Assembly (NCBI GenBank): GCA_022825235.1
Contig: JAJDYI010000015.1
Coordinates: 1 to 64,000 of the forward strand
Direction of reading: 5' to 3'
Source: Alphaproteobacteria bacterium
GTDB taxonomy: Bacteria; Pseudomonadota; Alphaproteobacteria; TMED109
DNA: 64,000 bases
Under the pieces are notes generated by a model, which was not told the DNA's origin, ran no database searches, and saw only the letters and a list, made by a program, of their open reading frames with translations. The translations under genes were made by a program, and so were the position numbers. This document shows positions 1 through 64,000 of this stretch, in pieces (the stretch's first letter is position 1; each line of letters begins with the position of its first letter).

Positions 1-1
1 A

Positions 2-67
2 CGGCCCACCCCGCTCCAGCAACAGGCCTTCAAGCTGCTCGGCGTACGGTTGACGCGTAGCCAGTAG
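2..67 (+). CDS. C-terminal end of an unidentified protein (partial)
   Basis: An open frame enters the window from the left and stops with TAG at 65-67, leaving about 21 codons. The tail (…PLQQQAFKLLGVRL…) has the look of the last residues of some IS4/IS1634-type transposases, but it is too short to assign. It could also be a chance open frame, so this is recorded mainly so that the edge is not read as empty. Confidence 0.25.
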   Translation, partial: RPTPLQQQAFKLLGVRLTRSQ

Positions 68-349
68 CGCGCCGCTGACAATTTATGACTGCCCGCCAAA
101 ACAGGCTCTTACTTCTTCCACTCTCTGGAACTTCAGCCTAGACGGTACCGCAGCGGCACTTGCCAGCCGACGTGGCCAGCACGAGTTGCAGAGCGCACGT
201 CCGACGCGCAATCGGGCCGAGTGCTTATCGCCCGCAGTCCCACATGCCGGACCGGACGGCAGAATGCGCCCAGCGATCTCTCGGCGGCGTGGTCCCCCGG
301 ATTGTGCCGGTGTCGCTACACGCGCCAACCGCGTGGGTGCATGGGCGTC
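68..349. other. No gene seen
   Basis: The sequence between the left-edge fragment and the stop of the O-methyltransferase holds only short overlapping open frames on both strands, with no ribosome site or recognisable protein. I see no terminator or repeat in it. Confidence 0.5.
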
Positions 350-1015
350 TCACCCGAGTTTGCGCGCAATCGTGAGGCCGTCTCCGACGGGCAGCATGCA
401 GAGATCGATGCGGGCATCGTCCCGGAGCTTGGCGTTGAAGGCGCGGAGCGCCAACGTGTCGTCGGAACGGTCGCGCTCGTCGGCCACCTGTCCGCTCCAC
501 AGCACGTTATCCGCAAGGGCCAAGCCCCCGGGACGCAGCAGCTCGAGACACCGTTCGTAGTACTGGTCGTAGCCCGTCTTGTCTGCATCAATGAATGCGA
601 AGTCAAACGTGCCGCCACGCCCATCGCGGATGAGGCCCTCCAGGGTGTCGAGCGCGGGCCCCAGGCGGAGCCGAATTTTCGGCGCCACCCCTGCCCCGGA
701 CCAGTAACGCCGGGCGATGGAGGTCCATTCCTCGCTGACATCGCATGCGATGAGCTGCCCGTCCTCGGGCAGGGCGAGGGCGACGCTCAGTGCGCTGTAG
801 CCGGTGAACACCCCGACCTCGATCGCGTACCGCGCACCGATGAGACCGGCAAGAAAGCGCATGAATTGCGCCTGCTCGGGGCCAATCTGCATCCCCGCAT
901 GCTCCAGGGAGGCGGTCTCTGCACGCAAGCGCCGCTGTACGTCGGTTTCCCGAACCGAAACCTGGCGCAGGTAAGCTTCGATCGTGTCATTCAGGCGGAT
1001 GGCGCGGTTCGACAT
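350..1015 (-). CDS. SAM-dependent O-methyltransferase (caffeoyl-CoA OMT family)
   Basis: The 221-residue protein is the size of the class I, metal-dependent O-methyltransferases related to caffeoyl-CoA and catechol O-methyltransferases. They move a methyl group from S-adenosylmethionine to a hydroxyl of a small, often catecholic, substrate in the cytoplasm. The SAM loop EVGVFTGYS lies near residues 66-74. FIDADK (141-146) and the later ADN (168-170) carry the acidic and Asn residues that bind the divalent cation in this family. The frame stays open upstream to 1438, but the family N-terminus (MSNRAIRLND) begins at 1015, so that start was chosen. It is divergent from the SDR at 1525. The substrate cannot be told from sequence. 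Confidence 0.85.
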   Translation of the reverse strand: MSNRAIRLNDTIEAYLRQVSVRETDVQRRLRAETASLEHAGMQIGPEQAQFMRFLAGLIGARYAIEVGVFTGYSALSVALALPEDGQLIACDVSEEWTSIARRYWSGAGVAPKIRLRLGPALDTLEGLIRDGRGGTFDFAFIDADKTGYDQYYERCLELLRPGGLALADNVLWSGQVADERDRSDDTLALRAFNAKLRDDARIDLCMLPVGDGLTIARKLG

Positions 1016-1524
1016 GTCATTTGTCCCGTCAACAGGGGCAGCACGAATCTGTCGGATTCTAGAGGTGCAGGCCGCCCACCCCACGTCCGGCACCGCTGTC
1101 CCGGGAACGCGGCGCGGAGGCTCTGCCGCGACGATTGCGGGCGGCGATATCCACGAAATCGCGGACACCTGGCAGCACTGTCGGGCAGACACGGAACGCT
1201 CCGGAATTCCCGGAACCGATGGCACGCGCGGCCAGGCTCGCCACGGTGTCCCCCAGCGGCACTGCGGACGGCGGCACGCCAGGCGGGCCGGGGGCGACTG
1301 GCCATAGGGTCCCGCGTTGAAGCTGGCGGCAGCGGCCAAGCGCTCATCGAACATCCGTATAGTGCTGTCCGCATCAGATGCGCTGCAGCTCTGGACGCCA
1401 ACGTCGATTCCCGCGCCGGTGCGGCGAGCCGACGCCACGGGTCCGGCGGATGGGTCCGAGGGACTGCGGGCGCAGGCAGGATGCGCGCCGGGGCCCTGGT
1501 GCCGGCTGGGCGGGAGACGGAACC
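1016..1524. other. Divergent intergenic region, no gene seen
   Basis: About 500 bases separate the starts of the O-methyltransferase (minus) and the first SDR (plus). Open frames here are extensions or shadows of the neighbours. Both promoters should lie in this stretch, but no strong -35/-10 pair or operator is evident. Confidence 0.45.
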
Positions 1525-2355
1525 ATGTACGATTTGCACGGCAAGGTAGCGCTGGTGACGGGCGCCGGCGGCGAGCAGGGCATGGGGCGCGCCATCGCCC
1601 GGCGCCTGGCGCAGGAAGGCGCAGACGTCGGCATCAATGACGTCGTCGAGCGGCGCGGGGGCTCGTCGGGCTGGACCGGCCTGCCCGACGTTGAGCGCGA
1701 GATTGCAGCTTCGGGCCGCCGCGCGCTCAGCGTCGTCGCCGACGTGTCAAAGGCGCGAGAGGTCGACGCCATGGTCAAGCAGGTGCGCGACCATTTCGGC
1801 CGGATCGACATTCTGGTGAACAACGCCGGAGCGATCGCCGGCCGCGATCGGGTGCCGGTGGTCGATCTTGACGAGGCCGAGTGGGATCGCGTGCAGGACG
1901 TCAACGCGAAGGGGACGTTCCTCTGCTCCCAGGCTGTCGCGCGCATCCTGATCGCCCAGGGCGACGGCGGGCGGATCATCAATCTGTCCTCGGTTTCCGG
2001 CAAGCGCGGCGTCGCCCGTTTCGCCGCCTACTGCGCCTCGAAGTTCGCGGTCCGCGGCTTCACCCAGGCCCTGGCGCACGAACTTGGGCCGCACATGATC
2101 ACGGTCAACGCGATTTGCCCGGGCTATGTCGAAACCGAGCGGGTCGTGGAAATCGCCGCCGCGCTGGCGCCCGAAGGCGTCACGACCGAGGCGCACCATG
2201 AGGCAATGCGGGCCCGAACGGAAACGTACACTCCCCTGGGGCGCGTGGCCAATGCCGAGGATGTGGCCCGGACCGCCGCGTTCCTGGCATCGGCCGAGGC
2301 GGACTTCCTGACCGGTTTGTCGATCACGGTTGCCGGCGGAGCGGTGATGGAATGA
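1525..2355 (+). CDS. Short-chain dehydrogenase/reductase
   Basis: A 276-residue classical SDR, an NAD(P)-dependent oxidoreductase. The N-terminal dinucleotide loop is TGAGGEQGMGRA (about residues 13-24). It is followed by NNAG, a catalytic serine in LSSVSGKRG and the YCASK Tyr-Lys pair. The start at 1525 is preceded by GGGAGACGG, and a longer open frame upstream lacks SDR similarity. The stop overlaps the next SDR start as ATGA, so the two are translationally coupled. With the dehydrogenase and ThDP enzyme downstream it suggests oxidation of a hydroxy-acid or alcohol in a catabolic pathway. The substrate is unknown. Confidence 0.88.
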   Translation: MYDLHGKVALVTGAGGEQGMGRAIARRLAQEGADVGINDVVERRGGSSGWTGLPDVEREIAASGRRALSVVADVSKAREVDAMVKQVRDHFGRIDILVNNAGAIAGRDRVPVVDLDEAEWDRVQDVNAKGTFLCSQAVARILIAQGDGGRIINLSSVSGKRGVARFAAYCASKFAVRGFTQALAHELGPHMITVNAICPGYVETERVVEIAAALAPEGVTTEAHHEAMRARTETYTPLGRVANAEDVARTAAFLASAEADFLTGLSITVAGGAVME

Positions 2356-3164
2356 GCCCGGGCATGGCTGAGCGGCGCCTTGCCGGCAAGGTCGCGCTGG
2401 TCACCGGCGCCGGTGCCCGCGGGTCGCTCACCGGCACCGGGCAGGCGACCGCGATTCTGTTTGCGCGCCACGGCGCCAGGGTCCTGCTCGCCGACCTGGA
2501 TCTCGACCGCGCCCGCGCGACCGAACGGCAAATCGCCGAGGCGGACGGCGAAGCGTCGGTGTTCGAAGCGGATGTGACCGACGAGCGCGCCTGCCTGGCC
2601 TTGATCGAAGCCTGCATCGAGCGGTACGGCCGCCTCGACATCGTGGTCAACAACGTGGGCGCCTTCGGGCCCGGCAAGGTCACGGACATCGAGAGCGAGA
2701 CCTGGGCGCGCGCCCTTGACGGCAACCTCAAGTCCGCCGCCCTCGTCTCCAAGTTCGCGGTCCCGCGCATGGCTGCCGGCGGCGGCGGCTCGATCATTCA
2801 CGTTTCCTCGATCGACGGCCTGCGGGCCGGGGCATCGCACAATGTTCCCTACTCGGTCGCCAAGGGGGGCCTGATCACGCTGACCAAGGCCATGGCGGTG
2901 CATCACGGGCGTGACAACATCCGCGTCAACTGCATCGCGCCCGGACACCTCCACGCCCCCTTCGTGGCCAGCATGACGGAGGAGCAACTGGAGCTGCGGC
3001 GCAAGGCCGGGCCGCTCGGCACCGTGGGCGACGCGTGGGACGTGGCGTGGGCGGCGGTGTTCCTGGCGAGCGACGAGGCGCGCTGGGTCTCGGGAGTCAT
3101 CCTGCCCATCGACGCAGGGCTGTTGGCAGCGACCCCGCTCGCCGTGATCGAGCACCTGACCTGA
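2352..3164 (+). CDS. Short-chain dehydrogenase/reductase
   Basis: A 270-residue SDR whose ATG overlaps the stop of the preceding SDR; an internal ATG at 2364 is an alternative. The cofactor loop (TGAGARGSLTGTGQA) carries a short insertion compared with the usual TGxxxGxG. NNVG, the SSIDG serine and the YSVAK Tyr-Lys pair are present, so it should be active. Two different SDRs encoded back to back suggest successive oxidations of one substrate, or a heteromeric enzyme. Which of these applies cannot be decided here. Confidence 0.87.
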   Translation: MSPGMAERRLAGKVALVTGAGARGSLTGTGQATAILFARHGARVLLADLDLDRARATERQIAEADGEASVFEADVTDERACLALIEACIERYGRLDIVVNNVGAFGPGKVTDIESETWARALDGNLKSAALVSKFAVPRMAAGGGGSIIHVSSIDGLRAGASHNVPYSVAKGGLITLTKAMAVHHGRDNIRVNCIAPGHLHAPFVASMTEEQLELRRKAGPLGTVGDAWDVAWAAVFLASDEARWVSGVILPIDAGLLAATPLAVIEHLT

Positions 3165-3564
3165 CGCCGGCCGGCCCTCCCGCGAACGCCCGCCCGCGAC
3201 CGCGTCTCGGCCGGAAATTCGCCGTCGCCGGGCCTGCGAGGCTCCGACCGGGACGAGCCCTGAATGGACGTCATCGAACGCTCGGGTCCGGAGCTGGCAG
3301 GACCCGCGGGATGCAGCCGGTCGGAATCACTCTCCGCCCCCGGCGCGATGCGCCAGGACAGGCTCCTTCATGGCACCGCGGGGATCCGGTCGCATCGCCG
3401 CGGAGTCGGTCCGGGCCGGCCCGGGTATGGTGCTCTGATCGTCGAACGGCGAATACCGTTTGCCGAATGCCCGCCGGCCGGCGGCGGGCGCGCAGTCGGG
3501 ATCGCAGTCCGGGTGCTGGTCGGCCGCGCCCGGCCCGATGCGGCGCCCGTCCGGGGGAAGTCGG
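3165..3564. other. Intergenic region, no gene seen
   Basis: About 400 bases of GC-rich sequence between the second SDR and the hydroxyacyl-CoA dehydrogenase. Short open frames exist on both strands but none has a ribosome site or a recognisable product. GGGGGAAG at 3553-3560 is the ribosome site of the next gene. Confidence 0.5.
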
Positions 3565-4482
3565 ATGAACCTGCCTGATCCAGCAACCGTCAACCGCGTG
3601 GCATGCGTTGGCGCCGGCACCATCGGCGCCGGCTGGGCCGCCGTGTTCCTGAGCCGGGGGATGTCCGTCGTGGCCTGCGATCCGGCCGACGGAGCGGAAG
3701 ACCGCCTGCGCGCGCTGGTCGCACGTGCCTGGCCGAGTCTGGAAGCGCTGGGACTGGCGGCGGGCGCCGATCCGTCGAAGCTGGCGTTCGAGGATGACCT
3801 CGAGGCGGCTATGGACGGCGCCCAGTTCGTCCAGGAATCTGCACCGGACCATCGCGACCTGAAGGTCGAGCTGGCCGAACGGATCGATCGGCACCTTCCC
3901 GACGACGTGGTCATCGCGAGTTCATCGTCGACGTTCCTGCCGAGCGTCCTGGCCGGCCGCTGCCGGGTGCCGGCGCGCTTCATCATCGGCCATCCGTTCA
4001 CGCCGTCCTACCTGATGCCGCTGGTGGAGGTTGTCGGCGCCGACGCGACGGCAGAGCCGGCGATGGACTGGGCGATGGCGTTTTACCGCCGCGTCGGCAA
4101 GCGCCCGCTCAGGCTGCGCCGGGAGATCGAGCGCTACGTCTCCAACCGGTTGCAGAGTGTCGTGCGGAAGGAAATCGATGCGCTGGTTGCGGCCGGCATC
4201 TGCGACTACCAAGAGGCCGACCAGGCGCTGGTCTACGGACCGGGACTCCGCTGGGCGTTCATGGGCCCGACCCTCGGCCTGCACTTCACGGGTGGCGAGG
4301 GCGGTGTCAGGGGCATGATCGCGCATTTCGGTTGGTCGGGCCCGCCGGAACTCGAAGAAGCGGCGATCGCGACCGTCGACGAGATGACCGGAGACCGCGA
4401 TGCGGACACCCTGGAACGGTGGCGCGACCGGAATCTGGTCACGTTGCTGAAGGCCCTGGAACCCCTCGATCCAGATGCCTAG
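3565..4482 (+). CDS. 3-hydroxyacyl-CoA / L-carnitine dehydrogenase-type enzyme
   Basis: A 305-residue NAD-dependent dehydrogenase of the 3-hydroxyacyl-CoA dehydrogenase superfamily. The Rossmann loop GAGTIGAGWA is at residues 16-25. GHPFTP near residue 143 holds the expected catalytic His, and a helical C-terminal domain follows. The length and the GAGTIGAGWA/GHPFTP signature fit the stand-alone L-carnitine or 3-hydroxybutyryl-CoA dehydrogenase branch rather than the long FadB fusion. The start has GGGGGAAG four bases upstream; the frame is open back to 3460 without support. It sits between the SDR pair and a ThDP enzyme. Confidence 0.85.
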   Translation: MNLPDPATVNRVACVGAGTIGAGWAAVFLSRGMSVVACDPADGAEDRLRALVARAWPSLEALGLAAGADPSKLAFEDDLEAAMDGAQFVQESAPDHRDLKVELAERIDRHLPDDVVIASSSSTFLPSVLAGRCRVPARFIIGHPFTPSYLMPLVEVVGADATAEPAMDWAMAFYRRVGKRPLRLRREIERYVSNRLQSVVRKEIDALVAAGICDYQEADQALVYGPGLRWAFMGPTLGLHFTGGEGGVRGMIAHFGWSGPPELEEAAIATVDEMTGDRDADTLERWRDRNLVTLLKALEPLDPDA

Positions 4483-4638
4483 ACGCATGCCCGGCCGACA
4501 CCCGGGCCGGGCGCCGGACGACCGGTCGGCCCGGTCGCCGCCGGTGCTGCGACCGGGCCGACCATCGCCGGAGCGCCGTTTGCTTTCGCCGGCGGCATTC
4601 GGTCTGATACCGGGCCGCACACGCCGGGGAGGCGCACC

Positions 4639-6315
4639 ATGACCAAGATGACCGGTGGCCGATTTCTCGCCGAGACCGTGCACGGCTACGGCATCACCCA
4701 TGCATTCTTCGTCCCGTACATCGCCCCGCGGGCGTTGATGGAGATGGAGAAACTCGGCATCAGGCGCGTGCAGACCCACGGCGAAAAGGCGGCCGCCTAC
4801 ATGGCCGACGCCTATGCGCGCGCGCGCGGCGGCCCCGGCCTCTGCATGGCGCAGTCGGTCGGCGCGATGAATCTCGCCGCCGGGCTGCAGGACCCCTTCC
4901 TGGCGTGTTCACCGGTCATCGCGATCACCGGGCGCGAGCGCCAGGTCAGCCAGCAGCGCCACGCCTACCAGGAGGTCGATCACGCCGGGCCGTTCTCCGC
5001 GGTGACCAAGTACAGCGCCACGTTGTCCACGCCCGACCAGCTGCCGGCCTACCTGCCGCAGGCGTTTCGCGCGGCGACGTCGGGCACGCCCGGCCCGGCG
5101 CATCTGGACCTGGAAGGGCTGGCCGGTCAGTTCGTCGTGGATGTGGAAGCCGAACTTGACGTCGTGGTCGAGGAGACGTTCGCGCGGGTCCCGCCGTTCC
5201 GGCCCGAGGCCGACCCGGACGCGGTGGCGGCCGCGCTCGCCCTGCTCACCCGCGCGGAACGACCGGTCATCGTGGCGGGCGGCGGCGTGACCGCATCCGG
5301 CGGGGGCGCCGAACTGCGCGCGCTGGCCGAGAAGCTCACGATCCCGGTGGCCACGTCGCTCAACGCCAAGACGATGTTCCCGAGCGACCACCCGCTCGCG
5401 CTCGGGGTCCCGGGATCCTATTCCCGCGCCTGTGCCAACCAGGCCCTGTGCGAAGCGGACCTGGTGTTCTTCGTCGGCAGCCACGCCGGCGGCCAGGTCA
5501 CCAACGGCTACACGATCCCGCCGCGCGGCACGCCGGCCATCCAGCTGGACATCAATCCCGGAGAACTCGGCCGCAACTATCCGCTCGAGGTCGGCCTGCA
5601 GGGAGACGCGCGCAACACGCTCCGCCGCATGCTGGACCGGGCCGAACCCGTCGCCGCCCGCCAGTCCTGGATCGACCGCGTGCAGGAACTGGTGGACGCC
5701 TGGAAACAGGGCGTCAGCGCATTCGCCGCCTCCGACAACGTGCCGATGCGTCCCGAGCGCCTGTGCCGGGAGCTCTCCGACCTGCTGCCGGCCGACGCGA
5801 TTCTCGTATCGGACACCGGGCACTCCGGGGTCTGGACCGGGACCATGCTCGACCTGAAGCACCCCGACCAGCGCTACCTGCGCTGCGCCGGATCCCTGGG
5901 CTGGGGCCTGCCGGCAGCCGCGGGCGCCAAGTGCGCGCAGCCGGACCGCCCGGTCGTGTGCTTCACCGGTGACGGCGGCATCTGGTACCACATCGGCGAA
6001 CTGGACACGGCGCGCAAGTCCGGCATCAACATCGTCGTCGTGGTCAACAACAATCACTCGCTGAACCAGGAAAAGAACGGCGTCGAAGGGGTGTACGGCG
6101 GCCGGACCAAGGGGTCTGACGAACTCTGGCTGTTCCCCGAGACCGATTTCGCGAAGGTCGCCGAGTCGATGGGCTGCTTCGGTACCACGGTGCACAGACC
6201 AGGCGAACTGCAAGGCGCGCTCGAACAGGCGCTCGCCGCGGGAAGACCCGCCGTCGTGGACGTGAAGACCGACGTCGACGGGATTGCGCCGCGGGCCTGG
6301 GTCCCGCGGGCCTGA
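4639..6315 (+). CDS. Thiamine-diphosphate-dependent enzyme (acetolactate synthase / benzoylformate decarboxylase superfamily)
   Basis: A 558-residue protein with the three-domain layout of ThDP enzymes. The N-terminal PYR domain has the activating Glu in HGEKAA (Glu49), the middle domain is Rossmann-like, and the C-terminal PP domain has the GDGG…NNN motif (about residues 443-473) that binds magnesium and diphosphate. Such enzymes cleave or form C-C bonds next to a carbonyl (2-oxoacid decarboxylases, synthases, lyases). There is no FAD-type signature that would single out true acetolactate synthase, and no regulatory subunit gene nearby. The neighbouring dehydrogenases suggest decarboxylation of a 2-oxoacid in a degradative route, which is inference. 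Confidence 0.85.
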   Translation: MTKMTGGRFLAETVHGYGITHAFFVPYIAPRALMEMEKLGIRRVQTHGEKAAAYMADAYARARGGPGLCMAQSVGAMNLAAGLQDPFLACSPVIAITGRERQVSQQRHAYQEVDHAGPFSAVTKYSATLSTPDQLPAYLPQAFRAATSGTPGPAHLDLEGLAGQFVVDVEAELDVVVEETFARVPPFRPEADPDAVAAALALLTRAERPVIVAGGGVTASGGGAELRALAEKLTIPVATSLNAKTMFPSDHPLALGVPGSYSRACANQALCEADLVFFVGSHAGGQVTNGYTIPPRGTPAIQLDINPGELGRNYPLEVGLQGDARNTLRRMLDRAEPVAARQSWIDRVQELVDAWKQGVSAFAASDNVPMRPERLCRELSDLLPADAILVSDTGHSGVWTGTMLDLKHPDQRYLRCAGSLGWGLPAAAGAKCAQPDRPVVCFTGDGGIWYHIGELDTARKSGINIVVVVNNNHSLNQEKNGVEGVYGGRTKGSDELWLFPETDFAKVAESMGCFGTTVHRPGELQGALEQALAAGRPAVVDVKTDVDGIAPRAWVPRA

Positions 6316-6391
6316 GGCGCGGTCTGCTACCGTGAGTCTTGGCCGGCCACCGACCGGAGAAGGGCGTAACCCCGAAAAGGAGCGCGCCGCC

Positions 6392-7738
6392 ATGACCGGA
6401 AAGGACTCCCTCAGCAGACGCCGCTTCCTCGGCACCGGGACGGCGGCCGCGGCCGCGCTGGCCGCCCCCTACGTCAAGCGGGCGCACTCCGCGGGACGGC
6501 TTGAACTCGGTGTGCAGGATCACTGGGTGCCGGGCGTCAACCCGGTGGTGGAGCAGATCTGCACCGACTGGGGCCGGCAGAACAACGTCGACGTCAAGGT
6601 CGACTTCATCACGAGCGTCGGCAACAAGCTGGCGCTGACGGCGCAGGCCGAGGCCCGCGCCGGCACCGGCCACGACATCTTCCAGATGGGGCTGTGGGGT
6701 CCCAGCATCCAGCGGACCAAGCTCGAGCCGCTGGACGACGTCATCGCGGACATCGAGGCGGACGTCGGGATGATGGATCCGGCGGCGAAGTACTGCTTCT
6801 ACATCGACGGCGCCTGGCGGTCGTCTCCGGTCGCCGTCATGGGCCAGACTCACGCGTTCAACAGCCGGATCGATCATTTCCGGGACCTCGCCGAAATCGA
6901 TCTGCCCGACCTCTTTCCGGCCGGCCCGCGCGACCCCGCGAAGGTCGCGACCTGGACCTACGACTCCTTTCTGGTCGCCGCCCAGAAGCTGCATGCGGCC
7001 GGGTACGGGTTCGGCGCGGCACTGTCGCCCACGGCCGACGGCACCTTCTGGCTGGCGCCCCTGTTTGCGGCGTTCGGCGCGGTCCTGGTCAACGCCGACC
7101 GCGAGATCACGGTCGACAGCGATGAAACCCGGGCGGTGCTCGAATACCTGAAAGAACTCAGCCAGTTCATGTCGGACACGGTCTATGCGTGGGATGACGC
7201 GAGCAACAACCGCTGGATGCTGTCCGGCCGGGGGTCCGCGGTGGTCAACCCGCCCAGCCCGTGGGCCGTGGCGAAGCGCGACGCTCCCGAGCTCGCCCCG
7301 CTGATCTGGCACCATGATCTGCCCGCAGGGCCGCGCGGGCGCTTCCGGCACCTCATCCCGAACGGTTGGGGCATCTGGCACTTCTCGGCGAACAAGGACG
7401 CGGCGAAGGACCTGCTGCGGCACATGGCGACGCGCGGGGTGGCAGAGCAGCTGGTCACCGCGAGCAAGGGCTACGAAGCGATCATCTTCGAATCGTTTCG
7501 CGATTTTGGCGTCGTGGAGGAAGCGGGGCCGCCCGCCGGCACGCTCTACAACTACACGCCGCGCGGGGATGAACAGCTCATCCTGTGCGGCACGCCGGCG
7601 CCCAACGATGTCGCCGCGCAAATCTTCACCCAAGGCGTCTTCGGCAATCTGGTGGCGCGGGTCACCGCTCACGACGAATCCCTCGACGACGCCATTGCCT
7701 GGGCCGAGAACGAGCTCGAGGGATTCCTGCGCGGGTAA
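6392..7738 (+). CDS. Tat-exported ABC transporter solute-binding protein (family 1)
   Basis: A 448-residue extracellular solute-binding protein of family 1, the carbohydrate/oligosaccharide type. It begins with a twin-arginine signal (SRRRFLG at residues 8-14, then an Ala-rich hydrophobic stretch ending near AHSA). The mature part contains the usual W-rich elements and ends without a membrane segment. GAAAAGGAGCG precedes the chosen ATG at 6392. No permease or ATPase of the matching type (MalF/MalG, MsiK) is encoded nearby; the ABC genes at 9-12 kb are branched-chain-amino-acid type, which normally use a different binding-protein fold. It is therefore an orphan binding protein in this window. 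Confidence 0.82.
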   Translation: MTGKDSLSRRRFLGTGTAAAAALAAPYVKRAHSAGRLELGVQDHWVPGVNPVVEQICTDWGRQNNVDVKVDFITSVGNKLALTAQAEARAGTGHDIFQMGLWGPSIQRTKLEPLDDVIADIEADVGMMDPAAKYCFYIDGAWRSSPVAVMGQTHAFNSRIDHFRDLAEIDLPDLFPAGPRDPAKVATWTYDSFLVAAQKLHAAGYGFGAALSPTADGTFWLAPLFAAFGAVLVNADREITVDSDETRAVLEYLKELSQFMSDTVYAWDDASNNRWMLSGRGSAVVNPPSPWAVAKRDAPELAPLIWHHDLPAGPRGRFRHLIPNGWGIWHFSANKDAAKDLLRHMATRGVAEQLVTASKGYEAIIFESFRDFGVVEEAGPPAGTLYNYTPRGDEQLILCGTPAPNDVAAQIFTQGVFGNLVARVTAHDESLDDAIAWAENELEGFLRG

Positions 7739-7798
7739 CCGGCAGCAATCTCCCGGCGCGCGACCGTCGCGCCGGGACTGACCAACGGGGAGCGAATC

Positions 7799-8089
7799 AT
7801 GGTCGCTTATGTGATGGGGACGGTGACGATCACCGACGGATCGTGGGTGGAGGACTACATCCCGAAAGTGCAGGCGCAGGTCGAAGCGCACGGTGGGCGC
7901 TACATCGCGCGCAACACCGAGATCGAGAAACTCGAAGGCCCGGCGGAGGTGCCGACCGTGGCGGTCATCATCGAGTTCCCGTCGCTCGCGCGCGCCCGGG
8001 AGTGGTATCACTCGGCGGAATACCAGCCGCAGCTCCGGGCCCGGCAGGCCGGCTCGATCGGCAACCTGATCCTGCTGGAAGGCCTGTAG
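7799..8089 (+). CDS. DUF1330 family protein
   Basis: A 96-residue protein matching the DUF1330 ferredoxin-like alpha/beta fold: MxxYVMGTVTITD at the start, the EGPAEVPTVAVIIEFPS core and the AREWYHSAEYQ segment typical of the family. Members are small cytoplasmic proteins with no agreed function, often encoded beside dehydrogenases and catabolic enzymes. GGGGAGCG lies just before the ATG. It follows the binding protein by about 60 bases and probably belongs to the same transcript. Confidence 0.85.
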   Translation: MVAYVMGTVTITDGSWVEDYIPKVQAQVEAHGGRYIARNTEIEKLEGPAEVPTVAVIIEFPSLARAREWYHSAEYQPQLRARQAGSIGNLILLEGL

Positions 8090-8104
8090 AAGCCGGCCGA
8101 CCGG

Positions 8105-8962
8105 TCAGCGAGCCTCCTCGCCGAAGAACGCGCGCAACTCTGCAACGACCCAATCGGGCCGCTCCTCCGGAATCCAGTGACCGCAGTCCTCCACCACGCC
8201 GCCACGGACGTCGTCCGCGACGCGCCGCCACGATTCGATCGCTGCCTCCCCGCGGCCGCGCCCCATGGCGCCCCCGTAGCACAGGACCGGCATGCCCAGC
8301 TTGCCCTGGGACAGGAATGACCGGTTGTCGGTGACGTCCTGCGGCGTAGCGCGATAGAGGTTGAAGCCGGCGCGCATCGCCCCGGGCTGCCGGTAGGTGC
8401 GCAGGTACTCGCGTTGCGCCGCTTCCGGCACGGCGTCGGGCCGGGCACCCCAGTGTCGGTAGAAGAAGCCCAGGTAGATGTCCTCGCGGCCCTGGGTCAG
8501 CGCTTCGGGAAAGTCCGGTTCCCAATGCAGGCCGTGATGCCATCGGTTCTGGAACATCACCGAGGTGCCGTCTCCCGGCACGGGAACGTCGAACACCGCG
8601 AGACGCTTGACGGCCTCCCGGTGCTGCGCCGCCAGCGCGAAGGCGACCGGCCCGCCCCAGTCGTGCCCCACGACGAAAAACTCGCGCTCGCCGAGCACGT
8701 CATGGACCAGGCGCCAGATATCCTCCGCCAGGGTCTTCTTGTCGTAGCCGCCGGCGGGGCGCGATGAATCCCCCAGTCCCCGCAGATCCGGGGCGATGAC
8801 CCGGTAGTCAGCGGCCAGTTCCGCCATCACGGCGCGCCACATGTACCAGGTCTGCGGCCAGCCGTGGATGAAGACCACCGCGGACCCATGGCCCGCCTGC
8901 ACGTAATGGAGCCGGACGTCGCCCACGTCGGCGTAATGGTGGCGGAGTGATTCCGGCGTCAC
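8105..8962 (-). CDS. Alpha/beta hydrolase, epoxide hydrolase / haloalkane dehalogenase type
   Basis: A 285-residue alpha/beta hydrolase. HGWPQ (residues 33-37) forms the oxyanion region, DLRGLGDS lies at 59-66, and the nucleophile elbow is GHDWGG with Asp101 as nucleophile. The catalytic His is in CGHW (His262). An Asp nucleophile in a GHDWG setting is the mark of epoxide hydrolases and haloalkane dehalogenases, not of serine esterases. It is cytoplasmic, without a signal peptide. It is convergent with DUF1330 and lies just downstream of the liv-type transporter on the same strand. The substrate is unknown. Confidence 0.85.
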   Translation of the reverse strand: MTPESLRHHYADVGDVRLHYVQAGHGSAVVFIHGWPQTWYMWRAVMAELAADYRVIAPDLRGLGDSSRPAGGYDKKTLAEDIWRLVHDVLGEREFFVVGHDWGGPVAFALAAQHREAVKRLAVFDVPVPGDGTSVMFQNRWHHGLHWEPDFPEALTQGREDIYLGFFYRHWGARPDAVPEAAQREYLRTYRQPGAMRAGFNLYRATPQDVTDNRSFLSQGKLGMPVLCYGGAMGRGRGEAAIESWRRVADDVRGGVVEDCGHWIPEERPDWVVAELRAFFGEEAR

Positions 8963-8990
8963 ACGTGGCCGGCCCCGCAGGCGCCGCCAC

Positions 8991-9638
8991 TCAATCGTCG
9001 CGCCAAGGTTCGACCGCGCCGCGCTCGATCACGTACGTGTGCTCGAAGAGGCTGCCCGCCCGCTCCATCTCCGATTCGGAGATCAGGACGGTCGTGCCCT
9101 CCCGCTGGAGATTCGCCAGGACTTCGGCCAGCCGGAGGGCCAGCGCCGGGGCCACCCCCTCGAAGGGCTCGTCGAGCAGCAGCATCCGTCCCCCGGCGAC
9201 CAGGGCGCGGGCCAACGCCACCAGTTTCTGCTGGCCCCCCGACAGCTGCTCCACCCGGCGCGCGCGCATGTCGGCGACCTCGGCAATGAACGTGTACGCC
9301 CGCGCGCACCGGGCGGCGCCGTCGGCATGCCCCGATCCCCAGGCCGGCAGCAGGAGGTTTTCCTCCACGGTGAGGCCGGGAATCAGGCGGCGGTCCTCGG
9401 GCATGTACCCGATCCCCTGGCGGGTGCGCCGGTGCGCGGGGGCCGCCGTGATGTCCTCGCCGTCGAGCAGGATTTGGCCGGCGCGGGCGCGGATCAGCCC
9501 CATGACGGCACGCATCAGGGTCGTCTTGCCGGCGCCGTTGCGGCCGACCAGCCCGGTGAAGCCCTGCACCGTCAGATCAACCCCGTGCAGGATCGTGCTG
9601 CCACCGAAATTGACCGTGAGATTCCGGATCTCAAGCAT
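8991..9638 (-). CDS. livF: Branched-chain amino acid-type ABC transporter ATPase (LivF)
   Basis: A 215-residue ABC ATPase, a little shorter than usual LivF (about 235). Walker A is GRNGAGKT (32-39), the signature is LSGGQQ (132-137), and Walker B ends LLLDEP with Asp156/Glu157. It closes the livH-livM-livG-livF run, and its first codons overlap the last codons of livG by 8 bases. The family imports branched-chain or other amino acids, amides or short-chain carboxylates across the inner membrane. The true substrate here is unknown because no binding protein is encoded alongside. Confidence 0.88.
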   Translation of the reverse strand: MLEIRNLTVNFGGSTILHGVDLTVQGFTGLVGRNGAGKTTLMRAVMGLIRARAGQILLDGEDITAAPAHRRTRQGIGYMPEDRRLIPGLTVEENLLLPAWGSGHADGAARCARAYTFIAEVADMRARRVEQLSGGQQKLVALARALVAGGRMLLLDEPFEGVAPALALRLAEVLANLQREGTTVLISESEMERAGSLFEHTYVIERGAVEPWRDD

Positions 9639-10401
9639 CGGGGGCGCGTCCCGGCCGGCGGCCGACCACGTGCTCGATCACCGCCGGGTCCTCGAGGACC
9701 ACATCCGGCGTACCGTCCGCCAGCACGCGTCCCTCGCGGAACGCGATCACCCGGTCGGCGTAGCGACCCACCACTTCCATGTCGTGTTCGACAAACAGCA
9801 CCGTCGCCCCCGACTTCCGGAGGGCGTCGATGACGTTGCCCATCACGTCGAACTTTTCCTTCGTGCTGATGCCGCTCGTCGGTTCGTCCAGCAGGATCAT
9901 CGCCGGCTGCCCGACCATCGCCATCGCGATGTCGAGAAGCTTGCGCACCCCCTGCGGCAGCCGGTCGACCCGCGTCGTCGCCGACTCCGCGATCCGGTAG
10001 CGTTCCATGATCGCCGTCGCTTCGTTCTCGACTTCCGGCCGCACGAGGGGCTGCCACCAGGGCGGGCGGCGGTGGCCGAACACGCCGACCGCGAGCAGCA
10101 GGTTCTCGTACACGGTGAGGCCGGGAAACAGCTGCGGAATCTGGAACGAGCGGTGGATCCCGGCCTCGGTGGCCTGCCCGACGGAGCACCCGGTGATGTC
10201 CTTGCCCCGGAACAGGATCTGTCCCAGGTCCGGGGTCAGGTAGCCGGTGACCATGTTGCAGAACGTGGTCTTCCCGGCCCCGTTGGCACCGATCACGCCC
10301 ACGATCTCGCCCGCCGTCACCGATACGTTGACGTCTTCCGCAGCGACCACGGCGCCGAACCGCTTCCCGAGGCCGCGGGTCTCGAGCAGGACTTCAGGCA
10401 T
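9631..10401 (-). CDS. livG: Branched-chain amino acid-type ABC transporter ATPase (LivG)
   Basis: A 256-residue ABC ATPase. Walker A is GANGAGKT (38-45) and Walker B ends ILLDEP. The signature loop reads LPQGVRK instead of the common LSYGQQ/LPYGQQ, a departure seen in divergent LivG branches. The start at 10401 overlaps the end of livM by 8 bases; a longer open frame upstream is the shadow of livM. It pairs with LivF to drive the LivH-LivM permease. Confidence 0.87.
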   Translation of the reverse strand: MPEVLLETRGLGKRFGAVVAAEDVNVSVTAGEIVGVIGANGAGKTTFCNMVTGYLTPDLGQILFRGKDITGCSVGQATEAGIHRSFQIPQLFPGLTVYENLLLAVGVFGHRRPPWWQPLVRPEVENEATAIMERYRIAESATTRVDRLPQGVRKLLDIAMAMVGQPAMILLDEPTSGISTKEKFDVMGNVIDALRKSGATVLFVEHDMEVVGRYADRVIAFREGRVLADGTPDVVLEDPAVIEHVVGRRPGRAPDA

Positions 10402-11356
10402 CACGGCCGCGCAACCGGTCGGCCAGCGACCAGAGACCGCCCGGCAGGAAGAGGATGACCAGGAGCAGGGTGATGCCCAGCAGCATCTGCCACGCGTCGG
10501 GGGCGTACTGGAGGGCGAACGTGCGCACCAGCTCGAAGACCGTCTGCGCGATGAAGGGTGCGGCGACATTCCCCGATCCGCCCAGGATCGCCACGAACAC
10601 GAACTCGCCGGACTTCGTCCAGTAGGCCGTGTCCTCCGGGGTCACGTGGCCGATGAGCAGGACCGTGAACACGCCGCCGAGCGCCGCGAGCTTCGCGGCT
10701 GCGATGTAGGCGATGTGGACGGCCCCCCGGGCGGACACGCCCAGGTACCGGAGCCGCAGCTCGTTCTCGCGCACGCCCTGGCCGGCATAGCCGATGGGAC
10801 TGGCGAGAATCCGGTCCACCCACCAGGCCACCACGGCCGTGAAGACCACGATGTAGCCGAACAGCATGAACGTCAGCCGCCCGGCCTCGGGATCCGGAGC
10901 GAAGCCGAGCAGGGTGGGCACCCCGACGCTGAACCCGTCGGTGCTCCCCAGCACGACCGTCTTCGCCAGGATGCCGAACAGGATCATCGAGAACGCCAGG
11001 TTCAGCATCGCGAAGAAGATGCCGCGATGGCCCCGGACGATGTAGCCGAGCGCCCACGCGACCGCCCCTGCCGCGGCGATCCCCGCGACGCTCAGCACCA
11101 GCATGTCCGTGATGCCCAGAAACTGGTTGGCAAGCGCCGCCGCATACCCGCCGATCGCGAAGAACAGGCCCTGTCCGAACGACACCAGGCCGAACCGGAT
11201 CAGGATCAGCAGGCCCAGCACCACCAGGCCGCCGCCGAGCGACACCGCCACGGTGTGCGCCGCCCACGCCGGGAGCAGCGGCCAAAGCGCGAGCAGCGCC
11301 GCGGTCGCCACCGCGATCCCCACCGTGGTGAGGCGGACGCGTCGGAGCCGCGTCAT
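10394..11356 (-). CDS. livM: Branched-chain amino acid-type ABC transporter permease (LivM)
   Basis: A 320-residue integral membrane protein with about eight to nine hydrophobic segments and the LivM-like sequence …GLISFGQGLFFAIGGYAAA-type motif (here VSFGQGLFFAIGGYAAALA). The start at 11356 overlaps the livH stop as ATGA, showing translational coupling. It forms the heterodimeric channel with LivH in the inner membrane. Confidence 0.88.
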   Translation of the reverse strand: MTRLRRVRLTTVGIAVATAALLALWPLLPAWAAHTVAVSLGGGLVVLGLLILIRFGLVSFGQGLFFAIGGYAAALANQFLGITDMLVLSVAGIAAAGAVAWALGYIVRGHRGIFFAMLNLAFSMILFGILAKTVVLGSTDGFSVGVPTLLGFAPDPEAGRLTFMLFGYIVVFTAVVAWWVDRILASPIGYAGQGVRENELRLRYLGVSARGAVHIAYIAAAKLAALGGVFTVLLIGHVTPEDTAYWTKSGEFVFVAILGGSGNVAAPFIAQTVFELVRTFALQYAPDAWQMLLGITLLLVILFLPGGLWSLADRLRGRDA

Positions 11357-12252
11357 ATCCGTCGGGCCTTCGGCTTGCCGAACAGCCCCTCGGGCCGCAC
11401 CGCGAGCACCACCGTCATGACCACGAACACCACGAACAGCTCGAGTTCCGGCCGGAAGAACACGGCGGCCGTCCGGCCCAACCCGACCAGCAGCGCACCG
11501 ACGGCCGCGCCCTCGACCGAACCGAGGCCGCCGATGACCACGACCGCGAAGGCCAGCACGATCAGTTCGACGCCGATGCCGGGCACGACGGAAATCAACG
11601 GGGCGCTCAGGGCGCCGCCGAGCGCCCCGAGGAATGCTCCGCACAGGAAGGTCACCGTGAAGAACCGGGTCACGTTGATTCCGAGGGCGGCGGCGATCTC
11701 CCGGTCGTGAATGACCGCAATGAGCAGCTTGCCGGGACGGGTCCGATGGATCGCGGCCCAGATGCCGAGACCGATCAGCGCCACCACGGGCACGAGCAGC
11801 AGGTCGTACCCCACGTATGGAATCCCGGCCACGGAGATCGTGCCGAACAGGAAGCGCGGCTGGAACGCGATGTAGGATTCCGGCCCGAAGATCAGCTTCA
11901 TCACGTCTTCGAGGACGAGGAAGACGGCGTAGGTGGCCAGCACGATCACGATTTCGTCGCGGCCGTAGACCCAGCGGAGGACCCCGCGCTCGATCAGCAG
12001 CCCGACGACGACGCCGACGACGACGGCGGCCACCAGCATGATGGCGAGCAGTTCGAAGCCTGCATCGGGGGCGCCGCTGACGTACATTCCAACGGCCCAG
12101 GCCGCCGTGTACGCTCCCAGCGCGTACAGGCTCCCGTGCGCCACGTTCAGGACGTTCATCACCCCGAAAATCAGGGTGAGGCCGATCGAGACGATGAACA
12201 GCCAGGATGCGTAGACCAAGCTGTCGACGACAATCGCGGCCAGCTCAATCAT
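11353..12252 (-). CDS. livH: Branched-chain amino acid-type ABC transporter permease (LivH)
   Basis: A 299-residue inner-membrane permease with the LivH signature NVLNVAHGSLYALGAY in the second membrane segment and GLGSVEGAAVGALLVG near the C-terminus. It is the first gene of the minus-strand liv run. Its ATG at 12252 faces the dusA start about 80 bases away, so the two share a short divergent promoter region. A livK-type binding protein gene would normally adjoin, but none is present on either side. Confidence 0.88.
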   Translation of the reverse strand: MIELAAIVVDSLVYASWLFIVSIGLTLIFGVMNVLNVAHGSLYALGAYTAAWAVGMYVSGAPDAGFELLAIMLVAAVVVGVVVGLLIERGVLRWVYGRDEIVIVLATYAVFLVLEDVMKLIFGPESYIAFQPRFLFGTISVAGIPYVGYDLLLVPVVALIGLGIWAAIHRTRPGKLLIAVIHDREIAAALGINVTRFFTVTFLCGAFLGALGGALSAPLISVVPGIGVELIVLAFAVVVIGGLGSVEGAAVGALLVGLGRTAAVFFRPELELFVVFVVMTVVLAVRPEGLFGKPKARRI

Positions 12253-12330
12253 CACGGGTCTCCGCGCTGTCCGCACCCAGCACGAGCCGCGCAGGCCCCG
12301 ATCCGTGCGCTCGTCGCACATTGCAGGAAG

Positions 12331-13317
12331 ATGATGCTTGAAGCAACCGCCCGGCACCGTTCTCCGCAAGCCCTGGACCGGCGGCTGTCCGTGGCCCCGA
12401 TGATGCAGCGGACGGACCGCCATTTCCGTCGGTTCATGCGTCGATTGACGCGGCGCACGCTGCTCTACACGGAGATGATTCCGCTGGGCGCGATCCTGCA
12501 CGGGCCTCGCGAGCGGCGCCTGCGGCTCGATGCGGCCGAGCAGCCGGTCGCGCTGCAGGTCGGCGGCAGCGATCCGGCCGGCCTCTCGACGGCGGCCAGG
12601 CTCGTCGGCCGCTTCGGGTACCGGGAGATCAATCTCAACTGCGGCTGTCCCAGCAATGCCGTCCGGGACGGCGGTTTTGGCGTCGTCCTGATGCGAACGC
12701 CCGCACGCACGGCGGAATGCGTGCGGGCGATGGTCGACAGCACGGATCTGCCGGTCACGGTCAAGGCGAGGATCGGTCTCGACACCGACCGCAGCGAGGC
12801 GTTCCTGGATGACTTCGTCGGCACCGTCGCCGATGCGGGTTGCCGCAGCTTCATCGTTCACGCGCGCTCGGCGTGGCTGACGGGGCTGAATCCGAAGCAG
12901 AACCGGACGATTCCGCCGCTCGACTACGCGCGCGTCCGGCGCCTCGCCCGCCACCGCCCGGATCTCGAGATCGTCGTGAACGGCGGCATCCGCTCATTGT
13001 CGGAGGCCGCCAGCTTCCTTGCCGAGGGCTTCTCCGGCGCGATGATCGGACGGGCGGCCTGGGAGCACCCGTGGCAGTTCGCCGAGGCGGATCACCGGGT
13101 CTTCGGGGCGCCACGACCGCTGCTGACGCGCGAGGAGGTGCTCCGTGCCCACGCCCCCTACGTCGCCCGCGCGATGGCCGACGGCGAGCCCTTCCACCGG
13201 CTCGCACGTCCCCTGGCGGGGCTGTACCGCCGGCAGCCGGGGGCCCGGCGCTGGCGGCGGGCGCTCGCGGAACACCGAACCCTCGATGACGCGCTGGGGT
13301 CCATGGCCGCCGCGTGA
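12331..13317 (+). CDS. dusA: tRNA-dihydrouridine(20/20a) synthase
   Basis: A 328-residue flavoenzyme of the DUS family, reducing uridine to 5,6-dihydrouridine in the tRNA D-loop with FMN and NADPH. LSVAPMMQRTDRHFR at the N-terminus, the catalytic Cys in NLNCGCPS and HARSAWLTGLNPKQNR are diagnostic of the DusA subgroup. NGGI and the GRAAWEHPW segment bind the flavin. Two adjacent ATGs (12331 and 12334) are possible; AGGAAG at 12325-12330 suits the second slightly better. The frame is open back to 11707 only as the shadow of livH. Confidence 0.92.
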   Translation: MMLEATARHRSPQALDRRLSVAPMMQRTDRHFRRFMRRLTRRTLLYTEMIPLGAILHGPRERRLRLDAAEQPVALQVGGSDPAGLSTAARLVGRFGYREINLNCGCPSNAVRDGGFGVVLMRTPARTAECVRAMVDSTDLPVTVKARIGLDTDRSEAFLDDFVGTVADAGCRSFIVHARSAWLTGLNPKQNRTIPPLDYARVRRLARHRPDLEIVVNGGIRSLSEAASFLAEGFSGAMIGRAAWEHPWQFAEADHRVFGAPRPLLTREEVLRAHAPYVARAMADGEPFHRLARPLAGLYRRQPGARRWRRALAEHRTLDDALGSMAAA

Positions 13318-13339
13318 AGCCGCCGCCCCGGCGCCAGCC

Positions 13340-16300
13340 CTATGGCTTCGAGCGCCCGCCTTCCGCGTAGGCGGCCGGGGCCGGCACGCCGGTCCCCTCC
13401 GCGTGGCGCTCGGCCTCGAAGTTCCCGAACAGCTGCATCATCAGCGGCAGGACCAGCAGGTTCAGCAGCGTCGACGACGCCAGCCCGCCGATGATGATCG
13501 CCGCCATCGGCCCCATGATCTCATGGCCGGGATTGTCCGCATCCAGGGCGATCGGAAGCATGGCCAGCGCGGTCACGAGCGCCGTCATCAGGATCGACGG
13601 CAGGCGTTCCACGGCGCCGCGAACCACCGTGTCGTTGGTCCATGGCGCACCCTCCACCACGACGAGTTGGCGGTAGTGGGACACGAGCATGATGGAGTTG
13701 CGGAGCGTGATCCCGAACAGCGTGACGAACCCCACCAGGGATCCCAGCGACACCACGCCGCCCGTGAGATACGCGGCCACGACGCCACCCACCAGGGCAA
13801 AGGGAAGATTGGCGAGCACCAGCAGCAGCGCCCGTCCCCGCCCCAGCGCCATCCTGGCCAGGACCATGATCCCGATGCCCGCGAGCACGGCGGCGAAGAC
13901 CAGTTCCTCCCGCGAGCGGCGTTGTTCGAGCGCCGTGCCCGCGAGATCGAAGTACACGCCGCGCGGGAGAATCTCCGCTTCGGCCAGCGCCTTCTCGACC
14001 CGCTGTACCACCGTTTCCACGTCCGTATCGGTGACGTGGCCGGTCACGACCTGCAGGCGCCGGCCGCCATCGCGAAGAATCGTGTAGCGCCCGCGCCCCA
14101 TGCGGACATCGGCGAACGCGGACAGGGGCTCCAGCACCCCGTCCGGGCGCCGCACCTGGAGATCCGCCAGGGCGAACGGGTTCGCCCGGTCGCTCGCATC
14201 GAACACGAGCGTGACCGGGAACGGAATGCCGTCGCGAAAGACCGTCCCGAGCCGCAGGCCGCCGTACGTCGCCTCCACGGCCTCGATGACGTCGGTCGGC
14301 GCGATGCCGGCCTGTCCCAGGCGCTGCCAGTCCAGATGAACCTCGGCCTGCGGGCGTCCCAGCGCCGCCCGCACTTGGACCTGGCGGAGCCCCGGCACAT
14401 TCTCGAGCAGGTCGGCGACCCTGGCGGCGGCGGCGTCGAGCACGGCGAGGTCCGGACCGAAAATCCGGACGACCAGGGGCGCGGCGTAGCCGGAGACCGT
14501 CTCGTCGACTCGCTCGATCAGGAACGTGTTCAATTCGGCGGCGATCCCCGGCGTGCTGTCGAGAATCTCGCGAATCTGGTCGAACACCGCCTGCTGTCCG
14601 GCGCCCGACAAGGGTTCGAGCTCGACTTCGTATTCGGCGTAGTGACTCCCGTAGGTGTCGGCTCCCCGTTCGGCGCGCCCCGCCCACTGGGACATCGAAC
14701 GCACCCCCTCGACCTGCAGGACCTGGCGGGTCAGGCGCGTGCCGACGCGAATCGTCTCCTCCAGGGATGTGCCGGGCAGCCCGGACGTGTGGATCATGTA
14801 GTGGCCCTCGCGAAGCTCGGGCAGGAAGGAGCTGCCGAGGCCGGGAAGCAGCGCCACGCCGAAGAGGGAGCCGCCGAGCGCCACGACGACCGTCACGCCC
14901 GGGATCCGTCCGAGCATGCGCAGCACCCAGCCGTAGGCCGGGGTCAGCACCCGAATGAGCGGCGGCGTGCGGTAGACCCCGCGGGCTGCGAGCAGGGTTC
15001 GGCAGAGGGCGGGCGTGAGGGTCAGGGCGACCACCAGCGACGCAAAGATCGCCAGGATGTAGGCGAGGCCCAGCGGCGCGAACATGCGGCCCGCGACCCC
15101 GGACACGGCAAAGAGCGGGACGAACACGAGCATCACGATGGCGCTCGCGTGCACCATCGAGCCGCGCACCTCCATCGACGCGTCGAACACCACGTCGTCC
15201 AGCCCCGGCGGCGACGGGCCTGACAATCGCTGCCGCAGCCGCCGCAGGATGTTCTCGGTGTCGATGATGGCGTCGTCGACCACCTCGCCGAGCGCGATGG
15301 CCAACCCCCCGATGACCATGATGTTGAACGTCGTGCCGGTCTCGAGCATCCCGAGCGCAGCGGCAATCAGCGACACGGGGATCGCGCTCGCCGTAATGAT
15401 CGCGGCCCGCACGTCGAACAGGAACGCCAGCAGCACCAGCACGACCAGCCCCGCCCCGATCGCGAGATGCGCGGAAATGCTCCCCACGGACCGCTCGACG
15501 TAGTGCGCCGGGCGGAAGAGGTCCCGATGCACGAAGACGCCGACCGAAGCGAGCGCCGGCGTCAGGTTGTCCAGGGCCTGATCCAGGCCCCGGGTCACAG
15601 CCACGGTGCTCGAGCGAAACTGGCCAATCACCATGAGCAGGACCGCGGGCTCCCCCCCGACCGTCGCCATGCTGACCGGGTGGTCCGCGCCGAAGCCGAT
15701 ATCGGCGATATCGGTCAGCGGGATACGGAGCCCGTCCGCCCGCGTGACGTGCAGCGCCCGGAGGGCGGCTTCCGACAGCGCCCCCTCGCCCACGACCACC
15801 GCGAGTGTCTGGTTGGCCGTGTCGACCCGGCCGGAGCCGCGGTAGCCGGCCGCGCGCACCGCGTGCATCAATTCACTGATCGTGACTTCCGCGCGGGCCA
15901 GGCGCTCCGGATCTGGCCGGATCTGCAGGGATTCGAGCTCGCCCCCGAAGACGTTGACGTCGGCGACGCCCGGCACCTCGAGCAGATGCGGCAGCACCGC
16001 GCGCTCGATCGTGGAACGGAGGCGTTCGGGGTCCCGCTCGGCGGTGAACCCGACGGTCATGACGGTGGCCGCGCTCGAGGAGAGGGGAACGATCGTGGGC
16101 GTGGCTGCGGACCGGTGGAGCTGCCCCGACGCGACCGCGAGACGCGCCGCGACGGCCGCCCGGTTGATTTCGTCGCGGGTGCCGTCCTCGAAGGTCAGCG
16201 TGACGATCGACAGCCCGCTGATCGATTCCGAAAACGTCCCGATCAGGCTCGGGAGGCCCCGGAGGACTTCCTCGAGCGGCCGGGTGACCCCGGTCTCCAC

Positions 16301-16516
16301 CTGTTCGGCGGTCAGGCCCGGCGCCTCCGTCTGGACGATCACCTGCCGCGGCGCAAACTCCGGGAAGATGTCGAAGGCCCCTTCGGACAGGCGCCAAAGC
16401 CCCGCCGCCACCAGGGCGGCGGCCAGCGTCACCACCACACCCGGATGCCGGATCGAGAACCTGACGATCAGGGCCAGCACGAAGTCAGTCGTCGTCCTCG
16501 CGCATGATGTCGGCAC
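13340..16516 (-). CDS. RND efflux pump, heavy-metal (CusA/CzcA) family
   Basis: A 1058-residue inner-membrane proton antiporter with the duplicated RND architecture: one N-terminal membrane helix, a large periplasmic loop, a helical bundle near residues 340-545, a second loop and a C-terminal bundle. The motif GEVVDDAIIDTEN (about residues 408-420) supplies the Asp/Asp/Glu proton-relay residues characteristic of the HME subfamily (CzcA, CusA). It pumps metal ions or small compounds through the adaptor and outer-membrane factor encoded just upstream on the same strand. The ATG at 16516 overlaps the adaptor end by 32 bases; a GTG at 16481, just past the adaptor stop, is an alternative start. 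The substrate metal cannot be fixed from sequence. Confidence 0.88.
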   Translation of the reverse strand: MPTSCARTTTDFVLALIVRFSIRHPGVVVTLAAALVAAGLWRLSEGAFDIFPEFAPRQVIVQTEAPGLTAEQVETGVTRPLEEVLRGLPSLIGTFSESISGLSIVTLTFEDGTRDEINRAAVAARLAVASGQLHRSAATPTIVPLSSSAATVMTVGFTAERDPERLRSTIERAVLPHLLEVPGVADVNVFGGELESLQIRPDPERLARAEVTISELMHAVRAAGYRGSGRVDTANQTLAVVVGEGALSEAALRALHVTRADGLRIPLTDIADIGFGADHPVSMATVGGEPAVLLMVIGQFRSSTVAVTRGLDQALDNLTPALASVGVFVHRDLFRPAHYVERSVGSISAHLAIGAGLVVLVLLAFLFDVRAAIITASAIPVSLIAAALGMLETGTTFNIMVIGGLAIALGEVVDDAIIDTENILRRLRQRLSGPSPPGLDDVVFDASMEVRGSMVHASAIVMLVFVPLFAVSGVAGRMFAPLGLAYILAIFASLVVALTLTPALCRTLLAARGVYRTPPLIRVLTPAYGWVLRMLGRIPGVTVVVALGGSLFGVALLPGLGSSFLPELREGHYMIHTSGLPGTSLEETIRVGTRLTRQVLQVEGVRSMSQWAGRAERGADTYGSHYAEYEVELEPLSGAGQQAVFDQIREILDSTPGIAAELNTFLIERVDETVSGYAAPLVVRIFGPDLAVLDAAAARVADLLENVPGLRQVQVRAALGRPQAEVHLDWQRLGQAGIAPTDVIEAVEATYGGLRLGTVFRDGIPFPVTLVFDASDRANPFALADLQVRRPDGVLEPLSAFADVRMGRGRYTILRDGGRRLQVVTGHVTDTDVETVVQRVEKALAEAEILPRGVYFDLAGTALEQRRSREELVFAAVLAGIGIMVLARMALGRGRALLLVLANLPFALVGGVVAAYLTGGVVSLGSLVGFVTLFGITLRNSIMLVSHYRQLVVVEGAPWTNDTVVRGAVERLPSILMTALVTALAMLPIALDADNPGHEIMGPMAAIIIGGLASSTLLNLLVLPLMMQLFGNFEAERHAEGTGVPAPAAYAEGGRSKP

Positions 16517-17612
16517 GGAATTCCTCGGCCAGCAGCATCTGGCCGCCCCGGATCACGACGCGCGCGTCGGGATCCAGGACCGAATCCGGCACGAACCAGC
16601 TGCGGTCGATGCGGCGCAGGCCGCTCAGGGCCCGGCGGCCATACCGTCCGTCGCCGAGGTCGCAGTAGACCCAGATTCCGTCACCGTGAAAGAGGACCGC
16701 GCCGGCCGGCAGCACGAAGCCCGGCTCCGCCGCGTCCGTTGCCACGAAGGACACCTCGACCCGCAGCCCCGGGCGCAGACCCGCCCCGTCGGCAAGCAGC
16801 AGTACCGCGTCGGGGCCCATCCCGGCCACCTCGGCATAACCGGGACCGATGGGCTGGGCCAGGCGGACCTCGTCGCCGTTCCGTACTTCAACACGGAACT
16901 CCCGCCCGTCCAAGCGTTTCGGCAGCGCCGCCTGGACCAGCGCCTGGCTGCGGTCGGCCAAGGCTTCCAGCAGCGGCGCCCGATCGGCCGCCGCCCCCGC
17001 GAAATAGGTGCCCCACGTGTGCTGGATGTGCCGCAGGGTGCGGCCCCGCGCAGCCGATTGTTCCGCCCGCACCATTTCCTCGTCACGCAGCGCCCGCTCC
17101 GCCAGGTCCACGTCCGCCAGAAGTACCAGGCCCGTATCGTAGGCCTGCCGCAGCCGTTCGAGCCGCGCCCGCAAGGGCTCAAGCCGGGCCTCCGACTGGC
17201 CCAGGATCAGTTCGGTGCCGCGCAGGGACGCGATGTCACGGAGCAGGGACGCGACGTCCAGGACGGTGCCAAGGCCGGTGTGCCGCTCGACCCAGTCGGC
17301 AGCCCGCACCGGCGCCGCGACGACCCCGTTGGCCTCGGCCACCCCGGGCGGAAAAATCAGGACGCGCTCATCCTCTGCGAGCTCCAGCAGCGCCACCGGG
17401 GAATCGTCGTCATCATCGTCGTCGTCATCATCGTCATCGTGCTCCCGGACGGCCTCGCCGAACCCGGTCTCCGCGCCCTCTTCCTCCTGGAGGTGCGGCA
17501 GCAGACCAAAGCTGACAGCCGCCAGCACTTCCTCCGGGGCGAAGCGCTGCAGTCCGTACACCGCCGCATAGCCCCCGAGGAACGCGGCCACGAGCGCCAG
17601 CGTCAGGCGCAC
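16485..17612 (-). CDS. RND efflux periplasmic adaptor with a 12-Asp run
   Basis: A 375-residue membrane-fusion (HlyD/CusB-like) adaptor with an N-terminal membrane anchor (residues 2-21) and a helical hairpin (about 150-230) for docking to the outer-membrane factor. The C-terminal beta domains include LPAGAVLFHGDGIWVY, typical of the lipoyl/beta-barrel region. An unusual HDDDD… run of 12 consecutive Asp (residues 59-70) follows the anchor and could bind cations or act as a spacer. I chose the GTG at 17612 because it follows the stop of the outer-membrane factor by 19 bases and has GGGGAAGG upstream; the longer open frame runs over that gene. Confidence 0.82.
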   Translation of the reverse strand: MRLTLALVAAFLGGYAAVYGLQRFAPEEVLAAVSFGLLPHLQEEEGAETGFGEAVREHDDDDDDDDDDDDSPVALLELAEDERVLIFPPGVAEANGVVAAPVRAADWVERHTGLGTVLDVASLLRDIASLRGTELILGQSEARLEPLRARLERLRQAYDTGLVLLADVDLAERALRDEEMVRAEQSAARGRTLRHIQHTWGTYFAGAAADRAPLLEALADRSQALVQAALPKRLDGREFRVEVRNGDEVRLAQPIGPGYAEVAGMGPDAVLLLADGAGLRPGLRVEVSFVATDAAEPGFVLPAGAVLFHGDGIWVYCDLGDGRYGRRALSGLRRIDRSWFVPDSVLDPDARVVIRGGQMLLAEEFRADIMREDDD

Positions 17613-17631
17613 GGCTCTGCCTTCCCCGTCG

Positions 17632-18996
17632 TCATCCTTCGTCTCCGGGGATCTGGTGCCAGGGAGCGCCCCGGGGCGGCGAGGCGTCGCTGAAGATGCG
17701 CTCCACGGCGAGCTCAAGATCAATCAGCGCCTCTTGCCGGCGCCGTTCCGCCGCCGCCGCGGCGCGACGGGCCGCCAGCAACCGGAGGTCCGCATCGGGC
17801 CGGGCGGCGGCAGGCAGGGTGCGCTGCCGGATCGCCGCCTCGGTCTGCTGCAGATGTGCCGCCGCGGCCGTGATCTCGGCGGCGGCAGAGGCCGATTCCC
17901 GGCCGGCCGTGGCCAGCCGCGTCCAGGCGGATTCGGCTTCGGCAAGCACCCGCGCCTGCATCTCCTCGAACGTGAGGCGCGCCTCGTCCCGGTGCGCGAG
18001 CGCGATGGCCACCTTCGCGTCGGTGATGTCGGGCACCGGCACCATGGCGCCGGCCAGACGCAGCACCAGATCCTTCTGGTCCCACAGGATTCCCGGCTCC
18101 AGCCAGAGATCGGGTGTCAGCGCGGCGAGGGTGACCCGGAGTTGCGCCTCCGCCGCCCCGTACCCCGCAATCGCGACGAGCACGTCGGAACGGCGCACCA
18201 GGGCCCGACGGAGCATCGCGTCAAACTGGCCGGGGTCGACTTCCGGGGGCAGCAACTCGCCGACCGGCGGGCGGATCGCACGTCCCTCGACCGCCGTCCG
18301 CGACACCCCGAGGGCCGCGGCGAGCTCCGTCTCGGCCTCGACTGCCCGCGACCTGGCGGCGTCGAGGGAGAGCCGTGCCTGCTGCGCCCGGGCCGCCGCG
18401 AGCTGCGCATCCGTCAGGCGGGCGACCCCGGCCTGGACCCCCTGCTCCAGCGTTGCCTCCACCTCGGTGCGCAACGCCACTTCTTCCTCGGCCAGCGCGA
18501 TCTCGAGGCGGGTGTGTGCGATCCGGACCAGCGCCTTCAGAATCTGGTCGCGCACCTGCCATCCGACACGGTCCAGCGCCCACTGCGCCGAGACGCGCTC
18601 GGCGATGGCGGCGTCGGTCTTGGCGGTTCGCAGCGCCTCCCGGGTGAAGGGTCGTTCCACCGACAGCCCCAGCGTCCACGGCGCTCCCTCGCTGTGGTAC
18701 TCGATCTCCGACGCGTACACGAACGGCTGGTTCACCCGGGTCAGCTGCACGTCCGCCATGGCGCGGGCCAGGCGCGCCTCGGCGCGACGGCGCGACGGCG
18801 CGTGCTCGATCGCCGCCAGCACCAGGACCCCGGCGTCGATGGGCCCATCCCCGCCCGGCAACGCAATCTGGAGGCGGTCGAACGCGGTCACGTCGGGGTT
18901 CAGCGGCCGGGCCGGCACCTCCGGACCCTGGCACGCGGCGACGGCCAGCGTGCAGGCAAGCGCCAGCCCGCGGTACGTTTGAACCTGGCCCGTCAT
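17632..18996 (-). CDS. Outer-membrane efflux factor (TolC/CusC family lipoprotein)
   Basis: A 454-residue TolC-like protein with the two repeated long helical segments of the outer-membrane efflux family (about 60-250 and 260-440). The signal peptide ends in LAVAAC, so Cys22 is probably lipidated and the protein sits in the outer membrane as a lipoprotein, like CusC and OprM. It is first of the three-gene efflux set (factor, adaptor, pump), all on the minus strand and closely spaced. The longer open frame to 19419 is not supported; the ATG at 18996 directly follows the stop of a small ORF. Confidence 0.83.
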   Translation of the reverse strand: MTGQVQTYRGLALACTLAVAACQGPEVPARPLNPDVTAFDRLQIALPGGDGPIDAGVLVLAAIEHAPSRRRAEARLARAMADVQLTRVNQPFVYASEIEYHSEGAPWTLGLSVERPFTREALRTAKTDAAIAERVSAQWALDRVGWQVRDQILKALVRIAHTRLEIALAEEEVALRTEVEATLEQGVQAGVARLTDAQLAAARAQQARLSLDAARSRAVEAETELAAALGVSRTAVEGRAIRPPVGELLPPEVDPGQFDAMLRRALVRRSDVLVAIAGYGAAEAQLRVTLAALTPDLWLEPGILWDQKDLVLRLAGAMVPVPDITDAKVAIALAHRDEARLTFEEMQARVLAEAESAWTRLATAGRESASAAAEITAAAAHLQQTEAAIRQRTLPAAARPDADLRLLAARRAAAAAERRRQEALIDLELAVERIFSDASPPRGAPWHQIPGDEG

Positions 18997-18998
18997 GG

Positions 18999-19205
18999 CT
19001 AGTCCTCGCTCTGCACAGCCTCCGCAAGCCGCCGCTTCGCGCGACCGGCCAGACGACCCAGCCGGCGCGCCGGCGACGGATCGTTCGCGATCTCGCGCGC
19101 CTGGCGAACCGCTGTGGCGGCCGTATCCGCCGCCGCTCTCTGCACGCGCGGGTCCGCCGCTGCCCGGCGGATCAGCAGGCGCGCAATGGACCCGATAAGT
19201 GCCAT
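18999..19205 (-). CDS. Small protein of unknown function upstream of the efflux operon
   Basis: A 68-residue, Arg/Ala-rich, probably helical protein (MALIGSIARLLIRR…) ending two bases before the outer-membrane factor start. The tight spacing and GC-rich third positions suggest a real, co-transcribed gene. It has no Cys or His cluster, no clear signal peptide, and resembles no family I know. It could simply be a leader ORF that opens translation of the efflux operon. Confidence 0.5.
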   Translation of the reverse strand: MALIGSIARLLIRRAAADPRVQRAAADTAATAVRQAREIANDPSPARRLGRLAGRAKRRLAEAVQSED

Positions 19206-19343
19206 AGCCGATCAGCATACCACCACGCGCCTCCAGCCGGCCGCAGGGGCCTGCCGAATCAGGCTCTGCCCGCGCCGCCGGGTCGGGGCGCCGGCCCGGT
19301 GCTAATCTCCTGTCCTCTCGTCGCTCAACCCCCTGCAACGCCG

Positions 19344-19934
19344 ATGCCGTACCGATCCCTGCAGCCGCTCGTCGCGACCGCCGCGCTGGCCGTCGTCCTC
19401 GCCACCGCCCCCGCAGCACCCGCCCGTTCGGCCGAATACGTGGTCGATCCCGACCACTCGTTCATCCAGTTCCGCACGCAACACCTGGGCTTCAGCTGGC
19501 TGGCCGGACGCTTCAACCGCTTCGACGGGAGCATGACGTACGACCCCGCGGCCGGCCCCGACGCGCAGGGGATCCGCGTGACGATCGATGCCGCGAGCCT
19601 CGACACCAATCACGCGGAACGGGACAAGCACCTTCGCGGCGAGGATTTCTTCGACGTCGAGCAGTTTCCGACCGTGACCTTCGTCAGCACCGGCTTCGCC
19701 GGCGATGCCGGCGGCGGCACGCTGAGCGGCGACCTGACCCTGCTCGGGGTCACCAAGTCCATCTCGTTCGACGTCCGGCTGATCGGCGAGGGTGACGACC
19801 CCTGGGGCGGTTACCGCGCCGGCTTCGAGGGCACGTACGTCCTCAAGCGCCGGGACTTCGGCATGGCCTACAACCTCGGTCCCGCCGCCGAGGACGTCGA
19901 GATCCACCTGATGATCGAGGCGATCCGGCGGTAG
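19344..19934 (+). CDS. YceI-family periplasmic lipocalin-like protein
   Basis: A 196-residue YceI protein with a Sec signal peptide (hydrophobic to about residue 29, ending PARSA) and the family core: YVVDPDHSFIQF at the mature start, AGRFNRFDGSM, LSGDLTLLGVTKSISFDV and the RRDFGMAY segment. Members bind polyisoprenoids such as ubiquinone in a beta-barrel in the periplasm. The next gene encodes a cytochrome b561, the usual yceJ partner, which supports a quinone-linked redox role. The ATG at 19344 starts the signal peptide; an earlier in-frame ATG at 19299 is less likely. Confidence 0.9.
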   Translation: MPYRSLQPLVATAALAVVLATAPAAPARSAEYVVDPDHSFIQFRTQHLGFSWLAGRFNRFDGSMTYDPAAGPDAQGIRVTIDAASLDTNHAERDKHLRGEDFFDVEQFPTVTFVSTGFAGDAGGGTLSGDLTLLGVTKSISFDVRLIGEGDDPWGGYRAGFEGTYVLKRRDFGMAYNLGPAAEDVEIHLMIEAIRR

Positions 19935-19957
19935 CGGGCCCAAGATCAGGCCGCGCC

Positions 19958-20494
19958 GTGCTGTTCAACACCGGCACGCGCTACGGTCTGGCCAGCAGGG
20001 CGCTGCACTGGCTCATTGCGGCGGGGATCATCGGGCTGACCGGGCTCGGCGCCTGGATGGTGAGCCTCGGCTACTTCGACAGCTGGTACAACCGTGCGCT
20101 GGTCATCCACAGGTCGGGCGGCATGATCGTGCTGGGCCTGGCGCTCCTGTTCGCGGCTTGGAAGGTCGTGTCGCCCTCGCCGCCGCTCCAGGCTGAACTC
20201 CGTGCCTGGGAGCGCGCCGGCGCCACCGCCGTCCATGTCCTGCTGCTGGCTGCGATGTTCATCGTGCCGGCCTCCGGTTACGTGATTTCCACGTCGGCCG
20301 GCAGCGGCTTTCCGTTCCTCGGTCCCTGGGAAATACCGGCGCTGCTGCCCCGTTCCGAAACCGCACGGGATCTCGCGATCACCATTCACTACGTGGCCGC
20401 GTACGGCCTGCTGCCGGTCATCGCAGTGCACGCGGGCGCCGCGCTGAAGCACCAGTTCGTCGACAAGCACGGGACCCTGCGGCGGATGCTCTGA
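19958..20494 (+). CDS. Cytochrome b561 (YceJ type)
   Basis: A 178-residue inner-membrane di-haem cytochrome b561 with four hydrophobic helices. RALHWLIAA near the start and IHRSGG, AVHVLLL and AVHAGAALKHQF supply the haem-ligating histidines. Such proteins exchange electrons with the quinone pool and small periplasmic acceptors. It begins 23 bases after the YceI gene; together they form the common yceI-yceJ unit. Confidence 0.9.
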   Translation: MLFNTGTRYGLASRALHWLIAAGIIGLTGLGAWMVSLGYFDSWYNRALVIHRSGGMIVLGLALLFAAWKVVSPSPPLQAELRAWERAGATAVHVLLLAAMFIVPASGYVISTSAGSGFPFLGPWEIPALLPRSETARDLAITIHYVAAYGLLPVIAVHAGAALKHQFVDKHGTLRRML

Positions 20495-20545
20495 GCGGGC
20501 CGGCGATCCGCAGGACCGTCACCCGGGGCGCGGATCACGCCGGCG

Positions 20546-21337
20546 CTAGCGGCCCTGGAACACCGGTTTCCGTTTCTCGACGAAGGCCTTCGACGCCTCC
20601 AGGTGATCCTCCGTGAAGCCGGAACGGCTGTGGTTCCGGGCTTCCAGGTCAAGCGCCTCGGAGAGCGACGCTGTCCAGGCGCCGTTGAGGTTCTGCTTCA
20701 TGTACGCCAGCGCCACGCGCGGGCCCGCCGCCAGCCCCTCGGCCAGCGACCGGGTCTCCGCCTCCAACGTGTCGGCGGCCACGACCCGGTTCAGGATGCC
20801 GAGCTTGCGGGCTTCGTCGGCCGAGAGCCGGGCGGCCGTCAGATACATTTCCTTGGCCTTGCCGGCGCCCACCAGCCGCGCCAGGAACCAGGATCCCCCG
20901 AAGTCGCCGGACAATCCGACCTGGGCGAACGCCGTCGTGAGCAGCGCGGTCTCGTCGGCCACCCGGAGGTCGCAGGCCAGCGCGACCGACAGCCCGGCTC
21001 CCGCGGCCGGCCCCCGGATCATGGCAATCACCGGCTTCGGCATCTCGTAGATGACGCGGCTTACCTCCATCCGCCGCCGCAGTGCCTGGGTGCGGCCCTC
21101 CAGGCTGTCATCCTGCAGAGACCCCTCGGCCATGCCCTTGACGTCCCCACCGGCGCAGAACCCGCGGCCGGCGCCGGTCAGCACCACGCAGCCGATGGCC
21201 TGGTCGGACGCCAGCCGCAGCATCGAAGCAAGGAGATCATCCAGCATCTCGTTGCTCATCGCGTTCAGGCGGTCCGGGCGATTCAGGGTCAGCCAGGCGA
21301 CGCCACGGTCGCGCGTTTCCAGGAGATGGTCTGACAT
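20546..21337 (-). CDS. Enoyl-CoA hydratase/isomerase family protein
   Basis: A 263-residue crotonase-fold enzyme. The oxyanion-hole segments are GRGFCAGGDVKGMAEG (about residues 57-72) and RGPAAGAGLSVALACDLRVA (about 109-128). The AFAQVGLSGDFGGSW region usually carries a catalytic acid; here the second catalytic Glu of true hydratases is not obvious, so the exact reaction is open. GGAGGCAG precedes the ATG. It lies in the same direction as the VOC gene upstream, about 100 bases away. Confidence 0.86.
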   Translation of the reverse strand: MSDHLLETRDRGVAWLTLNRPDRLNAMSNEMLDDLLASMLRLASDQAIGCVVLTGAGRGFCAGGDVKGMAEGSLQDDSLEGRTQALRRRMEVSRVIYEMPKPVIAMIRGPAAGAGLSVALACDLRVADETALLTTAFAQVGLSGDFGGSWFLARLVGAGKAKEMYLTAARLSADEARKLGILNRVVAADTLEAETRSLAEGLAAGPRVALAYMKQNLNGAWTASLSEALDLEARNHSRSGFTEDHLEASKAFVEKRKPVFQGR

Positions 21338-21400
21338 CAGTAACTGCCTCCGAGGTCCATCGGCCCGCCGTGGCGCCGGCGTTCAGGGGTGCCGCCGGCC

Positions 21401-21423
21401 GACCGGCCGGCCGGCCGGCCGGT
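21401..21423. repeat. Tandem CCGG repeat
   Basis: Five tandem CCGG tetramers lie between the VOC gene stop and the enoyl-CoA hydratase start, both on the minus strand. The run is self-complementary and could form a hairpin in RNA, but it has no T-tract and no clear role. Confidence 0.6.
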
Positions 21424-21439
21424 GAGGGTCCCCGATTGG

Positions 21440-22204
21440 TCACACGAGCGCAAATCGCATGCCACCGATCCGGATCTCGTTGCCCTCCTGCGGCAATCCG
21501 AGGGAGTGCGCGCTGGCCAGCGCCGCCTCGGCATCCCCGGCCCGCAAGTCCACGCCGGCCAGACCTTCGCCGCGCCCGTCGGACGCCACGACGAACCGCA
21601 GGTCAGCGTTTGCCAGGGGCAGCGTCGCGACGGCGGCTTCATCACGGACCAGCGGGATCTCCGCAATGGCGCTCCAGCGCTCGGCCAGGGCGTCCGGATC
21701 GGGGCTCTGGATTTCCGCAGCGACGATCGCCGCCACCACATGCGTCCGAACGAACGACTGCCAGTCGGGGCCGGCCGGATGCCAGGGGCCGTCTCCGGCA
21801 TCACCGTCCGCCTGACGGTCGATCTCGAAGAACGTGCCGCCCGTGTCCCTGGGATGCAGCTGCATGCCCTGGAACTGCCCATAGGCGAGCGGGTTGGCGA
21901 CACGAACCCCGAGTTCATCCACCCGCCTGCGGCGCCGGTCCAGGTCGTCGCACTGCGTGATGACCATGTAGCCGCCGTCCCCCCCGCGGCGCTCCAGGTA
22001 GCGGCCCGCCGCGGTGCCGGGGCGGGTCGGCGCCACCACCTCCAGGAACTGGTTGCCCACCGGCATCAGCGCATTGACGAGGCCGTACTGGGCGACGGCG
22101 GCGTCGACGTAACAGATCTCCAGCCCGAAGACCCGCCGCAATTCCGCGACCACCGGGTCCAGGTCGCCGGCGACCAGGCAGATTTGCCGAAGCCTGAGTT
22201 CCAT
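21440..22204 (-). CDS. VOC (glyoxalase/bleomycin-resistance) superfamily protein
   Basis: A 254-residue two-module VOC protein. An N-terminal betaalphabetabetabeta unit opens [16 protein letters not shown] and a second module follows from about residue 150. [14 protein letters not shown] holds a likely metal-ligand Glu. These folds host glyoxalases, extradiol dioxygenases and related metal enzymes; which one cannot be said. A strong GGAGGAGGAAT site lies before the ATG at 22204; the frame is open to 22255 without support. It probably shares a transcript with the class IV aminotransferase upstream. Confidence 0.75.
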
Positions 22205-22300
22205 GGCGACATTCCTCCTCCGGCACTGCAGTCCGGCGCGGACGGCGCATGGCACGCCAATCTCGATGGCAGGCCCCGCTCGAACGCCCCCCGTCCGGCG

Positions 22301-23155
22301 CTACAGCGGCTCCGTCTCGGCGAACGCCCAGTAGGCCTCCCGTGCCGCACGATAGAGGGGGCCCACGGAAAACTCGTGATCGTCGACGCGGGTAATCGGC
22401 AACACCTTGCCCCAGTTCCCGGTGCTGAACACCTCGTCGGCGCCCGTGACGTCTTCCAGCGAAACCGTCCGCTCAACGACTTCGATTCCGCGCTCGCCCA
22501 GGAGCGCGGCTACCCGCAGCTTGGTGATGCCGTTGAGAAACGTCCGGTTCCAAACCGGCGTGATCGCGACCCCGTCCCGACCCAGCCAGATGTTGGCCGA
22601 CGCAAGCTCCGCCACATTGCCGTCGCCGTCCAGCATCAGCGCGTTGTCGAAGCCGCGCCGCTCGGCATCCTGCAGGGCCCGCGATCCATTGGGATACAGG
22701 CACGAAGCCTTGGCTTCGGTCGGGGCCATGTCCGGACCGGGGCGACGGAACGGGCTCACGGTGATCGACCGCCCGTGCGCGGCCGGCATCGCCATCCGCA
22801 TCAGCGACAGCAGGAACCGTGTGCTGCCCGGCTCGGGCGTGAGAAATCCCCGCGCGGCGTACAGGGACGGGCGGATGTAGAGTTCGGCACCGGTCTCGAA
22901 GCGGCGCGCTCCTTCGCGCGCGAGGGCCTCGATCGTCGGCGCGTCGACCGGCTGGTCCAGACCCATGACGGCCGCCGAACGCAGCAATCGTTCGCAGTGA
23001 CGGCGGAGGTCGGGGACGCAGTCGTTGAACAACCGCGCCCCGTCGAAGACGGCCGTGCCGTGCATGTAGCTCTGGCTGAGCGCGCCGATCAGCGGCGGGT
23101 CGCCCTCGTGCCACGTTCCGTCGGCATAAACGAGACTGTCCATCCTGCGCTCCAT
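22301..23155 (-). CDS. Class IV PLP-dependent aminotransferase (branched-chain / D-amino-acid type)
   Basis: A 284-residue fold-type IV aminotransferase. The PLP lysine is Lys149 in TEAKASCLY, followed by the [26 protein letters not shown] segment that binds the phosphate in BCATs, and the substrate-shaping STGN region near residue 240. BCATs interconvert Leu/Ile/Val with their 2-oxoacids. The divergent region before the lysine means D-amino-acid or ω-amine substrates are also possible. The start may be 23155 or 23143 (MDSLVY). Confidence 0.85.
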
Positions 23156-23344
23156 ACCCCCGCCGAGAGCCGTCGCAACCGCCGCCTGAGTAGGCCGAAC
23201 GCGCCGATTTGGAGTTGCGGGCTACGCAAAGTACCATGGGCGGGCTGTCGACGTGGCGGCGCCTTCGTGATGGAGGGAGTGTCACGCCGGCCATCCGTCC
23301 CGGACCTGCACTGTGGGCCCGGACACAACGAGGAGGAAGTTGAC

Positions 23345-23794
23345 ATGAATTTGACTGTCAACGGCAGCCCGCAGGAATTCGGCGGCGACCCGAACATGCC
23401 CCTGCTTTGGTACGTCCGAGATGTCCTCGGGCTGACCGGGAGCAAGTTCGCGTGCGGCACCGGCCTTTGCGGGTCTTGCACCGTCCATGTGGGCGGTGAA
23501 GCGGTGCGGGCGTGCGTCACGCCTGTATCGGCCGCTGAGGGGATGGAAGTGACCACGATCGAAGGCCTGGACGCGGAGGGCAACCACCCCGTGCAGCGCG
23601 CCTGGCGTGCCCACAACGTCCCGCAGTGCGGCTACTGTCAGTCTGGCCAGATCATGCAAGCGGCGGCCCTGCTTTCCCAGAACCCGGATCCCTCGGATCA
23701 GGAGATTATGGACGGCATGAGCGGCAACATCTGCCGGTGCGGCACGTACCAGCGGATTTTCGCCGCCGTGAAAACGGCAGCGAAGGAGGTCTGA
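23345..23794 (+). CDS. iorA: Isoquinoline 1-oxidoreductase-type [2Fe-2S] subunit
   Basis: A 149-residue small subunit of a molybdenum hydroxylase. The plant-ferredoxin-like domain binds a first [2Fe-2S] cluster with Cys37, Cys42, Cys45 and Cys57. The helical domain binds a second with Cys95, Cys98, Cys130 and Cys132 (CGYCQSGQ and CRC). It passes electrons from the molybdenum site of the large subunit. AGGAGGAAG precedes the ATG, and the next gene starts two bases after the stop. The two-subunit make-up without an FAD subunit is the isoquinoline oxidoreductase/aldehyde dehydrogenase arrangement. The substrate is not certain. Confidence 0.88.
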
Positions 23795-23796
23795 CC

Positions 23797-26085
23797 ATGA
23801 CGATGCTTACTAATCTGAGCCGACGGACGGTTCTCAAGGGCATTGCCGGCACCAGTGGCTTCGTCATTGGCGCCCGCATTGGCGCGGACCAGCTGCTTGG
23901 CCTTCCCGCCAACGCGGCCGAGGGGAAGCTCGAAGCCAACCTCTTCGTCGCGGTTGACGGTGACGGGTCCGTCACCATCACCTGCGCCCGGTCCGAGATG
24001 GGTCAGGGCGTCCGCACCTCGCTCCCGATGATCATCGCCGACGAGATGGAAGCCGACTGGGCTCGCTGCTCGGTCGTGCAGGCTGACGCCGAACAGAAGT
24101 GGAACGACTTCGGGCAGGAACTCGACACCGACGGTTCCCGTTCGGTCCGCCGCGACATCAACCATCTCCGGGCTGCCGGCGCCGGCGCGCGCAAGATGCT
24201 CGAAATGGCTGCGGCCGAGATGTGGGGCGTGCCAGCTGAAGAGTGTGTCGCGCAGAACCACCGCGTGAGCCACGCTCCGAGCGGCCGCTCCGCCGACTTC
24301 GGCGAGCTCGTCGCCACCGCTTCCGGCCTCGAGGCCCCGGACCCGGCAACGGTCCAGGTCAAGGACCGGAGCGACTGGAAGTACATCGCCAACGAATCCG
24401 CCTTCACGCCGGACGCCTACGTCGACCTGGTCGACATGACCACCGGCAAGGGCATGTTCGGTGCGGACACGATGCTGGACGGCATGAAGACTGCCGTCGT
24501 TGCGCGTTCACCGGTGTACCGCGGCAAGGTGGAGAGCTACGACGACTCCGCCGCCATGGCCATCACGGGTGTCCGTGGCACGGTCGAGCTGCCGATGCCC
24601 GAGCTTCCGATCGCCTTCAAGCAGCTGGGTGGTGTCGCGGTGATCGCCGACAACACTTGGGCTGCCCTGGAAGGCCGAAAGGCGCTCGACATCCAGTGGT
24701 CCGACTCCGAGAACAGCGCTCTCGACAGCCCGTCGTACGACGCTGCGCTGCGCAAGGCGGCGGCGGAGCCCGGCACCACGATCCGTGAACGCGGCAGCTA
24801 CGAGCTGGCCCGTGACAAGGCGTCAGCGAAGGAGTTCACCCGCGAGTACTTCGTGCCGTTCTTCATCCACACACCGATGGAGCCACCGGCAGCGGTCGCC
24901 AACTACCAGGACGGCAAGGTCGAGATCTGGGCAGCCTCCCAGCATCCGATGGCTGTCCGGGACACGATCGCCGAGGTGCTCGGCATCGAGAAGGAAAATG
25001 TGCTGGTGCACATCACCCTCCTCGGTGGCGGGTTCGGCCGGAAATCCAAGGCGGACTACGCCGTGGAAGCGGCCTACCTCTCACGCGAGGTCGGCGCCCC
25101 GGTGCGGCTGGTCTGGACCCGTGAAGACGAAGTCCAGAACGGCTACTACCACGCTGCCAGCGCACAGAGCATCAGCGCGGTGATCGACGCCGGACGGGTG
25201 TCCGGATGGCGCCACGGTGTCGCGTTCCCCTCCATCCTGGGTCTGTGGGTCCCGGAACAGAAGATCGGGTTCAACATTGAGCACGGTCTCGGCCTGATTG
25301 ACATGCCCTACAACTCGATCGAGAACATTCGCATCGAGAACGGGGATGCCAACCTGCACACCCGGATCGGCTGGTACCGCTCCGTGAACAACATCCAGCA
25401 CTCCTTCGCGATCAACAGCTTCGCGAACGAGCTGGCACACGAAATCGGCCGCGACCCGGTCGAGTTCCAGCTGGAGCTGATCGGCGAACCGGCGATCATC
25501 GACCTGACGAAAGAGAAGGTCGAGGACTACTGGAACTACGGTGACCCGATCGAGGACTACCCGATCGACACCGGGCGTCTGGCTGGCGTCCTGCGGAAGG
25601 CACGCGATGTATCCGGCTACGGAAAGTCGCTTCCGAAGGGACACGGCCTCGGCCTCGCGGTGCACCGTTCGTTCCTGTCCTACATCGCCCAGGCGGTGCG
25701 GGTGCAGGTCTCGGACGACGGCAACTACACCGTCACGCGGGTCGACACGGTGCTGGACTGCGGTCTGGGCGCCAACCCGGAACGGATCCGGGCCCAGTGC
25801 GAAGGCGCTGCCGTCTACGGCAACACCATCGCCCGGTTCGGCCAGATTACGTACGGCCAAGGCGCGGTGAACGAGAGCAACTTCCACGACTACCCTGTGT
25901 CGCGGATCGACGACTCTCCGCTCAACGTGCATCTCCACCGGATCGAGAACGACCACATTCCGAGTGGTGTCGGCGAGCCGATGGTGCCGCCGTTCGCTCC
26001 GGCTCTGGCCAACGCGATCTTCGACGCGACCGGGAAGCGGATTCGCAATCTGCCGATCCGGCCGGAAGACATCGCCGCCGGCTGA
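23797..26085 (+). CDS. iorB: Isoquinoline 1-oxidoreductase-type molybdopterin subunit, Tat-exported
   Basis: A 762-residue xanthine-oxidase-family large subunit with a twin-arginine signal (SRRTVLKG, residues 8-15), so the folded complex is probably periplasmic and carries the small subunit with it. Molybdopterin-binding segments include GGGFGRK, and EMGQGVRT occurs near the N-terminus. The catalytic Glu is in GVGEPMVPPF near the C-terminus. It hydroxylates an aldehyde or N-heterocycle with water as oxygen donor. Its codon use favours a restricted set of C-ending codons, suggesting high expression. It is followed by a strong terminator; no cofactor-insertion chaperone gene is adjacent. Confidence 0.88.
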   Translation: MTMLTNLSRRTVLKGIAGTSGFVIGARIGADQLLGLPANAAEGKLEANLFVAVDGDGSVTITCARSEMGQGVRTSLPMIIADEMEADWARCSVVQADAEQKWNDFGQELDTDGSRSVRRDINHLRAAGAGARKMLEMAAAEMWGVPAEECVAQNHRVSHAPSGRSADFGELVATASGLEAPDPATVQVKDRSDWKYIANESAFTPDAYVDLVDMTTGKGMFGADTMLDGMKTAVVARSPVYRGKVESYDDSAAMAITGVRGTVELPMPELPIAFKQLGGVAVIADNTWAALEGRKALDIQWSDSENSALDSPSYDAALRKAAAEPGTTIRERGSYELARDKASAKEFTREYFVPFFIHTPMEPPAAVANYQDGKVEIWAASQHPMAVRDTIAEVLGIEKENVLVHITLLGGGFGRKSKADYAVEAAYLSREVGAPVRLVWTREDEVQNGYYHAASAQSISAVIDAGRVSGWRHGVAFPSILGLWVPEQKIGFNIEHGLGLIDMPYNSIENIRIENGDANLHTRIGWYRSVNNIQHSFAINSFANELAHEIGRDPVEFQLELIGEPAIIDLTKEKVEDYWNYGDPIEDYPIDTGRLAGVLRKARDVSGYGKSLPKGHGLGLAVHRSFLSYIAQAVRVQVSDDGNYTVTRVDTVLDCGLGANPERIRAQCEGAAVYGNTIARFGQITYGQGAVNESNFHDYPVSRIDDSPLNVHLHRIENDHIPSGVGEPMVPPFAPALANAIFDATGKRIRNLPIRPEDIAAG

Positions 26086-26142
26086 ACCAAGACGGAAACC
26101 GGGACGGGGTTCTCCCCGTTCCGGCACTCCGATGCGAACTCG

Positions 26143-26177
26143 AAAGCCGGACGGGCATCGCCCGTCCGGCTTTTTTT
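26143..26177 (+). terminator. Rho-independent terminator of iorAB
   Basis: A near-perfect 14-bp stem (AAAGCCGGACGGGC paired with GCCCGTCCGGCTTT) with a three-base loop (ATC), followed by a run of seven T. It lies 58 bases after the iorB stop and is the clearest intrinsic terminator in the window. A second, T-less hairpin sits just upstream (26098-26123). Confidence 0.92.
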
Positions 26178-26513
26178 CGTACAGCATGCCGCCGGCCACG
26201 CGCGCTCCATGGTCCCGACAGCTCCGCACCGTCTCCCGCCGGGTCAGGGTCGTTTTCGACTCTTCTTCAGGACCAACCCGGTGGGGACCGGCGGTGCCCT
26301 TGCTCCAGAGCGTGTCTCCGTCCGGACTCATCCGGCGGCCAGCACAGGTCGCGACCACCCGCTTCCTCGGCGCCACGCGGTCCATGCACCCGGCAATGCC
26401 CGACAGGCGCCATCGGCCCCCGGAAACCGGGCACGTGACGGACAAGCCTCTCGCGGCTGCATCCGCGACGGGCGCAACTTGGCAAGTCCGTCCGTTCCGT
26501 GCACCATGCGGGT
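26178..26513. other. Intergenic region, no gene seen
   Basis: About 335 bases between the iorAB terminator and a small secreted-protein gene. Open frames on both strands lack ribosome sites and recognisable products. Confidence 0.45.
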
Positions 26514-26828
26514 ATGCGAACGATGCTCCGAATCGTGACCGGCTGGATCGTGGCCGGGTGGCTGGGCGCGCACGCGCATGCCGGCGAAGAGGTACCCGTT
26601 GACGGGTTCGACGTGCTGGAGGTCTGCGCGTGCGACTGCGTCAACCAGTACGAGTTGCGGGTACAGCGTCCGGACGACGCCGAGTTGATGTGCAGAGGCC
26701 TCCGAGACGACGGCGAGTGGGCGGACGTCAAGCCGTCGCCCTACACGCCCGCCGACCCTGCCGGGCTACTGTTTCACACCCGGGATCGCTACACCGAGTT
26801 CACCTGCGAACGGCGTCCCCGCCTATGA
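26514..26828 (+). CDS. Small secreted Cys-containing protein, unknown
   Basis: A 104-residue protein with a likely Sec signal peptide (MRTMLRIVTGWIVAGWLGAH, cleavage after AHA near residue 23). The short mature domain has CACDC near its start and two later Cys. Third positions are GC-rich as in real genes here. It overlaps the convergent hydratase stop by six bases. I do not recognise the family; the CxCxC cluster and export suggest disulfides or metal binding in the periplasm. It could be a chance ORF. Confidence 0.5.
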   Translation: MRTMLRIVTGWIVAGWLGAHAHAGEEVPVDGFDVLEVCACDCVNQYELRVQRPDDAELMCRGLRDDGEWADVKPSPYTPADPAGLLFHTRDRYTEFTCERRPRL

Positions 26829-27659
26829 GGTGGCCTCCGCGGCCTCGGGCTGCCCCTCGAGGGTCAGCGTCACAGTGCCGAGGGTTTCATTGGTCACGGT
26901 GATCTGATCCCCCCCGCCAAGAGGAAACGGTTCACCGGGGCACCCCAGCAACACCACGTCGCCAGGTTCAAGTTGCCGACGGCGGACGTTGAGATGGGTC
27001 GCGACCCACGACAGGATTTCGTAGGGATGCGCCAGGTACGCGGACGTGCTGGCCACCCCGACCTCACGTCCATCAAGGGTCGTGCTGAACTCGAGGGGTT
27101 CATGATCCAGCACACTGAGGTCATCGATCTCCTGGCCAAGCACGCACGCGGCTGACCCGGCCAGGTTCGAGATTCCCAGACTGATGGTGTACTCCGCCAG
27201 TCCGGAAACATGGCGGTCATCGAAGATGCCGATCGCCAGTGCCGCCGCGCCGACGCAACCGGCGACCGATTCCCGGTCCCAGGGTCCGTCGTCCGCTCCC
27301 ATCGATTTCCCGATCCGGAGCGCAAGCTCGGCCCCGGCCTCCGGGCTGTGCCGCACGCCCTCGGACAGCGTGGATGGCGTACCGAGCACGTCCTGACGCC
27401 AGATCGGCCCCACGATCGGATGCACGACACCGTGCTGTTTCTGGGCTGCATCGGTGGTCAAGGCGATGCGCCAGCCCCCCGGCTCCGTGCCACGGGAACG
27501 CATGCGCCGGATGATCGAATCCTGGACCCGGTAGGCCTCCACCATGGTTTGCGGCGTCAGGCTCTTGTCCCAGACGCCGTCGAAGGCCGTACCATCTGCC
27601 CGGTCGGCCAGAAGACGCTCCACCAGACGGTGGACGCGGATCTCCTCCAACATGCCCAT
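26823..27659 (-). CDS. 2-keto-4-pentenoate hydratase-like (FAH superfamily) protein
   Basis: A 278-residue member of the fumarylacetoacetate hydrolase fold, closest in layout to 2-hydroxypenta-2,4-dienoate hydratases (MhpD, CatE and relatives) of aromatic meta-cleavage pathways. Visible elements are EAYRVQDSIIRR near the N-terminus, an ELALRIG metal-ligand region near residue 111, and a C-terminal LEPGDVVLLG turn. It is one of two related genes in tandem. No ring-cleavage dioxygenase is nearby, so a role in aromatic degradation is only a possibility. Confidence 0.8.
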   Translation of the reverse strand: MGMLEEIRVHRLVERLLADRADGTAFDGVWDKSLTPQTMVEAYRVQDSIIRRMRSRGTEPGGWRIALTTDAAQKQHGVVHPIVGPIWRQDVLGTPSTLSEGVRHSPEAGAELALRIGKSMGADDGPWDRESVAGCVGAAALAIGIFDDRHVSGLAEYTISLGISNLAGSAACVLGQEIDDLSVLDHEPLEFSTTLDGREVGVASTSAYLAHPYEILSWVATHLNVRRRQLEPGDVVLLGCPGEPFPLGGGDQITVTNETLGTVTLTLEGQPEAAEATS

Positions 27660-27674
27660 CGCCGGCCGGACCCC

Positions 27675-28463
27675 TCAGGCCTCGAGCGTGAACTCGACGG
27701 CTTCCAGGCCGTCGACTTCCCAGCGGACCGTCTCGCCGGGCTGCGGCCAGACGGTGACGGCCAGGCTGCCCGTCATGACGATGGCGCCGGCGTCGAGGCT
27801 GCGCCCACGTCTCGCCAGCGAGTTGCCCAGCAGCGCGAGCACCTCCAGCGGCCCACCGAGCACGTTTTCGCCCACGCCCTCCCCGGACGGTTGCCCGTCG
27901 ATGCTCAGGCGTCCCGAAACGGCCGCGAGGTCGACGGCCGGCGTGTAAACGTCTTCCCGACCGATCACACAGCCGTAGTTCATCGCGTTGTCCGCGACGA
28001 GAAGTCCGATGGTCGCATCGGCGCCCGCATCCCGGTCATCCACGATTTCGATTCCGGCCATGTACCCGCCAACGGCCTCTGACACGTTTGCCGTGGTAAA
28101 GGGAGCCTGGTCGGGCACGAGCGATTCGCGCATCCGGAGGACGATCTCGCCCTCCGCACCCAGATGCCGGTACCTCTTGGGGTCCAGTCGAGCCGGCGAC
28201 GAATACACCAGCGGCTCGAAGATCGCCCCTTCGGCCGGTTCGTCAACCCCGAACATCGCCTGCATCGCCGGGTTGGTGAGCGCGACCTTCCAGCCCGCTA
28301 CCGGGCCATCACCGGCATCCATGTGAAGCTGGATCAGTGCATCCTGAACCCGGTAGGCGGAGTCGTGATCCTGCGGCACGACTCCGGCCGGGAGTTCGTC
28401 CTGGGATCGCAGCGTCCGTCGGTGCTCCAGCAGCAACGCCGCCGATTGCTCGGTCGTCCACAT
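27675..28463 (-). CDS. 2-keto-4-pentenoate hydratase-like (FAH superfamily) protein, paralogue
   Basis: A 262-residue paralogue of the downstream gene, sharing AYRVQDALIQLH, GWKVALTNPAMQ, the EGEIVLRM ligand segment (about residues 104-111) and a LDAGAIVMTG C-terminal turn. The ATG at 28463 begins at the family N-terminus; the frame is open to 28604 without support. It starts two bases after the CDGSH gene stop (28466-28468) and ends 15 bases before the next hydratase, so the three form one operon. Paired FAH-fold genes can form hydratase/decarboxylase partners, which is a possibility here. Confidence 0.8.
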   Translation of the reverse strand: MWTTEQSAALLLEHRRTLRSQDELPAGVVPQDHDSAYRVQDALIQLHMDAGDGPVAGWKVALTNPAMQAMFGVDEPAEGAIFEPLVYSSPARLDPKRYRHLGAEGEIVLRMRESLVPDQAPFTTANVSEAVGGYMAGIEIVDDRDAGADATIGLLVADNAMNYGCVIGREDVYTPAVDLAAVSGRLSIDGQPSGEGVGENVLGGPLEVLALLGNSLARRGRSLDAGAIVMTGSLAVTVWPQPGETVRWEVDGLEAVEFTLEA

Positions 28464-28465
28464 GA

Positions 28466-28705
28466 TCACAACAGGTTGTGAGTACCGTCGCAATACGGGG
28501 AATCGCCCGTCGACTTGCACCCACACAGGAACACTGTCTCCGTTTTCTCCGCCTTCCAGACGATCGGTGAGAATTCGGTATCCCGGTGCGAGCCATCGCA
28601 CCAAGGCTGGTTAACGCTTCGGCCGCAAGCGCACCAGGCGTAGTTTTTTCCAGCCTCTAATTCGACACCGTAGGGCTCCGACTGGGCAACGATTGGGGAA
28701 CTCAT
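28466..28705 (-). CDS. CDGSH iron-sulfur domain protein (two motifs)
   Basis: A 79-residue protein with two CDGSH iron-binding motifs. Cys25, Cys27, Cys36 and His40 (CACGRS…CDGSH) and Cys61, Cys63, Cys72 and His76 (CGCKST…CDGTH) give two 3Cys-1His [2Fe-2S] sites in one chain, as in the mitoNEET-related miner type. These labile clusters transfer electrons or iron-sulfur units. AGGAGGAT lies before the ATG. It is the first gene of the operon with the two hydratases. Confidence 0.9.
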   Translation of the reverse strand: MSSPIVAQSEPYGVELEAGKNYAWCACGRSVNQPWCDGSHRDTEFSPIVWKAEKTETVFLCGCKSTGDSPYCDGTHNLL

Positions 28706-29065
28706 TCGCGATCCTCCTCGCGGCGGCAGTGTACCCGGCCAACCACGGTCCGCAACGACGGCACCACGCCGTTGGACACGAACGGGTACCACTGAAGTAA
28801 CGGTTCCCGTGTCCATTCCCACCTCCCTGGTGCGGACCCCGCAAGTGCACCCAAGGAATCCCCAGCATGGGCGATCCGGACATCGAACGAACTGGAACAT
28901 TGATCGCCATTTTGCGTGGCAAGTCCGGCCACAATCGTTCAGGGAACTGGCGTGCCGCTCCGCCCAAAGCCCAACATGCACGCACCCATCCTGGAGGCTG
29001 GACACTTGCGGTAGCCTGCGGAACATGGTTCGTTGCGCTGGCAACAGGATCACGTCCCGAGCCTG

Positions 29066-29229
29066 AAGCTGGACCGGCGTTGCGCTCGCCATCGGCCTCC
29101 TGGCGGCACAGGTTTCCGCCGGCCACCACGCGGTGGAGTTCGGTCACGACGAGCATTCGCACGACGAGCAAGGGCCTTACGAGTTCCCGCTCGTTTCTAC
29201 AGGGTTCTTTCTTCTCCCTCTTGCTCTGT
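29066..29229 (+). pseudogene. Remnant of an exported His-rich protein
   Basis: Reading from 29066, the frame encodes a typical signal-peptide core (WTGVALAIGLLAAQVSAG), then HHAVEFGHDEHSHDEQ, and stops at a TAG (29227-29229). There is no start codon: TGA precedes the frame. The signal peptide plus His/Asp/Glu cluster suits a metal-handling protein and fits the zinc locus that follows. The parent family cannot be named, and a chance frame is possible. Confidence 0.4.
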
Positions 29230-29465
29230 AGGATCGCGCACCCAGCGTTCTTGAGCCGCCAGCCAAACCCGATTCGCTTTCGGTCGCGACCCGCGCGCCG
29301 AGAGCGAACCGAATTCGTGCTCCTCCAAAGCCTGCCTAATCCGATATCTGCGAGCTCGGCCACCCCGCTCGCACCGACCACAAGAATTACGCGTGCGCTC
29401 CGGTGCGGGTGATTTTCCGCGCGGCTCGCACAGGTCACCTCCGGGCGTTCGCCGTAAGGAGCCGA

Positions 29466-29492
29466 TTGCCCCGGAAAATGAGTTGTTATACT
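29466..29492 (+). promoter_or_regulatory. Candidate promoter of the zinc-type locus
   Basis: TTGCCC (29466-29471), a 15-base spacer and TATACT (29487-29492) lie about 110 bases before the outer-membrane gene. The -10 sits inside the AT-rich TTGTTATAC, which shares one half (TGTTATA) with known Zur operators, but the second half is not symmetrical. This is a weak call. Confidence 0.25.
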
Positions 29493-29602
29493 GTTGCGTT
29501 TGGTCCGGGACCCTGCCCGGAGCCCGTCCGCCGGCACATTCGTCGTGCCGGATGGGGCAGCCAATTGCCAGCTCTCGGTCGGGACAGGAAAAGGATTTCT
29601 AC

Positions 29603-31189
29603 ATGCGCACCATCTTCCAGGCTCTGTGGGCGGCGGGACTCTCGTCCATCGTGGCGTGCGTCGCGCTCCAGGCGCACGCGCAGGATTCGGCCCCGACGGC
29701 AGAGGAGCTCGCCGCCGAGATCCAGGCCATCAAGCAGGAATACGAGGCCCGCATCCAGGCCCTGGAAGGGCAGCTCGAGGCTATGACGACTGCTCCGGCC
29801 CGGCCCGCAGCCCAGCCTGCGGCCTCCTCAGTGGGGCAGAAGATGCCCACCACGGACAATGTCTTCAATCCCGCAATCGGCTTGATCCTGGATGCGCGGT
29901 TCTCAAATCTCTCCTCCGAGCACGACTTCGAGCCTGCCGGTTTCCAGTTGGGCCACGGGTCCGAACGTCCCCCCGAAGGTCTCGCACTGGGCCACCCCGA
30001 ATTGACGCTGAGCGGGAATGTGGACGACAAGTTCTTCGGAGCCGCCACGATTGCGATTGACGCCCACCCGGGCGAGGCGGTCGCACTGGAGGTGGAAGAG
30101 CTCTACATCCAGACGCTTCCGGGCGCGGGCCTGCCGGACGGCGCACGGATCCGGGGCGGGCGGGCACTGTGGACCTTCGGGTACCTCAACGAGGTCCATC
30201 TGCACGCCGACGATTTCTCCGACCGTCCGCTCCCCTACCGCGCGTTCCTTCACGAGGCGTTCAACGACGACGGCCTTGAGCTCTCCTACGTCCTGCCGAC
30301 GGACATCTACGCAGAGGTCGGCGGCGGGCTGTTCCGCGGCGCAGACTTCCCCTTCGCAAACTCTGAGAACGGCACCGGTGCCTGGTCAGCCTACGCGCGG
30401 ATCGGCGGTGACGTGGGCAACAACGCCGCCTGGCGGATTGGCGCCTACATGTTGGCCGGCGAAGCCCACAACCGCAGCGGCGGAGGCCACGATCACGGGC
30501 ATGGGGAGGCCGCGCACGAAGACGAACACGACCACGAAGAAGGAGATGACCACGCCGAAGATGAACACCACGACGACGATGGAGATCATCACGACGAAGC
30601 AGAGCACCACGAGGACGAAGACGAACACCACGACGATGAAGCAGAACACCACGAGGACGAAGACGAACACCACCACGACGAAGCGATGGAAGACATCGAG
30701 GCATTCACCGTCGGCATGTTCTCAGGCGACGCGGCCATGTATGCCATTGACGGCCGGTTCACGTGGGCGCCCACGGGCAATCCCCGCGAACAGGAGCTGA
30801 TCCTCCAGGCAGAGGTGTTCTGGCGGGTAGAGGAAGGCGAGTATCATCTCGAGCATCTCGACGAGGAGCCTGACGCCGACGGCAACTACCCAGTACACGA
30901 GGTCACATTCAACGAAGCGACATCGATGGGGTACTACGTGCAGGGTGTCTACAAGCTCAACCGCAACATCAGGGTTGGTGCCCGCTACGCGCGGCTGGAT
31001 CCGCCGGACATTCTTGAACTCGATCACGAACCGGTTGCCTACGCGGTCATGGCGGACTGGACCAACAGCGAGTTCAGCCGCATCCGGCTGCAGTACAACC
31101 GCGAGGAAATCGAGGAAGGCGAGCCGGATGACCAGATCCTGTTCCAGTACATCATGAGCCTCGGTGCACACGCGGCCCATACCTTCTGA
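29603..31189 (+). CDS. Outer-membrane beta-barrel protein with His/Asp/Glu-rich metal-binding tract
   Basis: A 528-residue exported protein: signal peptide ending LQAHAQ (about residue 24), a short coiled coil (SAPTAEELAAEIQAIKQEYE…), then alternating amphipathic strands typical of a porin-like barrel ending in Phe (HAAHTF). The extracellular or periplasmic loop at about residues 295-361 is almost entirely His, Asp and Glu and includes a DNA repeat of 42-bp period (30593-30673). It precedes a ZnuA-like gene by 11 bases. The likely role is binding or passage of zinc across the outer membrane. AGGAAAAGGA lies before the chosen ATG; the longer open frame is not supported. Confidence 0.75.
   Translation: MRTIFQALWAAGLSSIVACVALQAHAQDSAPTAEELAAEIQAIKQEYEARIQALEGQLEAMTTAPARPAAQPAASSVGQKMPTTDNVFNPAIGLILDARFSNLSSEHDFEPAGFQLGHGSERPPEGLALGHPELTLSGNVDDKFFGAATIAIDAHPGEAVALEVEELYIQTLPGAGLPDGARIRGGRALWTFGYLNEVHLHADDFSDRPLPYRAFLHEAFNDDGLELSYVLPTDIYAEVGGGLFRGADFPFANSENGTGAWSAYARIGGDVGNNAAWRIGAYMLAGEAHNRSGGGHDHGHGEAAHEDEHDHEEGDDHAEDEHHDDDGDHHDEAEHHEDEDEHHDDEAEHHEDEDEHHHDEAMEDIEAFTVGMFSGDAAMYAIDGRFTWAPTGNPREQELILQAEVFWRVEEGEYHLEHLDEEPDADGNYPVHEVTFNEATSMGYYVQGVYKLNRNIRVGARYARLDPPDILELDHEPVAYAVMADWTNSEFSRIRLQYNREEIEEGEPDDQILFQYIMSLGAHAAHTF
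30593..30673 (+). repeat. 42-bp-period tandem repeat inside the His/Glu-rich tract
   Basis: Two 39-base copies, 42 bases apart (starting 30593 and 30635), differ at two positions and encode the unit DEAEHHEDEDEHH. A less perfect copy is visible just upstream. Length variation here would alter metal-binding capacity. Confidence 0.8.
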
Positions 31190-31200
31190 CGGAGGGACCC

Positions 31201-32157
31201 ATGCATCGACTCCCGACGCGCACCCTGATTGCGGGCTGCCTGGCAGCAGCAACGCTGTCCGCGCTCCCGGCCTCGGCGGAGGTGCGGGTATTCGCCTGCG
31301 AACCCGAATGGGCTTCCCTCGCGGAGGAAGTGGGCGGCAGCGACGTCACGGTGTATTCCGCAACACATGGCGGGCAGGATCCCCATCACATCCGCGCCCG
31401 GCCGAGCCTGATTGCCCAGATCCGCCGGGCGGACCTCCTGTTCTGCTCCGGGGCCGAGCTCGAGATCGGCTGGCTCCCGGTCCTGATGCAGCGGGGAGCA
31501 CGACTCGGCATCCAGCCGGGGCAGCCGGGCCACCTGATGGCGGCCGAACACGTGGATGTCCTGGACCCTCCCGCGGTCATCGACCGCAGCTTGGGCGACG
31601 TCCACGCAAGCGGCAATCCGCACGTCCACGTTGGCCCCCGCAACATCAGGCTGCTTGCAACCGAGCTCGCCGCACGCCTGAGCGCGATCGATCCGGACCG
31701 TGCCGATGCCTACCAGTCCCGGCTGGCGGACTTCCACGCACGCTGGGACACCGCGACGGCGGAATGGGACGCCCGTGGGGAAGCGCTCCGTGGCACCCCG
31801 CTGATCGTTCAGCACGCCTACTGGGCCTATCTCTTCGACTGGTTGGGCCTGGAAAGGGTCGCCTCCATGGAGCGCATACCCGGCATTCCGCCGTCCGCGC
31901 CGCACCTTCAGGAAGTGCTCGCGCATTCCCGTTCGACGAACGTCAAGGCCATCATTCGCGCCAACTTCGAGCCCACCGATGCCGCGGAATGGCTTTCGGA
32001 GAGAAGCGGCCTCCCGATCGTGGAACTGCCCTCCACGGTGGGTTCCTTCCCTGAGGTCACGGACCTCTTCTCCTTCTTCTCCGAGATCCTGACCCGCCTG
32101 GAGGCCATCCCCGACCAGTCCGCGTCCGTTCCGGGGATTGGACGACCAACCGGATAG
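31201..32157 (+). CDS. ZnuA-like metal ABC transporter binding protein (copy 1)
   Basis: A 318-residue cluster A-I (TroA/ZnuA) periplasmic binding protein with a signal peptide ending ALPASA (about residue 26). Probable metal ligands are His62 (GGQDPHH), His141 (GNPHVHV) and His205 (QHAYWAY), at the usual spacing. It lacks the His-rich loop of classical ZnuA; that feature is instead on the outer-membrane protein encoded just upstream. It delivers Zn2+ (or Mn2+) to the ZnuB-like permease. It is clearly paralogous to the gene at 32853 over its whole length. Confidence 0.85.
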   Translation: MHRLPTRTLIAGCLAAATLSALPASAEVRVFACEPEWASLAEEVGGSDVTVYSATHGGQDPHHIRARPSLIAQIRRADLLFCSGAELEIGWLPVLMQRGARLGIQPGQPGHLMAAEHVDVLDPPAVIDRSLGDVHASGNPHVHVGPRNIRLLATELAARLSAIDPDRADAYQSRLADFHARWDTATAEWDARGEALRGTPLIVQHAYWAYLFDWLGLERVASMERIPGIPPSAPHLQEVLAHSRSTNVKAIIRANFEPTDAAEWLSERSGLPIVELPSTVGSFPEVTDLFSFFSEILTRLEAIPDQSASVPGIGRPTG

Positions 32158-32180
32158 CGATACCAGACTCGAGTTCGCGT

Positions 32181-32839
32181 CGGCGCTTCCGGGAACGGCG
32201 TTGGCGCATCCTCGGCTACGCCCGCCTTGAGGGTGAGTGCGGCCGCAACCCGTCGGTTCGGATCCGCGCGTACGCGTTGAGCGGATCACTGCAATCGACA
32301 GGAGTGGCCACGACCGCGTGATGACCATGCCAATCGTGACGAGCATGAGCATCTTGATCCGCACGCGGGAGGCCCGTTCACCGGAGAGACGTCCCTCTAC
32401 GGTTTTGACGTCCACTGCGCGTTTGCGCCCACCGGCAATCCCCGTGAGCAGGAAGTCACCCTGCAGGGCGGATGTTTCCGACGAATCGGAGACGGCTGCC
32501 ACGCCGTCGAAGGAGACGAAACGGAAATCAACGAAGTCGACGGCACCTGTGCCGGCTGATACGTTGCAACAGACCTGCACGCTCGACCGCGCATGGCGAA
32601 TCGGTGCCCGCTGCGCACGCCTCAGACCGGTCAGGGTGGCCATCGACGTCATGAACGACGAGTACAGGGTCGAACACTGTCCCTCCACCATCGCGCTGCA
32701 GGGCAACTGGACGAACAGCCGCATCGGACGGATGCGGTCGCAGCCCAACCGGGAATCCCTGACGCGCGTCGAGACTGCCAAACGAGTGGGCCTGCAGTTC
32801 ATCATGGGTTCGGGTGCGGACGCAGCGCATGCCTACTGA
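32181..32839 (+). pseudogene. Decayed second copy of the His-rich outer-membrane protein gene
   Basis: Translated in changing frames, this stretch follows the C-terminal half of the protein encoded at 29603-31189. RRWRILGYARLEGE matches AAWRIGAYMLAGE; DRSGHDR matches NRSGGGHDH; a short His/Glu-rich piece follows; then CAFAPTGNPREQEVTLQ matches FTWAPTGNPREQELILQ. The end …RIGARCARL…NWTNSRIGR…QFIMGSGADAAHAY matches RVGARYARL…DWTNSEFSR…FQYIMSLGAHAAHTF. At least two frameshifts and an in-frame TGA near 32560 break it, and the N-terminal half is gone. It lies exactly where a second outer-membrane gene would sit before the second znuA. Confidence 0.82.
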
Positions 32840-32852
32840 CCCGGGCCGAGCG

Positions 32853-33782
32853 ATGTTGCCGAAACGACTTGCGCGAGCGATCTGGCTCGCCCCGCTGGCC
32901 GTGCCGGGAATGGTCGAACCCTCCCCGGCCTCTGCCCAAGTACAGATTTTCGCCTGCGAGCCAGAGTGGGCGGCGGTGGCAATGGAGGTCGGGGGCGAAG
33001 CGGTCAGCGTCTACGCGGCAACGCATGGCCGGCAAGACCCGCACTACATCCGGTTGCGCCCCAGTCTCATCGACGAGATGCGCCGGGCGGATGTGCTGTT
33101 CTGCTCCGGGGCAGGCCTGGAAGGGGCATGGCTCCCGGTTCTCCTGCAGCGTGGAGCGCGTGTGTCACTCCAGCATGGTCAGCCAGGTCACCTGCTTGCG
33201 AGCGAGCACGTACGATTGCTGAATCCTCCAGGCCGCGTCGACCGCAGCCTTGGGCACGTGCACGCGGAGGGCAATCCGCACGTGCAGCTCCTGCCGGAGA
33301 ACATTGACCTCATGGCCACGGAGTTGGCCCGCCGGCTCGCGGAGATCGATCCGGAAAACACTGAGACGTATCGCCGACAGCTGTCGGCGTTCCAGGAGCG
33401 TTGGCGGGGTGCGACGGCAGGATGGATGGAACGGTCGTCCCGCCTGGCGGGCATGTCCGTTGTCGCGTACCACGAGGCGTGGGCCTATCTGTACGAGTGG
33501 ACCGGCATCAAGCAGGCCGCAACAATCGAACGCCTCCCTGGCGTCCCGCCGACCGTCAGCCATCTGCAAGAGGTCCTGGAACTCGCTCTGGGAGCCGGAG
33601 CCCGTGCCATCCTTCGTGCTCCGTACGAGCCGACCAAGGGGATGGAGTGGCTTTCCGACAGGGCTGGAATCCCGATTGTCGAGCTGCCCTTTACCGTCGG
33701 GGGCGCGGAGGGTATCGACGATCTGTTTGATCTCTTTGAGGTAACCATCACGCGGCTGGAAGAAGTACATGATCAATATTGA
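32853..33782 (+). CDS. ZnuA-like metal ABC transporter binding protein (copy 2)
   Basis: A 309-residue paralogue of the protein at 31201. It has a signal peptide (RLARAIWLAPLAVPG, ending near SPASA) and the same three His positions in QDPHY, GNPHVQ and YHEAWAY. The second His of GNPHVHV is Gln here, the most visible difference in the metal site. The ATG at 32853 starts the signal peptide; 32829 is an in-frame alternative. The last 14 bases overlap the permease gene, so it is coupled to transport. Two binding proteins for one permease could widen affinity range or metal choice. Confidence 0.84.
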   Translation: MLPKRLARAIWLAPLAVPGMVEPSPASAQVQIFACEPEWAAVAMEVGGEAVSVYAATHGRQDPHYIRLRPSLIDEMRRADVLFCSGAGLEGAWLPVLLQRGARVSLQHGQPGHLLASEHVRLLNPPGRVDRSLGHVHAEGNPHVQLLPENIDLMATELARRLAEIDPENTETYRRQLSAFQERWRGATAGWMERSSRLAGMSVVAYHEAWAYLYEWTGIKQAATIERLPGVPPTVSHLQEVLELALGAGARAILRAPYEPTKGMEWLSDRAGIPIVELPFTVGGAEGIDDLFDLFEVTITRLEEVHDQY

Positions 33783-34557
33783 AATCATTGAGATCGTCAT
33801 GCCGGCGTTCGTGACCGGCCTCCTGTGTACGGCGCTGCACGTGCCGCTTGGCATCGAGGTCCTGAAGCGGGGAATCGTCTTTATCGACCTTGCCACGGCG
33901 CAGGTGGCCGGAGTCGCAATCGTCGCGCTGAACGTCTGGGTGATGGAACCGTCGTGGGCCGGAGTCCAGGTCGCGGCATTCGGTGCGGCGGCGGCGTTTG
34001 CGTTTCTGTTCCGGTGGGTGGAAAAGACCTTGCCCGACGAGCAGGAGGCGGTCATCGGCAGCTGCTTCATTGTTGCGGCGTCGGTGACACTGCTGCTGCT
34101 CGCCAACAACCCGCATGGAGGGGAAAAGCTCGAGCACGTGCTCTCGGGCCAGATCCTGTTCACGTCATGGTCGGACCTGGCTGCATTCCTGCCGGTGTAT
34201 CTGCTGGTCGCGGGACTGTGGGCCGGGTACCCGAATCTCCGGTCCGGACAGGGATTCTTTCTGCTGTTTGCGCTTGCGATCACTGCGTCCGTGCAGTTGT
34301 TGGGCGTGTACGTCGTCTTCGCGAGCCTGATCCTGCCGGCGCTGACCGGGCGACGGGCGGATGGCTCGTACAACCTGTGGCGTGCCCTGTTGAGCGGCGG
34401 CCTGGCGGTCGTCGTAGGGATCGTGGCATCGACGGCCGCCGATCTTCCGGCCGGGCCGTTCCTCGTGCTCTGTTTTGCCGTCTCCGCCATCGTGGTCCGC
34501 GTGATTGCCCACTGGATGTCAAGCCCGGCTTCCCGGTCCGGTCTCCGCCAGACCTGA
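33769..34557 (+). CDS. ZnuB-like metal ABC transporter permease
   Basis: A 262-residue inner-membrane permease of the ABC-3 family (ZnuB, TroC, MntB) with seven to eight hydrophobic segments, VLKRGIVFIDLATAQVAGVAI near the N-terminus and the SGQILF/LGVYVVFASLILPAL motifs of zinc permeases. It overlaps the end of the second binding-protein gene. No ZnuC-type ATPase gene is found before or after it, so the energising subunit must come from elsewhere. Confidence 0.85.
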   Translation: MINIEIIEIVMPAFVTGLLCTALHVPLGIEVLKRGIVFIDLATAQVAGVAIVALNVWVMEPSWAGVQVAAFGAAAAFAFLFRWVEKTLPDEQEAVIGSCFIVAASVTLLLLANNPHGGEKLEHVLSGQILFTSWSDLAAFLPVYLLVAGLWAGYPNLRSGQGFFLLFALAITASVQLLGVYVVFASLILPALTGRRADGSYNLWRALLSGGLAVVVGIVASTAADLPAGPFLVLCFAVSAIVVRVIAHWMSSPASRSGLRQT

Positions 34558-34672
34558 CCGGGAGCAACCCGAAAGGCCGACCAGCCGTAGCTGGAGGCAG
34601 GCGAGTCCCGAGCCTTGGCCCCGATGGAGTCGGGCGGCGGGGATGCGAATGACGGCGCCCGGGATCCGGTTC

Positions 34673-34700
34673 TTGACACGTCGTTAATAGAACATATAAA
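34673..34700 (+). promoter_or_regulatory. Promoter of the imuA-imuB-dnaE2 operon
   Basis: A consensus sigma-70-type pair: TTGACA (34673-34678), a 16-base spacer and TATAAA (34695-34700), ending about 41 bases before the imuA start. The -10 lies inside the LexA box, so LexA binding would exclude RNA polymerase. Confidence 0.85.
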
Positions 34701-34704
34701 GAAC
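34690..34704 (+). promoter_or_regulatory. LexA operator (SOS box, alphaproteobacterial type)
   Basis: GAAC-ATATAAA-GAAC is a perfect GAAC-N7-GAAC, the reverse complement of the GTTC-N7-GTTC LexA site known from Alphaproteobacteria. It overlaps the TATAAA -10 element and stands directly before a DNA-damage mutagenesis operon, which is where it is expected. Confidence 0.9.
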
Positions 34705-34741
34705 ATTCAGGTTTCATATGCACGGACCAGGTGGGTAGGTC

Positions 34742-35545
34742 GTGGACAAGAACTCCCGTCTCGTCGCACTGGCAGCCTTGCGCCAGCGAATCTCGGCACT
34801 GGAACGGCCAATGCAGACGCGCGTATCTGCCGAACCGGATACCGCATGGCTTCCGGGGATCAAGACGCTGGATGGCGCCCTCCCCCTCCACGGGCTGACC
34901 TTGGGCGCCCTGCACGAGGCAGCCGGCGCCGCCGACACGGACGGGCCGTCAGCTGTGGCCTTCCTCGCCGCCCTTCTGCAGCGGCTGTCCCGCCGCGACG
35001 GACGCGAGACCATTCTGGTCTGCGAGAGCGGCGCAGGCCGATCCGGCCGCCTGTACGGCTGGGGATGGCGTGACCTCGGCGGCAACCCAACCGAACTGCT
35101 GATGGTCCGGGCCCGGCATGACAAGGAGGCCCTATGGATCATGGAAGAAGGGTTGCGCTCCGCCGCCTTGGCGGCGGTGTTCGCGGCCATCAGGAGCACC
35201 GGTTTCACCATGACCCGGCGGCTGTCGCTGGCCGCCCAGGAAAGCATGACGCCCGCCTTGCTGCTGCGCGACGATGGACTCGCTCCAACCAGCGCAGCGG
35301 CCACGCGATGGCTGGTCAGAACTCTCCCCTCCGCTCACGACTCGCTCGACATCTGCGCTCCCGGAGCACCCCGGTGGCGCCTCGGACTCGTCCGTTGCCG
35401 GGGCGGGCGGCCAGCCCGGGGCGACGTGGAATGGCACCATGAAACGGGTGCTTTCCGTGTGGTTGCCGCGCTGGGCCATCGACCGGCGGCAGCGGCCGCT
35501 GATCAGCAGCGCACGCTCCGCTCCGCACTCCTTCGAACCGGTTAA
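34742..35545 (+). CDS. imuA: ImuA, SOS mutagenesis RecA-like protein
   Basis: A 267-residue ImuA (RecA/SulA-related) protein, the first gene of the LexA-controlled mutasome operon. It resembles RecA's core without a proper Walker A and probably bridges RecA to ImuB and the polymerase. Family features seen are LRQRISALE at the start, LPLHGLTLGALHEA, and the RPARGDVEWHHETGAFRVVAAL C-terminus. It begins with GTG at 34742. Its 3' end overlaps the imuB start by about 107 bases. Confidence 0.85.
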   Translation: MDKNSRLVALAALRQRISALERPMQTRVSAEPDTAWLPGIKTLDGALPLHGLTLGALHEAAGAADTDGPSAVAFLAALLQRLSRRDGRETILVCESGAGRSGRLYGWGWRDLGGNPTELLMVRARHDKEALWIMEEGLRSAALAAVFAAIRSTGFTMTRRLSLAAQESMTPALLLRDDGLAPTSAAATRWLVRTLPSAHDSLDICAPGAPRWRLGLVRCRGGRPARGDVEWHHETGAFRVVAALGHRPAAAAADQQRTLRSALLRTG

Positions 35546-36983
35546 GTCTTCCCCGCTGGTACTGGCGGCCCCCGGCCGACGCGGGATGGTGCTGACGGCC
35601 GTCGATCAGCGGGCCGAACAGGCCGGCCTGCTGCCCGGCATGCGTCTGGTGGATGCACGCGCCCTGGCGGCCGGGGTCGCCGTGGAAACGGCGGACCCGG
35701 CTGCCGACCAGCAGGCCCTGACGCGGCTGGGGTTGTGGTGCGGCCGCTTCACACCCCGCGTCGCATGCGACGGCACCGACGGCCTTCTGCTCGATGTCAC
35801 CGGCTGTTCCCATCTGTTCGGGGGCGAACCGGCGATGGTGCAAACCGTTTCGAAACGGCTAGACGGCTTCGGACTGGAGGTCCGCCTGGGGCTCGCCGAT
35901 ACCCGGGGCGCGGCCAGGGCCCTGGCCCGCTTCGCCCCTGAGTGCCGGCGCACCGTCCCCCCCGGCAACCTCCGGGAAGCCCTGGATCCCCTGCCCGTCG
36001 AAGCGCTCGGCGTGATGCGCGACGATGCCCTGACACTGCGTCACTTGGGGTTGACCACTATCGGGGCGATCACGCGATTGCCGCGCACAGCCCTGCTGCG
36101 CCGGTTCCCATCCTGCAAGGCCGGGAACGGATTGCTTCAGCGCCTCGACCGGATTCTCGGAGACCGGAACGAACATCTCTCCCCTCTGATCCCTCCGCCG
36201 GCTTATCGCTGGCGCCTGGATTTTGCGGAACCGGTCATGCACAGAGAGGGGCTGGAAACCGCGCTGGTCGACGTGATGGCCCGCGCCACGGCTGCGCTGA
36301 AACGCGACCACCGTGGTGCGCGGCGACTTGTGCTCTGGTGCTTCGGGATCGATGGAAGCGTGACCGAACACACCGTGGCGGCATCCCGGCCGACACGGGA
36401 TGCAGACCATCTCCGGCGTCTGCTTGTGGGCGAACTTGAAACCGTGGATCCCGGGTTCGGGATCGATGCCATCGTGCTGCACGCGGCCTCGGTTGAACCA
36501 CTGGCAGCCCGGCAGCTTTTGCTCGACGACGGCCAGCAGGACCATCTTGACCTGCTCATCGACCGGCTCGCGGCGCGCCTGGGAGCCGGTGCTGTCCGGC
36601 GTCCGGTCGCCACCGGGCACCGCTTCCCGGAACAGGCCGAACGCCTTGCCGGACCCGGCGAAGCCCCGGCCTCCCCGTCTTCGTACCCGGACCTCCCCCC
36701 GCGCCCGTTGCGCCTGTTCGAACGCCCGGAGCCCCTGCAGGTCATCGCCCTGATCCCGGATGGCCCGCCGCGCCTGTTCATCTGGCGACGGGTGCGTTTC
36801 CGCATCGCCCGGGCCGCCGGCCCCGAGCGCATCGCTCCGGAATGGTGGGCGCCGGACAGCTGCCAGGCGACGCGCGACTATTGGCGCGTCGAAGACACGG
36901 ACGGCCATCGCTACTGGCTCTACCGCGCCGACCCCCGTGGCGACGGCGTTCCGCGCTGGTTTCTCCACGGCCTGTACGGATGA
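35439..36983 (+). CDS. imuB: ImuB, catalytically degenerate Y-family polymerase
   Basis: A 514-residue Y-family (DinB/UmuC-like) protein that lacks the acidic catalytic residues and acts as the scaffold linking DnaE2 to the beta clamp in damage-induced mutagenesis. It starts MKRVLSVWLPRWAIDR and contains the palm-like DGLLLDVTGCSHLFGG and a C-terminal extension. The ATG at 35439 matches the family start; the longer open frame runs across imuA. The stop is followed six bases later by the TTG start of dnaE2. Confidence 0.88.
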   Translation: MKRVLSVWLPRWAIDRRQRPLISSARSAPHSFEPVKSSPLVLAAPGRRGMVLTAVDQRAEQAGLLPGMRLVDARALAAGVAVETADPAADQQALTRLGLWCGRFTPRVACDGTDGLLLDVTGCSHLFGGEPAMVQTVSKRLDGFGLEVRLGLADTRGAARALARFAPECRRTVPPGNLREALDPLPVEALGVMRDDALTLRHLGLTTIGAITRLPRTALLRRFPSCKAGNGLLQRLDRILGDRNEHLSPLIPPPAYRWRLDFAEPVMHREGLETALVDVMARATAALKRDHRGARRLVLWCFGIDGSVTEHTVAASRPTRDADHLRRLLVGELETVDPGFGIDAIVLHAASVEPLAARQLLLDDGQQDHLDLLIDRLAARLGAGAVRRPVATGHRFPEQAERLAGPGEAPASPSSYPDLPPRPLRLFERPEPLQVIALIPDGPPRLFIWRRVRFRIARAAGPERIAPEWWAPDSCQATRDYWRVEDTDGHRYWLYRADPRGDGVPRWFLHGLYG

Positions 36984-36989
36984 CGCGCC

Positions 36990-39900
36990 TTGTACGCCGA
37001 ATTACAGACGACCACCAACTTCAGCTTTCTCCGGGGCGGCTCCCATCCCGAGGAGCTGGTGGAACGGGCGGCGGCGCTCGGACTGACGGCGCTCGGCATC
37101 ACCGACCGACATTCGCTGGCCGGCATCGTGCGGGCCCACGTGGCTGCCAGGGAGGCAGGAATCCGTCTGCTGGCCGGTACCCGCCTCGATCTCGAGGACG
37201 GCCCTTCCCTGCTGTGCTATCCGCGCGACCGTGCAGCCTATGGCCGCCTTTGCCGCCTGCTGACATTGGGACAGCGGCGCACGGACAAGGGCAAGTGCCG
37301 GCTCCATCTGCAGGACCTCTGCGCCCATGCCGAGGGCCAGATCCTCATCGTCCTGCCCCCTCCCGGCCCGCACGTGGAGACCTTCGCCGAAAACCTGGCC
37401 GGGTTGCGCGGCCACCTCACGGGATCGTGCTACCTGGCTGTTCACATGCTCTACCGGGGTGATGACCGTACCCGCATCGCCCGGCTGGCCAGGCTCGCTG
37501 ACCGTCATGACATGCCGCTGGTCGCCACCAACGACGTTCTCTACCACCTCCCCGAGCGGCGCCCGCTGCAGGATGTCCTGACGGCCATCCGGGAACACAC
37601 GTCCGTCCAGAGCGCCGGCTACCTGCTGAACGCCAATGCGGAACGTCATCTGAAGAGCCCGGCTGAGATGACGCGCCTCTTCGCCGGGCACGAAGCACTG
37701 ACCGCCCGGACCGTCGAGATTGCCGACTCGATCGATTTTCGTCTGGACGAGCTGGCGTACGACTACCCGGATGAGCCCGTGCCTGCAGGCAAGACCCCGC
37801 AGCAGCATCTGGAAGATCTGACCTGGGAAGGAGCTGCCCGGCACTTCCCCGACGGGCTTCCTGCGGCGCTCCGCAGCACCCTGGAACGCGAGCTTGCCCT
37901 CATCGATCAGCTCGCCTACGCCTGCTATTTCCTCACGGTCCACGACATCGTGCAGTTCGCCAGGCGAAAGGACATCCTGTGCCAGGGACGCGGCTCGGCA
38001 GCCAGTTCAGCGGTCTGCTATTGCCTCGGCATTACCGCCGTCAATCCGACCGAGATCGACCTGCTGTTCGAGCGCTTCATCTCTCCCGAGCGCGGGGAGC
38101 CGCCCGACATCGACATCGATTTCGAGCACGAACGGCGCGAGGAGGTCATCCAGTACATCTACGGGCGGTACGGCCGGGATCGTGCGGCCCTGGCCGCGAC
38201 CGTGATCACCTACCGCGCCCGAAGCGCCGCCCGTGAAGTCGGCAAGGCCATGGGCCTATCCGAAGACACGGCGGCGGCCCTGGCCGATTCCCTCAGGCAA
38301 GAGGGAGGATTCTCGGAAAAACGTGTCCGTGAGGCCGGTTTTGACCCTGCCAATCCGGGCCTTCGCCTGACCTTGACCCTGGCCTCCCAGCTGATCGGGT
38401 TTCCCCGCCACCTTTCCCAGCATGTCGGCGGGTTTGTGCTGAGTCGCAGCCCCTTGTGCGAGATGGTGCCGATCGGCAATGCGGCCATGCCGGAGCGCAC
38501 GTTTGTCGAATGGGACAAGGACGACCTGGAAGCTCTCGGGTTCATGAAAGTCGACGTGCTGGGCCTCGGCATGCTGACCTGCATCCGCAAGGCGTTCGAA
38601 TTGCTGGAATGCCACCGGGGCATCGACCTGAAACTCGCTGACGTGCCACGCGAGGACCCAGCGGTTTACGACATGCTTTGCCGCGCTGACTCCATTGGCG
38701 TGTTCCAGGTCGAAAGCCGCGCCCAAATGAACATGCTGCCGCGTCTCAAGCCGCGGTGCTTCTACGATCTGGTGATCGAGGTCGCGATCGTCCGTCCCGG
38801 TCCAATCCAGGGTGACATGGTGCACCCCTATCTGCGGCGGCGCGACGGCCTGGAACCGGTGGTTTACCCCGAACCCAGCCCGGAGCACGGCCCACCAGAC
38901 GAACTGCAAAGAGTGCTGGAAAAAACCCTGGGGGTTCCACTCTTCCAGGAACAGGCGATGCGCATCGCGATCGTGGCAGCCAAGTTCAGTCCCGACGAAG
39001 CCAATGCCCTGCGTCACTCGATGGCCACCTTCCGGAAACGCGGGACCCTGCACCTGCTCCGCGAGAAGATGGTCGGCCGCATGATCAGGCGCGGCTACAA
39101 CCCCGAGCTTGCGGCACGCTGCTTCCGCCAGATCGAGGGCTTCGGCGAGTACGGGTTCCCGGAGTCCCATGCCGCCAGTTTCGCGCACCTCGCCTACGTG
39201 TCGTCATGGCTCAAGTGCCACCATCCCGAAACGTTTGCCTGTGCCTTGTTGAACGCGCAGCCCATGGGCTTCTATGCGCCGGCGCAAATCGTGCGCGACG
39301 CTCGCGAGCATGGTGTCGAGGTACGGTCCGCCGACATCAACATGAGCCATTGGGACAACTTGCTGGAACCGGCACCCGGCGGGCATCTGGCGCTCAGGCT
39401 CGGCATGCGCCAGATCGGAGGGTTGCGCAAAGACGACGTCCGTCGCGTGGTCGGGGAACGCAGCAGGCGGTACGTCAGTGTCGCCGATGTTCGCCGCCGT
39501 ACCGGCGTTCCGGATGCCACCCTCAAGTGCCTGGCCGAAGCGGACGCCTTCCGTTCCATCGGCCTCGACCGGCGCCAGGCACTATGGGATGTCCTTGAAG
39601 ACGCGCCCGAGCTGCCCCTGTTCGCAGACCATTTCGACGCCGCCAACGCTTCCGGCATGCCGCTGCCGGCAATGCCGCCGGGCGAACACGTCCTTGCCGA
39701 TTACCGGGCCCTGCGCCTGTCCCTGAAGGCGCATCCCGTCTCATTCCTGCGTGGGAAACTTGCAGGCGCGGGCGCCCTGCCGGCCGAACAGATCAATCGG
39801 CACGCTCGCGACGGCCAGGGAGCCGCCACTGCCGGCATCGTCCTGGCGCGGCAACGCCCCGGCAGCGCCAAGGGAGTCATCTTCATGACCCTGGAAGACG

Positions 39901-40184
39901 AAACCGGCGTCGTCAATATCGTGGCCTGGCCCCGAACCACCGAAAGGTTCCGCCGGGCCGTGATGACCAGCCGGCTGGCCCTGGTCAGGGGACGCATTCA
40001 GCGCACCGGCAACATCGTCCATCTGGTCGCCGACAGCCTTGAGGACATCACGGGCTGGCTTTCCCTGCTGTCGGAACACACTGCGACGGCTGCCCGGCAC
40101 CAAACGTACCATGCCGCTATCCCGACGGCTGCGCGCCATCCGAGGAATCAGCGTGTCATTCCGAGATCTCGAGACTTCCATTGA
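36990..40184 (+). CDS. dnaE2: Error-prone DNA polymerase III alpha subunit DnaE2
   Basis: A 1064-residue C-family polymerase used for translesion synthesis after DNA damage. The PHP domain occupies about residues 1-200 (YAELQTTTNFSFLRGGSHPEE, ITDRHSLAGIV). The polymerase core carries the catalytic Asp pair in PPDIDIDFEHERR and the VDVLGLGML segment. The C-terminal OB fold (TLEDETGVVNIVAWP) leads to the typical DnaE2 tail ending SRDFH. It starts with TTG at 36990. With ImuA and ImuB it forms the SOS mutasome, under LexA control through the box at 34690. Confidence 0.92.
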   Translation: MYAELQTTTNFSFLRGGSHPEELVERAAALGLTALGITDRHSLAGIVRAHVAAREAGIRLLAGTRLDLEDGPSLLCYPRDRAAYGRLCRLLTLGQRRTDKGKCRLHLQDLCAHAEGQILIVLPPPGPHVETFAENLAGLRGHLTGSCYLAVHMLYRGDDRTRIARLARLADRHDMPLVATNDVLYHLPERRPLQDVLTAIREHTSVQSAGYLLNANAERHLKSPAEMTRLFAGHEALTARTVEIADSIDFRLDELAYDYPDEPVPAGKTPQQHLEDLTWEGAARHFPDGLPAALRSTLERELALIDQLAYACYFLTVHDIVQFARRKDILCQGRGSAASSAVCYCLGITAVNPTEIDLLFERFISPERGEPPDIDIDFEHERREEVIQYIYGRYGRDRAALAATVITYRARSAAREVGKAMGLSEDTAAALADSLRQEGGFSEKRVREAGFDPANPGLRLTLTLASQLIGFPRHLSQHVGGFVLSRSPLCEMVPIGNAAMPERTFVEWDKDDLEALGFMKVDVLGLGMLTCIRKAFELLECHRGIDLKLADVPREDPAVYDMLCRADSIGVFQVESRAQMNMLPRLKPRCFYDLVIEVAIVRPGPIQGDMVHPYLRRRDGLEPVVYPEPSPEHGPPDELQRVLEKTLGVPLFQEQAMRIAIVAAKFSPDEANALRHSMATFRKRGTLHLLREKMVGRMIRRGYNPELAARCFRQIEGFGEYGFPESHAASFAHLAYVSSWLKCHHPETFACALLNAQPMGFYAPAQIVRDAREHGVEVRSADINMSHWDNLLEPAPGGHLALRLGMRQIGGLRKDDVRRVVGERSRRYVSVADVRRRTGVPDATLKCLAEADAFRSIGLDRRQALWDVLEDAPELPLFADHFDAANASGMPLPAMPPGEHVLADYRALRLSLKAHPVSFLRGKLAGAGALPAEQINRHARDGQGAATAGIVLARQRPGSAKGVIFMTLEDETGVVNIVAWPRTTERFRRAVMTSRLALVRGRIQRTGNIVHLVADSLEDITGWLSLLSEHTATAARHQTYHAAIPTAARHPRNQRVIPRSRDFH

Positions 40185-40282
40185 ACGCCGGCCGCACCGA
40201 AACCGGCTGCGTTTGGGCACAGGTCGTATCCGGCCTGCAGCACCGGGTGCCGCGCCACCGGCACAGCGATGAACCTCATCGA

Positions 40283-40440
40283 TCAGGAGCCCGAGACCAG
40301 GCAGGAGACGACCCGGCGGCGCGCACACGCCCGCAGTCGCTGTGCGACGCCTCGAATTATCGCCAAATCGAGTATGTACAAGCCATTTTTCCCGGCGCCG
40401 TTGACACCGAATAGAGCAAGCCGAAAGATCCGGCCCGGTG
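40283..40440 (-). pseudogene. P-loop ATPase fragment
   Basis: On the minus strand the frame reads GRIFRLALFGVNGAGKNGLY, a Walker A-like loop (GxxGxGK with Asn after the Lys), and stops soon after. It resembles the first strand and P-loop of AAA/RecF/OLD-type ATPases, but nothing else of the protein is present. It probably is debris of a lost gene between the dnaE2 operon and the next VOC gene. A chance match is possible. Confidence 0.35.
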
Positions 40441-40543
40441 GCCCGGCCGCAGCCCATCCGCCCCTTACATGCCCACCAATCGCTGGCCGGCGCCGGCGCG
40501 TACCGGCTGGCTGGACGAAGGTGCGACGACGAGAAGGGAAGCC

Positions 40544-40984
40544 ATGGCCCAACAATTGACCGCACAACGGGTAACCCTGATTTCCCTCGGCGTCGAAGAT
40601 CTTGAACGATCCGGCGCCTTCTACGAGGCCCTCGGCTGGCAGGCGGCGGAAAAATTGCCGGAGGTGAGGTTCTATCGGCTGAACGGCCTGATGCTCGGCC
40701 TGATCGGCATCGACGCCCTGGCAACGGACCAGGGACGCCCCGGAGCCCGCCTCGGCACGGGGGCCATGACCTTGGCGCAGAACTACCGTTCGCCGGGCGA
40801 AGTGGACACGGCGTTTGCCGCCGCGGTCGCGGCGGGGGCCACCGTCCTGAAGCGGCCGGAGCAGGTCCACTGGGGCGGGTACTCAGGCTACTTCGCCGAC
40901 CCGGACGGCCACGTCTGGGAAATCGCGCACAACCCCTTCTGGCCGATGGACGCCGACGGCTATCTCGCAGGCGAGCACGGTTAG
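40544..40984 (+). CDS. VOC (glyoxalase) family protein
   Basis: A 146-residue single-module VOC protein: ISLGVEDLERSGAFYEALGW at the N-terminus and SGYFADPDGHVWEIAHNPFW at the C-terminus, where the WEIAHNP Glu is the usual metal ligand. These proteins work as dimers in glyoxalase-type, isomerase or resistance roles. GAGAAGGGAA precedes the ATG at 40544; the frame is open to 40469 without support. Confidence 0.85.
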   Translation: MAQQLTAQRVTLISLGVEDLERSGAFYEALGWQAAEKLPEVRFYRLNGLMLGLIGIDALATDQGRPGARLGTGAMTLAQNYRSPGEVDTAFAAAVAAGATVLKRPEQVHWGGYSGYFADPDGHVWEIAHNPFWPMDADGYLAGEHG

Positions 40985-41214
40985 CGCAGGTCAGTGCCTT
41001 CCCGACCGCTGCGCGAGGCAAGGCGGTCGATCGCCATCTGCGGAAACCGGGGCGCGTTCGGACGCGCCGTTCGCACGCGCCGCGGGAGACCATGATCCGC
41101 TCCCGGCACCACGTGCGCCGACGGCTCCGGATTTTCTGGACTATGTTCTCCGCTTCGGCCGGTATCCCCGACCACCGGCATGCCAGTCCAAGTTCTTCCG
41201 GTTCGAGTTCCACC

Positions 41215-42960
41215 ATGGGTCCAGACCAATTGTCCGTTCGCCACGGAGTCCGCTACGAGGCCGATGAGCGTCCTTCCGTCCCCCTCACGTTTGGGCTGGG
41301 CCTTCAGTACACCGTCTTGTCCCTTGCCGGTGTCGTGCTGATTCCGGCAGTGCTCATCACGGTCGCCGGCGAGAGCGAGGCCTATTTGAACTGGGCCGTG
41401 TTCGGAGCGCTGGTGGTGAGCGGAATCGCCACGGCCGTACAATCCGTCCGTATCGGCAGGCTTGGGGCCGGCTACATCCTCGTAATGGGCAGTACTTCGG
41501 CCTTTCTGGCGGTCAGCGTGACCGCGCTTGAACAAGGCGGACCGGGACTGTTGGCCACCCTGATCGTCTGTTCTTCATTCGTGCAGTTCTTCCTCGGTGC
41601 AAAGATGGCCATGCTGCGGCGGGTCTTCACGCCCACGGTGGCCGGAACGGTCCTGATGCTGATCCCGGTCACTGTCGCGCCAATCGTCTTCCGGAAGTTC
41701 ACAGACGTTCCTGACGGGTCCGCGCAACTTGCCGCGCCTATCACCGCATTGGTGACTCTGGCCGCCATCATCCTGATTGCACTTCGGTTTTCCGGCGCCC
41801 TGCGCGTCTGGGCCCCGGCTATCGGCATCGTCGCAGGAGGCCTCATCGGGGCCGCATACGGTCTCTACGACTTCGGCCGTGTGGCGGACGCGCCGTGGAT
41901 CGGACTCCCCGACTTCAGCTCCTATCCGGGCCTCGACCTGAGCTTCGACGCCACGTTCTGGTCCCTGCTTCCGGGATTCCTGATCATCACCCTGGTCGGG
42001 GCCATGGACACGTTGGGCGATGCAATCGCCATTCAGCGCGCCTCGTGGCGACGGCCGCGCGCCATCGACTTCCGGGCGATCCAGGGGGCCATCAATGCCG
42101 ACGGCCTTGGCAACCTCCTGTCGGGCATCGGCGGGACGGTTCCCAATACAACCTACGGCATTGGCATTGCGTTGACCGAGTTGACCGGAATTGCCGCCCG
42201 GTCCGTCGGAGTTTGCGTCGGCGCTCTGTTCGTCGCGCTGGCGTTCCTGCCCAAACCGGTGGCGGCTGTCTTGGCGCTGCCGGGACCTGTGGTGGGAGCC
42301 TACCTCGCGGTCGCCATCGCCCTCTTGTTTGTCTTCGGCGTGCAGATCCTCATCAAGGATGGGCTGGACTACCGAAAAAGCCTGATCGTCGGCTTCGCCT
42401 TCTCCGTGGGCCTCGCGTTCCAGTACGACATGGTCTTTCCGGAACTGCAGCAAGGTGCCTGGGGTGAGTTGCTGGGGCACGGCATGACTGCGGGTGGGAT
42501 CACCGTAATCCTCCTGTCCGGTTTTCTTGATCTGACCAGCAGGCGGCCGAAGAGGTTGCGCACCGCCCTATCCGCAAACGCACTCACCGAAATCGACAAG
42601 TTCCTGTCGGATTTCGGACAGCGGACGCAGTATGACGAGCAGATGATGGTCCGACTGCGCGCAGTGGGCGAGGAAGCGCTGCACATCCTTCTTGGCGACG
42701 GCGCTCAGGAACAGGGACGCAAGTTGCTGCTGGTGGCAAGCGCAGACGAACTATCCGCGGACCTAGAGTTTATTGCCAGTGGATCCGGCACGAACCTGGA
42801 GGATCAGCTCGCGATGTTGAACGAGGGCGTGACGGACATTCCGAACGAAGCGGAAACCCCCCTCCGCCTGTTGCGCCACTACGCGACGTCGGTGCGGCAT
42901 CGCCAATACCACGACACCGACATCTTGACGGTTCAGCTGCAGCCCCGGGAGACGAACTGA
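41215..42960 (+). CDS. NCS2 purine/pyrimidine permease with soluble C-terminal domain
   Basis: A 581-residue membrane protein of the nucleobase-cation symporter-2 (xanthine/uracil permease) family. It has about 12-14 hydrophobic segments up to residue ~440, with GAMDTLGDAIAIQRAS and GLGNLLSGIGGTVPNTTYG, the family's substrate and QH-region motifs. The final ~130 residues are soluble and resemble an anti-sigma (RsbW/HATPase-like) fold around RLRAVGEEALHILLG; this is a weak reading. Such a fused domain is not part of ordinary NCS2 transporters. The ATG at 41215 was chosen over 41092 because the family N-terminus starts shortly after it. Confidence 0.82.
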   Translation: MGPDQLSVRHGVRYEADERPSVPLTFGLGLQYTVLSLAGVVLIPAVLITVAGESEAYLNWAVFGALVVSGIATAVQSVRIGRLGAGYILVMGSTSAFLAVSVTALEQGGPGLLATLIVCSSFVQFFLGAKMAMLRRVFTPTVAGTVLMLIPVTVAPIVFRKFTDVPDGSAQLAAPITALVTLAAIILIALRFSGALRVWAPAIGIVAGGLIGAAYGLYDFGRVADAPWIGLPDFSSYPGLDLSFDATFWSLLPGFLIITLVGAMDTLGDAIAIQRASWRRPRAIDFRAIQGAINADGLGNLLSGIGGTVPNTTYGIGIALTELTGIAARSVGVCVGALFVALAFLPKPVAAVLALPGPVVGAYLAVAIALLFVFGVQILIKDGLDYRKSLIVGFAFSVGLAFQYDMVFPELQQGAWGELLGHGMTAGGITVILLSGFLDLTSRRPKRLRTALSANALTEIDKFLSDFGQRTQYDEQMMVRLRAVGEEALHILLGDGAQEQGRKLLLVASADELSADLEFIASGSGTNLEDQLAMLNEGVTDIPNEAETPLRLLRHYATSVRHRQYHDTDILTVQLQPRETN

Positions 42961-43232
42961 CTGCGGGTGCGGAGATTCGTTCCGGGGAAAAGCTGGGGTG
43001 AAGGTATTGCCAACACTCGCTTTCGAGGCGGGGCACACGGTGGCATCCCGCGCCTTGGGGTCAACGAAGGCAGCGCGATCGTGAACACATCCCCGGCGCG
43101 CCTGGCTGCCATCGCCGGGCCATGCGGCGGCGCGCACATATTGACCGGGTTGATGGCTGTCGCTGCCAACCCACGAAGTACCAGTGACGGGGCCGCCAAC
43201 CCGAAAACCATTTGCAATGTGGGAGGGGAACG

Positions 43233-43622
43233 ATGATCAGCCGGATCGATCACGTGGTCGTCAACTGCCGGGACGTCGAGGCCATGGCAGCATGGTATGA
43301 GCGGGTGCTGGGGTTCGAACGAGAGGAATTCTTCGGCCCAATCCGGCGGATTGCGCTCAAATTCGGCCAACAAAAAATCAATCTTCGTCCAAGTGGGACA
43401 AGCAACTGGATGACGGGGAAGGTCGATCCGCCGGGCGCGATGGATCTGTGTTTCATCACGGACGGCCCGATCGACGCCGCCATTGAGCGTTTGGGCGCAC
43501 AGGGCATCGACATCATCCACGGCCCGGTCGCCCAACGGGGGGCCTTGGGGGAGATGACCTCGATCTACTTCCGCGACCCGGAGGGCAATCTGCTCGAGAT
43601 TGCTTCGTACGGATCAGGTTAG
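43233..43622 (+). CDS. VOC (glyoxalase) family protein
   Basis: A 129-residue VOC protein: ISRIDHVVVNCRDVEAMAAW at the start with an early metal-ligand His, and SIYFRDPEGNLLEIASYG with the C-terminal Glu. This layout is that of glyoxalase I-like and lactoylglutathione lyase-like enzymes. GGGAGGGGAA lies before the ATG. It follows the NCS2 permease by about 270 bases, which hold no gene. Confidence 0.85.
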   Translation: MISRIDHVVVNCRDVEAMAAWYERVLGFEREEFFGPIRRIALKFGQQKINLRPSGTSNWMTGKVDPPGAMDLCFITDGPIDAAIERLGAQGIDIIHGPVAQRGALGEMTSIYFRDPEGNLLEIASYGSG

Positions 43623-43672
43623 CCGTCCACGCATGAAGCTCTCACCCTGAGCCGCGAACAAGGATGCTTTGA

Positions 43673-44431
43673 ATGTCCGAGACGAGCAGGAATTCCAGCC
43701 CCTCCCCCGAGGCGGTGAGCGATCTCGCCCCAAGCGGGACGCTGCGGGCCGCCATCAACATGGCCAACTTTCTGCTGGTGACCGGCCAGACGAGAAGCGG
43801 CGAACCAGAGGGTGTGTCGCCGGACATGGCGCGGGAACTGGCCCGGCAGCTCGGCGTCCGGCTCGAGCTGCTGCCATACGGGACGCCGGGCGAGATTGCC
43901 GACGATTCCGGGACTGGTGCCTGGGATATCGCAAACATCGGGGCCGAACCAAAGCGCGCAAAGAAAATCGACTTCACAGCCGCCTATTGCGAGATACAGG
44001 CGACGTACCTGGTGTCTGCCGGCTCGCAGATCAGGACCATCGAGGATGTGGACCGCCCTGGGGTGCGCGTCGCGGTCTCGGCGCGCAGCGCCTACGACCT
44101 GTGGCTCGACCGCCACGTTCGGCATGCCGAACTGGTGCGCGCCGACGGTCTCGATGCGTCGTTCGAGCTCTTCATACACGAACGTCTCGACGCCCTGGCC
44201 GGGCTGCGGCCCCGCCTGATCTCCGATGCCGAGAAACTGCCGGGCGCGCGAATTCTTGACGGCCAGTTCACTGCGGTCCAGCAAGCCATGGGATGCGCGC
44301 GCGGGCGGCACGCGGGCGCAGCCTTTCTCAGGAACTTCGTGGAAGCGATGAAAGCCTCGGGTTTCGTCGCTGACCTGATCACGAAGCACGGCGTCCAAGG
44401 CCGCCTATCGGTCGCACCCGCGGCCCAATAG
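43673..44431 (+). CDS. Family 3 solute-binding protein without a signal peptide
   Basis: A 252-residue protein of the bacterial extracellular solute-binding family 3 (amino-acid binding, PBPb) with the core segments TLRAAINMANFLLV, GVSPDMARELARQLGV, DIANIGAEPKRAKKIDFTAAY and the hinge region GVRVAVSARSAYDLWL. There is no Sec or Tat signal: the N-terminus is polar (MSETSRNSSPSPEA). It may therefore act inside the cell as a ligand sensor or enzyme, or be exported in an unusual way. It lies about 50 bases after the VOC gene. Confidence 0.78.
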   Translation: MSETSRNSSPSPEAVSDLAPSGTLRAAINMANFLLVTGQTRSGEPEGVSPDMARELARQLGVRLELLPYGTPGEIADDSGTGAWDIANIGAEPKRAKKIDFTAAYCEIQATYLVSAGSQIRTIEDVDRPGVRVAVSARSAYDLWLDRHVRHAELVRADGLDASFELFIHERLDALAGLRPRLISDAEKLPGARILDGQFTAVQQAMGCARGRHAGAAFLRNFVEAMKASGFVADLITKHGVQGRLSVAPAAQ

Positions 44432-44469
44432 CAGGTCTTGTATGAGGCAGATAGCCCGAAGGGCAAGAA

Positions 44470-44480
44470 GTTATCAACAG
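44470..44480 (+). repeat. Left member of an inverted repeat flanking the IS110 transposase
   Basis: GTTATCAACAG here and CTGTGGATAAC at 45711-45721 are inverted copies with one mismatch over 11 bases. They bracket the transposase and its leader (about 1.25 kb) and could be subterminal repeats of the element, as in the IS1111 branch. They also resemble DnaA boxes. Confidence 0.4.
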
Positions 44481-44558
44481 AAGGCTGGGGGCGCGGTTTC
44501 TGTGGAAAACTCGCTGCCGAAGAGCGCGCCTGAACCTCGTAGATTTGGTGCAATTCCG

Positions 44559-45700
<1,142 letters not shown>

Positions 45701-46015
45701 ACACGACCAGCTGTGGATAACCTTGTGGAGCTTCTGTGCAGAACCGCCGTCAGCACCGACTCACAAGCGAAGCACCGCTTGACGCCAGACATGGATGCTC
45801 AGTTCCGCCAGTCGACGGCCATGATCGGAATTTCGTGACACATCGAAGTGTCTGCTCGGTGCGTGCATCCGGGCGCACACCTTCGCCCCAGGAACAAGAC
45901 CGGTCGGGGCGCGAATACGATCGATGTCGACGGCCTCCGGATGTCCGGGAAGCGGTCTTCGCAAGGCGCGCTGACGCGCCAGGCGCGACGGACACCGCCG
46001 ACCCGAGACAACGCG
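45701..46015. other. Intergenic region after the IS110 gene
   Basis: About 315 bases between the transposase and the methyltransferase stop. It contains the right inverted-repeat partner (45711-45721, with a perfect DnaA-type box TTATCCACA on the minus strand at 45712-45720). No gene is seen in the rest. Confidence 0.5.
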
Positions 46016-46642
46016 CTAACGCCGATAGACGAAGAACGTCGCGTCGTGGCGTACTGCGGCTCGGGGCAGCGCCGTGACCGGACGGGTCGTATCGATGAGC
46101 GTCCAGAGGCCGGCGTCGGTGAGGGCGTCGATCTTGGCCCTGAAGCCACCTTCGGAAAGCGCTGCTTCCGTACAGCAAAAGACCAGCACTCCGTCTGTCG
46201 CCGTCACCCGTATGAGTTCGTCCAGCGCCCCCGGCGGCGCGTGGCCCGGCGTGAAGACGCCGGTGCAGACGATCGCCTGAAACGCGCCATCATCGAAGTC
46301 CAGCGGTTTGCCCAGGGTGCGCTGGCGCAGGTCCCGGTACACGCCCTTGCGGGCAGCGACCCGCAACATCCCCTCCGAAAGGTCGATCCCGACAAGGTTT
46401 GCGTAACCGAGGCACGCCAACGTTGCCCCGATGACACCGCTGCCGCAGCCGGCGTCCAGGACCGGTGTATCGCCTGGTGCGACGTGACGCCCGAACAGGC
46501 CCGCCGCCAGCGGGGCATAGTTGTAGCCGCCGGACGAGACGTCGGCGTCATAGCTCTCCGCCCAATCGTCGTAGATGCGTTGGCTTTCCGCCGTGGAACG
46601 AGCCTCGTAGACCCGCCTCAGCCAATCGTCGAGATCGCTCAC
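46016..46642 (-). CDS. METTL27/WBSCR27-like SAM-dependent methyltransferase
   Basis: A 208-residue class I methyltransferase. The N-terminal SDLDDWLRRVYEARSTAESQRIYDDWAESYDADV matches the METTL27 (WBSCR27)-type group of small-molecule methyltransferases. The SAM loop is VLDAGCGSGVIG, followed by GIDLSEGMLRVA. I chose the GTG at 46642 because GGGGGAAC precedes it at suitable spacing and the family begins there; an in-frame ATG at 46690 is an alternative. The substrate is unknown. It is convergent with the IS110 gene. Confidence 0.82.
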   Translation of the reverse strand: MSDLDDWLRRVYEARSTAESQRIYDDWAESYDADVSSGGYNYAPLAAGLFGRHVAPGDTPVLDAGCGSGVIGATLACLGYANLVGIDLSEGMLRVAARKGVYRDLRQRTLGKPLDFDDGAFQAIVCTGVFTPGHAPPGALDELIRVTATDGVLVFCCTEAALSEGGFRAKIDALTDAGLWTLIDTTRPVTALPRAAVRHDATFFVYRR

Positions 46643-47162
46643 AAAGTTCCCCCAGGACACGCCGCCTGCCGCAGCTGGGCTCTCAACCATAGATGAGGCT
46701 CGCCCCACGAGACGGCGGCAGACGGTTGGGCACCGAGACGGAAGACGCGCACCGACAGGCTTCCGGTTGGCGCGAACAGACAGCACCGTCTCCGGCGCCC
46801 GCTTGGCGGTTCCGTGCCGCCTACCGGCCGTAGCAATCATCAAGGTGGGCTACGGTTACGCTGCACCCGCTGAACGGGTCCCAAGGCTCGATCAAAGGCC
46901 AGGTCGTCCACCGTGCGGCAATCCCCTCTGCCACTGCATACAGGCCCCGTCCCCGCGGTCGCGCGGGCCTCGTCGCGACCGTACGAGCGGAGCCGCCTAC
47001 GGGAACGCCCGACCGTCGTGCGGGCCAACGGGCGCCCCAAGGACGAGTTCGGCCGGCGCTGGCACCGTCGTTGTGTCCGACACCTCGGGTTGTTTGGATG
47101 CGGCCGCGAATTGACATTCGGTTGCGGTTGACAGAAGGTTGCGTGTAATCGAAGGCTGAATC
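46643..47162. other. Intergenic region, no gene seen
   Basis: About 500 bases between the methyltransferase start (minus) and the Xre antitoxin start (plus). Two TTGACA hexamers (47111-47116 and 47128-47133) lie close before the antitoxin, but neither has a convincing -10 at 16-18 bases. No intact coding frame is supported. Confidence 0.45.
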
Positions 47163-47612
47163 ATGAACGGTGTCACGGCCATCCGGGAGCTTGCCCCGGA
47201 AGAAGCAGCCGAGCAAATATACGCTGCGCACAGGCATGAAACGGCCTGGCTCGATGCATTTGCCGAATGCCTCGATCGCCGCCGCTCCGGCCAATCCCTG
47301 GCACGTACGCTCGAGGTATGGGGCCTGAGCCAGGCCGAGGCGGCCCGCCTCTTCGGTGTGAGCCGCCAGGCAGTCGGCAAGTGGCTGCATCAAGGGGTCC
47401 CTCCGGAACGCGCGCGGGCTGTCTCGGATCTCGCCGCCGCTGCCGACCTCCTTGCGCGATATCTCAAGCGCGACCGAATCCCCGCGGTCGTGCGCAGGCC
47501 CATCCAGGCGCTTGATGACGTTTCCCTAGTGGACTTGCTGCAACGGGGTGACACGCGGATGTTGCTTGCAACGTGCCGCGACATGTTTCGATTCGAGCGT
47601 ACGCACGTCTGA
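47163..47612 (+). CDS. Xre-type antitoxin (Xre-RES toxin-antitoxin system)
   Basis: A 149-residue DNA-binding antitoxin with a helix-turn-helix near residues 44-75 (LEVWGLSQAEAARLFGVSRQAVGKWL), the usual Xre/Cro layout. A C-terminal part then contacts the toxin. It is encoded directly before a RES-domain toxin, with which it overlaps or touches, the normal order for this family. It should repress its own operon and neutralise the toxin. Confidence 0.82.
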   Translation: MNGVTAIRELAPEEAAEQIYAAHRHETAWLDAFAECLDRRRSGQSLARTLEVWGLSQAEAARLFGVSRQAVGKWLHQGVPPERARAVSDLAAAADLLARYLKRDRIPAVVRRPIQALDDVSLVDLLQRGDTRMLLATCRDMFRFERTHV

Positions 47613-48157
47613 CCGTGAAGCTGCTGCGCGAAACGGTTCCAGACACGCACGTCTGGTGGCGGATTGCCGACCCGGCCTGGACGGACCCCCTCAGTCCTGC
47701 CTTCGCGCAGCGCCGGGGCGGGCGCTGGAATCTGCCAGCCAGTTTCCCGACGCTCTACCTGAATGAAGATGTCGTGACAGCGCGCCTGAACCTTCGCGCC
47801 TTTATCGAAGAGTGGCCCTACGAGCCCGAAGATCTGCGCGACGACACGGGGCCGGTACTGGTGGGGTGCACCCTGCCCCGCCGGCAGGTGGTATGCGACG
47901 CACACTCGCCGGCCGGTCGTCAATCGGCCGGGCTGCCCAACACCTACCCGCTGGAAAGCAACGGCAGACCGGTTCCGCACGACCGCTGCCAATCCGTCGG
48001 CACCAGGGCCAGAGAGGCGGGTCTGCGCGGGGTGCGCGCCCGCTCAGCGCGCTCCCGCGATGGCGCCGGGAGAGAACTGGCGTGGTTTCCCGCAACCGCT
48101 CGCAGCGTGGCCCGGCGGGTGCTGACGCTTGCGTACACGGCATGGTTCTGGGCATAG
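47573..48157 (+). CDS. RES-domain toxin (NAD+-degrading type)
   Basis: A 194-residue RES protein. VWWRIADPAWTDPLSPAFAQ and GGRWNLPASFPTLYLNED form the N-terminal half. GLPNTYPLESNGRPVPHDRCQ and SARSRDGAGRELAWFP form the C-terminal half. RES toxins of Xre-RES pairs degrade NAD+ and stop growth unless held by the antitoxin. The frame opens with GTG at 47573, overlapping the antitoxin by 40 bases; a GTG at 47615, three bases after the antitoxin stop, is equally plausible. The Glu usually found in the third conserved position is not evident, so activity is not assured. Confidence 0.8.
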   Translation: MPRHVSIRAYARLTVKLLRETVPDTHVWWRIADPAWTDPLSPAFAQRRGGRWNLPASFPTLYLNEDVVTARLNLRAFIEEWPYEPEDLRDDTGPVLVGCTLPRRQVVCDAHSPAGRQSAGLPNTYPLESNGRPVPHDRCQSVGTRAREAGLRGVRARSARSRDGAGRELAWFPATARSVARRVLTLAYTAWFWA

Positions 48158-48449
48158 CGTCCGGCGCCGACAAGACGTTTGCGTGGCGCGTATTGATTAA
48201 TCGTGGTCTTCCGCTGCGCCGAACGGAAGCCGCTGAACGAGAAAATCGTCCGTCGCTCCGATACTGAGGCGAGGCGACGGTCACGATATGGGGGACGTGG
48301 CGGACGTAACAGGTCAGCGCCTTGCGGAGCATGAGGGCCGCAACGGCTACGCATGCGACTTCGAGGGCTTGGTGATCGGTTGCCGGCCAGGGAGACTATT
48401 GGGCAGGCTCTGCGCGAAACGGTGCAGGCGTTCCGCCAAGAGGCGATTG
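48158..48449. other. Intergenic region, no gene seen
   Basis: About 290 bases between the RES toxin and the IS110 remnant. No coding frame with a ribosome site is supported. Confidence 0.45.
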
Positions 48450-48690
48450 TGCGAGGCGCTGGAGCGCGCTGGGTTCGAGGTGCTGCTGGTGTCGCCGCGG
48501 CTGACGAAGCAGAACTCGGCCCGCAAGAGCGACGTGCCGGACTGCCAGTGGATTTGGCAGCTGCACTTCTGCTCGTGGCTGGGGTTCGCGCCGGGCACCC
48601 GGGTCAGCGACGGCAAGGCCCTGGCGGGCCGCGCGCCGAAGACGTCTCCGCCCTCCGCGAATTCCGCCCTGCATGCTTCCGGGGGGCATA
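48450..48690 (+). pseudogene. Remnant of a second IS110-family transposase
   Basis: From 48450 the frame reads CEALERAGFEVLLVSPRLTK, then KSDVPDCQWIWQLHFCSWLG to about 48587. This is the characteristic GFEVLLVN…KSDVxDCQW block of another IS110 branch. The similarity then continues in a different frame (…EDVSALREFRP…) to about 48690. Both ends are missing and at least one frameshift is present. It differs from the intact IS110 at 44753, so it is an independent element. Confidence 0.75.
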
Positions 48691-48899
48691 GGAGGAATCA
48701 GACCACAGGCGCGACGAACGGCAAACCGTGGGTTCCGGCCGGGCAAAGCTGGCGGCGCGGGTCAATCGATCGTCGGGTAATCATGCGGTCCATCGCGACC
48801 GAACGGTTTCCGGGCCGCGCCTTCACGCAGCGGACGCCTACCGGCTACGCGTCAGACTGCCCTGCCCGGAACTTCGGCCCAGTCCACGCGCGGTCTGGT

Positions 48900-48976
48900 T
48901 GGCAGGAGTGGAGGGACTCGAACCCCCAACCCCCGGTTTTGGAGACCGGTGCTCTAGCCAATTGAGCTACACTCCT
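48900..48976 (-). tRNA. tRNA-Trp (CCA anticodon)
   Basis: On the minus strand the sequence folds as a complete cloverleaf. The acceptor is AGGAGTG/CACTCCT (48970-48976 with 48904-48910). The D-arm region is TAGCTCAATTGGCTAGAGCA, and the anticodon stem CCGGT/ACCGG encloses loop CTCCAAA, anticodon CCA. The T-arm contains GGTTCGAGTCC. The 3' CCA is encoded (48900-48902). Unlike in most proteobacteria, no secE-nusG genes follow it. Confidence 0.95.
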
Positions 48977-49119
48977 GCAGCAGGCGCCGCGCCATCCACC
49001 TTAAGTTCTCGCGCCGCATCGTGCCAGCAGGTTTATTGCGAACCCGGCCGCCCGCGTCAATCGTCGCCCCCTCGTGCGGCCGGGGCCCAATCTTTCCCAC
49101 GGTGCCCGCCCGAACCTGC

Positions 49120-49764
49120 TCATCCTCTGTCCGACAAGCGGTCCAGACGTTTCTCGATAGCGTCCAGTTGCGCTCGAAGCTTCTCGATCTCCTGTTCTTT
49201 GGTTCGTGGCCGCGCATCTTCTCCCGACGGCGTACCGTCGTCCGGAGGGCTCTCCCGACTCCCGAGCGGGGGCGTGAAAAGCTGCATGGAGCGCTGGAAC
49301 ATCTCGGCGTTCTGCCGGCCAAACTCCATGAACTGCTGCACGGCGGCGCTGGAGGTCTCACCGCCCAACAGACTCTGCATCTGATCAACGACCTGCTTCT
49401 GATTGGCAGCGAAGGCATCGATGCTGTGTTCCACGTAGGAACGGAACTGCGGGCCGAAGCCGGCGTCGTAAGCCTGCAAGACCTGCCGCAGGTAGTTCAG
49501 GGGCAGCATGTTGTGCCCCTTGGTCTCCTCCTCGGAAATGATCTGCGCGAGCACTGAGCACGTCAGGTCCCGGCCGGTCTTGGCGTCCTCCACCACAAAG
49601 GCCTCACCTCGCTTGACCATGGTGTGGAGGTCGTCGAGCGTCACGAAGCTCGCGGTATCGGTGTTGTAGAGACGCCGATTGGCGTACTTCCGGATGACGG
49701 TGGGCTGGACATCGCTCGACGATTCGGTCGCCGAAGTCCCGGCCGGCTTGTGTCCTTGGTGCAT
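49120..49764 (-). CDS. phaR: PhaR, polyhydroxyalkanoate synthesis repressor
   Basis: A 214-residue PhaR. The N-terminal DNA-binding domain (IRKYANRRLYNTDTASFVTLDDLHTMVKRGE) is diagnostic, and a PHA-granule-sensing domain follows (HNMLPLNYLRQVLQAYDAGFGPQF). The tail is polar and coiled (EQEIEKLRAQLDAIEKRLD). PhaR represses phasin and its own gene until it binds PHA or granule surface. It lies divergent from the phasin gene, and the region between holds the likely operators. The ATG at 49764 has a CCGGAG site upstream and was preferred to more distal ATGs. Confidence 0.93.
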   Translation of the reverse strand: MHQGHKPAGTSATESSSDVQPTVIRKYANRRLYNTDTASFVTLDDLHTMVKRGEAFVVEDAKTGRDLTCSVLAQIISEEETKGHNMLPLNYLRQVLQAYDAGFGPQFRSYVEHSIDAFAANQKQVVDQMQSLLGGETSSAAVQQFMEFGRQNAEMFQRSMQLFTPPLGSRESPPDDGTPSGEDARPRTKEQEIEKLRAQLDAIEKRLDRLSDRG

Positions 49765-50006
49765 GCAAGGCTCCGGAGAGGGAAGCGACGGCATGATGAA
49801 CAGTTGGATTATGCACTGCGGAATCTGTCGACGGCAACCGGAACCCGTCCAACACACCAAGGGAAGTCATTCCGCACGCTGTTCCGCCGCCAGTGCCAAA
49901 CTGCAGGCCCCTTCGGCACAGGCATGCCAGGCAACGGCTTCGACCTGTCGCTTCCCGGGCCGGACCGTGGCGGAGCCCCGCCGTCCGTCCGCTTATGAAA
50001 GACGCA

Positions 50007-50017
50007 TTGCAGCGCAA
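50007..50017 (+). promoter_or_regulatory. Candidate PhaR operator 1
   Basis: TTGCAGCGCAA, a TTGC/GCAA dyad 20 bases before the phasin -35 box. TGC-rich GCA dyads are the known targets of PhaR in Alphaproteobacteria (Paracoccus). Confidence 0.65.
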
Positions 50018-50026
50018 AAAAATCGC

Positions 50027-50055
50027 TTGACAGGCTGTCTGGTCTTTCCTAAATT
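50027..50055 (+). promoter_or_regulatory. Phasin promoter
   Basis: TTGACA (50027-50032), a 17-base spacer and TAAATT (50050-50055). This is close to the sigma-70 consensus and sits about 85 bases before the phasin start, bracketed by the two PhaR-like dyads. Confidence 0.85.
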
Positions 50056-50059
50056 CTTT

Positions 50060-50070
50060 TTGCAGTGCAA
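50060..50070 (+). promoter_or_regulatory. Candidate PhaR operator 2
   Basis: TTGCAGTGCAA, a perfect palindrome starting four bases after the phasin -10 box. It is 53 bases (about five helical turns) from operator 1, so PhaR bound at both could meet on one face of the DNA and close the promoter. Confidence 0.7.
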
Positions 50071-50138
50071 AATACTGGCTGCATTCGGCGGCCGGCCGCT
50101 CGAGATCCGGCAAGCCGGCCCGCCAAACGGAGAACACC

Positions 50139-50660
50139 ATGACTACCACCGAAACCCATTCCGGGAAGGTTGCCAGCGAAACGGCGGAGAAGATTGCCGC
50201 CGCCGGCAAGGAAACCCTCGAGACCGTCATGAAGATGGGAGCCGACGCGACTGCGGAGAGCTACAAGAACGCCACCGCCTTCGGCAAGGAGCAGCTCCAC
50301 ATGGCCAGGGACAGCTACAGCAAGGCGACCGTGTACGGCAAGGACAACCTCGACGCCATGTCCGAATCCGCCGCCGCGGTGGTCGCCGGCTGGGAAGCCT
50401 ATTACGCAGGCGCGGTCGACTACGCCAAGAGCGCGATGGCCGAGCACATGGACATGGTGCAGCGGTTCCTGACGGTCAAGACTCCGCAGGAGCTCATGGA
50501 CCTACAGGTTGAGGCCGCCAATCTGGCCGTCAACCGCGCCGTGGCCCAGTCGACCAAGATGAACGCGATCGCTGCGGAGACGATGACCAAGGCGCTCGAG
50601 CCCATCAAGGGTCGAATCGACAGCACCGTCGAGGCGTTCGTCACACCCCGCGCGATCTGA
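50139..50660 (+). CDS. Phasin (PHA granule-coating protein)
   Basis: A 173-residue phasin of the Phasin_2 family: Ala/Glu/Lys-rich amphipathic helices, with MDLQVEAANLAVNRAVAQ and KALEPIKGRIDSTVEAF in the C-terminal half. There is no signal peptide; it coats PHA granules in the cytoplasm and controls their size. Its promoter carries two PhaR-like dyads, so it should be induced when PHA accumulates. It lies between phaR and phaB. Confidence 0.88.
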   Translation: MTTTETHSGKVASETAEKIAAAGKETLETVMKMGADATAESYKNATAFGKEQLHMARDSYSKATVYGKDNLDAMSESAAAVVAGWEAYYAGAVDYAKSAMAEHMDMVQRFLTVKTPQELMDLQVEAANLAVNRAVAQSTKMNAIAAETMTKALEPIKGRIDSTVEAFVTPRAI

Positions 50661-50820
50661 CGCGGGACCCTGACCGTTCCCGGGGTGAGCCATTCGAGGG
50701 GCATGGCGCCGTAGGCGTCATGTCCTTCCTCCAGGGCAGCTTCCTACCTAGACTTCGGATGAAGCACCCAACCCAGCAAATGCCCTGGTCAGACCGACAT
50801 TTCATGAACAGGGGCAAACC

Positions 50821-51543
50821 ATGAGCAGAGTTGCTCTCGTGACCGGTGGAACCCGGGGAATTGGCGCCGCCACCGCCATTGCCCTCAAGGCCGAGGGGTA
50901 CACCGTTGTCGCCGTCTACGGGCGAGACGGCGAGAAGGCCAAGCTCTTCCACGACGAGACCGGGATCCCCGTCTACAAGTGGGACGTATCGGATTTCGAG
51001 GCCTGCCAGGCCGGGGTCGCCCAGGTGGAAGCCGATCAGGGTCCGGTCGAGGTCCTGGTCAACAACGCCGGCATCACCCGCGACGCCACCATGCACCGCA
51101 TGAACTACGACCAGTGGCGCCAGGTCATCGAGACCAACATCGGTTCATGCTTCAACATGTCTCGGGCCGTCATCGTCGGCATGCGAAAACGTAAGTTCGG
51201 CCGGATCGTCAACGTCGGCTCGATCAACGGCCAGGCCGGGCAATACGGCCAGGTCAACTACGCTGCGGCCAAGTCGGGAATCCACGGATTCACCAAGGCG
51301 CTCGCGCAGGAAGGCGCCGCCCATGGGATCACCGTCAACGCGATTGCCCCGGGATACATCGACACGGAGATGGTCGCCGCAGTGCCGGGCGATATCCTGG
51401 AAAAGATCGTGCAGCGCATTCCGGTAGGGCGCCTCGGCAAGGCAGAGGAAATCGCCCGCGCCATCACATTCCTCGCTGCCGACGAAGCCGGCTTCATCAC
51501 GGGATCCACGCTGTCGGTCAACGGCGGCCAGCACATGTACTGA
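50821..51543 (+). CDS. phaB: PhaB, NADPH-dependent acetoacetyl-CoA reductase
   Basis: A 240-residue SDR closely fitting PhaB: GGTRGIGAAT cofactor loop near the N-terminus, LVNNAGITRDATMHRM, SINGQAGQYGQVNYAAAKSG with the catalytic Ser, Tyr and Lys, and the C-terminal GSTLSVNGGQHMY. It reduces acetoacetyl-CoA to (R)-3-hydroxybutyryl-CoA, the PHB monomer. It ends eight bases before phaC. No phaA thiolase gene is nearby. Confidence 0.92.
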   Translation: MSRVALVTGGTRGIGAATAIALKAEGYTVVAVYGRDGEKAKLFHDETGIPVYKWDVSDFEACQAGVAQVEADQGPVEVLVNNAGITRDATMHRMNYDQWRQVIETNIGSCFNMSRAVIVGMRKRKFGRIVNVGSINGQAGQYGQVNYAAAKSGIHGFTKALAQEGAAHGITVNAIAPGYIDTEMVAAVPGDILEKIVQRIPVGRLGKAEEIARAITFLAADEAGFITGSTLSVNGGQHMY

Positions 51544-51551
51544 GGACGGCC

Positions 51552-53345
51552 ATGTCACCAAGCAATCCGAACGGACCGACGACGGACTTCACGGAAATTG
51601 CCGAAGCCCTGGGCAAGGCGGCAGCACAGTTCCAGGCGAACTGGGTGGACTGGATGTCGTCCTTCGCCCAGCCGGGAGGCGAAGGGTCCGAACCGAAGGG
51701 CGGCCTCGCACCGCTGCCCCCGGATCTGACCGACATCCGGTTCGATCCCTCCAAGATCATGATGCGGCAGCTGGAGCTTTGGCGCGATTACCAGTCGCTC
51801 TGGCTGAGCACGACCGCGCGCATGATCGGACAGGATGCACAGCCCGTGATCGAGCCCGAGACGGGCGACCTTCGCTTCAGGGACGCGGAGTGGACCAGCA
51901 ATCCCGTCTTCGACTTCATCAAGCAATCGTATCTCCTGAACGCGCGCTGGCTGCGTCAGGCGGTCGCCGAGGTCGACGGACTGGATGCCGACTCGGCCCG
52001 GAAACTCGAGTTCTTCGGGCGGGCGATCGTGGATGCCATGTCACCGACCAACTTCGCGCTAACCAATCCGCAAGTGCTCCGGGAAGTGGCGGAAACCAAG
52101 GGTGAAAATCTTGTCCGCGGCATGCAGAACCTGAGCGACGACCTCCGGGAGGGACGCGACGGGTTGCGCCCTCAGCACACGGACATGACGGCCTTCGAGG
52201 TCGGGAAGAACATCGCCACCAGTCCGGGGAGCGTCGTCCATCAGACGCCGCTGATGCAGCTCATTCAGTACGCACCCAGCACCGAGAAGGTCCACAAGAA
52301 ACCATTGCTGATCGTGCCGCCGTGGATCAACAAGTTCTACATCCTCGATCTCAAGCCGGAGAATTCGTTCGTCCGCTGGGCCACCGAACAGGGGTACACC
52401 GTCTTCATGATCTCCTGGGTCAATCCGGACGAGCGCCACGCCGACAAGAGCTTCGACGACTACGTCCGGGACGGGATCTTCGCGGCCCTGGACGGAATCG
52501 AGCAGGCCACCGGCGAGAAGCAGGTCACCGCCATCGGCTATTGCATCGGCGGGACGCTGCTGACGGCTACCCTCGCCCGCATGGCCGCTACCGACGATGA
52601 CCGGATAACCGCCGCGACGTTCTTTGCCGCCCAGGCGGATTTCGAGAATGCGGGCGACCTGCGGGTCTTTACCGACAAGTCCCAGGTCGACCTGCTGGAA
52701 GACCAGGTGCGGGCGAAGGGCTACCTCGACGGCGCCCAGATGGCCGGCACCTTCAATTCCCTCAGGGCGAACGACCTCATTTGGTACTTCGTCATCAACA
52801 ACTACCTGCTGGGCAAGGAACCCCCAGTCTTCGACCTGCTGTACTGGAACGCGGATTCGACCCGGTTCCCGGCCCAGCTCCTGATGGATTACCTGCGCAG
52901 CATGTACCAGCGGAACGCCCTGGCGCAGAAAGGCCAGTTCAAGCTGCTGGGAACGCCCCTCGACCTGAGCGCGATCAAGGTTCCCGTCTACATTCAAGCG
53001 AGCGTCGAAGACCACATCGCCCCGGCCGAATCCGTGTTCAAGCTCAATCACCTGTTTGGCGGGCCGAAGCGGTTTGTCCTCGCCGGGGCCGGGCACATCG
53101 CCGGGGTGGTCAATCCGCCCGCAAAACAGAAGTACCAGCACTGGCTGAACACCCGGCGCAAGTCGTATCCGACGTTCGATGCATGGCGCGAGGATGCCGA
53201 GGAACAGCCGGGCTCGTGGTGGCCGGACTGGGACAAATGGCTGTCTCGCAAGTCGGGCCCCAAGGTCGCGGCCCGGACCGTCGGCGCAGGCGCGGCAGGG
53301 ATCCTCGAACCTGCGCCCGGCAGCTACGTTCAGGTACGCAGCTGA
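51552..53345 (+). CDS. phaC: Class I poly(3-hydroxyalkanoate) synthase
   Basis: A 597-residue class I PHA synthase. The lipase-like box is GYCIGGT with Cys331 as nucleophile; the catalytic Asp and His lie in EDHIAP and GAGHIAGVVNPP near the C-terminus. The NFALTNPQVLREVAETKGENLVRG and PPWINKFYILDL segments are characteristic. It polymerises (R)-3-hydroxyacyl-CoA on the granule surface. It follows phaB by eight bases; the two are co-transcribed. Confidence 0.95.
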   Translation: MSPSNPNGPTTDFTEIAEALGKAAAQFQANWVDWMSSFAQPGGEGSEPKGGLAPLPPDLTDIRFDPSKIMMRQLELWRDYQSLWLSTTARMIGQDAQPVIEPETGDLRFRDAEWTSNPVFDFIKQSYLLNARWLRQAVAEVDGLDADSARKLEFFGRAIVDAMSPTNFALTNPQVLREVAETKGENLVRGMQNLSDDLREGRDGLRPQHTDMTAFEVGKNIATSPGSVVHQTPLMQLIQYAPSTEKVHKKPLLIVPPWINKFYILDLKPENSFVRWATEQGYTVFMISWVNPDERHADKSFDDYVRDGIFAALDGIEQATGEKQVTAIGYCIGGTLLTATLARMAATDDDRITAATFFAAQADFENAGDLRVFTDKSQVDLLEDQVRAKGYLDGAQMAGTFNSLRANDLIWYFVINNYLLGKEPPVFDLLYWNADSTRFPAQLLMDYLRSMYQRNALAQKGQFKLLGTPLDLSAIKVPVYIQASVEDHIAPAESVFKLNHLFGGPKRFVLAGAGHIAGVVNPPAKQKYQHWLNTRRKSYPTFDAWREDAEEQPGSWWPDWDKWLSRKSGPKVAARTVGAGAAGILEPAPGSYVQVRS

Positions 53346-53383
53346 CGGACGCGCAAGCGGGCGACGCCAGAAGGACGACCGGC

Positions 53384-53638
53384 ATGAAAATCACGATCGA
53401 CATCGAATGCTCGCCTGAAGAGGCCCGGCAGTTTTTCGGATTTCCCGAAGTACAGAAGCTCCAGCAGGCGGCGATGGCAGCCGTCCAGGAACGCATGACC
53501 GAACAGGTCAAGTCGATGGACCCCGAGGCGTTGATGAAGGCCTGGCTGCCCACCGGGATGCAGGGATGGGAAGACGTGCGTAAGGCCTTCATGCAGGGCT
53601 TTGCCAGCGGAGCCGGAAAGGGTCCGGATCAGCCGTGA
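53384..53638 (+). CDS. Small DUF6489-like protein
   Basis: An 84-residue cytoplasmic protein (MKITIDIECSPEEARQFFGFPEVQKLQ…) matching the DUF6489 type found beside PHA genes in Alphaproteobacteria. It probably is helical and binds to the synthase or granule; its function is unknown. The ATG at 53384 follows an AGAAGGACG site, 38 bases after phaC. Confidence 0.78.
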   Translation: MKITIDIECSPEEARQFFGFPEVQKLQQAAMAAVQERMTEQVKSMDPEALMKAWLPTGMQGWEDVRKAFMQGFASGAGKGPDQP

Positions 53639-53746
53639 TCAGGCAGGTCCGGCTGAGCAGCTCCCGGGCCGCACGCCCCCTGTCCGGGCCATCCATTCCC
53701 GCACGCCTACATGGGCCGGACGGGTCCGTGCAGCGTGAACCCCGCG

Positions 53747-53775
53747 TTGTTGCAACTGCGCCGGTTTGCTAGGTT
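53747..53775 (+). promoter_or_regulatory. Candidate promoter of the CoxIV gene
   Basis: TTGTTG (53747-53752), a 17-base spacer and TAGGTT (53770-53775), 45 bases before the CoxIV start. A weak match to consensus. Confidence 0.3.
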
Positions 53776-53820
53776 TTCGACCGGACTGGCCGCGTAGCGC
53801 CGGAGTTGGGGTCGTGCACT

Positions 53821-53949
53821 ATGGCTCAAGAGATCGACGCAGATTACGAAGCTCACAGAAAGACCTGGCACAATTTCGTACGGCTCACGATCTACACCAC
53901 CGTCGGTGTGATCGTGCTGCTCGTGCTGATGGCGCTGTTCCTAGTCTGA
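53821..53949 (+). CDS. aa3-type cytochrome c oxidase subunit IV (bacterial)
   Basis: A 42-residue protein: MAQEIDADYEAHRKTWHNF, then one membrane helix (VRLTIYTTVGVIVLLVLMALF). This is the bacterial aa3 CoxIV family, a single-helix accessory subunit of alphaproteobacterial cytochrome c oxidase. The main subunits are not encoded nearby. Confidence 0.87.
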   Translation: MAQEIDADYEAHRKTWHNFVRLTIYTTVGVIVLLVLMALFLV

Positions 53950-53978
53950 CCCACCGAGTTGACCTTATTGCCGCCGCC

Positions 53979-54137
53979 ATGACCGTCGTGGCGGTGAGCG
54001 TGGCTGCTTGCGCCACATACCCCGAGCCCGGTGGCTTCAATCCTGTCAAGCTGCTCTGCTCGGGCGACTACGACGTGGAGCAGGGACGCTGCACTGTCCC
54101 CGTCGACTTGGGGCTGGGGCCGGAACCGACGTCGTGA
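53979..54137 (+). CDS. Small putative lipoprotein
   Basis: A 52-residue frame: MTVVAVSVAAC, then a short mature part with two further Cys. VSVAAC resembles a lipobox, so Cys11 may be lipidated, although the signal peptide is shorter than usual; it might start upstream at a non-ATG codon. It begins 29 bases after CoxIV, and its stop overlaps the next start (GTGA). The function is unknown. Confidence 0.5.
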   Translation: MTVVAVSVAACATYPEPGGFNPVKLLCSGDYDVEQGRCTVPVDLGLGPEPTS

Positions 54138-54781
54138 CCGAACTCACTGAGCGCCTTGAGAAACTCTACTCGGCGGTGGTCTACGACACCATGACCTCAG
54201 CCGGGCTCCACGATCGCGCGCTGCCACCCGGGATCACGAGCCTGTATCCCGGGCGGAAGGTGGCAGGGCCCGTCTGGACCCTCTCCGGATCCCCGCGCGA
54301 TGGCGTATCGATTGACGACACGCTCATGTCATGGACGGGCTTCCTCTCCGCCGCGCCCGCCGGTCAGGTCATCGTCTGCCAACCGAATGACAGTTCGATC
54401 GCGCACATGGGCGAACTCTCGGCCGAGACCTTGCAGTTGCGGGGGATTCGAGGGTACGTCGTCGATGGAGGCTGCCGGGATGTCGAGCGTGTCAACGAGC
54501 TCGGATTCCCGGTCTTTTGTCGCTACGCCACGCCGGCCGATGTCGGTGCGCGTTGGATGGTGGATTCGATGGGTGAGCCCATCGAGATCGGCGGTCTGAC
54601 CGTCCAATCCGGTGACTACGTTCTGGGGGATGCCGACGGGGTTGTGGTGATTCCGGCCGCTGCCGTTGCCGAGATCGTCGCGGAGGCCGAACGGGTGGCC
54701 AACACCGAGGATGCGCTGCGCGAAGCCATTCGCCAGGGCGAGGATCCTCAGGAAGCCTACAAGCGATACCGGGTGTTCTGA
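54134..54781 (+). CDS. RraA-like protein (aldolase/RNase E regulator fold)
   Basis: A 215-residue RraA-family protein with the GELSAETLQLRGIRGYVVDGGCRDVERV core and GDYVLGDADGVVVIP near residue 165. The family includes RNase E inhibitors and 4-carboxy-4-hydroxy-2-oxoadipate (HMG) aldolases; the conserved GGxRD and D/G motifs are common to both. The neighbouring SDR favours a metabolic aldolase-like role, which is inference. It starts with GTG overlapping the lipoprotein stop; the frame is open upstream without support. Confidence 0.8.
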   Translation: MTELTERLEKLYSAVVYDTMTSAGLHDRALPPGITSLYPGRKVAGPVWTLSGSPRDGVSIDDTLMSWTGFLSAAPAGQVIVCQPNDSSIAHMGELSAETLQLRGIRGYVVDGGCRDVERVNELGFPVFCRYATPADVGARWMVDSMGEPIEIGGLTVQSGDYVLGDADGVVVIPAAAVAEIVAEAERVANTEDALREAIRQGEDPQEAYKRYRVF

Positions 54782-54784
54782 GCG

Positions 54785-55594
54785 ATGGCCCACGTACCAG
54801 CCCCACCTTCTGCATCCGCCTTTTCGGCGCTTGATCTCTTCCGGGTCGACGGACAGACCGCAATCGTGACTGGCGGCGCCAATGGGATCGGCCGTATTGC
54901 TTGCCTCGCCCTCGCCGAAGCCGGCGCCCATGTCGCAGTGACCGATATCGATCGCGACGCGGCAGAACGGACAGCGACCGAGCTTCGCAGCGCCGGGCGG
55001 GAAGCGTCGGCACACCATCTCGATGTCACGGTTGAGCGCGAGATCGCGGAGGTGTTCGAGGCCATCCGCAGCGCCACCGGCCGGATCGACATTTTGGTCA
55101 ACAACGTCGGCCGCAGCCCCCGCATGGCCACCACGGAGATCCAGCTTGAGACGTGGGAGGAAGTCCTGCGCCTCAATCAGACCTCCATGTTCCTGTGCTG
55201 CCGAGAGGCTGCGCACGCCATGCTCGAGCAGAAAAGCGGCGCCATCGTCAACATTTCCTCGATCATGGGCGTCACGGGCGGCGGGGCCGCCCCCAACCTG
55301 CCCTACCATGCGACGAAAGGCGCGGTCGTCAACATGACGCGCTCGCTTGCATGCGAATGGGCCAGCCACGGAATCCGGGTCAACGCGATCGGGCCAACCT
55401 ACGTAAAGACCGATCTGACGCGGCCGCTGCTGGAACAGCCAGAACGGGTGGCCTACATCGAATCGTGCACCCCGCTCGGACGCTTTGCCGAGGTGTCGGA
55501 AATGGCCGGCGGCATCCTGTACCTTGCCTCTCCCGCCGCCAGCATGGTGACCGGCCATCTCCTGATGATCGATGGTGGCTGGACCGCAATCTGA
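54785..55594 (+). CDS. Short-chain dehydrogenase/reductase
   Basis: A 269-residue SDR starting three bases after the RraA-like gene. The cofactor loop is TGGANGIGRIA, with NNVG, the catalytic Ser in SSIMGVTGGG and YHATKGA with Tyr and Lys. It probably works with the RraA-like protein on a common hydroxy/oxo-acid substrate, which cannot be named. Confidence 0.86.
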   Translation: MAHVPAPPSASAFSALDLFRVDGQTAIVTGGANGIGRIACLALAEAGAHVAVTDIDRDAAERTATELRSAGREASAHHLDVTVEREIAEVFEAIRSATGRIDILVNNVGRSPRMATTEIQLETWEEVLRLNQTSMFLCCREAAHAMLEQKSGAIVNISSIMGVTGGGAAPNLPYHATKGAVVNMTRSLACEWASHGIRVNAIGPTYVKTDLTRPLLEQPERVAYIESCTPLGRFAEVSEMAGGILYLASPAASMVTGHLLMIDGGWTAI

Positions 55595-55629
55595 GGTCTG
55601 CGTCGACGGCCGTAGGGCCCGTTAGGCCT

Positions 55630-57849
55630 GTGAATCCAACCTTCAGCCTTCGTCACCGGGTTCCCGAACCCGCCAACGGGGACGATCGCGGCGATGGCCT
55701 CAATCAGGAGCAGCGCCGGGCCGTCGAGGCCGGCGACGGACCCTTGCTGGTGCTTTCGGGTGCCGGAACCGGCAAGACGCGCGTGCTCACGATGCGGGTC
55801 GCGCACCTGCTCGCCACGGGGCGGGCGCGGCCTTCGGAACTCCTGGTGGTGACGTTCACCAACAAGGCCGCACGGGAGATGCGGAGTCGCGTCGAGGCCC
55901 TGACGGGCCACGCCCTGTCAGGCTGGTGGCTCGGCACCTTTCACGCGCTTGGTGCAAGAATCCTCAGAAGGCACGCGCAACTGGTTGAGCTGAATTCCGA
56001 CTACGCGATTCTGGACACTGACGACCAGAAACGCGTCATCAAGCAGGTTCTCACCGCCAACAACATCGACCCCAAGCGCTGGCCGCCGGACAAGTTGCTC
56101 TATTCGATCGATCGGTGGAAGAACCTCGGCCTGACCCCTGAACGGGCCGACCACGAAGGCAAGGCATTCGCAGGCGGGCGTGGCCTGGAGCTCTACGCCG
56201 CGTACCAGCGCCGATTGCAGGAACTGAACGCGACCGACTTTGGCGACCTGCTGCTGCACAACCTGACCCTGTTCCAAGACACGCAGATCCTCGAGAAATG
56301 GCAGGCCCGGTTCCGTCACATTCTCGTGGACGAGTACCAGGACACCAATACGGCCCAGCACCTGTGGATCCGGCAGCTCGCCGGGACCCGCGGCAACGTG
56401 TGCGCCGTAGGCGACGAGGACCAGTCGATCTACGGCTGGCGGGGCGCGCAAGTCGGAAACATCCTGAGCTTTCAGGAAGATTTTCCCGCCGCGCAAGTCA
56501 TCCGTCTCGAACAGAATTACCGCTCAACCGGTCATATCCTCGGTGCTGCCTCCGCCCTGATCGGCTGCAACCAAATGCGGCTCGGCAAGACGCTCTGGAC
56601 CCAGGGAAGCGCCGGGGAGCCTGTACGCGTCCGGCAGGTTCACGACAGCGAAGAAGAGGCCCGCTTGATCAGCGACGAGATCGAGCTGCTCCGCCAGGAA
56701 GACACGTCGCTTGACAGGATCGCCGTCCTGCTCCGAACCACCGCGCTGATCCTGGGGTTCGAGGAACGGTTTCTCAAGATCGGCCTCCCCTATCAGGTCG
56801 TTGGCGGTTTGCGCTTCTTCGAGCGCCAGGAAGTTCGTGATGCGGTGGCCTATCTCCGGCTGGTCCAGCATGAACACGATGACCTGGCGCTTGAACGCAT
56901 CATCAGCCGACCGCGGCGTGGCGTTGGGGCTACCACGTTTCGGAAGCTTGCGAGCGAGGCGAGGCAACGGGCCACATCCATCGAGGCCGCGAGCCGCGCG
57001 CTGCTCGCAGCCGGGCAGGTTCGCGGGACCGCTCGGGGCGGCCTGCGTGAACTTTTCCGATCACTGGACCGCTGGCGGGAACTGGCTCGGGACCAGAAAC
57101 CGCATGAACTGGCGGAGACCGTCCTCGAACAATCGGGTTACTTCGACATGCTGCGCCGAGACAGCCACGCGGACGCCGCAGGCCGGTACGAGAATCTGCA
57201 GGAACTGCTCAACGCGCTGCGGGACTTCGAACACCTGCAGGGCTTTCTCGAGCATGTGGCGCTGGTGCACGACCGTGACGGGCCGGCCACAGAGCCGCGC
57301 GTCAGCCTGATGACCTTGCACGCCGCCAAGGGGCTCGAGTTTGATGTCGTATTCCTTCCTGCCTGGGAAGACGGCTTGTTTCCGCATGATCTTGCCGTGT
57401 TGGAAGGTGGCGACGAGGGGCTGGAAGAGGAACGTCGACTTGCCTACGTCGGCCTGACGCGCGCGCGCCGTGAAGCACGGATCTCATGGGCCAGCCGACG
57501 CCGGACGTTCGGGAACTGGGAAGATCGTCTCCCCTCCCGGTTCCTGCGCGAACTGCCCGCGGAACACATCCCCATCGAGACGGCAGCGCAGGGCGCCTAC
57601 GGCTGGCCCGGATCCTCCAATACGCGTTTTGGCGCCGACGGGCCCGTCGTCGATCTCGGCCCGGAAGCGGTCCTGCCCCGGATGGACGGGCATGACCAGG
57701 GGTTTGCCGAGGGGCAGCGGGTCTTTCACGACAAGTACGGCTACGGCACCGTGATCGCATGTGATGACGGCGACTTCGAGGTTCGGTTCGACAAGAGCAG
57801 CACAAGGATCATCATGGGCGACTACCTGCGGCCAGCCGAACGCGCCTGA
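55630..57849 (+). CDS. UvrD/PcrA-type superfamily 1 DNA helicase
   Basis: A 739-residue 3'-5' SF1A helicase with all expected motifs: Walker A SGAGTGKTR (about residues 41-49), TFTNKAAREM, DEYQDTN (Walker B), GDEDQSIYGWRGA, EQNYRSTGH, LMTLHAAKGLEFDVVFLP and RRLAYVGLTRAR. A C-terminal Tudor-like tail (GQRVFHDKYGYGTVIACDDG) is typical of UvrD/PcrA and binds partner proteins such as RNA polymerase. It acts in repair and replication restart. The GTG at 55630 is the only supported start after the SDR stop. It is followed nine bases later by prmA. Confidence 0.92.
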   Translation: MNPTFSLRHRVPEPANGDDRGDGLNQEQRRAVEAGDGPLLVLSGAGTGKTRVLTMRVAHLLATGRARPSELLVVTFTNKAAREMRSRVEALTGHALSGWWLGTFHALGARILRRHAQLVELNSDYAILDTDDQKRVIKQVLTANNIDPKRWPPDKLLYSIDRWKNLGLTPERADHEGKAFAGGRGLELYAAYQRRLQELNATDFGDLLLHNLTLFQDTQILEKWQARFRHILVDEYQDTNTAQHLWIRQLAGTRGNVCAVGDEDQSIYGWRGAQVGNILSFQEDFPAAQVIRLEQNYRSTGHILGAASALIGCNQMRLGKTLWTQGSAGEPVRVRQVHDSEEEARLISDEIELLRQEDTSLDRIAVLLRTTALILGFEERFLKIGLPYQVVGGLRFFERQEVRDAVAYLRLVQHEHDDLALERIISRPRRGVGATTFRKLASEARQRATSIEAASRALLAAGQVRGTARGGLRELFRSLDRWRELARDQKPHELAETVLEQSGYFDMLRRDSHADAAGRYENLQELLNALRDFEHLQGFLEHVALVHDRDGPATEPRVSLMTLHAAKGLEFDVVFLPAWEDGLFPHDLAVLEGGDEGLEEERRLAYVGLTRARREARISWASRRRTFGNWEDRLPSRFLRELPAEHIPIETAAQGAYGWPGSSNTRFGADGPVVDLGPEAVLPRMDGHDQGFAEGQRVFHDKYGYGTVIACDDGDFEVRFDKSSTRIIMGDYLRPAERA

Positions 57850-57857
57850 GCCGCGCG

Positions 57858-58703
57858 ATGTACCGGATTCGCGTGCGCGTGCCGGCCGAGATGCAGACCG
57901 CCGTCGAGGAGATGCTGCTCGGGATCGCCGACGCCACCCGCGTCCGGATCGACGGCGATGACGTGGAGGTCTTCGGCTACTCGTACCGGCAACCGAATGC
58001 AGGCGAGTTCGCGGCGGCCCTGACCGGCACCGGCATCCGCGCCCAGGCCTTCCAGCTGGAAACCGTGCCGGACGATGACTGGGTTACCCAGGGACTGACC
58101 CGCCTGCCGCGCGTGCGGGCAGGCCGGTTCGTCCTGCGGGGCAGTCATCTCCCTGCCCACCTGACCGCGCGATACGACATCTGCATCGACGCCGGCCCGG
58201 CGTTCGGCACCGGTCACCACCCGACGACGGCCATGGTCATCGAGATCCTGACCGGGCTCGCCCAGCGCCGCTTCTTCCCGCGTCTCGCGCTGGACGTAGG
58301 CACCGGGGCCGGAGTGCTGGCCATTGTCATGGCGCGCTTATGGCGTTGCCCCGTGCTGGCCGTGGACCACGACCCGGAGGCCGTAGCCTGCGCCCGCGAA
58401 AACGTCGCCCGGAACCGGGTCACGCGATGGGTCGACGTCGTCGAGGCCGACGGGTGCGACGCAACCGGCCAGGTCTTCGACGCGATCGCCGCCAACCTGT
58501 TCGCAGCCCCGCTCCGCGTCATGGCGCCACGGTTGGCCCGCAGCTTGTCGACGGGCGGCTACGCCGCGTTGTCCGGCCTGCTCGTACGCCAGCGGCTGCC
58601 GGTGCTCCACGCATACGCGAACCAGAACCTGGCCGTGCGGGGTGTGGCACGACGCGAGGACTGGCTTACGCTCGTCTTGGCACGGCCTCGCCCCCGACGC
58701 TGA
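57858..58703 (+). CDS. prmA: Ribosomal protein L11 methyltransferase
   Basis: A 281-residue PrmA that trimethylates ribosomal protein L11. AFGTGHHPTT joins the substrate domain to the SAM domain; the SAM loop is DVGTGAGVLAI, and the substrate motif NLFAAPL takes the place of NxLAxxL. It is nine bases after the helicase. Its last 38 bases overlap the convergent DUF4340-like gene. Confidence 0.9.
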   Translation: MYRIRVRVPAEMQTAVEEMLLGIADATRVRIDGDDVEVFGYSYRQPNAGEFAAALTGTGIRAQAFQLETVPDDDWVTQGLTRLPRVRAGRFVLRGSHLPAHLTARYDICIDAGPAFGTGHHPTTAMVIEILTGLAQRRFFPRLALDVGTGAGVLAIVMARLWRCPVLAVDHDPEAVACARENVARNRVTRWVDVVEADGCDATGQVFDAIAANLFAAPLRVMAPRLARSLSTGGYAALSGLLVRQRLPVLHAYANQNLAVRGVARREDWLTLVLARPRPRR

Positions 58704-59454
58704 CACCGCGGTTGTCTGCCCCGTCCCGCGCGTCCTCGCGCACCGGCACCAGCGACGGGGCCTCGTCGCCGAACGCCAGAGCCAGCAACAGGTTGATCTG
58801 ATAACGGGGAATCAGCAACAGCCGGCCTGGCCGTCGCTCGAGCATGGTGTAGTAGGCGTATCCCGTGACCAGCAGGTCGCCGACCCGCAGCACGGCGAGC
58901 GGATCGCCATTGAGGCGGTCCCGAAACGTGAGCAGGATCTCGGGCTCCTCAAGGCCGTACTCCGCCAGCGGCCGGTCCGGCTCGAGTGCCCGGTCAGCCA
59001 GCATCCTCGCCGAAATCTCAAACTGCTCGGTGATCTGCGCCGCGTCGGGCGTCTCGATCTCCTGGCCGCCGTGGTCATGGGCATGCCCCTCGTCATCATG
59101 CCAGTGCCGGTCGGGGCCATGGTCGTGGGCGCGACCTTCCGCGCCATGCTGATGTCCGTCAGCGCCATGTGCATGGTCGTGGGCGTGGCTCGCCTGCATC
59201 CAGCGCCCGGCCGGGTCCCGTGCAAAGTCGACGTGCCGGCCCTTCCACGCGACGGTGACCGAGCCGATCTGCCGCTCTCCGAACGCGAAGACCCGGAACC
59301 GCCCCTCGGGCAGTTCATCGAGTTCCTCCGGCCCATGGTCATGTGCGTTGTACTGCTCGGTCGGGGTTCGGTCCATCTGCACAAGTGCCGCGACCGCGAC
59401 AACCAGCAATACCCAGACGAGAATCGTGCGGCGGCTGAGCCCGCGCCCGGTCAC
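58666..59454 (-). CDS. DUF4340-like protein with a His-rich insertion
   Basis: A 262-residue protein with one N-terminal membrane anchor (LVWVLLVVAVAALVQM) and a periplasmic DUF4340-type domain (FGERQIGSVTV…PEILLTFRDRL…LLLALAFGDEAPS). An insertion of about 41 residues (about 88-128) holds 13 His with Asp and Gly (AHDHAHGADGHQHG and further repeats), a likely metal-binding tract. DUF4340 proteins accompany GldF/GldG-type ABC systems. The GTG at 59454 overlaps the GldG-like stop (GTGA), so it is the last gene of that operon. Confidence 0.78.
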   Translation of the reverse strand: MTGRGLSRRTILVWVLLVVAVAALVQMDRTPTEQYNAHDHGPEELDELPEGRFRVFAFGERQIGSVTVAWKGRHVDFARDPAGRWMQASHAHDHAHGADGHQHGAEGRAHDHGPDRHWHDDEGHAHDHGGQEIETPDAAQITEQFEISARMLADRALEPDRPLAEYGLEEPEILLTFRDRLNGDPLAVLRVGDLLVTGYAYYTMLERRPGRLLLIPRYQINLLLALAFGDEAPSLVPVREDARDGADNRGVSVGGEAVPRRA

Positions 59455-61013
59455 CGCCGCCGCCACCAGATGACGGTGCCGGCGAACGCCAGCAAGGCCG
59501 GCCACAGCACCACCGCGAAAAAGAAGGTCCCCTTCATCTGCCGGTTGGTCATGTTGATCTCGGGGAGATCAAAGGTGCGCGGCTCCAGTCCGATCAGATT
59601 CTCCTGCTCCGCCAGATAGTTGACGATGTTCAGGAACAGGTTGCCATTGCCCAGCAGGTGAAAGAAGGAGTTCTGCGCAAAATCGGCGTCGCCGGCAACG
59701 ACGATGCGCGACCGCGGCGCATCTGCCTCGTCGGTGTCGGCGCCCAACCGCCGTGACGAGATCGCGACGAGCGTAAGGGGACCCGTTCGTTCCTCCGGAT
59801 CCCGCTCGGCCCTTGCCTGATCGGTCTCCGCCCATGCGGCGGGCGATGAGTTCACCGCCGGGATCACCGCGGTTCCGGGGACCCGCTCCTCGGTCGGCAT
59901 GAGCGGCCGTACGCCTGGATAGAACGTCAGCGCCAGGTCCCGTGTGATCTTGTGGTGATTGTAGGTCGTGACGGTCGGTGTCGAGACATCGGCCCAGAAG
60001 TACCTGGCGTCGTCGATCACGATGGCATCCATCAGGACGATGCCCCAGTCCTCGAGAACCGGCTCCAACCCGGTTTCGATGAACGGATCGAGCATGAAGA
60101 ATGCATTGTTGCCCGCTTCCAGCCACGCGCGTATTGCTTCGACCTCGTCCTGCAGCAACGCGGTCTTGGGACCCGCAACCACCAGGACCGAGCAGGCATC
60201 GAGGGTCTCCGTGCGGCCGGCGAGCGTCACCTTCACGACCTCGTAGTTGACCGTCTCCAGCGCGTTCCGCGCCTTGGCCATCCCGTGCTGCTCATGCAGG
60301 ACGAACTTCGCCCCGAGCCCGTGCGAGTGGCCCGGCGATCCCTCCTGGTGATCGTGCGACTCGAGGCTGAAGGGGTCGCCCTCCACGTGGCCGTCCAGGA
60401 AACAGACCTTCTGCTTGACGCCGAGCGACACGCGGAGAACGCCGTTGGCGATGTCGGTTTCGGTCGGCCCGTGCACGAAGTGCTGCCGCCCCTCGCTCTC
60501 GAGCACAGCGGTACCGGCAAACTGCACCCCGGCCAGCCGGGCCGCCGCCGGGTTCAGGTTCGGGTTGTGGAACTCGACCGTCACCTGCTGCGACGCTTCG
60601 TCGAAGAGCTCATAGAGTTCGACCGTCGTGCGCAGGGCGGAATCGTAGAAGAACGTGATGTGGACCGGCGCGGGTAACCGCGAAAGCATGTCGAGCGTCT
60701 GTTGCGACAGCGAGTGAGACCGTTGCGGCGTGAGGTCGAAACGCAGAGGGACGCGGTACGCCAGTGCTCCGAGGACCACCAGGACCGCGCACGCGCCCAC
60801 GGCGAACAGGGCGATTTCTCCGCGGCGCCGCGTCATCCCGGCCCGCAGCCGGGCCCGCAAGAAATAGCCTCCGACCACCGCGAGCAGGAGCCCCGCCAGC
60901 ACGAGCAGGACGCTGACCGGGCTCCATTCGTTGGCGATCAGTCGGGCTGCGACCGCTCCGACCAGGGCCGCCGCGGCGGCGAGGAGCACCAGGCCGGCGT
61001 GAAAGGCCTTCAT
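59451..61013 (-). CDS. GldG-like ABC transporter auxiliary protein
   Basis: A 520-residue protein with two N-terminal membrane helices, a large periplasmic ABC_transp_aux domain and a C-terminal helix (FFFAVVLWPALLAFAGTVIWW). Visible are RFDLTPQRSHSLSQQT and ITFFYDSALR, the ABC_transp_aux core, and a His-rich loop ESHDHQEGSPGHSHG. In Bacteroidetes GldG works with GldA and GldF in gliding. Elsewhere, related sets are uncharacterised exporters or cell-envelope ABC systems. It starts one base after the permease stop. Confidence 0.83.
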   Translation of the reverse strand: MKAFHAGLVLLAAAAALVGAVAARLIANEWSPVSVLLVLAGLLLAVVGGYFLRARLRAGMTRRRGEIALFAVGACAVLVVLGALAYRVPLRFDLTPQRSHSLSQQTLDMLSRLPAPVHITFFYDSALRTTVELYELFDEASQQVTVEFHNPNLNPAAARLAGVQFAGTAVLESEGRQHFVHGPTETDIANGVLRVSLGVKQKVCFLDGHVEGDPFSLESHDHQEGSPGHSHGLGAKFVLHEQHGMAKARNALETVNYEVVKVTLAGRTETLDACSVLVVAGPKTALLQDEVEAIRAWLEAGNNAFFMLDPFIETGLEPVLEDWGIVLMDAIVIDDARYFWADVSTPTVTTYNHHKITRDLALTFYPGVRPLMPTEERVPGTAVIPAVNSSPAAWAETDQARAERDPEERTGPLTLVAISSRRLGADTDEADAPRSRIVVAGDADFAQNSFFHLLGNGNLFLNIVNYLAEQENLIGLEPRTFDLPEINMTNRQMKGTFFFAVVLWPALLAFAGTVIWWRRR

Positions 61014-61014
61014 C

Positions 61015-61722
61015 TCAGCGTCTCCACTCGAGCGCACAGACGTTCAGGGTCAGCGCCCCGACCGAGAAAAGCACGAACAGGGCCAGCGACTCGAAGCGCG
61101 CGAGGCCCTCGATGAACTCACCGAAATGCCAGGCGAAGGAGATGTAGAGGAAGAGTTCTCGCAGGAACTGCACCGTCTGGAACGATTGCAGGTGCCCGAC
61201 AAACCAGAATCCCAGAAGGATCGACACGGTCACCAGCGCCGCGACGATCTGATTCTGGGTCAGCGACGAACAGAGTTGTCCGATCGCGAGGCAAGTGCTG
61301 CCGAGCAACAGAAAACCGAGATAGCCCGAGATGATCGTCGTGGTCTCGGGAGCGCCGAACAGGTAGAGCGGGACCAGGTCCAGCATCGTCCCCAGCGCCA
61401 TGAGACCAAGCATCGTGAGGGCGCCGAGGTACTTTCCGATGACCACCTCCCACGGCGCCAGCGGCAGCGTCGCCAGGAGTTCGTAGGTGCCTGCACTGTA
61501 TTCGGTTGCGAACAGCCGCATCGACACCGCCGGCAGCAGGATGACCGCCAGCAGGCCCATGTTCTGGAAGGTCTCCCGCATGGTCGCCAGCCCCGACACG
61601 AACAGGTTGTAGGAGAAGAAGTACCCGGTCCCGAGCAGGAACACCGCCAGAACGAAATAGGCGATCGGCGACCGGAAATAGAGCTTGATCTCCTTGCCGT
61701 AAACGGCCAGCACGCCACTCAT
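61015..61722 (-). CDS. GldF-like ABC-2 permease
   Basis: A 235-residue ABC-2 type permease with six hydrophobic segments: KEIKLYFRSPIAYFVLAVFL near the start and MRLFATEYSAGTYELLATLPL between. It pairs with the ATPase encoded immediately upstream, whose stop it overlaps (ATGA), and with the GldG-like protein after it. Confidence 0.86.
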   Translation of the reverse strand: MSGVLAVYGKEIKLYFRSPIAYFVLAVFLLGTGYFFSYNLFVSGLATMRETFQNMGLLAVILLPAVSMRLFATEYSAGTYELLATLPLAPWEVVIGKYLGALTMLGLMALGTMLDLVPLYLFGAPETTTIISGYLGFLLLGSTCLAIGQLCSSLTQNQIVAALVTVSILLGFWFVGHLQSFQTVQFLRELFLYISFAWHFGEFIEGLARFESLALFVLFSVGALTLNVCALEWRR

Positions 61723-62660
61723 GCAGCACTCTCGACGTAATGCAGGAACACGTCCTCCAGCGACGGATCGTGCCGCCGCAACGACAGCAATTCCCAGTCG
61801 CGGGAAATCGCCCTGGCAATGGCCGCCTCGACGTTGCCGCTGGACTCCACCGCGCAGTTGACCGAGTACGGGGCCTGCCGGTCATCGATGTCAACGCGGA
61901 CCACACCGCTGACGTCGAGCAGTCGATCCTTGAGATCGGGTGGACCACCTGGCGCCACCTGCAATTCGACCCGGTTGGCACGACCCACTGCCGTCCCCAA
62001 CCCCGATGGAGAATCGATAGCCAGCAGGCGACCGTGATGCAGGATCGCGATCCGATCACAGAGCAGAGTTACTTCCGGTAGGATGTGGGTGCTCAGCAGG
62101 ACGGAATGATCACTGCCAAACGACCGTATGACTTCCCGGGTTTCCGAAATCTGCCCGGGGTCCAGCCCCGACGTCGGCTCATCGAGCAGCAGAACTTCCG
62201 GTTGTCCGAGCAAGGCCTGGGCCAGTCCCAGCCGCTGGCGGTATCCCTTCGACAGCTTGTAGACATCGCTCTGGGCAACCGCCTCCAGCCGGCAGGCCGC
62301 GACGACACGATCGAGCTGACTGGCCATGTCGGCACGGTGCACCCGTTTGGCGCGGGCCACGAAGCGCAGGTAACCGAGGACATCGAAGCTGTCATAGAGC
62401 GCCGGTCGTTCCGGCGCGTATCCGACCGCCGACGCACTTGCCGAGGGCGATCTGACCACATCGTGACCGGCAACGGACACCTGACCCGACGTCGGTGCCA
62501 GATAGCCGGCGATCATCCGGAGGGTGGTGGTCTTGCCGGCGCCGTTGGGTCCGAGGAAGCCCACGATCTCACCCTGACCTACATGAAACGACACCCGATC
62601 GACGACCGTCCGCTCGCCGTAGGTCTTGGTCAGGCTATGCAGTTCGACAGGATGGGGCAC
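61719..62660 (-). CDS. GldA-like ABC transporter ATPase
   Basis: A 313-residue ATPase with Walker A GPNGAGKT (about 35-42), the signature LSKGYRQRLGLAQALLG, Walker B VLLLDEPTSGLD and a C-terminal extension usual for ABC-2 systems. It leads the operon ATPase-permease-GldG-DUF4340 on the minus strand. The substrate of the assembly is unknown; gliding is unlikely to be general here. Confidence 0.87.
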   Translation of the reverse strand: MPHPVELHSLTKTYGERTVVDRVSFHVGQGEIVGFLGPNGAGKTTTLRMIAGYLAPTSGQVSVAGHDVVRSPSASASAVGYAPERPALYDSFDVLGYLRFVARAKRVHRADMASQLDRVVAACRLEAVAQSDVYKLSKGYRQRLGLAQALLGQPEVLLLDEPTSGLDPGQISETREVIRSFGSDHSVLLSTHILPEVTLLCDRIAILHHGRLLAIDSPSGLGTAVGRANRVELQVAPGGPPDLKDRLLDVSGVVRVDIDDRQAPYSVNCAVESSGNVEAAIARAISRDWELLSLRRHDPSLEDVFLHYVESAA

Positions 62661-62719
62661 GGGCTATCAAACGGCCGGCAGGATTAGCGCAGATCGCGCC
62701 GAGGGATCCAATGAACGTG

Positions 62720-62760
62720 AAAAAAGAAGAGGCCCTCCCCACGGATGGGGAGAGCCTCTT
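62720..62760 (-). terminator. Rho-independent terminator of the lactonase-like gene
   Basis: Read on the minus strand, AAGAGGCTCTCCCC pairs with GGGGAGGGCCTCTT (one mismatch in 14) around a short loop, followed by CTTTTTT. It lies just after the stop of the metallo-beta-lactamase-fold gene and separates it from the GldA-like operon. Confidence 0.85.
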
Positions 62761-62779
62761 GTCGGGCGAAGGCTAGACG

Positions 62780-63643
62780 TCAGTCGTACCAGTTCTCACC
62801 CATGCTGTCGTACTGTCTGATGGAGTGACCGAACCAGAGCTTCCCGTTCTGGATGTCGGCCATCATCTTCAGCCGGTTCACAGAGTCGAAGTAGTCCAGG
62901 ATGCTGTAGTTCAGGCCGGCCGGGTGCCCTTCAAGGTTCTCTTCCATCCAGATCGCGTCCTGGGAAAGAACGACCGTGCCGGTGTTGGCCAGCTGAAGGC
63001 GCACCGACTGGTGCCCCAGCGTGTGACCCGGCGTGCTGAGGATCATGACGGTGCCGTCGCCGAACAGGTCGTAGTCACCGTCGATGGCGTGGTAATTGAA
63101 CTCCCGGGCGTCGTCGTAGTCGCCAACCACGTGGGCGCCGCTCGGCCGCTGGAACTTCTCGGGCCACCAGGCCTGGTAGAGCTCACGCTTCTGAATCACG
63201 TGAATCGCGTCCGGGAACATCTCGATGTTGCCGATGTGGTCGAGATGCGAGTGCGATGTGATCACGACCTTCACGTCACCAGTGCTGTAGCCCAGTTTCT
63301 CGAGCTGCTGGTCGATCACGTCCGCCCGGGTCTGGCTCGGCATCAGGAAGTCGCAGTTGCCCTGCGCCCAGTGCGACGCACAGTTGCCGTCGGAGATCGC
63401 CACGTTGTTGCCGGTGTCGTAGACGACCACGCCCTTCGGGTGGTCAATGACCCACATGTTGATGGGGATCAGAATGTCGCGGGCTTCCGGGTAGGTGGGA
63501 ATCAAACCCTGGATGTTGAAAGGACCGAATTTGCCGCTGGCAGTCCAGTACACTTTCACGCCTCCATGCGCGTCCGCGAGAGCGTAACCCGCACCAAACA
63601 CGCACACAGCCAAGACGGCCAACGCCGAAGCGATTCGTCTCAT
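62780..63643 (-). CDS. Exported metallo-beta-lactamase-fold protein (N-acyl homoserine lactonase-like)
   Basis: A 287-residue metal-dependent hydrolase with a signal peptide (MRRIASALAVLAVCVFGAGYALA, cleaved near 23). The zinc motif SHSHLDH is at residues 130-136 (HxHxDH), with further ligands in the GHTLGHQS and FGH segments. The layout with the early AHL-lactonase-type YDTGNN suits the AttM/AiiA group of quorum-quenching lactonases, though export to the periplasm is unusual for these. The ATG at 63643 has GGGAG upstream; its own terminator closes the transcript. Confidence 0.83.
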   Translation of the reverse strand: MRRIASALAVLAVCVFGAGYALADAHGGVKVYWTASGKFGPFNIQGLIPTYPEARDILIPINMWVIDHPKGVVVYDTGNNVAISDGNCASHWAQGNCDFLMPSQTRADVIDQQLEKLGYSTGDVKVVITSHSHLDHIGNIEMFPDAIHVIQKRELYQAWWPEKFQRPSGAHVVGDYDDAREFNYHAIDGDYDLFGDGTVMILSTPGHTLGHQSVRLQLANTGTVVLSQDAIWMEENLEGHPAGLNYSILDYFDSVNRLKMMADIQNGKLWFGHSIRQYDSMGENWYD

Positions 63644-63764
63644 CGAAATAGTCTCCCTCAGGGGGCAATTTACTGCGCCCACATGGGATGATCATGAATT
63701 TGAAGCAGACACCTGTCAAGCAAGATCGTGGGAGCCCCCGGCCGGCTATCAATCGCTCGTCAAG

Positions 63765-64000
63765 TCAGGGTGCCACGACATGAACAGCGTCAGTACCGAC
63801 CTCCGCCAGCAGCTCACGCACGAGCGCGCACATTTCCGCCAGCTCCTCCTCCCCGCGGGTCTCGCAACGCACGACCAGCGCGGCCTCAGTGTTGGAAGCG
63901 CGCAGGAGCCACCACCCTCCGGCGGCGGAGACCCGCACGCCGTCCAGGGTGCTCGGCACGATTCCCCGGCGGACCATGGCGTCATGCACGAATCGCACGA
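63765..64000 (-). CDS. Phosphomannomutase/phosphoglucomutase, C-terminal part
   Basis: About 78 C-terminal residues of an alpha-D-phosphohexomutase, cut by the window edge on its 5' side. DGVRVSAAGGWWLLRASNTEAALVVRCE is the phosphate-binding loop (RASNTE) of domain IV. The rest, with the catalytic Ser, lies beyond 64000. It is too short to decide between phosphomannomutase and phosphoglucosamine mutase. Confidence 0.85.
   Translation of the reverse strand, partial: VRFVHDAMVRRGIVPSTLDGVRVSAAGGWWLLRASNTEAALVVRCETRGEEELAEMCALVRELLAEVGTDAVHVVAP

Follow-up and report, generated by a model that had tools for sequence, protein, structure and literature searches.

A conserved cassette of outer-membrane barrel, binding protein and permease, most likely for zinc, whose ABC-3 permease appears to have lost its ATPase-docking segment

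The window, a 64,000-nucleotide stretch of an alphaproteobacterial contig, contains at positions 29603-34557 a series of genes in the order outer-membrane beta-barrel protein, ZnuA-like binding protein (SBP1), decayed copy of the barrel gene, second ZnuA-like binding protein (SBP2) and ABC-3 permease, all on the (+) strand. The gene order and coordinates proposed in the initial annotation were borne out when the locus was re-examined. The permease gene overlaps the SBP2 gene by 14 bp. The features are:

29480..29500, (+) strand: weak Zur-box-like sequence, GAGTTGTTATACTGTTGCG, 5' of the barrel gene, with 4/13 mismatches
29603..31189, (+) strand: outer-membrane beta-barrel protein of 528 aa, with a signal peptide, an N-terminal coiled coil and a His/Asp/Glu-rich loop
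31201..32157, (+) strand: SBP1, ZnuA-like, 318 aa (PF01297, E 1.5e-39; ligand alignment; dN/dS)
32158..32839, (+) strand: barrel pseudogene, a C-terminal remnant recognisable at about 32287-32836 (tblastn; frames and stops in six species)
32853..33782, (+) strand: SBP2, ZnuA-like (PF01297, E 1.8e-35), with a likely ATG start at 32853 and the longest ORF beginning at GTG 32814
33769..34557, (+) strand: orphan ABC-3 permease, 262 aa (PF00950; alignments; dN/dS)

As had been noted earlier, no ZnuC gene lies on either side; one has to go 19 kb to reach the closest ABC ATPase gene, and none occurs inside the cluster on the full contig. Because the contig runs to 113 kb, the missing ATPase is not a contig-edge effect. 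Elsewhere in the same genome, a complete znuABC is found on contig C6, and contig C87 encodes both an aztABC-like set and a set comprising ZrgA, a LolD-type ATPase and an FtsX permease, no member of which is present in the window's cassette.

The two binding proteins are paralogous along their length, as originally proposed, with 57% identity over 284 aa. Alignment with E. coli ZnuA indicates that the three metal-ligand His residues are retained. The proteins are of the cluster A-I type. Purifying selection acts on SBP1 (dN/dS 0.17-0.23), SBP2 (0.21-0.23) and the permease (0.21-0.23).

The barrel protein carries its His/Asp/Glu-rich loop at about residues 299-373, with 21 His within the loop segment, and ends in ...GAHAAHTF; an HxHADDF motif is invariant in the barrel family. 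Thus, the initial annotation correctly placed a His-rich loop on the outer-membrane partner. Its further suggestion that the loop sits there instead of on ZnuA holds for the window but not for the genome, since the ZnuA on contig C6 carries a His-rich loop too. The barrel protein has no match in Pfam or NCBIfam and no relative in the PDB, and none of the barrels tested matched a TonB-receptor or plug family in Pfam. A profile search recovered the family in 39/385 genomes of the class, and the cassette barrels are porin-sized, at about 370-550 aa. The barrel is a candidate for a dedicated outer-membrane metal channel.

The decayed copy is homologous to the intact barrel gene (tblastn E 2e-22), although two main blocks in different frames were recovered rather than the four stretches first described. 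It is 42-51% identical to the barrel gene of genome G003 and is the orthologue of the intact gene in G003 and G005; it is what is left of the resident barrel gene. Frame changes and stops break it in all six carrier genomes of the genus. A conserved short protein was considered and ruled out, because the match to the barrel gene switches reading frame and is interrupted by stops in the six species.

The extra barrel-SBP pair was first explained by duplication of a two-gene module, a view that is now doubtful. In-place duplication of the resident unit, with no contribution from another lineage, would account for SBP1 and SBP2 being neighbours with 57% identity and for the His-rich loop on both barrel types of the genus, and in G005 there is a tandem copy, likewise decayed, that includes part of a permease gene. 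However, the ancestral unit is one of three genes, and in the barrel tree the upstream barrel type groups with family f80 (G389, G312) at 99/97, to the exclusion of the resident type. The concatenated barrel and SBP tree likewise places the upstream pair nearest the f80 cassette (98/99). The SBP tree alone does not resolve the placement of SBP1 and SBP2. The initial annotation had named different outgroups for the two binding proteins as evidence against its model, and this outcome is therefore seen only by half, in the barrel and concatenated trees. The f80 barrels also have a His/acid-rich loop, albeit a shorter one, and the loop therefore does not decide the origin. Because the closest match of the upstream pair lies in a different family, a plain duplication on the spot is doubtful, though it keeps a sizeable minority share of the probability. 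The cassette in the window thus has one additional barrel-SBP pair and a resident barrel gene that has decayed.

The arrangement of barrel, SBP and permease is not peculiar to the window. It forms a conserved cassette in Alpha- and Gammaproteobacteria and in Campylobacterota, and Sulfurovum mangrovi and Vibrio campbellii are among its carriers. Among 54 cassette loci, a few of them partial and all drawn without regard to ATPases, the order was present in every locus with room for it, across the alphaproteobacterial and other classes, and the outer-membrane partner gene was present in nearly all. A directly adjacent ATPase was found at none of the 54 cassettes, compared with 19/19 canonical ABC-3 permeases. 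Six cassettes have an ATPase within 3 kb; in five of these the ATPase is partnered with its own permease, either FtsX-type or canonical ABC-3, and the ATPase near the sixth (L158) was not assigned a partner. Contig ends or assembly as the cause of the missing ATPase were ruled out, as the majority of cassettes are flanked by several kb of sequence in either direction. One locus with a weak match to the permease profile (L164) was rejected as a cassette, being an ordinary znuCB, and served as a canonical control.

The permease matches PF00950 above the cut-off (E 1e-14), and profile comparison identifies it as a homologue of the ABC-3 permeases (99.9%, E 9e-35). Its scores against the NCBIfam models for AztB and ZnuB are far under the cut-offs (42 of 280 and 27 of 284 bits, respectively). 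In all 53 orphan permeases, a segment of 11-21 residues, usually 19, that bears the AxxxG coupling-helix motif is absent, while it is kept in 22/22 canonical ABC-3 permeases, a set that includes the solved structures of ZnuB (9oko) and PsaC (7kyo). Measured between two anchors, the span comes to 54-64 residues in 53/53 orphans, compared with 75 in 22/22 canonical proteins; the window's permease is 19 residues short. The missing helix was placed by alignment, including a profile alignment to the equivalent loop of BtuC, as five-sequence AlphaFold models were poor (pLDDT 40 for the permease and 33 for the barrel). AxxxG is the motif found in type II coupling helices, and in IsdF-FhuC it is needed for ATPase binding (PMC10147376). 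These alignments indicate that the orphan permeases are a separate ABC-3 subfamily from which the ATPase-docking segment has been lost. An ATPase without resemblance to ZnuC could dock on such a permease in another way.

The metal path has also changed. The triad Asp47/His51/Asp94 is essential in MntBC-A (PMC8487065), and at these positions all 53 orphans have Gln in place of the His and Glu in place of the second Asp, with an invariant Asp shifted by one residue. With the essential His gone, the permease may no longer carry metal. The channel helices are retained, along with an invariant Asp and Glu.

Nine genomes have no ABC-3 permease other than that of the cassette, and all nine are without a ZnuC-type ATPase. 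Five are 96-99% complete (G010, G085, G142, G162 and G206); the others are G007, G014, G025 and G050, and most of the nine are draft assemblies. Their best scores with the ZnuC model are at most 109 bits, compared with 202-303 in most genomes with znuB, and the top matches belong to other families (PQQ_ABC, GldA/DrrA, LptB and corrinoid/heme). No ZIP protein was detected in 8/9 of these genomes, or in 4/5 of those at least 96% complete. In G085, G162 and G206, searches for ABC-3, ZnuC-type and ZIP proteins found none besides the cassette permease.

The substrate of the cassette is most likely zinc, based on the three-His site of the SBPs, genomic context and upstream motifs. In L055 a Zur-family gene directly precedes the barrel gene, and one lies nearby in L048, L050 and L053, and znuCBA and an azt-like pair are near the cassette in G005 and G434, respectively. 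Zur-box-like palindromes reach a shuffle p <=0.01 in 8/51 upstream regions. Such sequences have 0-2 mismatches in L085, L087, L156, L163 and L044, and in the window the count is 4/13. A better palindrome is found at equal distance in three sister species, with 2-4 mismatches in L042, L043 and L044. The earlier proposal of a two-membrane metal-uptake system apart from znuABC, with its His-rich element on the barrel, is supported.

Taken together, the reading somewhat favored here is that the locus is a conserved three-gene metal-uptake cassette, probably for zinc, whose permease works without an ATPase; zinc as the substrate, the direction of transport and ATP independence are what we infer from sequence comparison. 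Metal would cross the outer membrane through the barrel, which in some lineages would also concentrate it on the His/acid-rich loop. In the periplasm, the ZnuA-like protein would then capture this metal. The permease, of ABC-3 (ZnuB-type) descent but with its cytoplasmic coupling helix lost, would run without an ATPase, and most likely the metal released by the SBP would pass through it down a steep electrochemical gradient set by the membrane potential and cytosolic zinc buffering.

An unlikely alternative is that the permease does not transport but serves as an anchor, sensor or docking platform that passes metal or loaded SBP to znuBC, aztBC or zrg systems. The substitution of the essential transmembrane His by Gln in 53/53 orphans would fit such a role, as would the frequent coexistence of the cassette with znuABC and the fact that, in four small genomes belonging to the same family, the genes next to it encode a LolD-type ATPase, an FtsX permease and DUF3299. 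Yet the three genomes G085, G162 and G206 have no ABC-3, ZnuC-type or ZIP recipient (zrg-type systems aside), and the retained channel helices and acidic residues under a dN/dS of 0.21-0.23 also speak against it. The initial annotation held that the permease must borrow an ATPase. A stand-alone or shared motor, for example ZnuC from C6 or the AztA-like protein from C87, has precedent in FhuC of S. aureus, where one ATPase can serve several permeases (PMC10147376), and two zinc-type ATPases exist in the window's own genome. Nevertheless, because the docking segment is missing, no ATPase is adjacent and nine cassette genomes are without a ZnuC-type ATPase, this explanation is probably wrong and has only a slim chance of being correct; five of the six ATPases within 3 kb also have their own permease. 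That the locus is a decaying ABC importer minus its ATPase is very improbable, despite the pseudogene within it, since purifying selection acts on the permease as well as on SBP1 and SBP2, and the ATPase-free arrangement recurs in many families and several classes.

If the permease runs without an ATPase, then ABC importers fed by an SBP are able to dispense with their motor, and the cassette would offer a simple experiment of nature on the part that ATP plays in metal import. Bacteria that seem to be without ZnuABC and ZIP would then have their missing zinc importer, and 'metal ABC transporter permease' annotations would be misleading for the whole subfamily. The broader proposal, which stands at slightly under even chances, is of a widespread SBP-dependent, ATP-independent branch of ABC-3 with a dedicated barrel, which in some genomes would be the only recognisable high-affinity zinc importer.

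The cassette resembles the manganese-zinc-iron ABC importers ZnuABC, AztABC and PsaBC-MntBC in its three-His cluster A-I SBP and homologous permease. Unlike them, it has no ATPase and no coupling-helix segment, the His and second Asp of the path are replaced by Gln and Glu, and an outer-membrane partner is present nearly everywhere. The barrel shares an outer-membrane zinc step with the TonB-dependent receptors ZnuD and Caulobacter ZnuK and ZnuL (PMC4176598), but it has the size of a porin, and the barrels tested did not match any TonB-receptor or plug family in Pfam. The solitary S-components BioY and BtuM are membrane parts of the ABC superfamily that transport without an ATPase module (PMC6072759), although they have no SBP, an unrelated fold and vitamins rather than metal as substrates. 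ZrgABCDE and PA4063-4066 (ZrgA with a LolD/FtsX-type ABC system) are Zur-linked zinc genes that adjoin the cassette in some relatives, but their FtsX/MacB permease is unrelated and they have their own ATPase. Caulobacter znuGHI was ruled out as a counterpart, since it is of the ABC-2 type and includes an ATPase of its own. A literature search, of incomplete coverage, found no published description of an ATPase-less zinc permease. TRAP transporters carry out SBP-fed transport without ATP, the same logic as is proposed for the cassette, but their membrane subunits are unrelated, with no DctQ/DctM homology here.

All five features that the initial annotation assigned to the locus are found in the window:

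29603-31189, outer-membrane barrel gene
31201-32157, upstream ZnuA-like substrate-binding protein gene (SBP1)
32287-32836, recognisable part of a decayed barrel copy
ending at 33782, downstream substrate-binding protein gene (SBP2)
33769-34557, ABC-3 permease gene

Upstream of the barrel gene lies a divergent CDGSH gene, and downstream of the cassette (barrel, SBP and permease genes) are what we take, from sequence alone, to be imuA, imuB and dnaE2. The remnant matches the intact barrel gene with E 2e-22, the match being split over two frames. Six species of the genus have it, in each case disrupted by stops and frame changes. As was also noted initially, no ZnuC gene flanks the permease; the closest ABC ATPase on this contig is 19 kb away. 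The same genome has a second zinc-type system on contig C6, a full znuABC with a His-rich loop in its ZnuA, and contig C87 carries an aztABC-like set adjoining a zrgA/LolD/FtsX set. There (locus L012, 5003-13225) a COG0523 GTPase, the aztC/B/A-like ABC set and the divergent zrgA/LolD/FtsX set are found together with Zur-box-like palindromes at 6361 and 9729, each with two mismatches.

The barrel-SBP-permease arrangement is a conserved cassette. Relatives of the barrel were found with a barrel profile (A1) in 39 of 385 alphaproteobacterial genomes, and the order is the same in 19 of the 20 alphaproteobacterial loci fetched by this profile, the exception being L083. Other classes of the phylum were searched with a permease profile (A2), and 19 of the 20 loci read were cassettes, 18 of them in the same order; the exception, L161, is without a barrel gene. 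Loci were always selected by barrel or permease similarity and never by the absence of an ATPase. The cassette is also present in Vibrio campbellii and in Sulfurovum mangrovi (Campylobacterota), where the genes are annotated as "hypothetical protein, zinc ABC transporter substrate-binding protein, metal ABC transporter permease".

Several loci depart from this pattern. L083 (G313, 7475-9157) has a same-family barrel gene with 27 His in its loop and no adjacent SBP or permease gene, and L164, matched by A2, turned out to be an ordinary znuCB. L056 (G041, 7739-10224) encodes an SBP and a 417-residue ATPase-less permease with a C-terminal extension, and has neither a barrel gene nor an ATPase gene. 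Loci L158-L162, from family f188 and its relatives, form a second, more divergent subtype; some of these genomes, such as G420, have it twice, L161 being the copy that lacks a barrel.

For the ATPase, an ABC-ATPase profile was built and all loci were scanned in six frames. None of 54 cassettes has a directly adjacent ATPase. Six have one within 3 kb, and in five it has its own partner: an FtsX-type permease (L048, L050 and L053), znuCBA (L046) or the permease of an azt-like pair (L147). The sixth is L158. In contrast, all 19 canonical ABC-3 permeases, most from the cassette genomes themselves, lie about 250 bp or less from an ATPase. Because the loci are mutually related, counts are given without a p-value.

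The permeases themselves differ in the region where an ATPase would dock. In an alignment of 53 cassette permeases lacking an ATPase (orphans) with 22 canonical ones, including the solved ZnuB (9oko) and PsaC (7kyo), an anchor-to-anchor span is 75 residues in all 22 canonical proteins but 54-64 in the orphans, with 38 of 53 at 56; the L056 permease has 64, an intermediate loop length. The gap falls at about residues 147-164 of E. coli ZnuB, NLLSMTISPDLAFVDGV, in a profile-profile alignment made independently (99.9%, E 9e-35). The missing segment aligns, weakly, to the BtuC loop GEISARQLGLP between helices 6 and 7, an ATPase contact in BtuCD. Type II coupling helices have an AxxxG motif, and this too lies in the missing segment; S. 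aureus IsdF no longer bound the ATPase FhuC when the A and the G were both mutated (PMC10147376). Overall, the orphan permease is probably built so as to need no ATPase.

In such a system the SBP would hand zinc to the permease, which would conduct it without ATP. Divalent-cation entry is favored by the membrane potential and the very low free cytosolic zinc, so ATP-independent conduction is feasible. The most troubling observation for transport concerns the metal path. In MntBC-A this path is lined by Asp47, His51 and Asp94, all essential (PMC8487065). In all 53 orphans the His is replaced by Gln and the second Asp by Glu, while the first Asp lies one residue earlier. Loss of the essential His would agree with a role in hand-over or sensing, which we consider unlikely though deserving of attention. 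Somewhat less likely still is that the permease borrows an ATPase unrelated to ZnuC, since its docking segment is gone.

Borrowing of ZnuC itself, or a heterodimer with ZnuB, is ruled out in nine cassette genomes if their assemblies are trustworthy, because they contain no other ABC-3 permease and no ZnuC-type ATPase. They are G085, G142 and G162 (99% complete each), G206 (97%), G010 (96%), G007 and G014 (88%), G025 (73%) and G050 (71%). Their top scores are at most 109 bits for the ZnuC model and 136 for AztA. In genomes with znuB the ZnuC score is 202-303 or, if their set is of the azt-like kind, the AztA score is 217-218. Their best ATPase matches belong to PQQ-type, GldA/DrrA-type, LptB and corrinoid/heme families, and only G142 has a ZIP protein. 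The initial view that the permease must borrow an ATPase is therefore probably mistaken, given these genomes and the lost docking segment.

The barrels share a signal peptide, an N-terminal coiled coil, an invariant HxHADDF and a C-terminal GAHxAHxF/Y. The window's barrel has no match in Pfam or NCBIfam, three others have only sub-threshold Pfam matches, and no relative was found in the PDB. A His/acid-rich loop occurs at a single fixed position. Long forms are those of G313 and the window's genus (with 10-21 His in the latter); family f80 and three gammaproteobacteria have short ones, and most other barrels have none. This patchy distribution indicates an optional metal-gathering element and speaks against the earlier suggestion that the loop had shifted from ZnuA to the barrel.

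Zinc is the probable metal, judging from ligands and gene context. Of the four metal ligands of E. coli ZnuA, the cassette SBPs keep the three His but not the acidic one. Fur-family genes that are most similar to Zur (77-80 bits, under the curated cut-off) stand next to the barrel gene on its upstream side in L055 and in its vicinity in L048, L050 and L053. Additionally, G005 has znuCBA after its cassette, and in G434 an azt-like pair is next to the cassette. Of 51 loci, 8 have Zur-box-like palindromes ahead of the barrel at a mononucleotide-shuffle p ≤0.01, with about 0.5 expected; the window's site is weak, and is the one apparent feature of the long CDGSH-barrel gap (29050-29480). In L048, L050 and L053, from small AT-rich genomes of one family, a Fur/Zur-family gene, a LolD-type ATPase, an FtsX permease, the cassette and DUF3299 are consecutive, possibly a combined zinc island.

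The permease, both SBPs (dN/dS 0.17-0.23) and the barrel (0.34) are evolving under constraint. G003 and G005 retain the simple unit, while five species have an extra barrel-SBP pair upstream, the pseudogene being the resident barrel gene. The proposed duplication of a two-gene module agrees with the 57% identity of SBP1 and SBP2, but the added barrel groups with the f80 cassette (G389, G312) at 99/97, as do barrel and SBP concatenated at 98/99; SBPs alone did not resolve the pair's origin. A recent in situ duplication would fit less well than either acquisition of the pair from a donor resembling f80 or an ancient duplication with later losses. About 20 kb from its intact unit, G005 has a decayed second one (L045, 3809-6728) with a frameshifted permease, the remains of a barrel gene and an additional piece of a permease gene, indicating that whole units were duplicated and lost here.

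By sequence, the parts of the cassette are relatives of known families. No earlier description was found in the literature searched, which mostly excluded subscription journals, so one may exist. The cassette differs from ZnuABC-type importers, failing three tested defining features. The lone S-components BioY and BtuM are a precedent for ABC-superfamily membrane parts that transport without a motor (PMC6072759).
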